Position numbers and translations under genes: made by a program. From positions 1 through 46,845 of the forward strand of contig JAFYSK010000018.1 in NCBI GenBank assembly GCA_017559385.1: 46,845 nt of DNA. Direction: 5' to 3'. Positions 1 to 46,845 of the stretch are shown here, piece by piece. The notes beneath the pieces are model-generated. The model was not told where the DNA came from and searched no databases. It worked only from the letters and a program-made list of their open reading frames with translations. The stretch is from Paludibacteraceae bacterium (GTDB lineage: Bacteria > Bacteroidota > Bacteroidia > Bacteroidales > Paludibacteraceae). Each line of letters starts with the position of its first letter. Position 1 is the stretch's first letter.

Positions 1-239
1 CGTGGAGAGTCTTGGATGCAGAAGTTGAGGACATTGAAACCCATCTCTGCGAGTGAAGCCGCAGCAGATGCACCAGCCAAACCAGTACCAACTACGATCA
101 CGTCAAGACGACGCTTGTTGGCAGGGTTGACCAACTTCTGATGGTCTTTGTAATTGGTCCATTTCTTCTCGAGTGGACCAGCAGGGATCTTCGCCATTTC
201 AGGCGTAATAACCTGCGCAGTTTCTTTTTTTGTTGCCAT
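1..239 (-). CDS. frdA: Fumarate reductase/succinate dehydrogenase flavoprotein subunit, N-terminal part
   Basis: Only the first 79 codons are inside the window; the gene runs off the left edge. The protein starts [20 protein letters not shown] and reaches an FAD-binding Rossmann motif ([21 protein letters not shown]) at about residues 50-70, which is where this motif lies in Bacteroides-type FrdA. The family catalyses fumarate reduction (or succinate oxidation) on the cytoplasmic face of the inner membrane, with an Fe-S subunit FrdB and the membrane cytochrome FrdC. The frdC gene lies 115 nt upstream on the same strand, the usual Bacteroidota order frdC-frdA-frdB, so frdB is expected just beyond the left edge. 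The ATG at 237-239 is the only sensible start. The leader carries a short 10-bp TTGAA repeat. The identity is secure; the direction of the reaction in the cell is inferred from the anaerobic Bacteroidales context. Confidence 0.93.
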
Positions 240-354
240 ATGTTGTTTAAATTTTGTTCAAAATTGTTCAAAGTGGTTCAATGTTGTTCAATGTTGAACG
301 CGAAGCGCTGAACTATACTGAACAGCCCAAAGGGCTACTGAACCATATTATTTC
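240..354. repeat. 10-bp tandem TTCAA repeat and small hairpin in the frdC-frdA spacer
   Basis: Between frdC and frdA the pentamer TTCAA recurs four times at exact 10-bp steps (about 256-295). It is followed by three TGAAC copies and a short GCCC-aaa-GGGC hairpin near 326-336. Read on the transcribed minus strand, the repeat lies immediately before the frdA start codon. No promoter of the Bacteroides type is evident here, so this is probably an intercistronic leader. Its function is unknown. Confidence 0.6.
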
Positions 355-1068
355 TTATGCACAGAGTTGGCCAATTCCGTAGCCGAGGTAGTAGAGAACT
401 ACTACAGCGAAGAGACCTACTACGAGGGTAGCTACGATAGCACCGATGCATTTAACGCGCTTCATCCATACGAGGTTGTTGAAGCCCATGGTGTGGAGAG
501 CAGACCATACACCGTGACGGAGGTGGAACCACAATGCTACCAACCATACAAGGTAGAGTGCGCAGTACACTTGACCCCAGATAGGAGTGGTGAAGAGTGC
601 CTTAACGAGGCCAGCGCCATCGGTTGGAGCGAACTCAGATACAGAGAAGTCGTGCGCACCCAAGATGTGCATGATCTCGGTAAACTGCATCTTGAACCAG
701 AAGTTAGCCATGTGGAGAACGAGGAAGCCGATTACGACGAAACCGAGCACCAACATGTTCTCTGACTCCCACTCAACGCCTTCGCGTTTAGCGGTAACAG
801 CATAGCGATCTTTACCACGAGCCATACGGTTTTGGATGGTGAGGTAAAGTGCGTAAGCAAAGTGCAACACTACCAAGAAAGCAAGGCCAGCAGTTGCGAT
901 CAATGCATACCAGTTAGCTCCAAGAATAGAGCAGATTACGTTGTAGGCTTCCTCCGAGAATACCAACGCGAGGTTCATCGCGCCGTGGAAAAGCAAGAAG
1001 AAAACCAAAGCCAAACCGGTGATACTCATCACCAATTTACGGCCAATAGATGAATCTTTTAACCACAT
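355..1068 (-). CDS. frdC: Fumarate reductase/succinate dehydrogenase cytochrome b subunit
   Basis: This is a 237-residue integral membrane protein beginning MWLKDSSIGRKLVMSITGLAL. It shows five hydrophobic helices at roughly residues 13-35, 53-77, 104-122, 162-185 and 205-230. That is the fold of the B-type (Wolinella/Bacteroides) diheme cytochrome b subunit. Candidate axial heme histidines sit in helices at LLFHGAMN, VVLHFAY, LVLHMAN and LWFHLRHG. The subunit anchors FrdAB to the membrane and passes electrons between menaquinol and the Fe-S subunit. It is the first gene of the frdCA(B) operon, with a well-formed promoter at 1194-1225 that gives a leader of about 120 nt. Length and topology match the family. 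Its identity is further supported by the neighbouring frdA. Confidence 0.93.
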   Translation of the reverse strand: MWLKDSSIGRKLVMSITGLALVFFLLFHGAMNLALVFSEEAYNVICSILGANWYALIATAGLAFLVVLHFAYALYLTIQNRMARGKDRYAVTAKREGVEWESENMLVLGFVVIGFLVLHMANFWFKMQFTEIMHILGAHDFSVSEFAPTDGAGLVKALFTTPIWGQVYCALYLVWLVALWFHLRHGVWSALHTMGFNNLVWMKRVKCIGAIVATLVVGLFAVVVLYYLGYGIGQLCA

Positions 1069-1193
1069 AAGTTTTTTGATTTTTGATTTGTTTATAATTG
1101 TTGTTTAAATGTTTCAATATCTAATGCACCATAGGTGCCTCCTTCTCTGCTACAAGAGTGTGGAGCATAATATACAGCACACCAAACAGCGTG

Positions 1194-1225
1194 CAAAGGT
1201 ACAAAAAATATCCGATTTGACCAAA
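1194..1225 (-). promoter_or_regulatory. Promoter of frdCA
   Basis: On the minus strand a -33 TTTG (1222-1225) and a -7 TACCTTTG (1194-1201) are separated by exactly 20 bp. This matches the Bacteroidota primary sigma factor consensus TTTG-N19-21-TAnnTTTG. It faces away from the porQ promoter about 80 bp further on. Confidence 0.8.
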
Positions 1226-1301
1226 TCTTTCTATTAAAATATGTTGCAAAATATAAAAAGCGTTAAAAACGGTATTAAATGTGTAGTTTTGAATTTTTTT
1301 C

Positions 1302-1332
1302 TTGCATATTTCCGGTTTTTGTTGTATCTTTG
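1302..1332 (+). promoter_or_regulatory. Promoter of the porQ-cmk-ispH-pfkA operon
   Basis: A -33 TTG (1302-1304) and a -7 TATCTTTG (1325-1332) are 20 bp apart. Transcription should begin near 1339, about 20 nt before the ATG at 1361. This rules out the upstream in-frame ATG at 1241 as the porQ start. Confidence 0.8.
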
Positions 1333-1360
1333 CACGCTAATTTTGGTCAATTGGGAATTT

Positions 1361-2377
1361 ATGTTTAGAAAAAGCCTATATATCGTCTTCTTGTGCTGTA
1401 TGCTAGCGCTACCTTTGAGGGCGCAAATAGAAGGAGCGGGAAGTGGTGTGTTCCATTTTTTGGGGCTTCCAGCTTCGTCGCGTTTGTGTGCTTTGGGCGG
1501 TGAGAATGTAGCTATAGCTGATGGTGATATTAGTATGGCTTATGGCAACCCAGCGCTTTTAACTTCGCATACGGATAAAGTGCTGCAACTGAATTATGCA
1601 TATTATTTGGCAGGTACGATGTTTGGAAGTGCTATGTATGGACATAATTGGGGAGATAATTATTTTGCAGCACAAGTGCATTATCTAGATTATGGTAAAC
1701 TATCTTACGCTGATGAGTGGGGTCAAATGAATGGTGCGACGTTTACTGCAAAAGACGTATGTGTTAACCTTATTTATGCGCGTCAGTTAGGTCCACAGTT
1801 CCGTGTGGGTGCAACGATAAAACCTATTTTTAGTATATACGAATCTTATGGCAGTTTTGCTTTGGGAGCAGATGTGGGAGCCCATTTCCAGACCAAGGAT
1901 ACACTCTTTCAAATGGGTCTTGCTTTACGTAACATAGGATGGCAACTGAAATCATTCTACGAAGAGGACTTTGGTCAACATACCGAAATGCTTCCTTTGA
2001 ATTTAGAACTAGGTATGGCTCTCCGATTGGCCCACGCACCTATTCGACTGGGTGTAACTGTGCATAATTTACAACGTTGGAATATCGCACCTCCTCAAGA
2101 GGAGGCTGTGAAATGGTATGATATGTTGTTTAGACATACGATTTGGTTTGTGGATATAGTACCTCGAAGCGAGAAGTTTTACTTGACAGTTAGTTATAAT
2201 CACCGTCGTCAAGCTGAGATGGCACTGACAGACGTTAGTAGTATGGCGGGTATAGGATTAGGTTTGGGTATGAAAATACACAAGTTCCGACTAGGTGTTG
2301 CTATGAGCCAGTATAGTAAGTCTAATTTTACATTCCAGGCTTCCTTATCAACAGATATTAATAGTTTTTTGAAATAA
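1361..2377 (+). CDS. porQ: Type IX secretion system protein PorQ
   Basis: The start is set at 1361 (MFRKSLYIVFLCCML) because the promoter lies at 1302-1332 and a signal peptide follows at once, ending near LRAQ. An upstream in-frame ATG at 1241 would precede the promoter. The mature protein of about 320 residues begins IEGAGSGVFHFLGLPASSRL and contains ALGGENVAIADGD and MAYGNPALL, typical of the PorV/PorQ family of outer-membrane beta-barrels related to FadL/UPF0164. Many alternating beta-strands run to the C-terminus. PorQ belongs to the apparatus that exports and surface-attaches proteins with T9SS C-terminal sorting domains. Its operon partners are cmk (7 nt downstream), ispH and pfkA; from memory, a porQ-cmk-ispH neighbourhood also occurs in Porphyromonas. 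The PorQ assignment rather than PorV rests on remembered family features. Confidence 0.85.
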   Translation: MFRKSLYIVFLCCMLALPLRAQIEGAGSGVFHFLGLPASSRLCALGGENVAIADGDISMAYGNPALLTSHTDKVLQLNYAYYLAGTMFGSAMYGHNWGDNYFAAQVHYLDYGKLSYADEWGQMNGATFTAKDVCVNLIYARQLGPQFRVGATIKPIFSIYESYGSFALGADVGAHFQTKDTLFQMGLALRNIGWQLKSFYEEDFGQHTEMLPLNLELGMALRLAHAPIRLGVTVHNLQRWNIAPPQEEAVKWYDMLFRHTIWFVDIVPRSEKFYLTVSYNHRRQAEMALTDVSSMAGIGLGLGMKIHKFRLGVAMSQYSKSNFTFQASLSTDINSFLK

Positions 2378-2384
2378 TCATTCT

Positions 2385-3065
2385 ATGAAACCTATCATTG
2401 TTGCCATTGATGGCTATTCTTCTTGTGGTAAATCAACAGTGGCTAAAGCGTTGGCTAAATATGCAGGATATACCTATGTGGATACAGGTGCTATGTATCG
2501 TGCTACAGCGTTGTATGTTTACAGACAATTAGGTGATGGAGCGCTTGATAAGGAGGCTATACTGTCCATGCTTGAGAATATACATATTGGTTTTGTAAAA
2601 ACGGCAGAGGGACAGCATGTTACGCTTAACGGTGAAGATGTGGAATCGCTAATACGTACCCTAGAAATAGGTAATATGGCATCGCAGATATCTACTATCA
2701 AAGAGGTGCGTGCCTTTTTGGTTGCTCAGCAGCAAGCCATGGGACAGAATAAGGGCATAGTCATGGATGGACGAGATATTGGCACCGTCGTCTTTCCTCA
2801 AGCTGAACTCAAACTCTTTTTGACTGCGGCACCTGAGGTACGAGCAGAACGACGATTCCTAGAATTGCAAGCCAAAGGTGAGACTCCTGTTCTCGAGGAT
2901 GTGCTAGCCGATGTTAATGATCGTGATTATCGCGATACTCATCGTGCGGAAAGTCCACTTCGTCAAGCAGAAGATGCTGTTGTGGTAGATAATAGCAATA
3001 TGACTCGTGAGAAACAAATGGAGTATATTATTGAAGTGTTTAAAGGACGTTGCGCTACTGTATAA
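2385..3065 (+). CDS. cmk: Cytidylate kinase
   Basis: This 226-residue cytoplasmic enzyme phosphorylates CMP and dCMP with ATP. The P-loop is at residues 9-17 (GYSSCGKST). It is followed by the CMP-binding segment VDTGAMYRA (about 33-41), the conserved MDGRDIGTVVFP (about 126-137) and the lid region with RAERRF and NDRDYRDTHRAESPLRQAEDA near 190. Length and motif order are standard for bacterial Cmk. It lies 7 nt after porQ and 9 nt before ispH, so it is translated within the same operon. Nothing is missing or unusual. Confidence 0.97.
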   Translation: MKPIIVAIDGYSSCGKSTVAKALAKYAGYTYVDTGAMYRATALYVYRQLGDGALDKEAILSMLENIHIGFVKTAEGQHVTLNGEDVESLIRTLEIGNMASQISTIKEVRAFLVAQQQAMGQNKGIVMDGRDIGTVVFPQAELKLFLTAAPEVRAERRFLELQAKGETPVLEDVLADVNDRDYRDTHRAESPLRQAEDAVVVDNSNMTREKQMEYIIEVFKGRCATV

Positions 3066-3074
3066 GATTAAAGG

Positions 3075-3965
3075 ATGCAAATTACCATTGACGAATATTC
3101 GGGCTTTTGTTTTGGTGTGACTTCTGCCATAGAGGCTGCTGAAAGAGAGTTGCAAAAGGGCCTCCTCTTTTGCTTGGGGGATATCGTGCATAATGGCCAA
3201 GAAGTGGAGCGTCTGGATAAATTGGGGCTAGTGACAATAGATTATGATGATCTCCGTACACTACGAAATGTTCGTGTCCTCTTACGTGCGCACGGTGAAC
3301 CACCTGCTACTTATCGAATAGCTGAGCAGAATGGCATTGAAATTATCGATGCGTCGTGTCCAGTGGTGCTGAAGTTGCAGAAACGCATACGGGATACCTA
3401 TATGCAACATCACGGAACAGATGCTCAGATCGTGATATTTGGTCAAAAAGGGCATGCAGAGGTGATAGGTCTAGAGGGACAGACCAATAATACAGCTGTT
3501 GTAATTGAGTCTCTAAACGATTTAGAAAGGTTGGATTTTACCAAACCAATCTATCTTTTCTCTCAGACGACTAAGTCTGTTGAGGAATTTCGTACTATTG
3601 TAAAGGCTATTGAGGCGAAGAGGCGAGTAGGCGAAGAGGCGAGAGATATAGAGCCTACATTCGAATACCACGATACTATCTGTCGCAATGTGGCTAATCG
3701 TGTGAAACGCCTGCAAGATTTTGCTAGAAGTAATGATGTGGTCGTTTTTGTCGGAGGAAAAAAATCCTCTAATGCCAAAGTCTTGTACAATCACTGTCTA
3801 GAGGTTAATCCTAGCACGGTTTTTGTGAGTAGTGTAGATGATGTTACCGACGAAATGATTCGTTATTGTCACTCCGTCGATCGTGTTGGAATCTGTGGAG
3901 CTACGTCAACACCCAAATGGCTGATGGAGCAGATTAAGTTGAAAGTTTATAGTTTAAAGAATTGA
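3075..3965 (+). CDS. ispH: 4-hydroxy-3-methylbut-2-enyl diphosphate reductase
   Basis: IspH (LytB) is the last enzyme of the MEP isoprenoid pathway. It is a cytoplasmic [4Fe-4S] enzyme that converts HMBPP to IPP and DMAPP. The three cluster cysteines are visible in GFCFGVTSA (about residue 12), DASCPVV (about 94) and [15 protein letters not shown] (near 275). Substrate-binding histidines occur in VHNGQEV and RAHGEPP, and the SQTTKS motif is present. The 296-residue length is slightly long because of a charged insertion ([12 protein letters not shown]) around residues 175-190. Its place between cmk and pfkA, with spacers of 9 and 4 nt, shows cotranscription. Confidence 0.97.
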
Positions 3966-3969
3966 TTAT

Positions 3970-4953
3970 ATGGAATTTAAGCCAAAGACAATAGGTGTGT
4001 TGACTTCTGGTGGAGATGCACCTGGAATGAATGCAGCGCTTCGTGCTGTTACACGAGCTGCAATCTCAAATGGAATAAAAGTTAAAGCCATCTATCGTGG
4101 CTACAAAGGACTTATAGATGGTGAGGTAGAAGAATTTACTTCTCAGAACGTAAGTGGTATTATCCAACGCGGTGGAACAATCATCAAGTCAGCGCGTTGT
4201 CCTGAATTTCCTACTAAAGAAGGCCGTGAAAAGGCCTATGAGACATTAAAACGTGAGGGTATAGAAGCACTGATTATTATCGGTGGTGATGGTACTTTTA
4301 CAGGTGGTAGAATCTTTGCTCAAGAGTATAATGTGCCTGTGATAGGTATTCCTGGTACGATTGATAATGATCTATGGGGTACTGATGCTACAATTGGTTA
4401 TGACACCGCCTTGAATACTATTATGCACTGTGTGGATACCTTGCGTGATACGGCTACCAGTCATGAACGTGTGTTCTTGGTGGAGGTGATGGGCCGAGAT
4501 GCTGGATTTTTGACGCTCAATGCGGCAATCGCAGCTGGTGCTGAGGCGGCTATTATTCCTGAGCGAGCTACTATTATTGAACAGATTGAGGCAGCTATTG
4601 GACAGGGCAAACGCAAGAGCAAGAACTCAAGTATTGTTCTTGTGCAAGAGCATGCAATAGAAGGTGGAGCACAAGCTGTCGCAAAGATGATGGAGCATGA
4701 ACATCCTGAGTTCAGCACGCGTGTAACCATTTTAGGACACCTTCAACGCGGTGGATCACCTACAGCTAATGACCGCATCTTGGCTTCTCGTATGGGTATT
4801 GCTGCGGTGCAAGCGCTGCTAGAAGACCAACGCAATGTTATGGTGGGTGTCAAGAATGGTGAGATAGACTATGTTCCGTTGAGTAAGGCTATTAAACAAA
4901 AGAAAGATATCAAAGACGAGAAGTGGGAGGCTATTCAAGTTTTAAGTATTTAA
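3970..4953 (+). CDS. pfkA: ATP-dependent 6-phosphofructokinase
   Basis: This 327-residue glycolytic enzyme converts fructose 6-phosphate to fructose 1,6-bisphosphate. The N-terminal nucleotide loop is [17 protein letters not shown] (residues 9-25). The GGDGT motif at 105-109 has Gly in the position that separates ATP enzymes from PPi enzymes, which carry Asp there. The catalytic PGTIDND lies at 128-134 and the substrate motif MGRDAGFL at 174-181. These features mark the short, group I, ATP-type PfkA. It starts 4 nt after ispH and its stop is 4 nt before the next gene, so it is in the porQ operon. A second, PPi-type phosphofructokinase is encoded at 12806-14458. Confidence 0.96.
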
Positions 4954-4957
4954 GTGT

Positions 4958-6610
4958 ATGAAAAAGATACTTGTACTGTTTGTGGCTCTTATAGTAGCTG
5001 TAACGACATCTGCTAAGACACAAGCTACCTCTATTGATACCGTTGATGTAGTCTGCTATGATTTACAACTCAATACCGACTTTATAGGGTTGTTTGGTAT
5101 GGCATATATATTCGCTAATAATAACGACTATAAACTGACAGGAGCTATTATAGCAGATTCTATTCCACCTGGTACCTATACAGACTGCATGATGGATTTA
5201 ACGCATATTGCTACTGGCAAGCAGATACCCGCAGCTAGCGTGACTATTGATCTTTCGGTGGATAAAAATAGAAATTGTGCGATAAAGGGTCGTATGATTG
5301 GCGAAGACAATATTTTATACAATTTGGATTTGTCTTGGCAAACACCGACAACTCAAGATACGGTGACCATTGCATTTGATAAATCATCGTGGGTGGCATA
5401 TTATCCTGACTTGGGCCATGACTTTATGCTCTCCAACGAAGATGAAGCATATGATATTGCTTTGGATATCGTGCAAGTGCCTATGGGAGAGCGTTTTACA
5501 GAGAGGAACTTGAATATTAGTTATTGTAGAATAGCTAATAAGCAGACGCACGATACCATCAAAATAGCAGCAGCAGAAGGACGCGTTTGGCAGTCAAACG
5601 ACACTACTTACCTAAGTGCGATGGTCACTGGTTTTGATTCCGTGATGTACGACATCCAGTTGTGGTACGCCGTTCCTGCAATAACACAAACGGTTGAGCT
5701 GCATATTCCCGATGCTACATTCTACAACGAATTGGCTAGTGATGGTTATTATGCGTTGGTGGGCGCTACGGCTGACAAGCAGTACGAGTTTGCCATTTCG
5801 CTATTAGGTAATACCGAAGAGGATGTACCTGGTACGTATGTCAATGATGGCCTATTTGGCGGTTTTAGTGGGGAGGGGTATGATTTCCTACACTTTATAG
5901 GTGGACAATACACCACTTATATCGCTCAGTGGAACGCAGATAAAAAGGATTATGACATTATTTCTGTAGAAAAAGGCAAAGCAACAGTACAGATGGATGA
6001 AGATCAGAATGTTCGTCTGCAAGGTCGCTTTGTGGGTGAGAATGGGGTGGAGTATAAAGTTACACTTTCTACCAAGGTGGATAAGCCTCGCATTATTGAT
6101 GATACTACGGAAGGAGCTGTGGAACGTGTGTATGAACCAGGAACTCAACTTACAGTAGAACAGCAGAGTGAGGATAAGGTGTTGCTAGAGATTATGACAG
6201 ATAAAGACCTTTTGGCGATATGGCTCTATGTAGAGTATCTGGATGACAAACTTGTTGTTCCAGAAGGGGAGTATACAATAGATGATTCAGGTGATTATTG
6301 GTCTGTGATTGCTGCGGATGGTAGCTTGGGTAAGACATTCTACGCTACCCACGATGGCGAGTACTTTACTTCATTCTATTTCTTAGTAAGCGGTACAGTG
6401 CATATAAAACATGTGGATGGTCAGTTGCATTTTGAGGTTAACGGCTATAATTCTTATGATGTACCCGTGCGCATTGTGTATGCGCCTACGAGTACGCGCG
6501 TAGAGGATGTGGATGCTTCTTCAAAGGGATATTCTAAACTTATACGTGATGGTCGTTTGATAATTCATCGTGCAGGTAAGGCGTATAATGTCTTAGGTGT
6601 ACAAGAGTAA
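4958..6610 (+). CDS. Secreted repeat protein of unknown function (paralogue 1, four modules)
   Basis: A signal peptide (MKKILVLFVALIVAVTTSAK) is followed by about 530 residues that I cannot assign to a named family. The protein consists of beta-rich modules, each opening with a T-x-TV-x-(I/L/V) strand: IDTVDVVCYD, QDTVTIAFDK, TQTVELHIPD, and a degenerate last one at QLTVEQQSED. It is clearly related to the two proteins encoded at 6932-9466 and 10081-12558, sharing for example LYDVELW-like strands, GTYVNDGLF, SYDVPVRIVY and the tail DGRLIIHRAGKAYNVLGVQE. Unlike them it has no promoter of its own: it begins 4 nt after pfkA and closes that operon. A terminator follows at 6633. The conserved tail may be a secretion or sorting signal, which is inference. 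Export to the periplasm or surface is well supported by the signal peptide. Confidence 0.85.
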   Translation: MKKILVLFVALIVAVTTSAKTQATSIDTVDVVCYDLQLNTDFIGLFGMAYIFANNNDYKLTGAIIADSIPPGTYTDCMMDLTHIATGKQIPAASVTIDLSVDKNRNCAIKGRMIGEDNILYNLDLSWQTPTTQDTVTIAFDKSSWVAYYPDLGHDFMLSNEDEAYDIALDIVQVPMGERFTERNLNISYCRIANKQTHDTIKIAAAEGRVWQSNDTTYLSAMVTGFDSVMYDIQLWYAVPAITQTVELHIPDATFYNELASDGYYALVGATADKQYEFAISLLGNTEEDVPGTYVNDGLFGGFSGEGYDFLHFIGGQYTTYIAQWNADKKDYDIISVEKGKATVQMDEDQNVRLQGRFVGENGVEYKVTLSTKVDKPRIIDDTTEGAVERVYEPGTQLTVEQQSEDKVLLEIMTDKDLLAIWLYVEYLDDKLVVPEGEYTIDDSGDYWSVIAADGSLGKTFYATHDGEYFTSFYFLVSGTVHIKHVDGQLHFEVNGYNSYDVPVRIVYAPTSTRVEDVDASSKGYSKLIRDGRLIIHRAGKAYNVLGVQE

Positions 6611-6632
6611 GACGTAATTAATTATATAGATT

Positions 6633-6669
6633 AAGTTCCTGTTGTGATATCATAGCAGGAACTTTTTTT
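6633..6669 (+). terminator. Rho-independent terminator after the porQ-pfkA operon
   Basis: AAGTTCCTG (6633-6641) pairs with CAGGAACTT (6656-6664) around an inner TGATATCA palindrome, and the stem runs into a T stretch to about 6669. Confidence 0.85.
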
Positions 6670-6813
6670 ATAAAATATTAGGATGTGAGTTTTTTCATTT
6701 TGCTGCTTGGTATGCAGCTTTAGTGGTAAAATGTTGTGATTTGGTTGTAAAGTGTGTCGATTTGTTGAAAAAAAGCAAGAAAAAGTGCTAAATAACATAA
6801 TTTCATGGCAAAA
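6670..6813. other. AT-rich non-coding spacer
   Basis: No gene is supported here. A small GCTGC/GCAGC hairpin (6702-6718) is the only visible structure before the promoter of the next gene. Confidence 0.5.
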
Positions 6814-6845
6814 TTTGCAAATTCCAGAAAAATGCTTTACCTTTG
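6814..6845 (+). promoter_or_regulatory. Promoter of secreted paralogue 2
   Basis: A -33 TTTG (6814-6817) and a -7 TACCTTTG (6838-6845) are 20 bp apart. The sequence right after -33 (TTGCAAATTC) resembles the same position in the promoters at 9825 and 12695. The leader is about 80 nt. Confidence 0.8.
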
Positions 6846-6931
6846 CGTCGTATTTGATGTTGCAGAGCATATAATTGTGTGTAATTCGCAAACATAACAA
6901 AATATAATATTAACAATAAAAATTAGTCTGT

Positions 6932-9466
6932 ATGAAGAAAATTTTTACACTTTTCATGGCGACAGTGGTGGCAGTATCCATGTTCGCTTTGCCTCAAAAG
7001 AGTATGTCTGCCAAAGATGTTAAGGCCGGCTTTGAGAAATCTTCTGTGGAGAACCCATTGAAGGTAAAATTGGAAAAGAAAAACACTGAAAAACTGACTG
7101 TTCGCGATTTTGTGCCAGCATCGTTGAAAGTAGCACAAACTGCAAATCCGGCTAAAGTTGCTGCTAAAAATGCAGTTGCAACTAGCGAACACGACACTGT
7201 GAAGTTAAGTTTCGAGGAGTTTCAAGCAGGCCCTGATTACTATGAGGACTATGAGGAGTGGTACGTAGCAGTGGGTGATGGTAACTGTGGCTTCCGCTTC
7301 GATTGGTATTCTACCAATTTCGAAGGTACCTTCACCACCGATGACTTTGAGTTTGAGTACTGCTATGGTTGGTACTTGGACGAATGGGATGAGGAAGTGT
7401 ATGTTGAGTACGTAGATATCGAAATGACCACTAGCAACAAAGCTATCGATGACTACACCGACCTTTTGACACTAGATGCAACTATTCTTGGTGACGATGA
7501 CAAAGTATATGTGATATCTGCTACTCATAAGATTCTCAAGCCAAAAGAGACTATTGAGCTCGCTATTGAGACAGGTACCATGACATGGGATGCGGATTGG
7601 GAGTTGGCTACTTTGGATGCTAAAAGCAGCGATATGGAGATCTATATGGAGTGGATCTGCTGGTGGGCAACCAATCCTGTATCTATTTATGATGTGATGG
7701 ACTATACAATCAAGTACAAAGGCGAGACTTTGGAGTTGATTGGTTTAGATATGACTGTTGGCGCCGTTAAGAACGACAAGGGTGTAATCGGTTATGAGAT
7801 TTATATGGAGATGCTCTCTAACGAGCCAATTCAATACAATGTGACTATCTTTGCCCCTATCGAGTCTACAGAGACTGTTGAGATAGAGATCAATAATATG
7901 GTTGTCGACGCAAGCAGTGCCTATGATTGGGGATGGATCTTCTGCGATGGCTACAACGATGAGTGGAAGCTAAATGCTGGTATTGACGCCTATGCGATGA
8001 ACTTTGAGATGGCAGAGGGTACATACAAAGGTCAAGATGAAGTGATGTTCTACCTCACCAACACACAAACTAAATACTTCACCGAGCAGTTGTATGCCGA
8101 GGTAGTTGTAACCAACGACCCTCAATATGGTTGGGTGTTGACCTTCGAGTCACTCTGCACCGACAATAAGACCTATAAGGTGACTATGAAGAAAGAAGTG
8201 CCTGCAACCACAGATACCGTAGCTATCCGCTTCAATAAGTCAGCTAATGCTGCTTATTACCCATGGCTAGACAATGATCTGCTTTTGGCCAATAGCAATG
8301 AGCAATTCTATGCGGGACTTGATGTAGTAGGTGTAGAGATGGGTGGAGAGTTCACAATGGAAGACCTTGATCTTTCATATAGTTTGATCTTCAGCGACTA
8401 TGCAAACCGCGTGATGGTAGATATGGCAGACGTGAAGGGTAAAGTATATCAAGTTGGCGACACTACTTTCATCAAGGCAGAGATAATTGGTTATGACGGC
8501 GTATTATACGACGTTGAACTTTGGCACTGCGTACCTGTTACTACCAAGACTGTTAACGTAGAGATCGTAGCGGACTTTGAGAACAATATCGCAATGGACG
8601 GTTATTATGTGCTCAGCGGATACAATAAGGAAAATACCTTGTATATTTCATTGGCTCCATTTGCAGAGGAGGTAGCAGGTACCTTCGTGAACGATGGTGT
8701 ATTCTCACGTTTTGGAGAGGGTCAATATGACTTCTACTGTGATTATAGCGCTGTGTATAAGAATGTTAACGGCGAGGCAGTTCCATATTCTGTGGAAAAA
8801 TGTACAATGACTGTTACCGAAGATGCAAACGGCGCAATCAAAGCTGTGGCTTCTCTTATCGCGGCAGATGCTGTACAATATGAGGTAACCATGACTACTA
8901 CCTACAATAACCACTTGAATTACGATGCTGAAGAAGGTGCAATTGACCGTACTTTCACTGCAAATGATGAAGTAATCATAGAAAAATATGACGATGGTAG
9001 TGCATACTTTGAGGTGATGGCTGCAGATGGCTCAGACATTTGTTCCCTCTATTTCATTGCTGAGGATTTTGATAAAGATATTACCTTTATGCCTGGTACA
9101 TACGAAATCAACGATAGCGAAGACTATATGACCGTATTAGCTAGTGTTGGTGTAGTTGGTCAAAGCATTTATCCATCCTTCTATGGATTCATGAGTGAGG
9201 ATGGTAGGGGAATTGTTACTCCATTGTACTTCCTTGTTGGCGGTACAGTAGAGGTAGAGAACCGAGATGGCAAACTCTATATCGAGGTGAATGCTGTCAA
9301 CTCATACAATGTGCCTGTACACATTGTGTATGATGGCACAAAGGGATCTACTGGTGTAGAGAATATCAGCACTGCAACCACAGCAACTAAGATGCTTAAT
9401 AATGGACAACTTGTCATTATCCGCGATGACAAGACCTACAACGCACAAGGTGCACAAGTGAAATAA
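6932..9466 (+). CDS. Secreted repeat protein of unknown function (paralogue 2, six modules)
   Basis: This protein of 844 residues has a signal peptide (MKKIFTLFMATVVAVSMFAL) and a basic, Ala/Lys-rich segment to about residue 85. Six beta-rich modules follow, whose opening strands begin near residues 87 (HDTVKLSF), 206 (KETIELAI), 313 (TETVEIEI), 427 (TDTVAIRF), 538 (TKTVNVEI) and about 665 (NDEVIIEK), a step of roughly 107-127 residues. The modules are very acidic and rich in Tyr and Trp (YEDYEEWYVAVGDG, YGWYLDEWDEEVYVEYVD). The C-terminus NGQLVIIRDDKTYNAQGAQVK is almost identical to that of the protein at 10081-12558. I recognise no catalytic motif or named domain. Strong T-x-TV periodicity suggests a beta-sandwich or lipocalin-like fold, which is a guess. 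It is transcribed alone, with its own promoter and terminator. Confidence 0.87.
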   Translation: MKKIFTLFMATVVAVSMFALPQKSMSAKDVKAGFEKSSVENPLKVKLEKKNTEKLTVRDFVPASLKVAQTANPAKVAAKNAVATSEHDTVKLSFEEFQAGPDYYEDYEEWYVAVGDGNCGFRFDWYSTNFEGTFTTDDFEFEYCYGWYLDEWDEEVYVEYVDIEMTTSNKAIDDYTDLLTLDATILGDDDKVYVISATHKILKPKETIELAIETGTMTWDADWELATLDAKSSDMEIYMEWICWWATNPVSIYDVMDYTIKYKGETLELIGLDMTVGAVKNDKGVIGYEIYMEMLSNEPIQYNVTIFAPIESTETVEIEINNMVVDASSAYDWGWIFCDGYNDEWKLNAGIDAYAMNFEMAEGTYKGQDEVMFYLTNTQTKYFTEQLYAEVVVTNDPQYGWVLTFESLCTDNKTYKVTMKKEVPATTDTVAIRFNKSANAAYYPWLDNDLLLANSNEQFYAGLDVVGVEMGGEFTMEDLDLSYSLIFSDYANRVMVDMADVKGKVYQVGDTTFIKAEIIGYDGVLYDVELWHCVPVTTKTVNVEIVADFENNIAMDGYYVLSGYNKENTLYISLAPFAEEVAGTFVNDGVFSRFGEGQYDFYCDYSAVYKNVNGEAVPYSVEKCTMTVTEDANGAIKAVASLIAADAVQYEVTMTTTYNNHLNYDAEEGAIDRTFTANDEVIIEKYDDGSAYFEVMAADGSDICSLYFIAEDFDKDITFMPGTYEINDSEDYMTVLASVGVVGQSIYPSFYGFMSEDGRGIVTPLYFLVGGTVEVENRDGKLYIEVNAVNSYNVPVHIVYDGTKGSTGVENISTATTATKMLNNGQLVIIRDDKTYNAQGAQVK

Positions 9467-9488
9467 GGTTATAGGATGCCCTTCCGGC

Positions 9489-9510
9489 TATAGGTTATAG
9501 GTTATAGGCG
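9489..9510. repeat. Heptamer TTATAGG repeat (inverted copy at 43748-43776)
   Basis: CTATAGG-TTATAGG-TTATAGG followed by CGAAAGG lies just after the gene end. The reverse complement, CTTTCGCCTATAACCTATAACC and on, occurs at 43744-43776. The period is 7 bp. Confidence 0.7.
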
Positions 9511-9526
9511 AAAGGCGAGTAGAAGT

Positions 9527-9564
9527 AAAGTAGGTGTGTCAAAATGATGATACACCTACTTTTG
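9527..9564 (+). terminator. Terminator after secreted paralogue 2
   Basis: AAAGTAGGTGT (9527-9537) pairs with ACACCTACTTT (9552-9562), an 11-bp stem. It is followed only by a short T-rich tract, so termination may be partial. Confidence 0.75.
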
Positions 9565-9623
9565 TTTATAGTTATCTCGGAGTTCTTATCTCACTTAGTG
9601 TTTGAACGAGTTCCTTCGCTCTT

Positions 9624-9767
9624 CCTTCGGTATTCTCCGCCACAAGGGCTCGATAACGCTTCGCTCTTCCTTCGGTATCCCTTCGGTATTCTTTCGGCGA
9701 AGTTTCTATGAAGTTCCTATGAAGTTCCTATGAAGTCCCTATGAAGTTCCTATGCTGATAGGTGGCA
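9624..9767. repeat. Intergenic array of 11-bp units (array A)
   Basis: The spacer downstream of paralogue 2 is built of 11-bp units. CCTTCGGTATT and close variants lie at 9624, 9669 and 9680. From 9702 the units are GTTTCTATGAA, GTTCCTATGAA twice, GTCCCTATGAA and GTTCCTATGCT, ending with GATAGGTGGCA at 9757-9767. One extra base near 9657 breaks the phase once. The part from 9702 onward recurs, inverted, at 34376-34426. It is not coding in any frame that I would support and its role is unknown. Confidence 0.85.
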
Positions 9768-9824
9768 AGTAAGCGGCAAATAAAGGGGGAGTTGTGGGGT
9801 TCCCCTGAACTTCTGAACCAAAAA

Positions 9825-9856
9825 TTTGCATATTCGCAATTTTATTATTACCTTTG
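9825..9856 (+). promoter_or_regulatory. Promoter of secreted paralogue 3
   Basis: A -33 TTTG (9825-9828) and a -7 TACCTTTG (9849-9856) are 20 bp apart. The spacer begins with TTGCATATTCGCAA, a small inverted repeat (TTGC/GCAA). Transcription would leave an unusually long leader of about 215 nt before the ATG at 10081, in which I see no gene or known riboswitch. Confidence 0.8.
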
Positions 9857-10080
9857 CGGGGTTTTATAAATAGTCTGTGATTTTCGCAAGGACCTTAATA
9901 CTACAAGTTTGTGGATTGGTATGTGGCATTGATAAATGAGGACGATAGGGAAGTGTTTCTAAATTGGAAGCTTCCGAGGATGATTACTGAAGTAGGTTCT
10001 GCATGAATGAAGTTCGTTAAGGTACAGAATATTCTATCTATGGTGTTGAAATTAATAATTAATAAATAAAAATTGAGCTT

Positions 10081-12558
10081 ATGAAAAAACTTATTTCTCT
10101 TTTTCTAGTAGCCTTTGTTGCGATGGGCCTAGTGGCTGCGCCTGCTAGACAACTGAAGAAATTAGCAGATGCACCTGTGCAATCTGTTAATCAACAACGT
10201 GCATTACGCCTAATTAACCAAGATGTAACCAAGCGTGCTAATCCTGCCGCAGTGGCAGAGAAAACGTTCAAGAAACAACATGCTTTGGGCATGAAGAAAG
10301 CGGCAGCTGCGGATATTGTGCTCAATGGTGAGGGTTTTCTCGTAGGTCCAGAGTACGAAGCTGCTACCGGTGAGTGGTATATTGCGTTAGAAGCTCAAGG
10401 TTATACTTTCCGCTTGTGTTGGTACGGCGATGAGGATAATTACTGTGGTACTTATACTTTTGATGATATGAGCATGGATTACTCCTGGGGATGGTATCAA
10501 TCAGCAGATATGTTCTACGAGATTTATTTCCAAGATGTGACCATGACTATTTCTGAGAAAGTAGAAGGAAGTCTCAAGCAAATTGTACTAGATGCTACTA
10601 TCTTGGACACCAACGACCGTACCTACAAGGTGCATTCTGTACATAGCGCCTATACTCCTAAGAATACAATAGAGAATGTATTGGATAATAGCACTGTGAC
10701 TATGGACTTTGGATATTATGTGTTGGAGGGTCGCAATGATGACTTGTCTGTGAAATTGGGTGTCATCTCTGACATGATAGAGGGTGAATATACCAAGGCT
10801 AGCTTTGATATGAACCAAACCAAGATTGTTTATAAGGGTAAAGAACAACAGATGCTGCAAGCCAATATGCTAGTAGGCTTGAGCGACTTGGATAATGGTG
10901 CTTTGGGATATAAAGCAGCTTTGCAATTCTATAACCAAGATACCGTATTGCACAAGATATCGATGACTGTGCCATTGCCCGCGGCGAAAGATACGATTAA
11001 GGTAGAGTGCCATAACTTGTTTGTAGATGACTCATTCGCCGATTATGGATTTATGATGGTTGGTGGATCTAATGAGGATTACGATATTTTTGCTATGTAT
11101 GAGGATTTTGCACCAGCAGAAGGTGTGTATGAGGATATTGCATTGACCGTAACAGACAAGAAGACTTGGTTGGATTGCTCATCTATTCGTGGTACATTGA
11201 CTTTGAAAGAAACTGCTGATGGTTGGGAGGCAAATATCGAGGCATATTGCGACGATTATAATTGGTATTCCATTGATATGAATTATGAAGTGCCAGAACC
11301 AACCAAAACAGTGGAAGTGGAGTTTGATGAAAGTGCGTTGGCTAGCTTCCGTGCTGATCAATTGAATATGATTCAACTTATTCAGTATGCAGATGATTAT
11401 GAGGCGTCTATTACCATCTATAATACAGGCTTGGGTGAGTCGTTTGATATGGAGAAAGTGTTGATGGATTATACCGAGTTCTATGATTGGACAGTAGAGT
11501 CTAGTGTAGAAATTGCAGATGTAAAGGGCGTGTTAAACCAACGAGGTGATACCACCGTGATTAATGCAAGTTATATCGGTTTTAATGCTGTACAATATGA
11601 TGTGGAGTTTTGGTATGTTGTACCTACCCCTATTGATACGGTAGAGATTGAGATGCCAGTTAAGTTTACCAATGCGTTGCAGGAAGGTTATTACATATTG
11701 TCTTCTTATACGCCAGATAATTCTATCTTTATCTCGTTGAGTCCTTTGACCGACGGAGAAGTGGGTGGTACCTTTATCAATGATGGTATGTTTGGTAAGT
11801 TTGGTGCTGACGGTGGTCGCTATGACTTCTATAGTGGAAACACCTTTATCTATGTGGAGTCAGAGTGGCAAAACTATACCATCGAGAAAGGTGAGTTGGT
11901 GGTTGAACATGCCACAGATGGCACCATTACCGCAGAGGCTAAGTTTATTGCCCGCAATGGAGTATATTACCACGTGAAGATGACTTCAGAGTACAATGTG
12001 CATCTTGATTTCGATGAGCCAGAAGAGATTATTGACCGTACTTATACTACTGCAGATAATGTGACTATTGATGATCAAACTGCAAACAATGGTTATATCT
12101 ATTTGGCTTTGACAGCTGCCGATGGTTCGGATAGGGCTGCGTTCTTCTTCTTTGTTGAGGAGGCTGATGAGGATATTATTGTACCTGCGGGTGTGTATCC
12201 AATCGATGCTTCTGAGGAGTATGGTACAGTATATGCAAACCCAGGTGTACAAGGTGACGGCGTATGGCCATCCTTCTATGCACGAATGTTAGAGGATGGT
12301 TCACTAGTAACACCTTTGTGGTTGTTAGTGGATGGTACTGTTGAGGTTACAAAGACCGAGGATGGTAATCCTTATCTTGAGGTGAATGCAGTGAACTCCT
12401 ATGGTGTAGAAGTGCATATCGTATACGATGGTACAACTACTGGCGTTGAGAACGTCAATGTAGACGTTGAGGGGCTCCGCAAGCAAATCGTTGATGGCCA
12501 ACTTGTGATCATCCGCGATGGTAAAGCTTACAACGCACAAGGTGCACAGGTGAAGTAA
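10081..12558 (+). CDS. Secreted repeat protein of unknown function (paralogue 3, six modules)
   Basis: This 825-residue protein has a signal peptide (MKKLISLFLVAFVAMGLVAAP), then a basic Gln/Lys/Ala-rich stretch to about residue 78. Six acidic, Tyr/Trp-rich beta modules follow, with opening strands such as KNTIENVL, KDTIKVEC, TKTVEVEF, IDTVEIEM and ADNVTIDD. It aligns along its whole length with the protein at 6932-9466: both have GYY(V/I)LS, GTF(V/I)NDG(V/M)F, PSFY, a short strand ending EVNAVNSY and the final NAQGAQVK. The two look like an old tandem duplication. There is no recognised domain or active site. The tail is a candidate export or anchoring signal, given that PorQ is encoded nearby, but this is inference. 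The gene is monocistronic, with a promoter at 9825 and a terminator at 12621. Confidence 0.87.
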   Translation: MKKLISLFLVAFVAMGLVAAPARQLKKLADAPVQSVNQQRALRLINQDVTKRANPAAVAEKTFKKQHALGMKKAAAADIVLNGEGFLVGPEYEAATGEWYIALEAQGYTFRLCWYGDEDNYCGTYTFDDMSMDYSWGWYQSADMFYEIYFQDVTMTISEKVEGSLKQIVLDATILDTNDRTYKVHSVHSAYTPKNTIENVLDNSTVTMDFGYYVLEGRNDDLSVKLGVISDMIEGEYTKASFDMNQTKIVYKGKEQQMLQANMLVGLSDLDNGALGYKAALQFYNQDTVLHKISMTVPLPAAKDTIKVECHNLFVDDSFADYGFMMVGGSNEDYDIFAMYEDFAPAEGVYEDIALTVTDKKTWLDCSSIRGTLTLKETADGWEANIEAYCDDYNWYSIDMNYEVPEPTKTVEVEFDESALASFRADQLNMIQLIQYADDYEASITIYNTGLGESFDMEKVLMDYTEFYDWTVESSVEIADVKGVLNQRGDTTVINASYIGFNAVQYDVEFWYVVPTPIDTVEIEMPVKFTNALQEGYYILSSYTPDNSIFISLSPLTDGEVGGTFINDGMFGKFGADGGRYDFYSGNTFIYVESEWQNYTIEKGELVVEHATDGTITAEAKFIARNGVYYHVKMTSEYNVHLDFDEPEEIIDRTYTTADNVTIDDQTANNGYIYLALTAADGSDRAAFFFFVEEADEDIIVPAGVYPIDASEEYGTVYANPGVQGDGVWPSFYARMLEDGSLVTPLWLLVDGTVEVTKTEDGNPYLEVNAVNSYGVEVHIVYDGTTTGVENVNVDVEGLRKQIVDGQLVIIRDGKAYNAQGAQVK

Positions 12559-12620
12559 GATTTAAGACGGCGCAAGTGCCTATAGGTCGCCCTGCGGGCT
12601 ATTGGCGATAAGCGATAGAT

Positions 12621-12652
12621 AAAGAAGGCATGCGATTCGCGTGCCTTCTTTT
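12621..12652 (+). terminator. Terminator after secreted paralogue 3
   Basis: AAGAAGGCA (12622-12630) pairs with TGCCTTCTT (12642-12650), with GCG/CGC extending inside the loop and a T-rich end. Confidence 0.85.
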
Positions 12653-12694
12653 GTGTTCTATGCCTTTAAACATTCAACTTTCAACTCAAAAAAA

Positions 12695-12725
12695 TTGCAA
12701 GTTCGCATTTTTTTTATTACCTTTG
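12695..12725 (+). promoter_or_regulatory. Promoter of the pfp operon
   Basis: A -33 TTG (12695-12697) and a -7 TACCTTTG (12718-12725) are 20 bp apart. The TTGCAAGTTCGCA segment after -33 closely resembles the one in the promoter at 9825. The leader is about 75 nt. Confidence 0.8.
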
Positions 12726-12805
12726 CAGCGAATTTGGGAAATTGGGTTTTTGACCCCAGTATTTAACTATTAAAACTCTTAAAACTTTTTAAACTTATAA
12801 ATCGT

Positions 12806-14458
12806 ATGACAATGACAAAAAGCCCTTTGCAAATTGCTCGTGCTGCGTATCAACCAAAGATGCCAGTAGCATTGCAAGGAAATGTAAGCCTTAAAGAAGG
12901 CGCAAAAACGCAGTCTGTAGCTGATCAAGAGGAGATTCTCAAACTCTTCCCTAATACCTACGGAATGCCAGTTATTGAGTTCGAACCAGCAACTGAAGCT
13001 GCTGCTGTTGATGCTTTCAATGTTGGTGTGATTCTCTCGGGTGGTCAAGCTCCTGGTGGTCACAACGTGATCTGTGGTCTTTTCGATGCACTCAAACGCA
13101 TCAATCCTGAGAACAAACTCTATGGTTTCCTCGGTGGTCCTAGTGGTTTGGTAGATGGCAAGTATGCAGAGCTCACTGCTGATATTATTGATGAGTATCG
13201 TAATACAGGTGGTTTTGATATCATCGGTTCTGGTCGTACTAAACTGGAGGAAACAGAGCAATTCGACAATGGTATCAAAGTCTGCAACGAACTCGGAATT
13301 AAGGCTATTGTAATCATCGGTGGTGACGATAGTAACACCAACGCTTGTGTACTAGCTGAGTACTACATCCAAAAGAACTGTGGTATCCAAGTTATAGGCT
13401 GTCCTAAAACTATTGATGGTGACCTCAAAAACGAGATGATCGAGACTTCTTTCGGTTTTGATACTGCATGTAAGACTTTTGCTGAACTTATTGGTAACAT
13501 CCAACGCGATGCTAACTCAGCTAAGAAATACTGGCACTTCATCCGCCTTATGGGTCGTTCTGCTAGCCATATCGCACTTGAGTGCGCATTGCAAGCTCAA
13601 CCTAATGTATGCCTCATTTCTGAGGAGGTAGAAGCTAAAAATATGACCCTTAACGAGGTGGTAGAGCAAATCGTGGAGGTAATCGTGGCGCGTGCTGAGG
13701 CTGGTCTGAACTTTGGTACTATCCTTATCCCTGAAGGTCTTATCGAGTTTATCCCTGCTATGCGTGTGCTCATCCAAGAACTCAATGATATGCTCGCAGA
13801 TAACGAGGAGTTTGCTGCTCTTGAGGGCGATGACGCTAAGCGTGAGTACGTGAAGAGCAAACTTACTCCAGCTTCTTGCGATCTATATCGCAGTTTGCCA
13901 AAGGGTATTGCTAAACAATTGACCCTTGATCGTGATCCTCATGGCAACGTGATGGTTAGCCAAATCGAGACAGAGAAATTGCTCATAGAGATGGTTCAAA
14001 AACGTCTTGCTCAACTCAAAGCTGCTGGAACATACAAGGGTAAATTCGCTGCCCTTAATCACTTCTTTGGTTACGAAGGTCGTTGTGCTATGCCTTCTAA
14101 CTTTGATGCTGACTACTGCTATAGCCTAGGTAATACTGCTGCTCACCTCATCGCAGCAGGTAAGACTGGCTACATGGCACTCGTGAAGAACCTTACTAAG
14201 CCTGCTAGCGAGTGGGTAGCTGGTGGTGTTCCTGTAACAATGATGATGAACATGGAACGTCGCCATGGTAAAATGAAACCTGTAATCCAAAAAGCATTGG
14301 TAGACCTCAATGGTGAGCCATTCAAATATTTGGTTGCTCATCGTGCGGATTGGGCTGATCCACAACTCAGTTACATCTATCCAGGTCCAATACAATACTA
14401 TGGACCTAGCGAGGTGTGCGACCAACCAACACGTACATTGATGCTAGAGCAAGCTTGA
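12806..14458 (+). CDS. pfp: Pyrophosphate-dependent 6-phosphofructokinase
   Basis: This 550-residue cytoplasmic enzyme uses pyrophosphate to phosphorylate fructose 6-phosphate reversibly. [15 protein letters not shown] binds phosphate (about residues 74-88). GGDDSNTNA at 172-180 has Asp where ATP enzymes have Gly, and PKTIDGD at 200-206 has the Lys typical of PPi enzymes. [14 protein letters not shown] begins at residue 249. The length and sequence match the long PFP clade also found in plants and spirochaetes. It leads a transcript that continues into a small exported protein, a thioesterase and an acyl-CoA ligase. Together with pfkA it gives the cell both ATP- and PPi-driven routes at the same step. 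Confidence 0.96.
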
Positions 14459-14481
14459 TTAGACGAATCAGCGATTAAGCT

Positions 14482-15084
14482 ATGAAGCTAATCAAAGTGA
14501 TGATATTATTGATGGTATCGGGTATGTGCTGTGCACAATACTCGAACCATCAGTTGTATCAGGCTTATCTCAATAAGGAGATGTCTGTATGGGAGGAATA
14601 CATAGTTTCGGCGAAGTGGGAGAATCTATCAATAGATGAACAAAAGCAATTGCTAAACTATGAATATGGTTTTACGGCATATATGCTAACAGTGAATACA
14701 GACAAAGCATGTGATTTTATAGCTCGCTACGAAAAGCATCTAGAATGTCTAAAACCAAAATTGTCTGCCGCACGCTATCACGCATATTTAGCTAGTATTT
14801 ATACATACAAACTAGCGTTAGATAAGAAGCATTTTATAAAATATGCTAAGAATATATTTGCCAATGTAGATCGTGCAATGGAGTTAGATAGTCATGATCC
14901 TTTAGTTTTGTCAATGAAGGGAAACGTTGAATTCTATTCTCCAATTGGTAGCAAGAAAAAGGCTCTAGAGTTTTTCCTTGAGGCGGATAAGCTGTATGCC
15001 AGCAGAGGGACTGATTATGAGCAGTGGAATCGCAGAGCGGTTGAAATGAATATTGAGATGTGTAAGGAAAAATTAAACAAGTAA
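14482..15084 (+). CDS. Small exported helical protein, TPR-like, function unknown
   Basis: This 200-residue protein has a signal peptide of about 18 residues (MKLIKVMILLMVSGMCCA); cleavage before QYSNHQLY looks likely, while a lipoprotein reading with Cys16 or Cys17 is weaker. The mature part is helical. The C-terminal half resembles tetratricopeptide pairs, with ALDKKHFIKYAKNIF, DPLVLSMKGNVEFYS and KKALEFFLEADKLY at about residues 110-170. I do not recognise a specific family. It begins 23 nt after pfp and ends 8 nt before the thioesterase gene, so it belongs to the same operon. A scaffold role in the periplasm is possible but unsupported by anything else here. Confidence 0.75.
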   Translation: MKLIKVMILLMVSGMCCAQYSNHQLYQAYLNKEMSVWEEYIVSAKWENLSIDEQKQLLNYEYGFTAYMLTVNTDKACDFIARYEKHLECLKPKLSAARYHAYLASIYTYKLALDKKHFIKYAKNIFANVDRAMELDSHDPLVLSMKGNVEFYSPIGSKKKALEFFLEADKLYASRGTDYEQWNRRAVEMNIEMCKEKLNK

Positions 15085-15092
15085 TTGGAGTT

Positions 15093-15602
15093 ATGCGAGA
15101 GATTAAAAATCCATGGATTGGTACAGAGGGTTACAATTGTTTTGGATGTTGCCCAACTAACCCATATGGCGTGAAGATGCGTTTCTATGAGGACGGTGAG
15201 GATGTAATCTGTTTTTGGAAACCTCAAGATCAATATCAGTCATGGATTAATACATTGCATGGAGGAATCCAATCAGTTTTGCTGGATGAAGTGTGCGGCT
15301 GGGTTGTCGCTCACAAGCTAAAGGCTTCGGGTGTGACAGCGAAGATGGAAACACGCTTCCGCAAGCCAGTAGCTATCAATCAAGAGTTTATAGAGCTGCG
15401 AGCGAGATTGAGCGAGCAGAAACGTAATGTTGCTATCGTGGATGGCGAGATACGCAGTGCAAATGGGGAGATGCTAGCGGCGTGTAGGTGCACATATTTT
15501 ACTTTTGATGCGGCACATGCACCTGAGCAAGTGCCATACAACCCAACAGAAGTAATCGGAGAGGAATTAACAAGGGAGGAAGTATTAACTCGTTTAGAGT
15601 AG
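15093..15602 (+). CDS. PaaI-type hotdog thioesterase
   Basis: This 169-residue cytoplasmic protein belongs to the PaaI/4HBT hotdog family, which hydrolyses acyl-CoA thioesters. The central helix motif HGGIQSVLLDEVCGWV (about residues 52-67) carries the family's His-Gly-Gly and the acidic residue in the helix. The strand pattern TAKMETRFRKPV and NVAIVDGEIRSANGE follows as expected. An N-terminal Cys-rich turn (NCFGCCPTNPYG, residues 11-22) is typical of one subgroup of short thioesterases. It lies 8 nt after the small exported protein and 46 nt before an acyl-CoA ligase gene, which suggests work on the same acyl pool. The substrate is unknown. Confidence 0.88.
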   Translation: MREIKNPWIGTEGYNCFGCCPTNPYGVKMRFYEDGEDVICFWKPQDQYQSWINTLHGGIQSVLLDEVCGWVVAHKLKASGVTAKMETRFRKPVAINQEFIELRARLSEQKRNVAIVDGEIRSANGEMLAACRCTYFTFDAAHAPEQVPYNPTEVIGEELTREEVLTRLE

Positions 15603-15648
15603 AGTGTTTAGTATTTGAGACGACTCTAGACTTAAATTCAAACTTATT

Positions 15649-17283
15649 ATGAAACACCATTTTTTACATTATATGGATCGTGTGATCCAGAATCGCTGGA
15701 ACGATTTGGCTTTTGCTGATTACGGCGAAAAAACAAAATACACCCATGGTGAGGTAGCACAACAAATCGAGCGTTTTCACAAATTATTCCGCCAAATGGG
15801 TATCAATGAGGGAGATAAGATAGCTATCGCTAGCCGCAACTGTTCTAACTGGGTAGTTAGTTACATGGCTATTCTTTCATATAAGGCTGTAGCTGTAACT
15901 TTGCTACAAGACTTCAAAGCCGATGACTTAGCTCGCTTGATCAAACACTCTGATGCAAAGATGCTATTTGTTGGACCATTTGTGTGGCGCGAACTCCAAC
16001 ACCAAGAGTTGCCAGCACTAGAAGCTATCATCTCAATGGACGACTTTTCGTTTATTCATTTGGATGAATCACATAAAGGCCAGGTTGAGCATATAATGCA
16101 GGAAGAATCTGCATTGACGGAGAACACGTTCTTCTCGATTGTTAAGGACGGAATGATCGACCTTGATTCTATGGCACTAATCAATTATACTTCGGGTAGT
16201 ACCGGCTCCCCTAAGGGAGTAATGATTAGTCATCGATCTCTGAGTAATAACGTGGAAAATGGACAGCATATTCTACCTGTAGAACCGGGACAACGTGTAG
16301 TATCAATGTTGCCCTTGGCACATATGTTTGGCCAATTAGCAGATTTCCTTTATCCATTTAGTGCTGGTGCCACAATCTATTATCTAACGAAGACTCCTAC
16401 ACCAAGCATATTGCTAAAGGCAATGGCTGATATTAAACCATACTTAGTGGCTACGGTTCCATTGGTCATTGAGAAGATTCATAAGAAGAAATTAGATCCA
16501 CTATTGAGCAAGACAGTATTGAAAATCTGTTGGCATACTCCTTTAGTGATGAATTTTATACGCAATCATGTGCGTAAATCACTAGTTAAGGCATTTGGTG
16601 GTCAGGTGCGCTACTTCCTTTGCGGTGGAGCGGCTATGAACCCTGTGGTAGAGAAATGCTTGATGGATGTTAATTTCCCATTGTCTATAGGTTTTGGAAT
16701 GACAGAATGTGGACCATTAGTCAGTGGACTACCCCCTAAATATTTTAAACGCCGCAGCTGCGGTGCTCCGGTGCCTAATATGGAAGCAAAGATAGATAAC
16801 CCTAATGAGAAAGGAGAGGGTGAGATTCTTGTACGAGGTGAGAATGTAATGATGGGCTACTACAAGAACGATGAGGCCACTACAGCTGCATTTACTGAGG
16901 ATGGTTGGCTTCGTACCGGAGACTTGGGATATATGGATAAGAAGCAAAATATTTTTATTCGTGGCCGTATTAAATCAATGTTCTTGGGAGCTAGTGGACA
17001 GAATATCTACCCAGAGGAGATTGAGGATAAACTCAATAATCAAATGGGTGTAGCGGAATCAATAGTCGTGGAGCGTGAAGGAAAATTGATTGGTTTGGTT
17101 TTCCCAGATGAAGAAACCACCAAGGGATTCTCTATTGCTGAGATTAATAAGATGATGAAAGATAACCTGAAGAAACTCAACGATTTGTTGCCATCTTATT
17201 CTCGTGTTCACGATATAGAACTCAAGGAAGAGCCATTTGAGAAAACCCCAAAGAAGAGTATTAAACGATTCTTATATAAGTAA
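15649..17283 (+). CDS. AMP-forming acyl-CoA ligase (long-chain fatty acid-CoA ligase family)
   Basis: This 544-residue member of the adenylate-forming (ANL) superfamily makes acyl-CoA from a carboxylic acid, ATP and CoA. The ATP loop YTSGSTGSPKGVMISH lies at about 180-195, GFGMTECGPLVSG near 350 and the hinge GWLRTGDLGYMD near 420. GRIKSMFLGASGQNIYPEEIE follows, and the C-terminal lysine region is KTPKKSIKRFLYK. Length and motifs suit the Bacteroidota long-chain acyl-CoA synthetase-like group. The chain-length preference cannot be read from sequence. It is the last gene of the pfp operon and is closed by a strong terminator at once. The neighbouring thioesterase points to acyl-CoA turnover. 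Confidence 0.92.
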   Translation: MKHHFLHYMDRVIQNRWNDLAFADYGEKTKYTHGEVAQQIERFHKLFRQMGINEGDKIAIASRNCSNWVVSYMAILSYKAVAVTLLQDFKADDLARLIKHSDAKMLFVGPFVWRELQHQELPALEAIISMDDFSFIHLDESHKGQVEHIMQEESALTENTFFSIVKDGMIDLDSMALINYTSGSTGSPKGVMISHRSLSNNVENGQHILPVEPGQRVVSMLPLAHMFGQLADFLYPFSAGATIYYLTKTPTPSILLKAMADIKPYLVATVPLVIEKIHKKKLDPLLSKTVLKICWHTPLVMNFIRNHVRKSLVKAFGGQVRYFLCGGAAMNPVVEKCLMDVNFPLSIGFGMTECGPLVSGLPPKYFKRRSCGAPVPNMEAKIDNPNEKGEGEILVRGENVMMGYYKNDEATTAAFTEDGWLRTGDLGYMDKKQNIFIRGRIKSMFLGASGQNIYPEEIEDKLNNQMGVAESIVVEREGKLIGLVFPDEETTKGFSIAEINKMMKDNLKKLNDLLPSYSRVHDIELKEEPFEKTPKKSIKRFLYK

Positions 17284-17326
17284 AAAATAAATAGGAGCAG
17301 AAATTACTGCTCCTATTTATTTTTTA
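17284..17326. terminator. Strong bidirectional terminator
   Basis: AATAAATAGGAGCAG (17286-17300) pairs perfectly with CTGCTCCTATTTATT (17307-17321), with A-runs on the left and T-runs on the right. It separates the plus-strand pfp operon from the convergent minus-strand uvrB. Confidence 0.93.
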
Positions 17327-17372
17327 TAAATCACGCGATCTATTCTCTTAGACCATCAAACGATGTATCTTT

Positions 17373-17394
17373 ACGGGTTCATGACGGGTTCATA
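17373..17394. repeat. Two-unit 11-bp repeat
   Basis: ACGGGTTCATG (17373-17383) is followed directly by ACGGGTTCATA (17384-17394). The unit length matches the larger arrays at 9624, 34394 and 45785. Confidence 0.6.
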
Positions 17395-17448
17395 CAGATA
17401 TAATACCTAACCTTAACGCAAGTTATATCATTGATCAATTAGTTTCTG

Positions 17449-19464
17449 TTACTGCATAGCTTGGAGTTTATCTTCCATCTGTAGCCATTCATCTCGCAAG
17501 CGTGCCGCGGTGTCAAAGTCAAGGTTCTTAGCTGCTTCCAACATCGCACGACGTTGTTTTTCACTTGCTTTCTCCAATTCTTTCTTTCCATACTGTTGCC
17601 ACGCTGCGGATTTCCAACTATCTTGGATCTTTTGTTCTAGAGCAGCTTTATCAGCTTGCTCCTTGCGCATAAGTGCAATCAATGGACTTGACTCTATTGC
17701 CTTATTTAATGCGGTAGGTGTAATACCATGTTTTGTATTGTAAGCAATCTGTTTACAACGTCGACGATTGGTTTCATCAATGGTCTTTTGCATGGATGGC
17801 GTAATCTTATCACCATACATAATAACCTTGCCATTCACATGACGCGCTGCACGACCTGCAGTTTGTGTCAACGAACGATGGTCACGAAGGAATCCCTCTT
17901 TGTCTGCATCTAGTATTGCCACTAGACTTACTTCTGGCAAATCTAGTCCCTCGCGAAGAAGATTAACACCAACCAAGACATCGTATAATCCCTTACGCAA
18001 ATCTTCCATAATCTGAATGCGTTCAAGAGTGTCTATATCTGAATGGATATAGGCAGAACGCACACCATAACGACGAAGATACTCGTCAAGTTCCTCTGCC
18101 ATGCGTTTGGTTAGCGTCGTAACTAGTACACGCTCCTCTTTGGCCACCCGTAGACGAATTTCCTCCATGAGGTTATCTACCTGGTAATCGCGAGGACGGA
18201 CCTCTATTTCTGGATCAAGCAAGCCCGTTGGACGTATCAACTGGTCGATGAAGATACCTTCGGAACGGTTCAACTCGTAGTCTGCAGGAGTAGCTGATAC
18301 ATATATAGTTTGCCCTGTTTTATCCTCAAATTCTTCAAATGTAAGCGGCCTGTTATCACGTGCTGCTGGGAGACGGAAACCATACTGCACCAGATTGTCC
18401 TTACGGGCTTTATCGCCGCCAAACATAGCATGGATCTGTGGAACTGTCACATGGCTCTCATCAATAACGAGAAGCATATCGTTGGGAAAATAATCTAACA
18501 GGCAATAAGGTGGTGTTCCAGACTCTCGGCCATCAAAATAACGACTATAGTTCTCTATACCAGAGCAATACCCAAGCTCTTGAATCATCTCTATGTCGTA
18601 CTTGACACGCTCCTCAATGCGCTTAGCATAGAGTGGTTCGCCAATATCATGGAAATACTGCACTTGATTGGCTAAATCTAATTTGATTTGGCGAATCGCA
18701 TCAGCTTGCTTTTCTGGGTTCATACAGAAAATAGTAGCGGGGTAGATATTGTACGAATCGAATTCTTCAAGCACTTGATTGGTCATAGGGTCAATTGTCA
18801 GCAAACCATCAATCTCATTGCCAAAAAACTCAATGCGCAAAATATAGTCAGAATAGGCTAGGAAGATATCCACTGTATCGCCTTTGACGCGGAACTTTCC
18901 GCGTGTAAGTTCGTTGTCATTACGCACATACTGCGAACTAACAAGGGCGGTCAGTAGTTGGCTCATATCTTGTATATGGCCTTTGACAAGCGATATACAG
19001 GATTGACTGAAATCTTGCGGGTTACCTATACCATACAAACAACTGACCGATGACACGACCACTACATCTTGGCGTCCGCTCAGCAAGGCTGAGATGGCGC
19101 TAAGGCGAAGACGATCAATTTCCTCATTGATACTAAGATCCTTCTCAATATAAGTATCAGTAGAAGGGATATATGCTTCGGGTTGATAATAATCGTAATA
19201 GGAAACAAAATACTCTACCGCATTGTTAGGGAAGAACTGTCGCATCTCGCTATATAACTGTGCGGCTAGAGTCTTATTGTGACTGAGGATCAGAGTAGGA
19301 CGATTGATCTCAGAGATGACATTCGCCACTGTAAAAGTCTTTCCCGATCCTGTTACTCCCAATAATGTTTGAGCAGGCGCACCACTACGAATGCCATCCA
19401 CCAATTGGCGGATGGCTTCGGGTTGGTCGCCAGTAGGACGATATGGAGCATTGAGTTGGAACAT
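17449..19464 (-). CDS. uvrB: Excinuclease ABC subunit B
   Basis: UvrB is the damage-verifying helicase-like subunit of bacterial nucleotide excision repair, working with UvrA and UvrC in the cytoplasm. The start is taken as the ATG at 19464 (MFQLNAPYRPTGDQPEAI), giving 671 residues; a TTG four codons upstream is unlikely. Walker A is GVTGSGKTFTV (about 36-46). The beta-hairpin YYDYYQPEAYIPSTDTYIEKD sits near 88-108, the Walker B-like DESHVTVPQ near 335, and helicase motif VI TQTAGRAARHVNG near 540. The C-terminal UVR motif (KNLDFDTAARLRDEWLQMEDK) is present. It begins 1 nt after the stop of the giant repeat protein gene, with no clear promoter of its own, so its expression may depend on that transcript. 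It faces the acyl-CoA ligase gene across the terminator at 17284. Confidence 0.97.
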   Translation of the reverse strand: MFQLNAPYRPTGDQPEAIRQLVDGIRSGAPAQTLLGVTGSGKTFTVANVISEINRPTLILSHNKTLAAQLYSEMRQFFPNNAVEYFVSYYDYYQPEAYIPSTDTYIEKDLSINEEIDRLRLSAISALLSGRQDVVVVSSVSCLYGIGNPQDFSQSCISLVKGHIQDMSQLLTALVSSQYVRNDNELTRGKFRVKGDTVDIFLAYSDYILRIEFFGNEIDGLLTIDPMTNQVLEEFDSYNIYPATIFCMNPEKQADAIRQIKLDLANQVQYFHDIGEPLYAKRIEERVKYDIEMIQELGYCSGIENYSRYFDGRESGTPPYCLLDYFPNDMLLVIDESHVTVPQIHAMFGGDKARKDNLVQYGFRLPAARDNRPLTFEEFEDKTGQTIYVSATPADYELNRSEGIFIDQLIRPTGLLDPEIEVRPRDYQVDNLMEEIRLRVAKEERVLVTTLTKRMAEELDEYLRRYGVRSAYIHSDIDTLERIQIMEDLRKGLYDVLVGVNLLREGLDLPEVSLVAILDADKEGFLRDHRSLTQTAGRAARHVNGKVIMYGDKITPSMQKTIDETNRRRCKQIAYNTKHGITPTALNKAIESSPLIALMRKEQADKAALEQKIQDSWKSAAWQQYGKKELEKASEKQRRAMLEAAKNLDFDTAARLRDEWLQMEDKLQAMQ

Positions 19465-19465
19465 A

Positions 19466-19795
19466 TTAACGTGCAAAGAACAACTTGCCGGATGCTACCC
19501 TGCGTTTGTTATTCTCAAAGAATACATAGAAGTAGCATTTGTTGATTGTTGGCAATGTGAAGGTTGTCATAGGTGACAATACATCTACAAGTTGTGTATG
19601 TCCAGCTGTGTTGTTGATAACTACGATATCATTTTGACTAGATGCAGGAACATCAGATAGGAATAGCAATTGTCCGTCTGTGTTATAAACTGCTACTGAG
19701 ATATTCTTGCGAGTAGTTGCAAAAATAATGTCACTAGAACCAGGTACATGCTTCATCAATACATCATATGCGCTAGGCGATTGTGAGGTAGAGAT
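19466..19795 (-). other. Putative T9SS-type C-terminal sorting domain of the giant protein
   Basis: After the last repeat, a segment of about 108 residues opens with a Ser-rich linker. It then has strands ISVAVYNTDGQLLFLSD, ending in CYFYVFFENNKRRVASGKLF and FAR. The VYNxxGQ strand followed by a hydrophobic, Lys/Arg-rich final strand resembles type A sorting domains, but the usual GxYxV is altered to CYFYVFF. The assignment is by pattern only. Confidence 0.55.
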
Positions 19796-22700
19796 GGTAG
19801 ATGACTTGATATGAATAGTATATACTCGCTCAGAACCATCCTCGGCAATGACGTAGATGTAGTAAGGTGCATCCAATGCATAGATACCATATTCAACAGT
19901 TGCACTAGTGTCTTCAGCAACTGCTTGGATGTTAGGTTGTGCATCGGTTACATAGTACACATACTCAAATACATCTGGGTCGAAATCACGAATAAGAACG
20001 TTATTCATGTATATCGCGCTCAAGCGGTTGTTGTCGCTAAGTAGGATAACTTGCTTGAGGGTGTAGACACGTGTACTAACACCATCTGCTGCTACAACTT
20101 GGATGATAAAGTCTGTTCCATTAGGATTTACGCTAACAGTTGCATTTGCATCTTCTGCAATAGCTACGACATCGTCAATAGTCGCAAAGTCTGAGCTGCT
20201 GCTACCGATTGGGTAGTAAATGGTGTAGTCTAGCGTGTCTGCATGGAAATTCTCTATCTCAACACCTTTGACAAGTAGCGATTGTAGACGATTGTTGTCA
20301 TTTAGCGCAACCTCCACAACAACGTTGTATGCTGCAGCAGACTCCTCATCTGGAGCTATTACAGTAAAGATATGTGTCAATTTGTTATCCGCTAGTGTGA
20401 TGGTTTCTACATCTACTGTCTGTCCTTCTTTGCCAATTTGGTAAGTAAACTCAGGCATGCGTGTAGTACCATATGGTAAGATGATGTGGTAATCAAATGA
20501 ATCAGGTTGGAATCCATCGATCAATGCTCCATCTTGGTAAATACCCTCTAGGTATGCGTAAGATGACTTGAGGTATGTGAAATAGATGATGTAGGTAGAT
20601 TGATAACTAGCATCTTCAGCTGTGACAGTAATAATGGCATTACCTGTACTAGTATCAATGTCAACAATTTGCTTATCATCCGCTTTCTCAACGAATATGT
20701 TAGGCATTGACTTACCCTCTGCTACTGTCTCACGGTAGGTGTACTGACTAGGGTTGAATCCATTAAGCGGTGTACCGTCAAGGTAGATATTGAGCAAGTC
20801 GGTATTGGTGGATAATGGCTCGGTGAAATAGAAGTACAAGGTGTATACGCGGCTATGTCCATCTTGTGCAAGCACTTCAACACTTTGCTTCCAACCAATT
20901 TGTGCGCTATTACGTGTGAGAGCCTGTGAACTAGGATTGATAACTTGGTAAACATCACCTTGTTTCCAGCTTACGCTAGGTAGTAAGGTATCACCAGCTG
21001 CCATATACATATGATAATCATTGGTGTATGGATCAAAGCCTTCGAGGGGATCGGCTTGTACATAAATCATCTCCAATGTATCAATGCTGGATAGAGCGAT
21101 CTCGTATTCAACGGTGTAGATATTCTTCTTACCAGAACCTGCTACCACATGAATTTGTGTGGTTTGCTTATTGGCTGTATCTACTACCTTAGTTGCGGTA
21201 ACATATTGCCATTGGTCTGCTGCATCCCATGTCAAAGCAGGAATGTGGTCGGTACCAACAGGTAAAGTGTAAGTGTAATAGAATACATTAGCGTCGAAGC
21301 CCTCAATTAGTTCGCCATCACCATAGATGGCAGCCAAGGTGTCAGCATCAGATGGGTTAGCAATGAAGGTGAGATAGTATTGACCTACAGTGCCATCCTC
21401 GGCAGTGACATAAATAGTATGTTGCATGTCACCGGTGATAGCGTCTACTACAATTTGAGTAGCCTCTTGTGGTTCTGCATATACGTCTGGCATGGTGTTT
21501 TGACCCACTGGCAAGAGGATGTCATACTTGTATTGGTTAGGAACAAACTGGTCGTATTGCTCGCCATCAAGATAAATCATCTTGAGTTGAGTGTTGCTAG
21601 ACATCGGAGCAGTGAAGCGTAATGTGTAAGTATTCTTGGATACTCTATCTGGAGCAGTTACATGAATTTCAACCTTCCAATCGGTGGTAACGATATCTAC
21701 TGTTTGACCTTCTGCATTGAGCAATGCACTGATCTCTGGCAAGTATTGGGTACCTGATGGTAAGTTGATATTATAACGCTGTTGCATAGGAGAGAAGATG
21801 AGCTCATCATTAATGCTTGGCTCAAATTGGTCGAATGGTTTGCCGTCCAATAGGATACCAGCCAATGTAACATCCGATGATGCACCTTCTTTATATACTT
21901 CAATCACATAATCTGAAGTACTAACACCATCTTGTGCAATAACATGCAGTGTGTGTGTGTAGTCATCGTGGCTTTCAATCACGGTTTGGAAGTTATCGTT
22001 AGATGCCCATGTAAGCGTGATTTCATCTTCTGTACTCTTAACAGAATAGAAATGGCGTTGACTCTCAAAGTGTTCGATAGGTTGACCATTCACAGCAATA
22101 CCGGTAAGTGATACGCAGTGGCTAGGTTCTGCTTCGAAACTAAGTTCGTACACGGCATAGTCAGATGCATCTTCTGCTGTAACAATAAGGTTGGTGCTAG
22201 CATTCAAGTCACCATGCTCCACTACTACCTCTTGACGAGGTGAGCCGAGTACATAACTGATGCTAGGGATATTAGGTTCTACCACTTTGTATGCACCTGC
22301 TGGAATAACGATGTGGTAGTTCAAACTATCACCACGGAATCCAGTTAATGGCTTACCATCTAGCAAGATAGATTGCAAGTATGGTAGATTACTCAAGTTA
22401 GGTGCGATAACCAAGGTGTATGGATTGCCCACTGTACCATCTTCTGCTGTTACTACATACGTATAGATAGTACTGTCGCCTTGAGTTGTATATTGTACAT
22501 CTAGGTAACTAGCTTGGTCATTGGCAATTGCATGGATTTGAACTGGCTCATCGGTTTTATAGATGTACTCATATACTTGTTCATTGAATGCCTCATATAA
22601 GGTGCTATCAATATATATAGCCTTGAGGTACGTGTTGGATGATAATTCGTTAGGGTAGTTGATACGATATGCGTGACTATCTGTTCCGAAGACTTGCCAC

Positions 22701-25700
22701 TCCATGTACAAAGGAGTTTGAACGAAGACTACCGAATCACTCTCGTGCATGCGTTTGAATTCTACTAAATCAGGTTGATTCAATGTATACTCGTATGTGC
22801 TGCTGCTAAAGCCTTGCATATCAACACTATTCACTTCGATCATACTCAATTGACCTGTTGTGTTGACAATAGGTTTGTTAAGAGTAATTGTGTAGGTGCC
22901 CTTCGTGCCGTTCTCTGCGGTTACGTGGAGTACACCGTCTTTCATGTCAACAGTTTGACCATCCATTTTCTTAACGAAAGTAATGTCAGGCAATTGATTT
23001 GCCGTAACGGTATATTCCTTTTGTGCAGGATTAAAAGCGATATCCAATCCTTCTACAGTGATATTCTCCAATTCGGTATCTGCAGATAGATCGGTGATAA
23101 AGTGCACAGTGTATGTGGTAGCTTCTCCTAACTCAGGAGTAACAACAATAGTCATTACAGAGTCTGCATAAGAGCTTGTGATAGTTTGCAAACTGCTACC
23201 TGCAACAGGTTGAATATCTGGCAAATGCTTAGTTGTAGATGCTAGATGAATAGTGTATTCAGTCTTAGTAACAGCAAATGCAGCAATAGTGGCGCCATTT
23301 ACTTTAAGATCACCTAATGTGTTTTTGGTGGCCAATGGGCGTTTCACTTGCAATGTGTACTCAGTGCTTGTACCATCCTCTGCGTAGTTGGTAATAGTGG
23401 CATTGCGTACACCATAGCCACCCTCTTTTATCTCATTGCTCCAAATCACTTTTTGCGCTTGGTCGGCTACCTCACCTGTGAATGCGAGAGTTGGAATAAG
23501 GGTGTTTTCGCTATCTGGCAAGGTGTATGAGAATGCATTACCATCCTTGACAGCAACGCTGTCATTAACCTTTAAGCTCGTAAGTGTACTATTATAAGAG
23601 AAACGTAGATAGTCTACATACATCTCAGCCAATGTGTTGAGCGATGTGTTGGTAGTACCAGCTATACTATTGAACGAACAGATGGTGATATTAAGTAGGG
23701 TAGGATCACCTGCTGTTTGGTTTGCTTCGCTGAGGTCGAACATAACCTCTTTGTAATCCGAACGAGTTTCTGAGTCTTTCCACTCAAGTGTCTTAACACC
23801 ATGGGTACCTGTTAGGCTATATTGGATGAGACTATGGTTCTTTACCTTTTGATTGTAGTAGCGGATAGCCACTTGGTCAGGTGTGTTGTGGAAACTGATA
23901 CCGCCTGAAATTCCAAATGACGAACTACCAGCTACACCCCATTTTGCAGTTACATTACCCAGGGTAATAAATCCAGGAATGTTACCGCCACCAGGAGTAC
24001 TATATGGTGTCTCAAGACAAACGGCATCGTTGCCTGATTTATTAACCATGCCATCAGGGTTGAAACTACCGAAACCAGAGTGCTTACCTAGTACATCGGC
24101 AACGGTGTACCAACCTGCTGGTTTGTCTGCAGAGGTGAATGTCTCACATTTTGTCCACTCGGTGAATTCGGTGTTTGGTACTTGATCGTTTTCGTAGTAG
24201 TACCATACATTGTATATATTGGTTCTACCGTTGTGGGTAACTTGTGCTTGCCAATGCTTGGTGGTTTGCATCAAAATGTTGACTTGGGCTCCAGGTGCAG
24301 CTGTGTAGGCTATAACAGGTGAATTGGTCACATTTACAATATATGAGAATCGATTGGCATCAAATCCGTCTATAGTTGCTCCGTTGACTTTGATGTCGGT
24401 GAGCACGGCAGGATCTTGAGTCTCTACTTGTGGAGTAAGGGTATATATAACATCATCTTCGCCTGGACGATTGGACTTGACGGTGATGATGGTAGGCGAT
24501 TGTACACCACCTGGTTGTACCCATACGGTTTGCTCTGTAAAACTCTTAGTGTAGTTCACTGTCATTGTGCGTGTACCATATGGCAATGCAATAGTTTGAC
24601 TGGTTGTTTGTACATCCAAATTAGCTCCAGTTTCAACAATACTCAATGCTTTTAAGAGGTTAGTTTGTGAAGCATAGGTGGGTTGGAAATGCAATTTGTA
24701 AGTACGTTGGGTACCATCCTCTGCAAATACAGTAATCTCTGATGTTTGACCCAATGGGCGAGAGATATACTCAATGGTTTGCTCTGGTTCAGATGCTTTG
24801 TAAAGTACTAGTGGAGCCTTTGTTTCGCCGTATGGAAGTTGGATGGTATAATCCGTTATAGTAGGATCATAAACGATAGTGGCACTCTCATGATCAATCT
24901 CTATATACTCCAATGCTACGTTACTAGATTTAGTAACAGGGAAGTGGATAGAATAATCTTGAGTGGTGGTACCATCTGCTGCAACGACATGAATCTTAGT
25001 TGTTCCATCCACTGAACTGTGGTAGGTGGTAATCACTTGGTCTGGGTGGGCACCAATAGGTTGTACGCATGGAACTACCTTAGTGCGCCATGCCAACTTG
25101 TGAGTATATTCATATGTGTTAGCATTGAAATCAGCGATGCTAACACCTCCAACTTTGATATCTGTTAATAGCGCATTGCTTGACTTGTTGCGAGTATAGA
25201 TAATTCTATATACATTGGTGTTACCACTTTCGGCGGTGACAATCACTTGTTGCTCGGTTTCACTAGTGCTATACACAGCGATATTTTGACCAGGTTTTGC
25301 CTCTGCTTGGATATTAGGCAAAGCGTATCCTGCAGGTAGTGCAACTACATACTCGTATGTAATAGGTTCGAAAGCGATAGCACCATCCATACCTTCCAAT
25401 CGAAGATCAATAAGATTGGCATCGTCTCTCAGTTGCTTTTTTATCTGCAATGTGTATCGCTTGGTGTCGCCACTAGGTGCGGATACCAACAATGAGTATG
25501 TGTCGGCATTGAGCATTCCTGCATACACTACCTGCTCAGCATATTGTTTCTCGTAACCGATATTTGGAATCTCATCGGCAATATCCAATGTGTATGCAAA
25601 GATATTAGATGCAAATCCTGCTAAGTTCTCTCCGTTGATAGTAATGTTGCGTAAGGTGCAGTCCGTATTAGCTTGTACTTGCAAAGTAATCTCGTATTGC

Positions 25701-28700
25701 GCTTTGTGTTCACCTGACACTACATACAAAGTCACTTTGTTACCTTGACGGAACTCTGTCACTTCTTGGGTTGCATCTGCATCATATGTGATTACAGCTT
25801 TACTATTGCCGCATACTACACTATAAGCAAATTCTTGAGGATTGAATCCGCTGATCGCAACTCCATCTACATAAATATTTTTGAGTAGTGCAAAGTTGTT
25901 GTCTAGATTAACGAAGTTGATCGTATATGTGTTAGACGCAGCACCAACAGGTTGAACTACAATCTTAGCTTGACCTGTAGAATAAGGCGCTGTAATGGTG
26001 ACTTGTTGACCTTCCTCCTTATCTACTGTGATCTTTGGACAAGTAGCTTTTTGTAGTGATACAGTGTAGTCAAAGGTGTTCTTGTCAAACTCTACTAGGC
26101 TGTCCCCGTCCAAATAAATCATCTTCAAGAATGCGCTATTTGAACGTTGAATAATAAAGGTGATTGTATATGTTTGCACCTTACCACTTTCTGCGGTCAC
26201 CTTGATGGTCTGTACATTGTTACTGCATACATTCAGTACCTTTTGTGCCTCATCGCCTTTGTCGAATGTTACTGTAGGTATAGTCAGCACACCCATAGGC
26301 AATGTGTCTACATAGTTGAGTACTGTAGGATCAAAGCCTTCCAATGGTTCTCCATCTAGATAAATCATCTTTAGGTTGGCATTATCCGATGTGGCAACTG
26401 AGAAATGTAGTGTATAAGTCTTACTAGCACCAGATTGTGGGCGAACAGTAATCTTGTAATCGCCGTTTATACCACCATCTCTAACGGTAATAGTTTGATA
26501 CTCATCTGCTTGGTCATATGTAATGACTGGCAAAACCTTAGTACCCTGTGGCAATGGACAATTATATTCCAAAATGTTTGGATCAAATCCTTCCAATGGC
26601 TGTCCATCCAGATAAATCATTTTCAATGTTGCATTAGTTGCTTTATAAACACTGAAACTGATTTGATAGATGGTGCTGTTACCATTTTCTGCCGTTACAG
26701 CAATACGGGTAGTACCATTGATTCCTCCGGTAGTAAGTACTACCTTCTGGTACTCATCGCCTTTGTCATATGTGATAGCAGGCAGTTCGGTTGTACCAAT
26801 TGGCAAAGTATATGTGTAGGAGGTTTTTATAGGATCAAATCCTTCTAACGCTACACCTCCAATATAGATCATATTCAAACTAGAAATCTCAGATTTAGCA
26901 GTACTTACCACGATCTTATATTCTGTTTGATCAATTCCATTACCAGCGACAACAGTTACTTTTGTTGTTCCATTCAATCCTCCTTCACTAACAGTTACGG
27001 TTTGAGTGCTTTCGCCTTTCTCGTAGGTGATCGCAGGTAACTCTGTTGTTCCTACTGGTAAATTAACGTAGTATGTGAATTGATTAGGATCAAAATTGGC
27101 AATCAAATTCTCACCCATTTGCAGTTTTTTAAGCAATGAGTATGAAGATGCTTCTAGCTTATAAGTCAACTTATAAGTTTTAGGGGTTTGATTACCAGGG
27201 GTAGTTACGTTGATGATATGCTGACTACCATCCAGGTTCGCTACCGATGTAGGTGCGGTATGGGTGATGGTTTGTTCACCCGCAGGATATGCAGATACCG
27301 CTTCTACAGTTGGGATACTGCTAGTAGAAGTTGGCAGTGATACACGATACAAGGTTTGGTTCGGGCTAAATCCTGCAATTGAGGTGCCATTTACCTTGAT
27401 GTCCTTCAATGTGTTATCAGATAATTGCGCCACCTTAAACTGGATGGTATAAGTAGCCGTGGTTTTCTTATCTGCTGCTGTTACTAGAATTTCAGCTTTG
27501 CCAGTTATACTACTAGCTTGTGTGATGGCTATGGTTTGCTCATCCTCTTGACCTTGTGCTGTTACTTGTGGAATAGCTGTGGTACCATATGGCAATTCCA
27601 TAGTGTAATTATATACCGCTGGCTGGAAATTGTTAATAGCGTTTCCGTTTACATATAGATTGCTGAGTTTAGCATTGGTACTAGCTTCACGGACAAACTT
27701 GATCTTGTATGTCGTCGTACTGCTACCATCCTCTGCCTTTACAGTAATCACCGTTGCTGCACCATCCAAAACACCTGGAGTGATTGTGATTTCGCTAGTG
27801 GTTAGTTCACGACCAGGGAAAGTGGCTGTTCCGCCTTTTGCATTGGTCAACGAACCAGCACCACGATAGGCTTTGATCTCTGGAATAGAACTAGCTTCAC
27901 GACTCATAAAGTAGATCTGCTCCTCACTTGAATTAGGGTCAAAACCTAACCACTCTTTACCTCCGATATATAACTTTTGAATCTTCGAGGAATAAATCAA
28001 CTCTACATCATCTACATACAAGGAGTTACCTTCGTACAAACCGTCGTTAGCACGGAAGTTAGGATAGTTACTTGCAGAGAAGATGATGTTCATCATCGTA
28101 GGAACATCATTGTTGAAATAATAAATTGGTACGCGGATATTGGTCCAGTTTCCGTAGGTCTTGCGCTCGCGCCACATACCTTCAGCGATCTGACTGGCTT
28201 TTTGGTCTGTTCCGCAGGCGTTAGCATCTAGTGCCAAACGAATATCACTCTCCTCGTTGGTTCTGGTTGTGTTTGTACAACCACCACTTTTATTTTGGTA
28301 TTTGCTACCTTTAGCTGTGCCAGACCATGCGTAATAGAGTAGGTAGAAGTCCTCTTTGTCAGTATTGCTTCCAGTACGCTTGATCCAAACTGACATACTA
28401 TCAGGACGATGGGTGAAACTAATACCACCTTCAGTACCTGCAGTAGCACTACCTGTGCTAAGACCCTCTAAGTATGCCCAAGGTTTGCCCAAAGAAAAAT
28501 ATCCAGGGGCTGTTTCGGTAATACCCATAGCTCCGACTTCTTTGTCTTGTACCATCATAGAGTAATTACCTGTGTGTCCTGCCTCTTGGCTCGCGAAGTT
28601 GAATTTGAAACCTACTTGTTCCACATTACTTGCATTCCAATTTGCAGGTTGAATGTTGCCGTCAAATTTCTCGCCGCTCCAATCCTCAAATCCTGGGTTA

Positions 28701-28783
28701 GGAAGCTGTTGAGCAGAGATTGTACTAATCCCTAAAGCAACAAAAAGAGTTAATAAAAGACTTTTGATGTAAATTTTTCTCAT
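19466..28783 (-). CDS. Giant secreted protein with about 30 cadherin-like beta-sandwich repeats
   Basis: This 3105-residue protein has a signal peptide (MRKIYIKSLLLTLFVALGIS, cleavage near SAQ). A jelly-roll-like module follows at about 25-265 (PNPGFEDWSG to YVDDVELIY), resembling the putative carbohydrate-metabolism domain PCMD. Then come about 15 repeats of 75-95 residues at about 266-1532. A second related module (VPNTEFTEW to YVDYLRFSY) lies at about 1533-1731, then about 15 more repeats to about 2996. Repeats follow L-x-x-I-x-(V/L)-(D/N)-G-x-x-(L/I)-x-G-F-(D/N)-P, a LP-x-GT turn and VTAEDG-x-x-x-x-YT, typical of the cadherin-like beta-sandwich family. The last ~105 residues (VYNTDGQLL to the end GKLFFAR) resemble a T9SS C-terminal sorting domain, so surface export through the PorQ-containing system is likely but inferred. 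An adhesive or glycan-binding role fits; no enzyme motif was seen. uvrB follows by 1 nt. Confidence 0.9.
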   Translation of the reverse strand: MRKIYIKSLLLTLFVALGISTISAQQLPNPGFEDWSGEKFDGNIQPANWNASNVEQVGFKFNFASQEAGHTGNYSMMVQDKEVGAMGITETAPGYFSLGKPWAYLEGLSTGSATAGTEGGISFTHRPDSMSVWIKRTGSNTDKEDFYLLYYAWSGTAKGSKYQNKSGGCTNTTRTNEESDIRLALDANACGTDQKASQIAEGMWRERKTYGNWTNIRVPIYYFNNDVPTMMNIIFSASNYPNFRANDGLYEGNSLYVDDVELIYSSKIQKLYIGGKEWLGFDPNSSEEQIYFMSREASSIPEIKAYRGAGSLTNAKGGTATFPGRELTTSEITITPGVLDGAATVITVKAEDGSSTTTYKIKFVREASTNAKLSNLYVNGNAINNFQPAVYNYTMELPYGTTAIPQVTAQGQEDEQTIAITQASSITGKAEILVTAADKKTTATYTIQFKVAQLSDNTLKDIKVNGTSIAGFSPNQTLYRVSLPTSTSSIPTVEAVSAYPAGEQTITHTAPTSVANLDGSQHIINVTTPGNQTPKTYKLTYKLEASSYSLLKKLQMGENLIANFDPNQFTYYVNLPVGTTELPAITYEKGESTQTVTVSEGGLNGTTKVTVVAGNGIDQTEYKIVVSTAKSEISSLNMIYIGGVALEGFDPIKTSYTYTLPIGTTELPAITYDKGDEYQKVVLTTGGINGTTRIAVTAENGNSTIYQISFSVYKATNATLKMIYLDGQPLEGFDPNILEYNCPLPQGTKVLPVITYDQADEYQTITVRDGGINGDYKITVRPQSGASKTYTLHFSVATSDNANLKMIYLDGEPLEGFDPTVLNYVDTLPMGVLTIPTVTFDKGDEAQKVLNVCSNNVQTIKVTAESGKVQTYTITFIIQRSNSAFLKMIYLDGDSLVEFDKNTFDYTVSLQKATCPKITVDKEEGQQVTITAPYSTGQAKIVVQPVGAASNTYTINFVNLDNNFALLKNIYVDGVAISGFNPQEFAYSVVCGNSKAVITYDADATQEVTEFRQGNKVTLYVVSGEHKAQYEITLQVQANTDCTLRNITINGENLAGFASNIFAYTLDIADEIPNIGYEKQYAEQVVYAGMLNADTYSLLVSAPSGDTKRYTLQIKKQLRDDANLIDLRLEGMDGAIAFEPITYEYVVALPAGYALPNIQAEAKPGQNIAVYSTSETEQQVIVTAESGNTNVYRIIYTRNKSSNALLTDIKVGGVSIADFNANTYEYTHKLAWRTKVVPCVQPIGAHPDQVITTYHSSVDGTTKIHVVAADGTTTQDYSIHFPVTKSSNVALEYIEIDHESATIVYDPTITDYTIQLPYGETKAPLVLYKASEPEQTIEYISRPLGQTSEITVFAEDGTQRTYKLHFQPTYASQTNLLKALSIVETGANLDVQTTSQTIALPYGTRTMTVNYTKSFTEQTVWVQPGGVQSPTIITVKSNRPGEDDVIYTLTPQVETQDPAVLTDIKVNGATIDGFDANRFSYIVNVTNSPVIAYTAAPGAQVNILMQTTKHWQAQVTHNGRTNIYNVWYYYENDQVPNTEFTEWTKCETFTSADKPAGWYTVADVLGKHSGFGSFNPDGMVNKSGNDAVCLETPYSTPGGGNIPGFITLGNVTAKWGVAGSSSFGISGGISFHNTPDQVAIRYYNQKVKNHSLIQYSLTGTHGVKTLEWKDSETRSDYKEVMFDLSEANQTAGDPTLLNITICSFNSIAGTTNTSLNTLAEMYVDYLRFSYNSTLTSLKVNDSVAVKDGNAFSYTLPDSENTLIPTLAFTGEVADQAQKVIWSNEIKEGGYGVRNATITNYAEDGTSTEYTLQVKRPLATKNTLGDLKVNGATIAAFAVTKTEYTIHLASTTKHLPDIQPVAGSSLQTITSSYADSVMTIVVTPELGEATTYTVHFITDLSADTELENITVEGLDIAFNPAQKEYTVTANQLPDITFVKKMDGQTVDMKDGVLHVTAENGTKGTYTITLNKPIVNTTGQLSMIEVNSVDMQGFSSSTYEYTLNQPDLVEFKRMHESDSVVFVQTPLYMEWQVFGTDSHAYRINYPNELSSNTYLKAIYIDSTLYEAFNEQVYEYIYKTDEPVQIHAIANDQASYLDVQYTTQGDSTIYTYVVTAEDGTVGNPYTLVIAPNLSNLPYLQSILLDGKPLTGFRGDSLNYHIVIPAGAYKVVEPNIPSISYVLGSPRQEVVVEHGDLNASTNLIVTAEDASDYAVYELSFEAEPSHCVSLTGIAVNGQPIEHFESQRHFYSVKSTEDEITLTWASNDNFQTVIESHDDYTHTLHVIAQDGVSTSDYVIEVYKEGASSDVTLAGILLDGKPFDQFEPSINDELIFSPMQQRYNINLPSGTQYLPEISALLNAEGQTVDIVTTDWKVEIHVTAPDRVSKNTYTLRFTAPMSSNTQLKMIYLDGEQYDQFVPNQYKYDILLPVGQNTMPDVYAEPQEATQIVVDAITGDMQHTIYVTAEDGTVGQYYLTFIANPSDADTLAAIYGDGELIEGFDANVFYYTYTLPVGTDHIPALTWDAADQWQYVTATKVVDTANKQTTQIHVVAGSGKKNIYTVEYEIALSSIDTLEMIYVQADPLEGFDPYTNDYHMYMAAGDTLLPSVSWKQGDVYQVINPSSQALTRNSAQIGWKQSVEVLAQDGHSRVYTLYFYFTEPLSTNTDLLNIYLDGTPLNGFNPSQYTYRETVAEGKSMPNIFVEKADDKQIVDIDTSTGNAIITVTAEDASYQSTYIIYFTYLKSSYAYLEGIYQDGALIDGFQPDSFDYHIILPYGTTRMPEFTYQIGKEGQTVDVETITLADNKLTHIFTVIAPDEESAAAYNVVVEVALNDNNRLQSLLVKGVEIENFHADTLDYTIYYPIGSSSSDFATIDDVVAIAEDANATVSVNPNGTDFIIQVVAADGVSTRVYTLKQVILLSDNNRLSAIYMNNVLIRDFDPDVFEYVYYVTDAQPNIQAVAEDTSATVEYGIYALDAPYYIYVIAEDGSERVYTIHIKSSTISTSQSPSAYDVLMKHVPGSSDIIFATTRKNISVAVYNTDGQLLFLSDVPASSQNDIVVINNTAGHTQLVDVLSPMTTFTLPTINKCYFYVFFENNKRRVASGKLFFAR
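23590..24185 (-). other. Second jelly-roll-like (PCMD-like) module at the centre of the giant protein
   Basis: Residues about 1533-1731 break the repeat series. Like the N-terminal module, it has an opening N-x-x-F-x-x-W, a GGISFHNTPDQVAIRYY strand matching GGISFTHRPDSMSVWIK of the first module, and a closing YVDYLRFSY matching YVDDVELIY. This shows the two modules are related to each other. Confidence 0.75.
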
Positions 28784-28875
28784 ATTTTGTGTTGTTTATT
28801 AATATTACAATGTTGTTTATTCATATTTTAAGATTTTAATAAGAAAAACACCTATATTAAATCTAAAATAGGTTG

Positions 28876-28907
28876 CAAAATTAATATAAACAAATGAAAT
28901 ATACAAA
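28876..28907 (-). promoter_or_regulatory. Promoter of the giant protein gene
   Basis: A -33 TTTG (28904-28907) and a -7 TAATTTTG (28876-28883) are 20 bp apart on the minus strand, about 90 nt before the ATG. An ACGCGCGCGT tract (28912-28921) abuts the -33 element on its upstream side. Confidence 0.78.
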
Positions 28908-29049
28908 TTTTACGCGCGCGTATGTGCGTTTTATTAATGATTGGTATATTTTTCCTAAAAAATAGTCGTTTGTCTAAAACCTTTAATTGCTGATTATTTT
29001 CTTTAAACTTTTTTAAACACTTTGGCATACTTATTGTAGATTGATAAGC

Positions 29050-29670
29050 ATGCAAATTTCTAGTAAAATACTAAAATCAGATACCAAAGTAGTTGTATTT
29101 GATCTTGATGGCACACTCTATTCCAAGCGTGGCATGGTTAAACATATGATGTCTGCAGCCCCGTTTGACTGGAGGATGATGCTGATTGAAAGAAGCACCA
29201 GAAAACAACTTAAAGGCATTTGGACAGGTGATGAAGGGTCGTTCTACCATTTGTATTTTTCCACGATGGCTCATGGACATTTTTTCTCCGAGATGTATGC
29301 TAAGCGATGGTATGAAACGCGTTACATGCCTCTGATGGTGAAAGTCCTTCAGAAGTGGTATAAACCTGTTCAATGGCTTCTGCCTTTTCTGCAACAATGC
29401 CGTGAGCAAGGTTTACGTTTGGTGGTGTTGTCTGATTATGGACATACAAAAGAAAAAATCCAAGCACTTGGCTTGGATGAGTCCTTGTTTGATTGGGTTA
29501 TTTCTGCACCTGAATTAGGAGGATTAAAGCCTGCACCTGAATTGATGGCTCGCGTCGCAGCTACAATGGGTGTTCTGCCTCAACAATGTTTGCTTGTCGG
29601 TGATAGAGAAGATACAGATGGAGAATTGGCAAAATCTGTTAACGCACCTTTTTACCTTGTGAAACAGTAA
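29050..29670 (+). CDS. HAD-family hydrolase (phosphatase-like)
   Basis: This protein of 206 residues starts at the ATG at 29050 (MQISSKILKSDTKVVVFDLDG); a TTG three codons upstream is less likely. All four haloacid-dehalogenase motifs are visible: VVFDLDGTLYS (catalytic Asp pair), VVLSDYG, GLKPAPE with the lysine, and VGDREDTDGE with the Mg-binding acids. The cap domain between motifs I and II (about residues 25-115) is helical, basic and aromatic, as in C1-cap phosphoglycolate phosphatase-like enzymes. The substrate cannot be told. The gene ends 1 nt before the end of the convergent CYTH gene, so the two transcripts must overlap at their 3' ends. No convincing promoter was found. Confidence 0.88.
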   Translation: MQISSKILKSDTKVVVFDLDGTLYSKRGMVKHMMSAAPFDWRMMLIERSTRKQLKGIWTGDEGSFYHLYFSTMAHGHFFSEMYAKRWYETRYMPLMVKVLQKWYKPVQWLLPFLQQCREQGLRLVVLSDYGHTKEKIQALGLDESLFDWVISAPELGGLKPAPELMARVAATMGVLPQQCLLVGDREDTDGELAKSVNAPFYLVKQ

Positions 29671-29671
29671 A

Positions 29672-30142
29672 TTACATGTTAGAGTTGTAATATTGACGGT
29701 CTCCAGTAACTTCTATACCTACAAAACTAGGGATGATAAAGGATTGATCTTCGGCAGTTAATTCTATTTCTGCAATGGTCAATCCTTCTTTATGTCCATG
29801 AAATTCATCAACTTCCCAAAGTAATCCCTCTTCTGCTGCTGGAATCAACCATCTTGTCTTTTCAATGATATTACCTTGACACAATGTTAATAATTGTTTG
29901 GCATCTTTCCATTTGATTTCTTCCTCCCATTCAAACCGACTCAACATTCCAGCTGCTGGCCTTCCTTTGATGGTCAAGTATGCTGCATTTTGACCATTGC
30001 TGTCACTCTTTAGGCGCACTCGTACCGTATGGCCAGACTCGCGGCAAATATACCCTTGAATAATTGTGTAGTGGCTGATAGCTATTTGCTTATAACTATC
30101 ATCCACTACTAAAAATTTTCTTTCTATCTCAAGGTTGTTCAT
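29672..30142 (-). CDS. CYTH-domain protein, probable inorganic triphosphatase
   Basis: This 156-residue cytoplasmic protein opens with the family signature EIERKFLVVDD (residues 5-15). It has the basic and acidic strands of the triphosphate tunnel (HTVRVRLK, YLTIKGR, FEWEEEI, KTRWLIP, WEVDEFHG, IAEIELTAED). Short bacterial CYTH proteins with EIERKFLV often hydrolyse tripolyphosphate or nucleoside triphosphates; some relatives make cAMP or thiamine triphosphate, so the substrate is uncertain. It starts 4 nt after the FAD/Fe-S oxidoreductase stop codon, as the last gene of the namZ operon. Its C-terminus is short and polar. Confidence 0.88.
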   Translation of the reverse strand: MNNLEIERKFLVVDDSYKQIAISHYTIIQGYICRESGHTVRVRLKSDSNGQNAAYLTIKGRPAAGMLSRFEWEEEIKWKDAKQLLTLCQGNIIEKTRWLIPAAEEGLLWEVDEFHGHKEGLTIAEIELTAEDQSFIIPSFVGIEVTGDRQYYNSNM

Positions 30143-30146
30143 TTCT

Positions 30147-32930
30147 TTATAGCTTGGTCTTGCTTACCTTGTTCACCAAGTGAGCAATACTATGATATTC
30201 AATGCCAGAGTGTGTGGTAAGACCAATCTCGCAAGTGCGTGAGTTGCTCACACCCATTGTTGCACCAGCTTTCTCCACTTGTGGCTTTAGTTTACGCAAT
30301 GCCCATTCGTTTAATTCTGGCTCAGTAAAGCCCTTGTCGCCTGCAAATGCACAACAACCAATCTCCTCTGGAACGAACACATTCTTTGCACATGCCTTAG
30401 CTACTCGAACAATCGTTTCGGCCAATCCCATTTGGCGAGTAGAACATGTCACATGAACTGCAACACAGGCATCTAATGGCGTGATCTCCACTTCGCTCAT
30501 AACAAACTTATCAATAAACTCAGCAGGCTCGTACAAATGCAAATGTTGCATAGTATGGCGCATACGATGTAAACATGGACTCTGATCGCACAATACTGGC
30601 CATTTGCCGTACTCACTTGCCTTGAGCAATGCCAACTCCAATTCTGCTGCCTTACGGTCGGCCTCTTTGGGCATTCCCTTGCTTTCCCATATTGTACCAC
30701 AACACAAGTTCTCCATACCTGCAGGGAAAATCACTTCATAACCAGCCTTGTTCAGCAACTCCGTAACATCGTTTACGAGCGGTTTTCCTGGAGTACTCAA
30801 GCGTTGATTCAAGCAGGAAGGGAAGTATACTACGCGCTTATCGCTTAATCCCTTTAATCCGTTGACTAATCCATATTCCTTGGCCGTTTCAATATCCTTT
30901 TTGCTTACAGGTTTTGGCAGTGATGGAGTCCATAATGGTATCATTCCACCTGACACGCTATGCATAGCTTTGCCCGTTAAGGTGGTCAGCTTATTACCCA
31001 TCACACTTTTAGCTACATGTGCAACGCCCAATATACCCGTCAATGCAGTTCCTATATTGGCCAAGTTCTTACCTGCCCATAGACCAACGGCTTTGCCCAT
31101 ATCGCTCATGTCATGTGCGCGTACGATATGAATGTACTCACCTACATTAATCTTCAATGGACACGAAGTAGAACACAATCCATCACCTGCGCACAGGTCG
31201 CGACCGATCCTAGCAAACTCCTTCTTTAGTTTTTTCTCTAGCGCTGCGTCAGACTTGTTTCCCGCTTTGGCAGATGCTTGTAAACGAGCCAATTCACGTT
31301 GTACTACAATGCGCTGACGGCTTGACAACGCAAATCCGCAACTCACGCAGTTTACCTCGCAGAATCCGCATTCAATACAACGATCTATCATGTGATGAAC
31401 CTCGGGCAATGGCTTGATATGTTGCAAGTATGATGTAGGGTCTTCGTTGAAGATTACACCCGGATTCATGATGTTATCCGGATCAAAGAGCTTCTTCACT
31501 TCGCACATCAACTCGTATGCATCATCTCCCCATTCGCGACGCACAAATGGTGCCATGTTGCGACCTGTTCCATGCTCTGCTTTCAAACTGCCGTCGTATT
31601 GATCAACCACCAAGTCCACTACTGCACGCATCATGTGATCGTATTGCTCTATGGCTTGAGGCGTATCAAAATGTTGGTTCAATATAAAATGATAGTTACC
31701 CTCCAATGCATGACCATAAATAACGGCATCAGGGTAATTATGCTCTTTGAATAGGTGCTGCAATGCCAAGGTGGCTTCTGCCAAATGCTGTACAGGGAAA
31801 GCAATATCCTCAATCAAGCAGGTTGTTCCTATCTCGCGTGTACCACCCACTGCTGGGAATATACCCGAACGCATGGCCCAATACTTACCCGTTAATACCG
31901 GATCAGATGTGAAATGCGCCTCTTGACATAATGTATAAGTGTTTAGTACTGCCTGAAGTACTTCATTCTTCTTATCTAACTCATCCTGTGTGCTTGCATC
32001 GGTGCGAATCAATACTGCTCCTGCATCCTCAGGAAGACCTTGCAATTCTGGAAAATCTTTCTCCACGGTCTGCATGGCCTTACGGTCAAAGAATTCTGCT
32101 GCAGACAACATACCCGTTGCTTTCATCTCTATAATAGCTTCACAGGCAGACTTTGTCGTAGGGAAGAGTAGGAGGGCGGAAGATGAGTGACCGCAAATGT
32201 CTCCCGTACTCATCGTTATGGAAGAAAGGAATGCCAATGTGCCTTCACTACCTACCATCAAATGGGCGATAATATCAAATGGATCATCATATTCCGCAAA
32301 AGGCAATATGGTCAATCCCGTCACGTTCTTAATGCTATACTTGCGACGGATACGCTCCATCAGTGTGGCATTGTTGCGTGTTTGATCACGTAGTTCTTCT
32401 ATCTTGCGAATAAAATCAGGGTGGCTTTTGGCAAATCCAGCACGACTGTTCTCGTCGGCTGTGTCAAGCACCGTTCCATCGGCTAATATGATGCGTACGG
32501 ATTGCAATGCCCTATAACTGTTAGCATGCGTTCCACAACACATACCCGAAGCGTTATTCATCACAATGCCACCCACCATGGCTGACTTCAAACTGGCAGG
32601 GTCTGGAGTGAAATACTTACCATATGGCTTCAGTATCTCGTTCACTCGTTGACCTACAATACCTGGCTGCAACGTGATGCTGTCACCATTGTTGTGAACA
32701 GTGTATTGCTCCCACTTCTTGCCACAAACTACCAACAAACTATCACTAATAGCTTGGCCACTTAAACTAGTACCAGCAGCACGGAAGGTGATATGCTTCT
32801 TTTCTTTGCGTACACGAGCAATAATCTTAATAATATCTTGCTCGGTGGCAGGATGAAGCACTTCTTGTGGAATCATGCGGTAAAAACCCGCATCCGTTCC
32901 CCATGCTAATCTTTCTATATATTTTTTCAT
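30147..32930 (-). CDS. FAD- and Fe-S-containing oxidoreductase (D-lactate/glycolate dehydrogenase type)
   Basis: This 927-residue fusion has, in order: an FAD-binding PCMH domain (about 30-240, with FRAAGTSLSGQA and the GGIVMNNASGM loop), an FAD-oxidase C-terminal domain (to about 500, with YGHALEGNYHF), two ferredoxin-like cysteine sets (CIECGFCEVNC near 517 and CAGDGLCSTSC near 579), and two CCG domains (NLCCGTIWE near 741, GCCAFAGDKG near 857). Such proteins oxidise D-lactate, glycolate or another 2-hydroxy acid and pass electrons to the quinone pool. The sequence does not fix the substrate. The ATG at 32930 (MKKYIERLAWGTD) is preferred to a TTG three codons upstream. It lies 25 nt after namZ and 4 nt before the CYTH gene, all on one transcript. 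Confidence 0.9.
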   Translation of the reverse strand: MKKYIERLAWGTDAGFYRMIPQEVLHPATEQDIIKIIARVRKEKKHITFRAAGTSLSGQAISDSLLVVCGKKWEQYTVHNNGDSITLQPGIVGQRVNEILKPYGKYFTPDPASLKSAMVGGIVMNNASGMCCGTHANSYRALQSVRIILADGTVLDTADENSRAGFAKSHPDFIRKIEELRDQTRNNATLMERIRRKYSIKNVTGLTILPFAEYDDPFDIIAHLMVGSEGTLAFLSSITMSTGDICGHSSSALLLFPTTKSACEAIIEMKATGMLSAAEFFDRKAMQTVEKDFPELQGLPEDAGAVLIRTDASTQDELDKKNEVLQAVLNTYTLCQEAHFTSDPVLTGKYWAMRSGIFPAVGGTREIGTTCLIEDIAFPVQHLAEATLALQHLFKEHNYPDAVIYGHALEGNYHFILNQHFDTPQAIEQYDHMMRAVVDLVVDQYDGSLKAEHGTGRNMAPFVRREWGDDAYELMCEVKKLFDPDNIMNPGVIFNEDPTSYLQHIKPLPEVHHMIDRCIECGFCEVNCVSCGFALSSRQRIVVQRELARLQASAKAGNKSDAALEKKLKKEFARIGRDLCAGDGLCSTSCPLKINVGEYIHIVRAHDMSDMGKAVGLWAGKNLANIGTALTGILGVAHVAKSVMGNKLTTLTGKAMHSVSGGMIPLWTPSLPKPVSKKDIETAKEYGLVNGLKGLSDKRVVYFPSCLNQRLSTPGKPLVNDVTELLNKAGYEVIFPAGMENLCCGTIWESKGMPKEADRKAAELELALLKASEYGKWPVLCDQSPCLHRMRHTMQHLHLYEPAEFIDKFVMSEVEITPLDACVAVHVTCSTRQMGLAETIVRVAKACAKNVFVPEEIGCCAFAGDKGFTEPELNEWALRKLKPQVEKAGATMGVSNSRTCEIGLTTHSGIEYHSIAHLVNKVSKTKL

Positions 32931-32955
32931 ATACTTCAACTCTCCACTCTCAACT

Positions 32956-34182
32956 CTAATACAAATAATACTTACTACTTGCCTTGCGATATGCCTCTAC
33001 ATCTTTGTACCAATATTCACGGATGTCTTCCCATTGGTAGCGCTTGCCAAACATCTCGCGAATCTTGTTGGTACCACATACTTTGTCGAACATTCCAAAA
33101 CGCTTCTGGTTGCACAGCTTGAACCAATCTTTCTCTGGCCACAAGCGCATCAATTCTTGTACTACCAAGAACTGAACCTCGCTCAAACGTGCTTTCTCGT
33201 AGTCCAATATATGTATTTGCACACCTTGGCACAACTCGCCCTTGAAGGTGCTGTAGTATGGCTTATAGTATATTGGGCGGAACTCCAATCCTGGCAACTC
33301 CAATGCGTTCATCGCTTCGGCCAATGTGTCTGCACTAATCCATGGAGCACCCATCACCTCAAATGGAAGAGTATATCCTACACCAATGCTGATATAACTA
33401 AATTCACCAAAGATACCTGTTACAGGATAGAATACTGCAGATTGTCCGTGTGGGACGTGTGGTGAGGCTACTATCCACTCCAAGCCTGTTTCGTCCCATG
33501 TCATGTCACGCTTCCAACCTTTCATCTTTACTACGGTCAGTTTGCACTTGTTCTCGTAATCGGTGGCATTCAAATACAATGCTAACTCACCAGGTGTTTG
33601 ACCATATAAATATGGAATCTTAAACTGACTTACAAATGAAATATAACCATCTTCTACCACACAACCCTCAATTTTCTTGCCTCCTAGTGGGTTAGGACGG
33701 TCCAATATGATCAACTCTTTGCCGTGCTCAATGCATGCCTCCATCAACATACCCATTGTGGAGATATAGGTATAACTGCGGCAACCATTATCTTGGATGT
33801 CGTATACCATCACATCAATCTCGTCCATCATCTCTTTGTTAGGCTTTTTGGTCTTGCCATACAGTGAGTACATCTTCAACCCGGTCTTCTTATCCACTTC
33901 ATTGTCAACTACATCGCCAGCATGTACATTACCACGCACACCATGCTCCGGACCATATAGCGCGACAAGATTGACATTCTCGGCCTCCCAAAGAATATCG
34001 ATGGTTGATTTGAGATTACTATCCACACCCGTTGGGTTGGTGGTCAAACCAACTCGTTTGCCCTCTAGCAACTTAAAACCATCTGCTCTTAGTACTTCAA
34101 TACCTGTTTGTACTTTAGCAGCACTAATTGATGCGGTAAAAATCAGCAATATGCTTAAGAAAAATGCTTTAATTGTTTTCAT
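32956..34182 (-). CDS. namZ: DUF1343 / NamZ-family exo-beta-N-acetylmuramidase, exported
   Basis: This protein of 408 residues has a signal peptide (MKTIKAFFLSILLIFTASISA). Family hallmarks follow in order: GKRVGLTTNPTGVD (about 40-53), LYGPEHGVRGNVHAGD (about 74-89), YDIQDNGCRSYTYISTM (about 127-143), LDRPNPLGG (about 158-166) and GQTPGELALYLN. DUF1343 proteins include NamZ, which releases terminal MurNAc from peptidoglycan fragments, so a role in cell-wall recycling is likely; this is family knowledge. The gene leads an operon with an FAD/Fe-S oxidoreductase and a CYTH protein, a combination for which I know no explanation. A clean promoter lies at 34256-34287. Confidence 0.9.
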   Translation of the reverse strand: MKTIKAFFLSILLIFTASISAAKVQTGIEVLRADGFKLLEGKRVGLTTNPTGVDSNLKSTIDILWEAENVNLVALYGPEHGVRGNVHAGDVVDNEVDKKTGLKMYSLYGKTKKPNKEMMDEIDVMVYDIQDNGCRSYTYISTMGMLMEACIEHGKELIILDRPNPLGGKKIEGCVVEDGYISFVSQFKIPYLYGQTPGELALYLNATDYENKCKLTVVKMKGWKRDMTWDETGLEWIVASPHVPHGQSAVFYPVTGIFGEFSYISIGVGYTLPFEVMGAPWISADTLAEAMNALELPGLEFRPIYYKPYYSTFKGELCQGVQIHILDYEKARLSEVQFLVVQELMRLWPEKDWFKLCNQKRFGMFDKVCGTNKIREMFGKRYQWEDIREYWYKDVEAYRKASSKYYLY

Positions 34183-34255
34183 GATTGTATTAGTCTTTTC
34201 TTTGTTATTACATATTAAATTATTGATTGTAAATTGCTTCGCGCAAATTACGGTG

Positions 34256-34287
34256 CAAAGTTAGTAAAAATCCATGACTTATGCAAA
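34256..34287 (-). promoter_or_regulatory. Promoter of the namZ operon
   Basis: A -33 TTTG (34284-34287) and a -7 TAACTTTG (34256-34263) are 20 bp apart on the minus strand. The leader is about 65 nt. Confidence 0.8.
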
Positions 34288-34375
34288 TGTTTATATAATT
34301 TTATATAAAACTATTCTTCTTTTATCTCACTTCGTTTACGATCTACCCTTTATTTCCCCTCTTTCTTTCCATTAG

Positions 34376-34503
34376 TTTGCCACCTGTCTGCATAGGGACT
34401 TCATAGGGACTTCATAGGGACTTCATCGGAATCTCATCGGAATCTCACCGTAGTTTTACCCTATCAAAACCGTATCATTCCTATATCATTCCTATATCTT
34501 TCT
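34376..34503. repeat. Intergenic array of 11-bp units (array B, inverted relative of array A)
   Basis: From 34394 ten 11-bp units follow in exact phase: AGGGACTTCAT three times, CGGAATCTCAT, CGGAATCTCAC, CGTAGTTTTAC, CCTATCAAAAC, CGTATCATTCC, TATATCATTCC and TATATCTTTCT. The reverse complement of 34376-34426 matches 9702-9771, including the flanking GGTGGCAA. The array fills most of the 395-nt space between the Omp85-like gene and the namZ promoter. No gene is present. Confidence 0.87.
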
Positions 34504-34517
34504 CAATCCTATAAGGG

Positions 34518-34550
34518 CAAAAAAAAGAGTGCTCGCTTTCACGAACACTC
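34518..34550 (-). terminator. Terminator of the acyltransferase-DUF819-Omp85 operon
   Basis: On the minus strand GAGTGTTCG pairs with CGAGCACTC (34527-34550) with one mismatch, and is followed by a run of eight T residues. Confidence 0.88.
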
Positions 34551-34577
34551 TCAACTCTTAACTCTCAACTCTCAACT

Positions 34578-36092
34578 CTAAAAGAGGTATCCCATCTTGA
34601 TGTAGAAGTTTGCCCATTTAGCATTGTCTTGTTTGTTCAACGCCATGGCCCAATCTACTGATAGCACAAAGTTCTCGTTCATTGCTACCTTCAAACCTAC
34701 ACCCGCTGCCATATGAGGCATGTATATGTGAGACTGATCGAAGTTGTTGTTCTCATCCAATGCGAAGTAATCGCCTAGTGGGCGAGGTACTACCGCTTTA
34801 CCAACTAGAGCCAATGCGGTTGACTCTACCACATCCTTCGCATATGCTACCTTAATGGCTGCTTCATCCAGTTTATAGGGTTGAGTTATCACACCCAAAT
34901 CAAAGAATGGTGCTAAGCCGATATAGAAGTGTTGGCGACCGATATCAAACTTAGCCACTTTGGCGCGCAATTCTACATTGGCATATGCAAAACCATTAGC
35001 CAATATTCGGTTACGCATAATACCGCGCAATGAGTTAGCACCACCCAATCCTTCATACATCACGCGTTGGATGAATAGGGTGTTCAGGTATGTGTTCATG
35101 TAGAATGGCGATTTACCTGCGATATTGTTTTGTGTACCAATGCGATACGCAAAGGTTACGCGATCTTTGTATACAGGTACATAGTGGCGGAAATTGAAGT
35201 TGAATTGCAGGTGATTATAGCCCGCATTTGCTTGCATTCCGTACTTTGCATTAAAGGCTGCGGTATAGGTAAAGAATGCATCTGCGTATATACCTCTGGT
35301 TGGACAAGTGCGTTGATCACGACTGTCATAGGTCAAACCGGCACGCAAATAAGGGTGCCAACCACCTTTAGCCTCATTTTCGTCAATGATTCCCCACTTC
35401 ACATATTTCTCATACAGGCCTTCTACATTCTTATTCATCGCCTTTTGTGCATAACGATCTGTATCAGGATCATAGACATTCTTTTTGCCATTGAGCATAT
35501 CAATATCGCATTCGTCGATCATATAACCCAACACACCCACACCGGCATTCCACTTGATGTTCTGCCATATCGTACCCTCAATATCTGCTGCAAAACGGAA
35601 TAGATCTCGTTTGTACTTGTAAAATGCACGCGATTGATAATCAGTCAAAACACCCATCTTCTCAGGGTCTTTCTTCCACTTATGGAAGTCTTGATTGTAG
35701 ATTGACTGATAGCCATTAAAGCCATAGAAGTCGCACATCGCATCGGGCTGATAAGTCGCATCCAATGTCAAGCGATGCTTAGGAATCAAGTACTTACTAT
35801 CATAGTTCACGCGAAAGATACCATAGTTCTTGGTGGTATAAGCCGCTTCTGCATAAATAGAGTGGATGTACTCGGGATATTGCGAACCATCGCCATAATA
35901 GTAGATGTTGGTCAATGCACCACCTTGGAAGCCCAAGTCGGCATCAAACGCAACTGATGGCAATACACCGAAGTTCCAACCCGTCTTAATCTTCCTACCC
36001 AATGAGTCCACTTGTTGCGCTTTCTGTTTCTTTGCTGCTTGCATTGGCAGTGTCAATAAAGCTATAAGGGTTAACAGAATATACTTTTTCAT
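34578..36092 (-). CDS. Omp85/BamA-superfamily outer-membrane protein without POTRA domains
   Basis: This 504-residue protein has a signal peptide (MKKYILLTLIALLTLPMQAA), a short basic linker, and then an outer-membrane beta-barrel with many amphipathic strands. It ends in a typical final strand with terminal aromatic residues (WANFYIKMGYLF). The motif GLGGANSLRGIMRNRI (near residue 346) is the Omp85 signature (GGxxSLRG), followed by AYANVELRAKV. There is no room for POTRA repeats before the barrel, unlike BamA and TamA, so this belongs with the short 'surface antigen' barrels. Its role in transport is unknown. It is the last gene after a DUF819 permease-like gene (29-nt spacer) and an acyltransferase gene. 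Confidence 0.87.
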   Translation of the reverse strand: MKKYILLTLIALLTLPMQAAKKQKAQQVDSLGRKIKTGWNFGVLPSVAFDADLGFQGGALTNIYYYGDGSQYPEYIHSIYAEAAYTTKNYGIFRVNYDSKYLIPKHRLTLDATYQPDAMCDFYGFNGYQSIYNQDFHKWKKDPEKMGVLTDYQSRAFYKYKRDLFRFAADIEGTIWQNIKWNAGVGVLGYMIDECDIDMLNGKKNVYDPDTDRYAQKAMNKNVEGLYEKYVKWGIIDENEAKGGWHPYLRAGLTYDSRDQRTCPTRGIYADAFFTYTAAFNAKYGMQANAGYNHLQFNFNFRHYVPVYKDRVTFAYRIGTQNNIAGKSPFYMNTYLNTLFIQRVMYEGLGGANSLRGIMRNRILANGFAYANVELRAKVAKFDIGRQHFYIGLAPFFDLGVITQPYKLDEAAIKVAYAKDVVESTALALVGKAVVPRPLGDYFALDENNNFDQSHIYMPHMAAGVGLKVAMNENFVLSVDWAMALNKQDNAKWANFYIKMGYLF

Positions 36093-36121
36093 AATTCAAA
36101 ATTCTTAATTCAAATTAATAA

Positions 36122-37291
36122 CTACCCCAATACCCATGCCAGCAGTGCGCCTAGGTATGTGCCGATAGCATAGCCCACTAGACCCACTACAATGCCTGAG
36201 ATCAATACCTTCTTATTCTTCATCGCTCCTGCGATCGGTGGCACGAATGGAGGGGAACAAAGCAAGCCCACTTGGCAAACGCAGAACAAATCGCCACTCA
36301 CTTTTGCTATGCGGCATAGCAACAAGTGCAAGCCAACCGAGATACCGATAATCCAAAGCACAAAACCACCGATATACAATGAACCTCCGTTTACACTATG
36401 GATGTCAAACATCGAAGCCACTATTACACTGAAAATCAGGATAAAGAACATACCCAACTCGAATGTCTTAGGTAATTCGCGTATAGGCTTGAAGAACGAA
36501 GCTATGATGGATAATGTGGTAATAGTTAGGATGACTACCAATTCGTTCAGCGTACCCGTGATAAGCAATGCCAAACCTGCACCTGCGGCCAAGAAGCAGA
36601 TACTCAATCCCAATCCTTTCATCATACCGCAGAAGTTCTTTTTCTCAAACATGCCACGGTAGTTTTCAACATCATTGGTTTCTACATCGTCTTCATCCGT
36701 GCGACCTTTATGTGTTACATCTTTATAAGGCAACAACTTACGGAAGATTTTATAACCGCCACCAAGCAAAAAGAATATATATGGTGTTGTGATTACCATT
36801 TGGAACGCCAGTACAATAGCCATAACCGATCGGTCTACATTTAGTGCTGCACCGAGGGCATTAAAGTTCATAGTTCCACCTGTGTAAATACCTGCCATCA
36901 TACCTGTTACTTTGGCAATCTCTGGCACCGAGTTGCGGAAGATAAAATAGCCCGATATTGAAGCTATAATGACCGCAACAATACCAGTCAACAATGCCCA
37001 ACTTGTTTTAGGCAACGACTTGGTCCAAAGTTTGAAGTCGCAATTGAAGAGCATCAGCGGAATCGCCAATGGCACTGCCACGCTCATAATCGTAGATTGC
37101 AGTTTGCTAAAACTAGCAGTCACTTCTGGAGTCGCAAATTCAAACACTCCGCAGAGCGAAGCAATGATACCTACTGCATACGCTAGTACCACAGTACCAA
37201 TTTTTTGAACAATAGTCCAGCGCTTGAAAGCTTCTATAATCAATATTGGGAATATGATATAACAAGCAAGAATGATGTACACTTTTTCCAT
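36122..37291 (-). CDS. DUF819-family multi-spanning inner-membrane protein
   Basis: This 389-residue protein has about ten or more hydrophobic segments and a central charged cytoplasmic loop (about residues 190-215, rich in Asp, Glu and Lys). GIYTGGTMNFNALGAAL (about 134-150) and the Cys-rich CQVGLLCSPPFVPPIAGAM (about 335-355) match the DUF819 family (YjcL-like putative transporters or peptidoglycan-related membrane proteins). The start MEKVYIILACYIIFPIL has no cleavable signal peptide; the first helix is a membrane anchor. No substrate can be inferred. It sits between an acyltransferase and an Omp85-like barrel gene on one transcript, with 29-nt spacers on either side that resemble one another (ATAATTCAAAATT). 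Confidence 0.87.
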   Translation of the reverse strand: MEKVYIILACYIIFPILIIEAFKRWTIVQKIGTVVLAYAVGIIASLCGVFEFATPEVTASFSKLQSTIMSVAVPLAIPLMLFNCDFKLWTKSLPKTSWALLTGIVAVIIASISGYFIFRNSVPEIAKVTGMMAGIYTGGTMNFNALGAALNVDRSVMAIVLAFQMVITTPYIFFLLGGGYKIFRKLLPYKDVTHKGRTDEDDVETNDVENYRGMFEKKNFCGMMKGLGLSICFLAAGAGLALLITGTLNELVVILTITTLSIIASFFKPIRELPKTFELGMFFILIFSVIVASMFDIHSVNGGSLYIGGFVLWIIGISVGLHLLLCRIAKVSGDLFCVCQVGLLCSPPFVPPIAGAMKNKKVLISGIVVGLVGYAIGTYLGALLAWVLG

Positions 37292-37320
37292 AATTCAAAA
37301 TTTTAATTCATAAATCAAAA

Positions 37321-38340
37321 TTACTTTGTCTCTTCTGGCTTTTGAAATTTACGTGCCAAGTAGAGGTATTCTTGTAGGAACATCCAGAATGGCATGGTGA
37401 TAAAGCCCGTAAGTGGGATGAATATTAGCTGCCATACAAACTGAACCGAATTGTGGAATGCTGGATCTTTTATCGCCCAACGAATAATCAGCCATACCAA
37501 CCATAATGGTAATGTTAGCACGCCTGCTACCAATGCTAGAGGCGACATCAAAATCAACATCAAAAGCAATCCCCATTTTGGCATGCGATGCTTAGGGAAC
37601 CAGTTCTTGTTGGCAGGGCGATTGTGGCTAAGTTGGTCCCAATTCTTCTCGTAGTTCTCGTCGTCTGGTACCCACAATATCTGTTCGCGCATACGGTTTG
37701 TTAGCTCCTCACGCATGGCCAAAATTAGTTTGGGTTGCTCCAAGTCAGCATGAGCTGCAATAAACTCTGTCATATTGATTGGTTTACCAATATTGATGAT
37801 CAGTGTGTCCCATAGATGGAACCAGTCGCTGTACTCCAAACCGATGGGTACGATGTAAATAGGTTTCTCCTTTCCAAACTTCTCGTTCGCGCGCAAGGTG
37901 ATACGGAAAATGCCTTTGCCTAATGGTAATAGCGAGTGCTTAGTTCGGTGAGTTCCTTCAGGCAATATGCAGAATGGAACACCCTCCTCAAGGGTGTCTA
38001 TCGCGCGCTCTACAGTCTCATCGTTTTTGAGCACTTCACCTGCTCCGTCTCGCATACGACGGATAGGCATGATCTTTAAGAATCCAAGTATCTTGGCAAA
38101 TAATGGCTTGCGGAATATGTCCGCACGAGCTACAAAGACTTTGCGCTCAGAATTAATAGATAACACTGCCAGCGCATCTTGCAGCGCATTGGTGTGGTTG
38201 GGGGCAAATATCACGGCCCCGTCTGTGGGGATGTTCTCCTTACCTACATACTTGATGTGGCGATAAGAACGGCGAAACATCCAATTGACTATTGGCAGAA
38301 GAAAGCGATAAGCTCGATCTTCATCATGTATCTGTTTCAT
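37321..38340 (-). CDS. PlsC-like glycerophospholipid acyltransferase
   Basis: This protein of 339 residues belongs to the lysophospholipid acyltransferase (LPLAT) family. The catalytic motif NHTNALQD (NHx4D form) lies near residues 53-60 and the glycerophosphate-binding motif ILPEGTHRTKHSLLPLGKG near 125-143. Two or three hydrophobic helices near 255-325 anchor it in the inner membrane; the usual 1-acylglycerol-3-phosphate acyltransferase is shorter, about 240 residues, so this belongs to a longer Bacteroidota subgroup. It probably acylates a lysolipid on the cytoplasmic face; whether the product is phosphatidic acid or another lipid is open. It is the first gene of the operon with the DUF819 and Omp85-like genes. 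Confidence 0.87.
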   Translation of the reverse strand: MKQIHDEDRAYRFLLPIVNWMFRRSYRHIKYVGKENIPTDGAVIFAPNHTNALQDALAVLSINSERKVFVARADIFRKPLFAKILGFLKIMPIRRMRDGAGEVLKNDETVERAIDTLEEGVPFCILPEGTHRTKHSLLPLGKGIFRITLRANEKFGKEKPIYIVPIGLEYSDWFHLWDTLIINIGKPINMTEFIAAHADLEQPKLILAMREELTNRMREQILWVPDDENYEKNWDQLSHNRPANKNWFPKHRMPKWGLLLMLILMSPLALVAGVLTLPLWLVWLIIRWAIKDPAFHNSVQFVWQLIFIPLTGFITMPFWMFLQEYLYLARKFQKPEETK

Positions 38341-38397
38341 GTTTTTTAGTCGCTTATAATGTTATAATTTAGCCCACTAAATAGCCTATTTCGGTGG

Positions 38398-38429
38398 CAA
38401 AATTACAACATTTTTTTTGAATAACCAAA
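38398..38429 (-). promoter_or_regulatory. Promoter of the acyltransferase-DUF819-Omp85 operon
   Basis: A -33 TTTG (38426-38429) and a -7 TAATTTTG (38398-38405) are 20 bp apart on the minus strand. The ATG is at 38340. Confidence 0.8.
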
Positions 38430-38501
38430 AAACAACAAAGAAAAAATACTTTTTAAATTCAGTCGTTTACGTATTTCTTTGTTTTACAAAGAGTAACGAG
38501 T

Positions 38502-39539
38502 TTATTTAATTTGACGCTTATTCAACTCCTGTTGGTATCTTCTTGCTATCGCTTGGTGTTTGCTATAGGTAGATGAGAAGATATGTGTGCCTGAAAAGTC
38601 CGGATTTGCACACATGAATAGGTAGTCGGTTTCTGGCGCATTTAATACGGCATCCAAAATGTCTGGTCGTACTACTCGAATAGGACCAGGAGGAAGACCC
38701 TTGTACATATATGTATTATATGGCGAGTCTATTGCTAAATGGCGATTTAGTACACGGCGCATAGTGAAATCACCTACTGCAAAGATTACCGTTGGACATG
38801 CTTGTAATGGAATACCTTTGCGTACACGATTGATGTAAATGGATGCGATCGTTGGATACTCAAAGCTTTTGTTCGTCTCTGAAGCAATGATAGAACCAAT
38901 GGTTACAACCTCTGTTGGAGTAAAACCTAGTTTTTTTGCCTTTGCTATACGCTCTTTATTCCAAAAACGATTATATTCCTTATGCATGCGCTCAAATAAT
39001 TGATCTGCACTCATTGTCCAATATACTTCGTAGGTGTTCGGTATGAACATACATACGGCGGTTTCTGGGGTTAGCCCAAACTTAGCCATGTATTCTGCGT
39101 TATCAAGTCGCGTTTTTACTTCCGCAGAATCTAGTAGTAGCTTCTTGCCCATTTGAGCTGCTAGCTGCTCACGCGTACGAATAGACTGAGTGAATGATAG
39201 GTTGATAGGAGTCTCTTTTCCGTATTGTAAACGATTGACTATCTCGCGCGCACTGAACTTAGCGGGGAATTTATAATGTCCTGGCTTTATCTGCTTAAAC
39301 TCCTTTAATTTACAGGTCAACCTCCATGCTATCTTAGATTCCATTTCATAATATACCATGACGGAATCTAGAATTGTTTCTATCTCAGTCTCGGGCGTAA
39401 CGTAGAAAGCGTGTGACTCTTTATCAAGACTTGTGAAGTTCGATTTGGTGATATGATAATATTGTTTCGCAAGAAAACTTCCTACAGCAACAATTATGAA
39501 AACTAATACAGATACGATTATGATAGTTTTTTTCTTCAT
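38502..39539 (-). CDS. mltG: Endolytic murein transglycosylase
   Basis: MltG (YceG family) cleaves nascent glycan strands at the inner membrane and so sets strand length. The 345-residue protein has a short cytoplasmic tail and one transmembrane helix (KKKTIIIVSVLVFIIVAVGS) at the N-terminus, a LysM-like region, and the catalytic domain. GSIIASETNKSFEYPTIASI (about 225-244) contains the conserved catalytic Glu, followed by INRVRKGIPLQACPTVIF and YNTYMYKGLPPGPI. The start is fixed at the ATG at 39539: the longer in-frame ORF to 39683 would be translated from inside the tRNA-Ser gene and is spurious. No promoter is seen between the tRNA terminator (39573-39603) and this start, so expression may rely on read-through. 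Confidence 0.94.
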   Translation of the reverse strand: MKKKTIIIVSVLVFIIVAVGSFLAKQYYHITKSNFTSLDKESHAFYVTPETEIETILDSVMVYYEMESKIAWRLTCKLKEFKQIKPGHYKFPAKFSAREIVNRLQYGKETPINLSFTQSIRTREQLAAQMGKKLLLDSAEVKTRLDNAEYMAKFGLTPETAVCMFIPNTYEVYWTMSADQLFERMHKEYNRFWNKERIAKAKKLGFTPTEVVTIGSIIASETNKSFEYPTIASIYINRVRKGIPLQACPTVIFAVGDFTMRRVLNRHLAIDSPYNTYMYKGLPPGPIRVVRPDILDAVLNAPETDYLFMCANPDFSGTHIFSSTYSKHQAIARRYQQELNKRQIK

Positions 39540-39572
39540 GATCATTCGTTTTTTAGGTGATTGTTCATTGAT

Positions 39573-39603
39573 AAAAAAAGGATACCATTGCTTTTTGGTA
39601 CCC
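39573..39603 (-). terminator. Terminator between tRNA-Ser and mltG
   Basis: On the minus strand GGGTACCA (39603-39596) pairs with TGGTATCC (39587-39580) with one G-T wobble and an 8-nt loop. Seven T residues follow. It lies only about 35 nt before the mltG start codon. Confidence 0.85.
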
Positions 39604-39610
39604 TTTTTTG

Positions 39611-39697
39611 CGGAAGGAGGGGGATTCGAACCCCCGGTACGGTTACCCGTACGACAGTTTAGCAAACTGTTGGTTTCAGCCACTCACCCATCCTTCC
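39611..39697 (-). tRNA. tRNA-Ser (anticodon GCU)
   Basis: This is an 87-nt class II tRNA with acceptor arms GGAAGGA (39697-39691) and TCCTTCC (39618-39612) and discriminator G. The D-arm region is GGGTGAGTGGCTGAAA. The anticodon stem-loop is ACAGT-TTGCTAA-ACTGT with anticodon GCT at 39663-39661. A long variable arm (CGTACGGGTAACCGTACG) marks serine, and the T-arm is GGGGGTTCGAATCCCCC. It reads AGC and AGU codons. The 3' CCA is not encoded. Confidence 0.96.
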
Positions 39698-39757
39698 TCG
39701 CGTCTTGCGCGAATACGACAACTGTTGCCTGAAATGCTTTCTTTTCAAAAGCGACTG

Positions 39758-39789
39758 CAAAGGTACTGCTTTTTTTTGATATAGCCAAA
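39758..39789 (-). promoter_or_regulatory. Promoter of tRNA-Ser (and possibly mltG)
   Basis: A -33 TTTG (39786-39789) and a -7 TACCTTTG (39758-39765) are 20 bp apart on the minus strand, about 60 bp before the 5' end of the tRNA. Confidence 0.8.
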
Positions 39790-39976
39790 TATTTTGATGT
39801 TTTTTTGAAAAATATATGATAGATTATCTAATGGCATGAGAAATTTAAGCTAGTTTGAGAGAAAATATCCATCAACAAATAGGCATATATATCCCTTCTT
39901 CTTCCACGCGCGCGTAATAATTATGTACGCGCGCGATAGGTTTTGTTGGCTAGATTAATAAAAAAGTTTTCTATCT
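39790..39976. other. AT-rich divergent spacer with CG-alternating tracts
   Basis: No gene is supported. Two nearly identical tracts, ACGCGCGCGT (39906-39915) and ACGCGCGCGA (39927-39936), lie 11 bp apart, upstream of the histidine kinase promoter. A similar ACGCGCGCGT stands upstream of the giant gene promoter at 28912. Confidence 0.5.
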
Positions 39977-39977
39977 A

Positions 39978-40008
39978 TTGTAAATGTCATATTTTTTTTG
40001 TATTTTTG
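39978..40008 (+). promoter_or_regulatory. Promoter of the sensor histidine kinase gene
   Basis: A -33 TTG (39978-39980) and a -7 TATTTTTG (40001-40008) are 20 bp apart. This places the transcript start near 40015 and the ATG at 40036, and excludes the in-frame ATG at 39943. Confidence 0.78.
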
Positions 40009-40035
40009 CAGCCTGAAATAATATGTATTATTGAT

Positions 40036-42258
40036 ATGACGAAAACGGTTTTTATAAAACACTTGTTTTTCATGGCTTTGCTGTTGTGTAGCTTGGCGTC
40101 ATGTAATGGATTGAAGCGTGATGTCCAAACTATTCAACATTGTTTGCATGATCAACAGCTCCGAGCGGATGCTTTGACCGATGAACTATGTCATATCTTA
40201 GAATCCAGAGATTTTGACTCCCTGCGCAACTATATCCACAAAGCAGACGATGTGCACTTCTATGTGTTTTATAACGATCGATTGGTGTATTGGACAACTT
40301 CCTGGCTAACCATGTCGATACAGCCCTCTGATGATTATTATACCACATGGCATTTTGCGCAGTGGCATAATGCACAAGGTATTTGCAAATGGACCAATAT
40401 GGGGAATGTCAGGGTGCTAACGGCTATTCCTATTAAGTATAATTATAGGGTAACTAGTGAGAACTTGAAGAATACCTTTATCGCACCATTTAAAGGAGAC
40501 GATACTTGGAATTTATCAGTTGTGAATGATGACCCCAAAACTTCTTACTCCATATATTCTGTAACGGGCGAATATCTTTTCTCATTGTATAAGGATGATG
40601 CCGTTGCTTATACGGAGTCCCCGTCAATTACTATCCAAAATTTCTCTTATCAAACAGTCCTTGCCTCTAAGAAGCATAAGAACGAAAACGCCCGTACCAA
40701 ATTGTTTGTATATTACGGTTTGACCCTTTTTCTCGTCTTTATTCTTGTAGTTGTCCTCGTATTCCATTTGATCAAGAGTAAAGGCGTGAGAAACATGACC
40801 CTAGCTGGTAGACTCCAGTTGATCTTAATGCCGGTTATGTTGTTAGCCCTTGCCTCTACATTTACGCTGTCTGTTATGCATATTAGTAAGGTCTTTGTGG
40901 TTAGACAGCAAGATAAACTACAAGAAAAAGCTAGATACATTCAGCAAGCTTTACAAAATATGTATTTCTGGGATTTGGAACTCTCCGCTTCGCAGCGTAA
41001 TGCGCTGAATGCTGACCTGCGAGATATGAGTTTTAGCTTTGAAACGGATATACATGTCTATGATCTGAGCGGAAGAATCTTGGCTAGTTCTTGCCCTGAA
41101 ATTTTTAATCTAGGAATCGTTTCACATTATATTGCACCAGAAATCTATTTTGCCGATAGCTCTCAAGTAGTCCAATACGAATCTTTGGGGCAAGTTAGAT
41201 ATTTGGCGGCATATACGGATTTTGTAAATGGTAGTTATGCTAGGATAGGATATATATCTATCCCTAGTTTCATCTCGCAAGAAGAAATGTATGCGGATGT
41301 AGAGAAGTTTGTGGTTCGATTGTTACCTCTATACATCTTACTGCTCTTGGCCTCCATAATTGTTGTTTGGGTGGTGGCACGAGGAGTGTCTTCGCCTTTG
41401 GCGGCCATAAGTGCCAAACTCAAAAATTATCGCCTTGGTGAAAAAGGACAACATATACCATATTTCTTCCGAGATGAGGTTGGTGATTTGATTCAGCATT
41501 ATAATGATATGGTGGACGCTTTGGATGAATCTACTCAGCGTTTGGCTCGTTCCGAGCGCGAAGGAGCTTGGCGCACAATGGCTCGCCAAGTGGCGCACGA
41601 GATCAACAATCCGCTTACACCAATGAAACTTACATTGCAGCAACTGCAACGCCACAAGGGTACTGAGAGGTTTGATGACTATTTTGATCGTTCAACACAA
41701 CTCCTCATCGAGCAAATCGAAACACTGGGACATATCGCTAAATCCTTCTCGTCATTCGCCAAAATGCCTGAGGTCAATCCTACCGAAGTAGATGTAGCTA
41801 AAAAACTACATGCCTTTATCATGCTAATGCGCAACAATGACGCACAAGTTCCTATACGATATGTTGGACCTGACTATGGGGTAGAGGTGATTACTGATGC
41901 CGAGCAAATAACACAAGTGTTTACGAATATTTTGAGAAACGCCTTACAAGCTCTAGAGGGGCAGGAGAATGCCGATGTTATTGTTGTTCTTAAGCAAGTT
42001 CCTGCTAACCAGCGACTTTCTAAAAAACTGTCAGAGCAGTACCAATGGGTGGAAATCGCAATTTCTGATAATGGCCCCGGTATTCCTGATGATGTGAGAA
42101 ATAAAGTTTTTATTCCTAATTTTACGACTAAAAACACAGGAGCAGGATTGGGATTAGCCATTTCAAAAAACATTATCGAAGCTAGTGGTGGAAAAATTAC
42201 ATTCCAAACTTCAGAAAAAGGTACTACATTTTTTGTGTATTTGAAAAAAAAGTACTAA
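40036..42258 (+). CDS. Membrane sensor histidine kinase (NtrY-like), orphan
   Basis: This 740-residue kinase starts at 40036 (MTKTVFIKHLFFMALLLCSL) on the evidence of the promoter. The first hydrophobic segment ends LASCNG, which looks like a lipobox but more likely lies in a signal anchor. A large extracytoplasmic region follows, then transmembrane segments near residues 213-237, 250-275 and 432-455. A HAMP domain (VSSPLAAISAKLKNY) runs into a coiled coil. The phosphoacceptor H-box is QVAHEINNPLTPMKLTLQQL (near 527-546), the N-box ILRNALQALEG, the G1-box ISDNGPGIP and G2 GAGLGLAISK. The PLTPMK form is typical of NtrY/NtrB-like kinases. No response regulator gene is nearby. The gdhA promoter overlaps its end, so the two genes are adjacent but separately started. 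Confidence 0.9.
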   Translation: MTKTVFIKHLFFMALLLCSLASCNGLKRDVQTIQHCLHDQQLRADALTDELCHILESRDFDSLRNYIHKADDVHFYVFYNDRLVYWTTSWLTMSIQPSDDYYTTWHFAQWHNAQGICKWTNMGNVRVLTAIPIKYNYRVTSENLKNTFIAPFKGDDTWNLSVVNDDPKTSYSIYSVTGEYLFSLYKDDAVAYTESPSITIQNFSYQTVLASKKHKNENARTKLFVYYGLTLFLVFILVVVLVFHLIKSKGVRNMTLAGRLQLILMPVMLLALASTFTLSVMHISKVFVVRQQDKLQEKARYIQQALQNMYFWDLELSASQRNALNADLRDMSFSFETDIHVYDLSGRILASSCPEIFNLGIVSHYIAPEIYFADSSQVVQYESLGQVRYLAAYTDFVNGSYARIGYISIPSFISQEEMYADVEKFVVRLLPLYILLLLASIIVVWVVARGVSSPLAAISAKLKNYRLGEKGQHIPYFFRDEVGDLIQHYNDMVDALDESTQRLARSEREGAWRTMARQVAHEINNPLTPMKLTLQQLQRHKGTERFDDYFDRSTQLLIEQIETLGHIAKSFSSFAKMPEVNPTEVDVAKKLHAFIMLMRNNDAQVPIRYVGPDYGVEVITDAEQITQVFTNILRNALQALEGQENADVIVVLKQVPANQRLSKKLSEQYQWVEIAISDNGPGIPDDVRNKVFIPNFTTKNTGAGLGLAISKNIIEASGGKITFQTSEKGTTFFVYLKKKY

Positions 42259-42263
42259 CTTTG
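42232..42263 (+). promoter_or_regulatory. Promoter of gdhA, overlapping the kinase gene end
   Basis: A -33 TTTG (42232-42235) and a -7 TAACTTTG (42256-42263) are 20 bp apart. The first three bases of the -7 element are the TAA stop codon of the histidine kinase gene. Confidence 0.78.
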
Positions 42264-42308
42264 CAGACTGAATAATAGACTTAATCAACCTAATTTATTA
42301 ATATAACA

Positions 42309-43652
42309 ATGAAAACCGAAGTTATTATGCAGCAACTTGCTGCAAAGCACCCAGGTGAAGCAGAGTATTTGCAAGCCGTTCAAGAGGTGTTGGAATCTAT
42401 CGAAGAGGTGTATAACCAACATCCTGAGTATGAGAAAGCTAAGATCGTTGAGCGAATGGTTGAACCAGATCGCATCTTTACTTTCCGTGTAACATGGATT
42501 GATGATCAAGGTCAGGTACAAACCAACCTCGGTTATCGTGTGCAGTTCAATTCTGCTATTGGTCCTTACAAGGGTGGTTTACGCTTCCATAAGGCTGTCA
42601 ATCCATCTATGCTCAAGTTCTTAGGCTTTGAGCAGACTTTCAAAAATGCTCTTACTACCCTCCCTATGGGTGGTGCCAAGGGTGGTTCTGACTTTGATCC
42701 TGTAGGTAAATCGGACGCAGAAATCATGCGCTTCTGCCAAGCTTTCATGCTTGAACTCTGGCACAATATTGGTGTTGATACTGATGTGCCTGCTGGCGAT
42801 GTTGGTGTGGGTGGCCGCGAGATTGGTTTCCTCAATGGTATGTACCAAAAACTTGCTCGTCAATACCACACAGGTGTACTCACTGGTAAAGGTATGACTT
42901 GGGGTGGTTCTATCCTCCGTCCAGAAGCTACTGGATATGGAGCGCTCTATTTCACCGAGCACCTTCTACACCAAGCGGGTAAATCTATTGTAGGTAAGAC
43001 TGTTGCTATCTCTGGCTTCGGTAACGTGGCTTGGGGGGCTGCTCAAAAGGCTACCGAGCTTGGAGCTAAAGTGGTGGCTATCTCTGGTCCTGATGGCGTT
43101 TGCGCTATCCCAGAGGGAATCACTCCTGAGATGATCGACTATATGCTAGTTATGCGTGCTTCTAACCGCAACAAAGTACAAGATATGGCAGATAAGTTCC
43201 CTGCACTAGCACAATTCACTCCTGGTAAGAAGGCTTGGTCTGTGCCTTGCGATATCGCTCTTCCATGTGCGTTCCAGAACGAGCTCAGCGAGGACGACGC
43301 TAAGGAACTCAAAGCTAATGGCTGCTGGTGCTGCTGCGAGGTAAGTAACATGGGTTGCCAACCTGGAGCTATTCACTACTTCCAACACAATGGCGTACTC
43401 TTTGCTCCAGGTAAAGCGGTTAACGCAGGTGGCGTAGCTACTTCTGGTTTGGAGATGACACAAAACTGCGAGCACCTCAGTTGGACTGCACAAGAGGTAG
43501 ATACTCGCCTCCATCAAATCATGGAGTCTATCCACGAGCAATGCGTGAAGTTCGGTACTCAAGCCGATGGCTCTATCGACTATGTCAAGGGTGCTAACAT
43601 CGCTGGCTTCATGAAGGTAGCTCAAGCTATGCTCGAACAAGGTATCGTATAA
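42309..43652 (+). CDS. gdhA: NADP-type glutamate dehydrogenase
   Basis: This 447-residue hexameric (small-subunit, S50 type) enzyme aminates 2-oxoglutarate to glutamate with NAD(P)H in the cytoplasm. GPYKGGLRFHKAVN (about 81-94) and LPMGGAKGGSDFDP (about 116-129) contain the substrate-binding and catalytic lysines. DVPAGDVGVGGREI has the conserved Asp, and ISGFGNVAWGAA (about 234-245) is the dinucleotide-binding loop. Length and sequence fit the biosynthetic NADP(H) class, though cofactor choice is not certain from sequence alone. A Cys-rich patch (NGCWCCCEVSNMGC) lies near 335-350. It has its own promoter and a terminator at 43715. Confidence 0.96.
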   Translation: MKTEVIMQQLAAKHPGEAEYLQAVQEVLESIEEVYNQHPEYEKAKIVERMVEPDRIFTFRVTWIDDQGQVQTNLGYRVQFNSAIGPYKGGLRFHKAVNPSMLKFLGFEQTFKNALTTLPMGGAKGGSDFDPVGKSDAEIMRFCQAFMLELWHNIGVDTDVPAGDVGVGGREIGFLNGMYQKLARQYHTGVLTGKGMTWGGSILRPEATGYGALYFTEHLLHQAGKSIVGKTVAISGFGNVAWGAAQKATELGAKVVAISGPDGVCAIPEGITPEMIDYMLVMRASNRNKVQDMADKFPALAQFTPGKKAWSVPCDIALPCAFQNELSEDDAKELKANGCWCCCEVSNMGCQPGAIHYFQHNGVLFAPGKAVNAGGVATSGLEMTQNCEHLSWTAQEVDTRLHQIMESIHEQCVKFGTQADGSIDYVKGANIAGFMKVAQAMLEQGIV

Positions 43653-43705
43653 TACTCTAGCGCAATCTAGAGTATCTAGACGATCTAGTTTTTCTAGACT
43701 ATCTA
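43652..43705. repeat. CTAG-rich palindromic cluster after gdhA
   Basis: ATACTCTAG (43652-43660) is mirrored by CTAGAGTAT (43667-43675), a perfect 9-bp inverted repeat with a 6-nt loop. Three further CTAG tetramers follow by 43697, five in all within about 40 bp. Confidence 0.75.
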
Positions 43706-43711
43706 TCAAAT

Positions 43712-43743
43712 AAAAAGGACCGCTCATTTGAGCGGTCCTTCTC
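43712..43743. terminator. Bidirectional terminator between gdhA and the OB-fold lipoprotein gene
   Basis: AAGGACCGCTCA (43715-43726) and TGAGCGGTCCTT (43729-43740) form a perfect 12-bp stem. It is preceded by A-runs and followed by a T-rich tract, so it can serve both convergent genes. Confidence 0.9.
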
Positions 43744-43776
43744 TTTCGCCTATAACCTATAACCTATAACCTATAG
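43744..43776. repeat. Heptamer CCTATAA repeat (inverted copy at 9489-9510)
   Basis: CCTATAA three times, then CCTATAG, starting near 43749 and preceded by CTTTCG. It lies in the 3' region of the lipoprotein gene. A further CCTATAACC occurs at 43786. Confidence 0.7.
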
Positions 43777-43796
43777 CGAAGCGTCCTATAACCTCA

Positions 43797-45614
43797 TCAA
43801 AGCTCAACTACGATTTGACTTGCGCGAACTTGGTTAGAAGATGCGGTAAACACTACCTCTGCAGCGTCACCTGTCCATGTACCGGTAGGGCCAGAGTAGG
43901 TGTAGTCGCCTGTTGACCATGTGAAGCAACCAGGACCATATTTAGCATCGTCATTAGCGGTGCAAGTGAAGCTTACTTTCTTTACATTGCCAACGGTTGA
44001 AGTTACGGTCAATGTTTGGTTCTTATAGATACGGTAGTGACCTTCGCCATTGTATGCACCAAGGATACCAGATGAAACGGTAATAGTTACACCGTCTTTG
44101 GTAATAGTGTATGCAGTTGCGTTATTAGAATCTGTTCCTGCATTACCTTTATCTACATCAGCATCGAATACGATAGCGCCCTCTGGAGTTGTGCCAGGGT
44201 TACCATTATCGTTACCGTTGTTGTCGCCGTTGTTATCGCCATTGCCACCTGGGTTTGGATTCTCGTTGCCGCTGCTGATCAATTTAACGAAGTATGCACC
44301 CATCACCTCGATCTTACCGTTGTATGAACCACGGAAACCACGGAGAGTAATCTTATCGCCATCCTTCAAACCAAGTGATGCAAATGATTTATCGTTAGAA
44401 GTGGTACCTACAGCAATAAACTCTTTGGTCAAACCATATACATATACGCTACCTGTTTCGTCAGCCAAATCAAAGTTACCGTATACAACGGCATTACCGC
44501 CAGCTGAAAGTCCGCTGATAACGCCAGTAAGTTCGTAATATACTTCAGGTGATTCTGGAGCATCGATAAACTCTTTAATAGTAACTACCTTAGCGGTAGG
44601 CTCTTTTTGCTCTACATTTGGATTAACACCAAACTCCTTATCGCCAACTTTTGCATAAGAGGTAGACTTAACACCCGCAGTACCGAAGTATGCTTCAAGT
44701 GAACCGTAAAGCAAAACCTCTTGACCATCTAGGTCAGGATTTTGAACAAGGTTCAATCCTGTACGCAATACGCCATTTGGCAATTGTACAGGTACGCAGT
44801 TGGTTGCAGTGATTTCGTCTGCAGAAAGAGCAACCAACAGGTTTGTGTTGTAGTTGTTTACACTACCATCGTCGTTGCTGCTACCAGAGAATGGTGCATT
44901 GAACTCAGCGCCACTAGCCATAGATGGACCATTAACTTGACCAACGATGTATGCTTTTACCCAATAGTTACCAGCTTGACTGTTGCTGAGCAACAATACG
45001 TCGTTAGCAGTATATGGGTTCTCCATAGTACCGTCACCTACAACCTCAGTTGGGTTGTTGTTACCTGAATTGCCGCTGCCAGACAATGCAGGGTTAGTAC
45101 TCTTCCAGATGTGGGCAGCACCCTTACCTACAGTCTCGTATGTGCCGTTGAAGTTGGTCAACTCGCCGTAGATTACTACATAGTCACCTACAGCAACACC
45201 CTCTGGGTTGGTGATCTTCTCGCCATTCAAGCCATAAACTTGGTATGCGTAGAAGTCCTCTTCAGTGTTGTCTTTAGAGTCTACGATATAGAACAATGCG
45301 TTACCAAATTGACTAATACCATCTGCGTGTTTAGAAGCCAATTTCTTAACCCAACCTTTTACATAGTACTTTGTTCCAGTTGTAGCTTCGCTTGCTAGTT
45401 GAGAGCAGATAGCGTTAGCCTCTGCTACGGTCAAACACTCTGCTGGGATATTCCATCCGATAGTGTCAGGAGCATCAGGGGTTACTTGGGTGGTGTCTCC
45501 ACCTTGTCCATTACCTGGACCATCAGGACGATCTGGTGGCATTGGTGGCTCGCAGCCGATAAATGCAACTGCTGCAAACAGCATAAATGCTGCTAAAATC
45601 TTGTTTAGTTTCAT
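43797..45614 (-). CDS. Surface/periplasmic lipoprotein with OB-fold-like modules
   Basis: This 605-residue protein has a lipoprotein signal peptide (MKLNKILAAFMLFAAVAFIG, then Cys21). After a Pro/Gly/Asp-rich linker come three OB-fold-like modules with the strand pattern YYVKGWVKKLAS / FYIVDS / VGDYVVIYGEL (about 80-165), NPYTANDVLLLSNSQAGNYWV (about 195-320, DUF6359-like) and YYELTGVISGL / ADETGSVYVYGLT (about 355-440). A low-complexity Asn/Gly/Asp stretch (about 445-475) precedes a beta-rich C-terminal module (IVFDADVDKGNAG to the end IVVEL). Such lipoproteins are common in Bacteroidales, often without known ligands; I cannot name one. It is transcribed alone, with its own promoter at 45683. 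Codon use looks like that of its neighbours. Confidence 0.85.
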   Translation of the reverse strand: MKLNKILAAFMLFAAVAFIGCEPPMPPDRPDGPGNGQGGDTTQVTPDAPDTIGWNIPAECLTVAEANAICSQLASEATTGTKYYVKGWVKKLASKHADGISQFGNALFYIVDSKDNTEEDFYAYQVYGLNGEKITNPEGVAVGDYVVIYGELTNFNGTYETVGKGAAHIWKSTNPALSGSGNSGNNNPTEVVGDGTMENPYTANDVLLLSNSQAGNYWVKAYIVGQVNGPSMASGAEFNAPFSGSSNDDGSVNNYNTNLLVALSADEITATNCVPVQLPNGVLRTGLNLVQNPDLDGQEVLLYGSLEAYFGTAGVKSTSYAKVGDKEFGVNPNVEQKEPTAKVVTIKEFIDAPESPEVYYELTGVISGLSAGGNAVVYGNFDLADETGSVYVYGLTKEFIAVGTTSNDKSFASLGLKDGDKITLRGFRGSYNGKIEVMGAYFVKLISSGNENPNPGGNGDNNGDNNGNDNGNPGTTPEGAIVFDADVDKGNAGTDSNNATAYTITKDGVTITVSSGILGAYNGEGHYRIYKNQTLTVTSTVGNVKKVSFTCTANDDAKYGPGCFTWSTGDYTYSGPTGTWTGDAAEVVFTASSNQVRASQIVVEL

Positions 45615-45682
45615 TTTTGTAAAAATTTATAATTTGTTTTGTTTGTATTGTAGCCTAATAAATGCAGTCTATAATCTGCCTG

Positions 45683-45714
45683 CAAAATTACTATAATTTT
45701 CTGACATACGCAAA
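45683..45714 (-). promoter_or_regulatory. Promoter of the OB-fold lipoprotein gene
   Basis: A -33 TTTG (45711-45714) and a -7 TAATTTTG (45683-45690) are 20 bp apart on the minus strand, about 70 nt before the ATG. Confidence 0.8.
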
Positions 45715-45784
45715 AAAATAAAACGAAAAAAGTAAAAAAACACAGAACCTCAATATCTATTTCTATGTTCTCTTCTTATATTTT

Positions 45785-45861
45785 CACGCACTATTCACGC
45801 ACAATAGACGCACAATAAGCGCACAATAAACGCACTATAATCGCACTATTCCTGTTATTCC
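45785..45861. repeat. Intergenic array of 11-bp units (array C)
   Basis: Seven 11-bp units in exact phase: CACGCACTATT, CACGCACAATA, GACGCACAATA, AGCGCACAATA, AACGCACTATA, ATCGCACTATT and CCTGTTATTCC. The core CGCAC(A/T)AT is unrelated to the units of arrays A and B, but the period is the same. It lies between the divergent promoters of the lipoprotein gene and infC. Confidence 0.87.
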
Positions 45862-45948
45862 ACTGGAACTTTGTGCGATGAATATGCTCGGTAAATGCCC
45901 AATGAATTAATCAAAATTTGCGAAATGTTAATTTTTTTTACAAAATAT

Positions 45949-45979
45949 TTTGTAGATTGGGAAAAAAGCAGTAATTTTG
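45949..45979 (+). promoter_or_regulatory. Promoter of infC-rpmI
   Basis: A -33 TTTG (45949-45952) and a -7 TAATTTTG (45972-45979) are 19 bp apart. The leader to the proposed start at 46055 is about 70 nt. Confidence 0.8.
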
Positions 45980-46040
45980 CACGCTGAATTGAGAACTATG
46001 CGTTTTCGATTGCAAATCAAGCGTTTTTATTAATTAATTT

Positions 46041-46057
46041 GGGAGGATAAAACTATA
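46041..46057 (+). promoter_or_regulatory. Strong Shine-Dalgarno and AUA start of infC
   Basis: GGGAGG (46041-46046) lies 8 nt before an ATA codon at 46055-46057. Between the in-frame stop at 46031 and the ATG at 46109 there is no ATG, GTG or TTG in this frame. Strong Shine-Dalgarno sequences are rare in Bacteroidota, so this one probably marks the true start. Confidence 0.7.
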
Positions 46058-46612
46058 GCAAATCCACAAAAAGGCCCACAACAACGTCGTGGCCGCGTAG
46101 AGAAAGAAATGCCAAACAGAATCAATGATAAGATTCGTGGCGTGAAGGAAGTTCGCCTTGTAGGCGATAATGTAGAGCAAGGTGTGTATACCTACGAAGA
46201 GGCTATGCGCATCGCAGACGATCAAAACCTCGATTTGGTGGAGATCTCAGCCAGTGCGGTACCACCAGTATGTCGAATTTTGGATTACCAAAAGTTCCTC
46301 TACCAAAAGAAACGCAAAGAGAAAGAGATCAAGGCTAATTCTGCTAAGGTGGTGATCAAAGAAATCCGTTTCGGACCACAAACAGACGAGCATGATTACA
46401 ACTTCAAACTCAAGCACGCGCAAGAGTTCTTGAAGGATGGCAACAAGGTAAAAGCATATGTCTTCTTCCGTGGACGAAGCATCTTGTTCAAGGATCAAGG
46501 TGAATTGTTGCTGGCGCGCTTCGCAAACGACCTTGAGGAATATGGCAAAGTAGAAGCTATGCCTAAACTCGAAGGCAAACGCATGATTGTCAACATCGCT
46601 CCGAAGAAGTAA
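46055..46612 (+). CDS. infC: Translation initiation factor IF-3
   Basis: IF-3 binds the 30S subunit, keeps it free of 50S and checks start-codon pairing. From the ATA at 46055 the protein is 185 residues ([20 protein letters not shown] if ATA is read as Met). The N-domain [22 protein letters not shown], the linker [23 protein letters not shown] and the C-domain [18 protein letters not shown] with FFRGR follow in standard order. The ATG at 46109 would give a 167-residue form lacking the basic 18-residue extension and without a clear Shine-Dalgarno. Rare start codons in infC allow IF-3 to limit its own synthesis (AUU in E. coli), and AUA here would fit that. rpmI follows at 46731. Confidence 0.95.
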
Positions 46613-46730
46613 TGTTCCTTTGAAACTCTTGAAACATTTAAAACTTTTTGAACTTCACAGCACAGTCGTAGGGCCACCAATGGCTGCCTGAGACTTAAAA
46701 TCAATATTAACAATTTAAATTATTAACAAA

Positions 46731-46845
46731 ATGCCAAAGGTAAAGACTAATTCCGGTGCTAAAAAAAGATTCGCTCTTACCGGAACGGGCAAAATCAAGC
46801 GTAAACACGCTTACAAGAGTCACATTCTGACAAAGAAGACTAAAA
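46731..46845 (+). CDS. rpmI: Ribosomal protein bL35, N-terminal part
   Basis: The first 38 codons ([20 protein letters not shown] and on to LTKKTK) match the start of bL35, a small basic protein of the 50S subunit. The frame is open to the window's right edge. The infC-rpmI order is the usual infC-rpmI-rplT operon, so rplT is expected just beyond. The 118-nt spacer after infC holds a small GCCA-CCAA-TGGC hairpin (46672-46683) that could belong to a regulatory leader, without firm support. Confidence 0.95.

Follow-up and report, generated by a model that had tools for sequence, protein, structure and literature searches.

The window – the whole 46,845-nucleotide stretch of DNA that was analysed, from a Paludibacteraceae bacterium (the source genome) – contains three arrays of 11-bp units. 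The first of these, array A, is flanked by two long open reading frames that lie outside the system described here (Table 1). Searched with Rfam at gathering thresholds, the whole window yields a tRNA alone (minus strand, 39611-39697). A minus-strand reading frame of 3,105 aa (19466-28783) and three 7-bp tandem repeats (TATAGGT at 9489-9508, ACTCTCA at 34547-34579 and CCTATAA at 43749-43775) are also present.

Table 1. Arrays, array modules and neighbouring reading frames in the window.
Feature	Position	Strand	Basis
ORF, 844 aa, upstream of array A, outside the system	6932..9466	+	ORF list
Array A, upstream module: CCTTCGGTATT-like units, interrupted, closing with a single-base slip	9624..9668	+	lag-11 self-match, spacing
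Array A, module U, in phase (CGGTATCCCTT, CGGTATTCTTT, CGGCGAAGTTT)	9669..9698	+	TRF, layout
Array A, core module M, CTATGAAGTYC units	9699..9754	+	TRF, pattern search
Array A, module D, in phase (GGTGGCAAGTA / AGCGGCAAATA / AAGGGGGAGTT)	9755..9793	+	retained in most aligned copies
ORF, 825 aa, downstream of array A, outside the system	10081..12558	+	ORF list
Array B, second array of the family of array A, order U-M-D	34374..34506	-	TRF; model match 34355-34468
Third 11-bp array, unit ACGCACAATAA, as beside the class II gene on C51	45778..45856	+	TRF, pattern search

Over positions 9624-9767 array A matches itself at a lag of 11 bp in 84 of 133 comparisons (63%), against a mean of 34.3 (sd 5.0) and a maximum of 52 in 5,000 dinucleotide shuffles: the exact 11-bp period described in an earlier note on this DNA is thus borne out. 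Lags 3 to 30 all stayed at or below 43% in every shuffle. TRF reports period 11 at 9669-9697 (2.6 copies) and at 9699-9754 (5.1 copies, 93% match). The single-base slip of the earlier description is also real, CCTTCGG occurring at 9624 and again at 9669, 45 bp (4×11+1) apart. Starting at 9669, the units keep the 11-bp phase without a break as far as approximately 9793, passing through three unit types in the fixed order U-M-D, with consensus CGGTATTCYTT for U, CTATGAAGTYC for M, and GGTGGCAAGTA and AGCGGCAAATA for D. The array therefore lies where it was first placed but does not stop at 9767, the D units being mostly beyond 9624-9767.

The M unit contains short dyads only (GAA-N-TTC, for example), and neither array A nor array B has an inverted repeat of 10 or more at its ends or inside; the third array has one imperfect inverted-repeat pair. 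The earlier view that the array is not coding holds for the CTATGAAGTYC unit, which carries TGA on one strand and TAG on the other, but not for a related stop-free unit, which lies in frame within two genes of another genome (G070, below).

Dispersed arrays with a common period

A two-M-unit pattern, with three mismatches allowed, occurs 32 times in the source genome and not at all when read backwards. Placed side by side and compared by eye, 13 arrays of this genome have M-D order and phase in common, U being more variable. The same is evident further afield: a scan of 84,980 species genomes returned 28 loci, in 26 of which the M and D modules follow in that order and in phase while U varies more (again by eye), and these 26 are from MAGs of Paludibacteraceae or Bacteroidales, 17 of them from the gut of cattle, sheep or roe deer. 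Two Nitrospira loci (L042, L054), with two copies only and no modules, were rejected as chance matches and kept out of the alignment.

A sequence-only model was built from 31 arrays (L027, L032, L037, L038, L042, L046, L047, L053, L054 and L056 were omitted from its alignment). At E 0.1 it finds 27 matches in the source genome, two of them halves of one array. Of 150 genomes searched in the family 7 have matches; in the genus, under strict filters that make the count a lower bound, at least 69 of 178 genomes do, with between 0 and 22 matches per genome (likewise lower bounds). Weaker matches have other body units – CGATGAGGTTC and CAATCAGATTC, and in another genus CTATCTAGTTC – and a period that is still 11. 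Folding the sense strand predicted no consensus RNA structure over the 31 arrays. Two contigs of one MAG (L044 and L053) carry arrays with the same flanks over the stretch compared, reflecting either duplication or an assembly duplicate.

The earlier note had called for a count of period-11 spacers and had named two outcomes as refuting its idea: no excess over shuffled sequence, and absence from relatives. Neither was found in the samples. Spacers with a lag-11 signal number 24 of 168 in the source genome, 17 of 136 in G032, 6 of 122 in G126 and 1 of 212 in G001, against shuffle means of at most 0.1; the stretches of the source genome were picked around arrays, the contigs of G032 and G126 were picked for model matches, and those of G001 were spread over the chromosome. 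Other lags are less frequent: in the source genome lags 7-10 are found in 4-6 spacers each and lag 12 in none, in G032 none is above 2 except lag 22, and in G126 lag 7 is found in 5 spacers. As background, prokaryotic tandem repeats with units up to 11 bp are reported to be generally normal or weakly over-represented (PMC4060949). Each of the three array-bearing genomes (source, G032, G126) holds several unrelated unit families. Since these families and the weaker matches in relatives all keep the step of 11, the common feature of the arrays is the period and not the sequence.

Small proteins encoded beside the arrays

A gene of approximately 119 aa (11 copies, class I) lies before several arrays. 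A protein search of 61 genomes of the genus detected class I homologs in 32, and a profile of 39 class I proteins, run against 200 genomes of the family, has matches in 30 of them, across three genera. The same profile also picks up a distant class II, whose proteins have a TLRGFIIAQL-like C terminus; the class II profile in turn has matches in 16 of the 393 genomes searched in the order, from 11 of 206 genera. A third profile, made from nine long relatives and four short ones, all from other families, extends to 31 of the 395 genomes searched in the phylum, in 23 of 171 genera. Profile comparison with hhalign joins the three sets at 99.1% and 98.6%, and by this measure they form one predicted superfamily. 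Members are approximately 100-120 aa, with longer forms that have an extra C-terminal half bearing a sub-threshold match to Big_6 (Ig; E 0.005).

Family libraries gave only weak, scattered matches (best E ~0.001-0.003, below curated cut-offs where given) and no recognisable DNA-binding family; the searches covered Pfam (classes I and II and two long-form or related proteins), NCBIfam (class I and two others), PHROGs (class I and the third profile) and PADLOC (class I). The best match among PDB sequences had E 0.19. There was no transposase-like match for the superfamily proteins, and one long form had no match in plasmid (tblastn, 72,556 plasmid records) or phage collections. The 5' flanks of paralogous genes are, by eye, unrelated beyond the promoter, and decayed and truncated gene copies are found beside arrays.

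A lag-11 array flanks 99 of the 138 testable superfamily genes (the genes, from draft genomes and MAGs, are related and the counts not independent). All arrays of class I are 3' of the gene (49 of 55 genes, including 11 first met beside arrays), and all those of class II are 5' (28 of 38), with no more than 160 bp between the nearest array and the first Met in 20 of 25; under the third profile, 22 of 45 genes have an array, 17 of them 5' and 5 of them 3'. Markov shuffles of the same flanks reached the threshold in 0 of 6,900 cases. Among other predicted genes (non-overlapping ORFs with a start codon, on stretches most of which were chosen for holding arrays) the count is 104 of 1,396, made up of 32/262, 25/280, 0/300, 14/319 and 33/235 in five genomes; a looser control of all six-frame ORFs of at least 120 aa gave 36/398, 30/443, 0/419, 11/647 and 41/420. 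Among lags 5-24, leaving aside 22, the next after 11 in superfamily flanks is lag 7, in 12, 5 and 6 genes (23/138).

Loci collected by protein search give a similar picture: 28 of 30 class I loci (the query locus included) have a lag-11 array within 300 bp 3', and after re-reading of L273 the 3' array is present in 29 of 29 testable loci, L246 being at a contig edge with 91 bp 3'. The 39 testable members without an array include two tandem gene pairs of the source genome (C15, C20). Of the far members (L381-L403), 7 of 22 have a lag-11 array and 15 do not, lags other than 11 and its double being found in 0-2. Tandem gene pairs with no visible 11-bp array are seen at L368 (G000:C15), L372 (G000:C20) and L369 (G050:C57), and this branch may work differently.

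Units and proteins vary together. With one masked row (L281) left out, distances between proteins and between their units are correlated in class I (Mantel r 0.66, n=49) and class II (r 0.64, n=28), with 0 of 2,000 permutations in each, and weakly in the third, long-form profile (r 0.26, 21 of 2,000 permutations). Restricted to protein distances of at least 0.3 the values are 0.45, 0.57 and 0.26; at 0.5 or more they are 0.09 (239/2,000), 0.51 (0/2,000) and 0.16 (157/2,000). Covariation thus holds over the close and middle range, and further out in class II; among distant pairs it disappears in class I and is weak in the long-form set. Part of it could come from shared ancestry of a gene and its neighbouring array. 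The orientation of the array relative to the gene is reversed in sister loci (L249, L250, L262, L277); these flips, together with the lack of a consensus RNA structure in the sense strand, make a double-stranded site likelier than an RNA.

Many solo arrays, two more in the window among them, carry the unit of a resident gene. The M unit of array A is also the unit of the arrays that lie 3' of class I genes elsewhere in this genome, on contigs C59 and C65. The class II gene on C51 adjoins the unit ACGCACAATAR, which has 31 matches at 8 places in the source genome (reversed control 0), including the flank of the gene itself and, at 45797-45840, the third array of the window. In G032 the unit of the sole detected gene matches 220 times (reversed control 1); G540 has 14 unit matches at four places, one of them gene-linked (control 1), and G405 has 12 at three places, two of them gene-linked (control 1). 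Pattern search of G601, which has superfamily members, found no array of the tested unit. Among genomes with a close class I gene, 5 of 6 contain five or more model matches, vs. 3 of 55 among those without (Fisher p 5e-5, with a cut-off chosen after looking). The sample from the source genome contains 30 period-11 stretches, of which 22 agree with a resident unit in at least 9 of the 11 positions, where 2.7% is expected from random units; of the other eight, array B and one more are model matches blurred by modules, and six fit no known resident unit. The only lag-11 spacer in the G001 sample adjoins a superfamily ORF, and the class I profile finds none in that genome.

Origin and role of the arrays

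Arrays occupy varied positions. Around 50 arrays, predicted ORFs are arranged forward-forward in 10 cases, reverse-reverse in 10, convergently in 7 and divergently in 5 (cases with both flanks and no overlapping ORF). Arrays are also found within genes: in G070 the stop-free unit runs in frame inside ligA (NAD-dependent DNA ligase) and a gltD-like gene, and in G087 one array is in frame inside a YfhO-like gene (assignments from Pfam). The LigA linker from OB fold to zinc finger, compared across the genus in 30 sequences (L098, L135-L164; one of 31 loci without a match), holds different short repeats in each species, always with an open frame; the linker is not alignable and so gave no exact array boundary. 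Orthologous arrays differ in length by whole units. A homolog of the flanking gene lies near an array in the other genome for 5 of 21 arrays of the source genome and 6 of 17 of G138, and 5 of 8 distinct arrays are common to the source genome and its close relative G174, in comparisons whose stretches cover array regions only and in which absence is therefore weak evidence. Several array positions are conserved between species. For array B, G138 offers no clean empty site, the neighbouring sequence being different, and no target duplication was found at arrays. At L043, L046 and L052 the last codons, terminator, array and next promoter are near-identical between species while both flanks diverge.

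Several simple roles were considered and rejected. A replication-polarity signal was rejected on the strand of 22 arrays, 10 of which lie with the local GC skew and 12 against it (the skews are weak), a Rho loading, promoter or terminator element on the balanced ORF orientation and the 7 of 50 arrays between convergent ORFs, and a folded RNA on the absent consensus structure of the sense strand and the negative Rfam result.

The reading we prefer, and hold to be probable on the patterns of sequence described above, is that array A is a lone (solo) copy of a recognition site composed of repeated units, whose cognate superfamily protein has dispersed copies of its site. The earlier note had proposed repeated protein binding with one unit per helical turn; because a gene family has now been found beside the arrays, this is the best reading, while binding itself is what we infer. 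Bent DNA alone would not account for units that track the neighbouring protein. Many array families would belong to one superfamily gene or a few paralogs, the gene keeping an array of its own unit alongside and further copies being scattered around the chromosome. The protein would most likely be a sequence-specific DNA-binding protein, each protomer sitting on one 11-bp unit (about one helical turn) and the protomers aligning cooperatively on one face of the helix. It is from the pairing, the private unit of each gene, the helical-turn step and the indifference to orientation that we infer a protein of an iterated double-stranded site; such a protein would bind its own array, and the product of the resident gene would bind the solo arrays. 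That every protein of a superfamily found across the Bacteroidota has a private 11-bp iteron code, its arrays being maintained and spread by it and several such pairs residing in one genome, in the manner of REPtrons but with an unrelated protein and with iterons that are double-stranded and helically phased, is a tentative extension.

Of two views of the solo arrays, as working chromosomal sites or as a selfish dispersed repeat, we slightly favor the latter. Gene and array may form a mobile or copying unit, the protein helping to copy the array and the solo arrays being non-autonomous derivatives, as in REPtrons: a possibility to be taken seriously, if short of probable. The in-frame arrays within ligA, the gltD-like gene and the YfhO-like gene are consistent with it, as are the balanced gene orientation, the unrelated 5' flanks of paralogs (as judged by eye), the decayed and truncated gene copies, the spread from 0 to 22 model matches over 178 genomes (lower bounds) and the limited sharing with G138. 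Against such an element stand the higher sharing with G174, the positions conserved between species, the absence of terminal inverted repeats (10 or more) from arrays A and B, and the failure to find a target duplication, a clean empty site or a transposase-like match. The fact that several arrays hold position across species would instead suit a chromosomal regulator or nucleoid protein, the solo arrays being architectural sites or parts of a regulon, and the array beside the gene serving self-regulation. Class II arrays, 5' of the gene and mostly close to the first Met, point the same way, as does a site downstream of array A that looks promoter-like by eye; but in class I the array lies 3', some arrays are within genes or between convergent ORFs in a balanced set of orientations, and there is no strand bias relative to local GC skew, and we consider this account rather unlikely.

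Two further explanations appear much weaker. Plain replication slippage, in which 11-bp tandem duplications grow and drift neutrally, was already disfavored: although orthologous arrays do vary by whole units, and repeats of 7-10 bp are also present in spacers (those of 7 bp beside 23 of 138 superfamily genes), slippage would not be expected to produce an identical module order at many unrelated sites, a preference for 11 over 10 or 12, or linkage to one gene superfamily, and we think it improbable. Equally hard to credit is an array that acts as RNA – as a Rho loading site, 3' UTR element or small RNA. Class I arrays do come after the gene, and spaced pyrimidines could suit Rho; orientation flips in sister loci, the 5' position of class II arrays, the lack of a sense-strand consensus fold and an Rfam search of the window that returns a tRNA alone all argue against it.

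Relation to known systems

Among the closest known systems are REPtrons (TnpA-REP / RAYT), in which one gene is associated with a cognate, high-copy repeat and gene and repeat co-evolve (PMC8266576). A gene beside its own repeat, with dispersed copies, is seen here also (source genome, G032, G540 and G405). REPs, however, are palindromes whose single strands are processed by HUH enzymes, whereas the repeat of the present system is an array of 11-bp iterons. Pfam, searched with classes I and II and a further two proteins (long-form or related), gave no HUH Y1 match, and neither did NCBIfam and PHROGs to the extent searched; nor was a REP-like folding palindrome found, 31 arrays giving no sense-strand consensus fold and arrays A and B lacking inverted repeats of at least 10. 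ParR/parC offers a second comparison: repeats and specificity differ between families, and the ParR of R1 needs a minimum of two 11-bp repeats (PMC9426499). A small protein and direct repeats are found in both; here gene and array are linked, unit and protein covary, and the protein may recognise its array. ParR/parC are plasmid centromeres, whereas there are dozens of arrays per genome here and one long form is without a plasmid match; Pfam gave no ribbon-helix-helix match for the superfamily proteins. On the tests made, neither REPtrons nor ParR/parC can claim the array-protein system as a member.

Two repeat families offer further comparisons. BrickBuilt of Porphyromonas gingivalis is an intergenic minisatellite MITE with leader and tail, present in 19 copies (PMC4596501), and is thus likewise an intergenic tandem array in a Bacteroidales genome; it differs in its 23-nt unit and small inverted-repeat ends, and its abstract gives no partner gene. 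TAACTGA heptamer repeats are dispersed, some of them in Bacteroidetes, and a binding protein is suspected (PMC4679880), but their unit is a fixed 7 bp, in the main genome they lie mostly just upstream of start codons, and no linked gene family figures in the abstract. The arrays are not CRISPR-like, their units being head-to-tail without spacers. No paper naming this array-protein system was found in the PMC subset searched, which holds no preprints.

The many arrays beside genes for small proteins suggest a previously unnoticed protein-and-repeat partnership in Bacteroidota. Noncoding bacterial DNA of a kind usually dismissed as simple repeats is now tied to an undescribed gene superfamily, and the reason for the exact 11-bp beat in the spacers of these bacteria becomes directly testable. 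The 99 array-bearing genes are natural protein-unit pairs from which a DNA recognition code might be learned. A minor observation concerns genome assembly. In G032, array units are located in the first ~150 bases of contigs C14, C19, C32, C35, C36 and C47, and for this reason dispersed arrays probably break the assembly.
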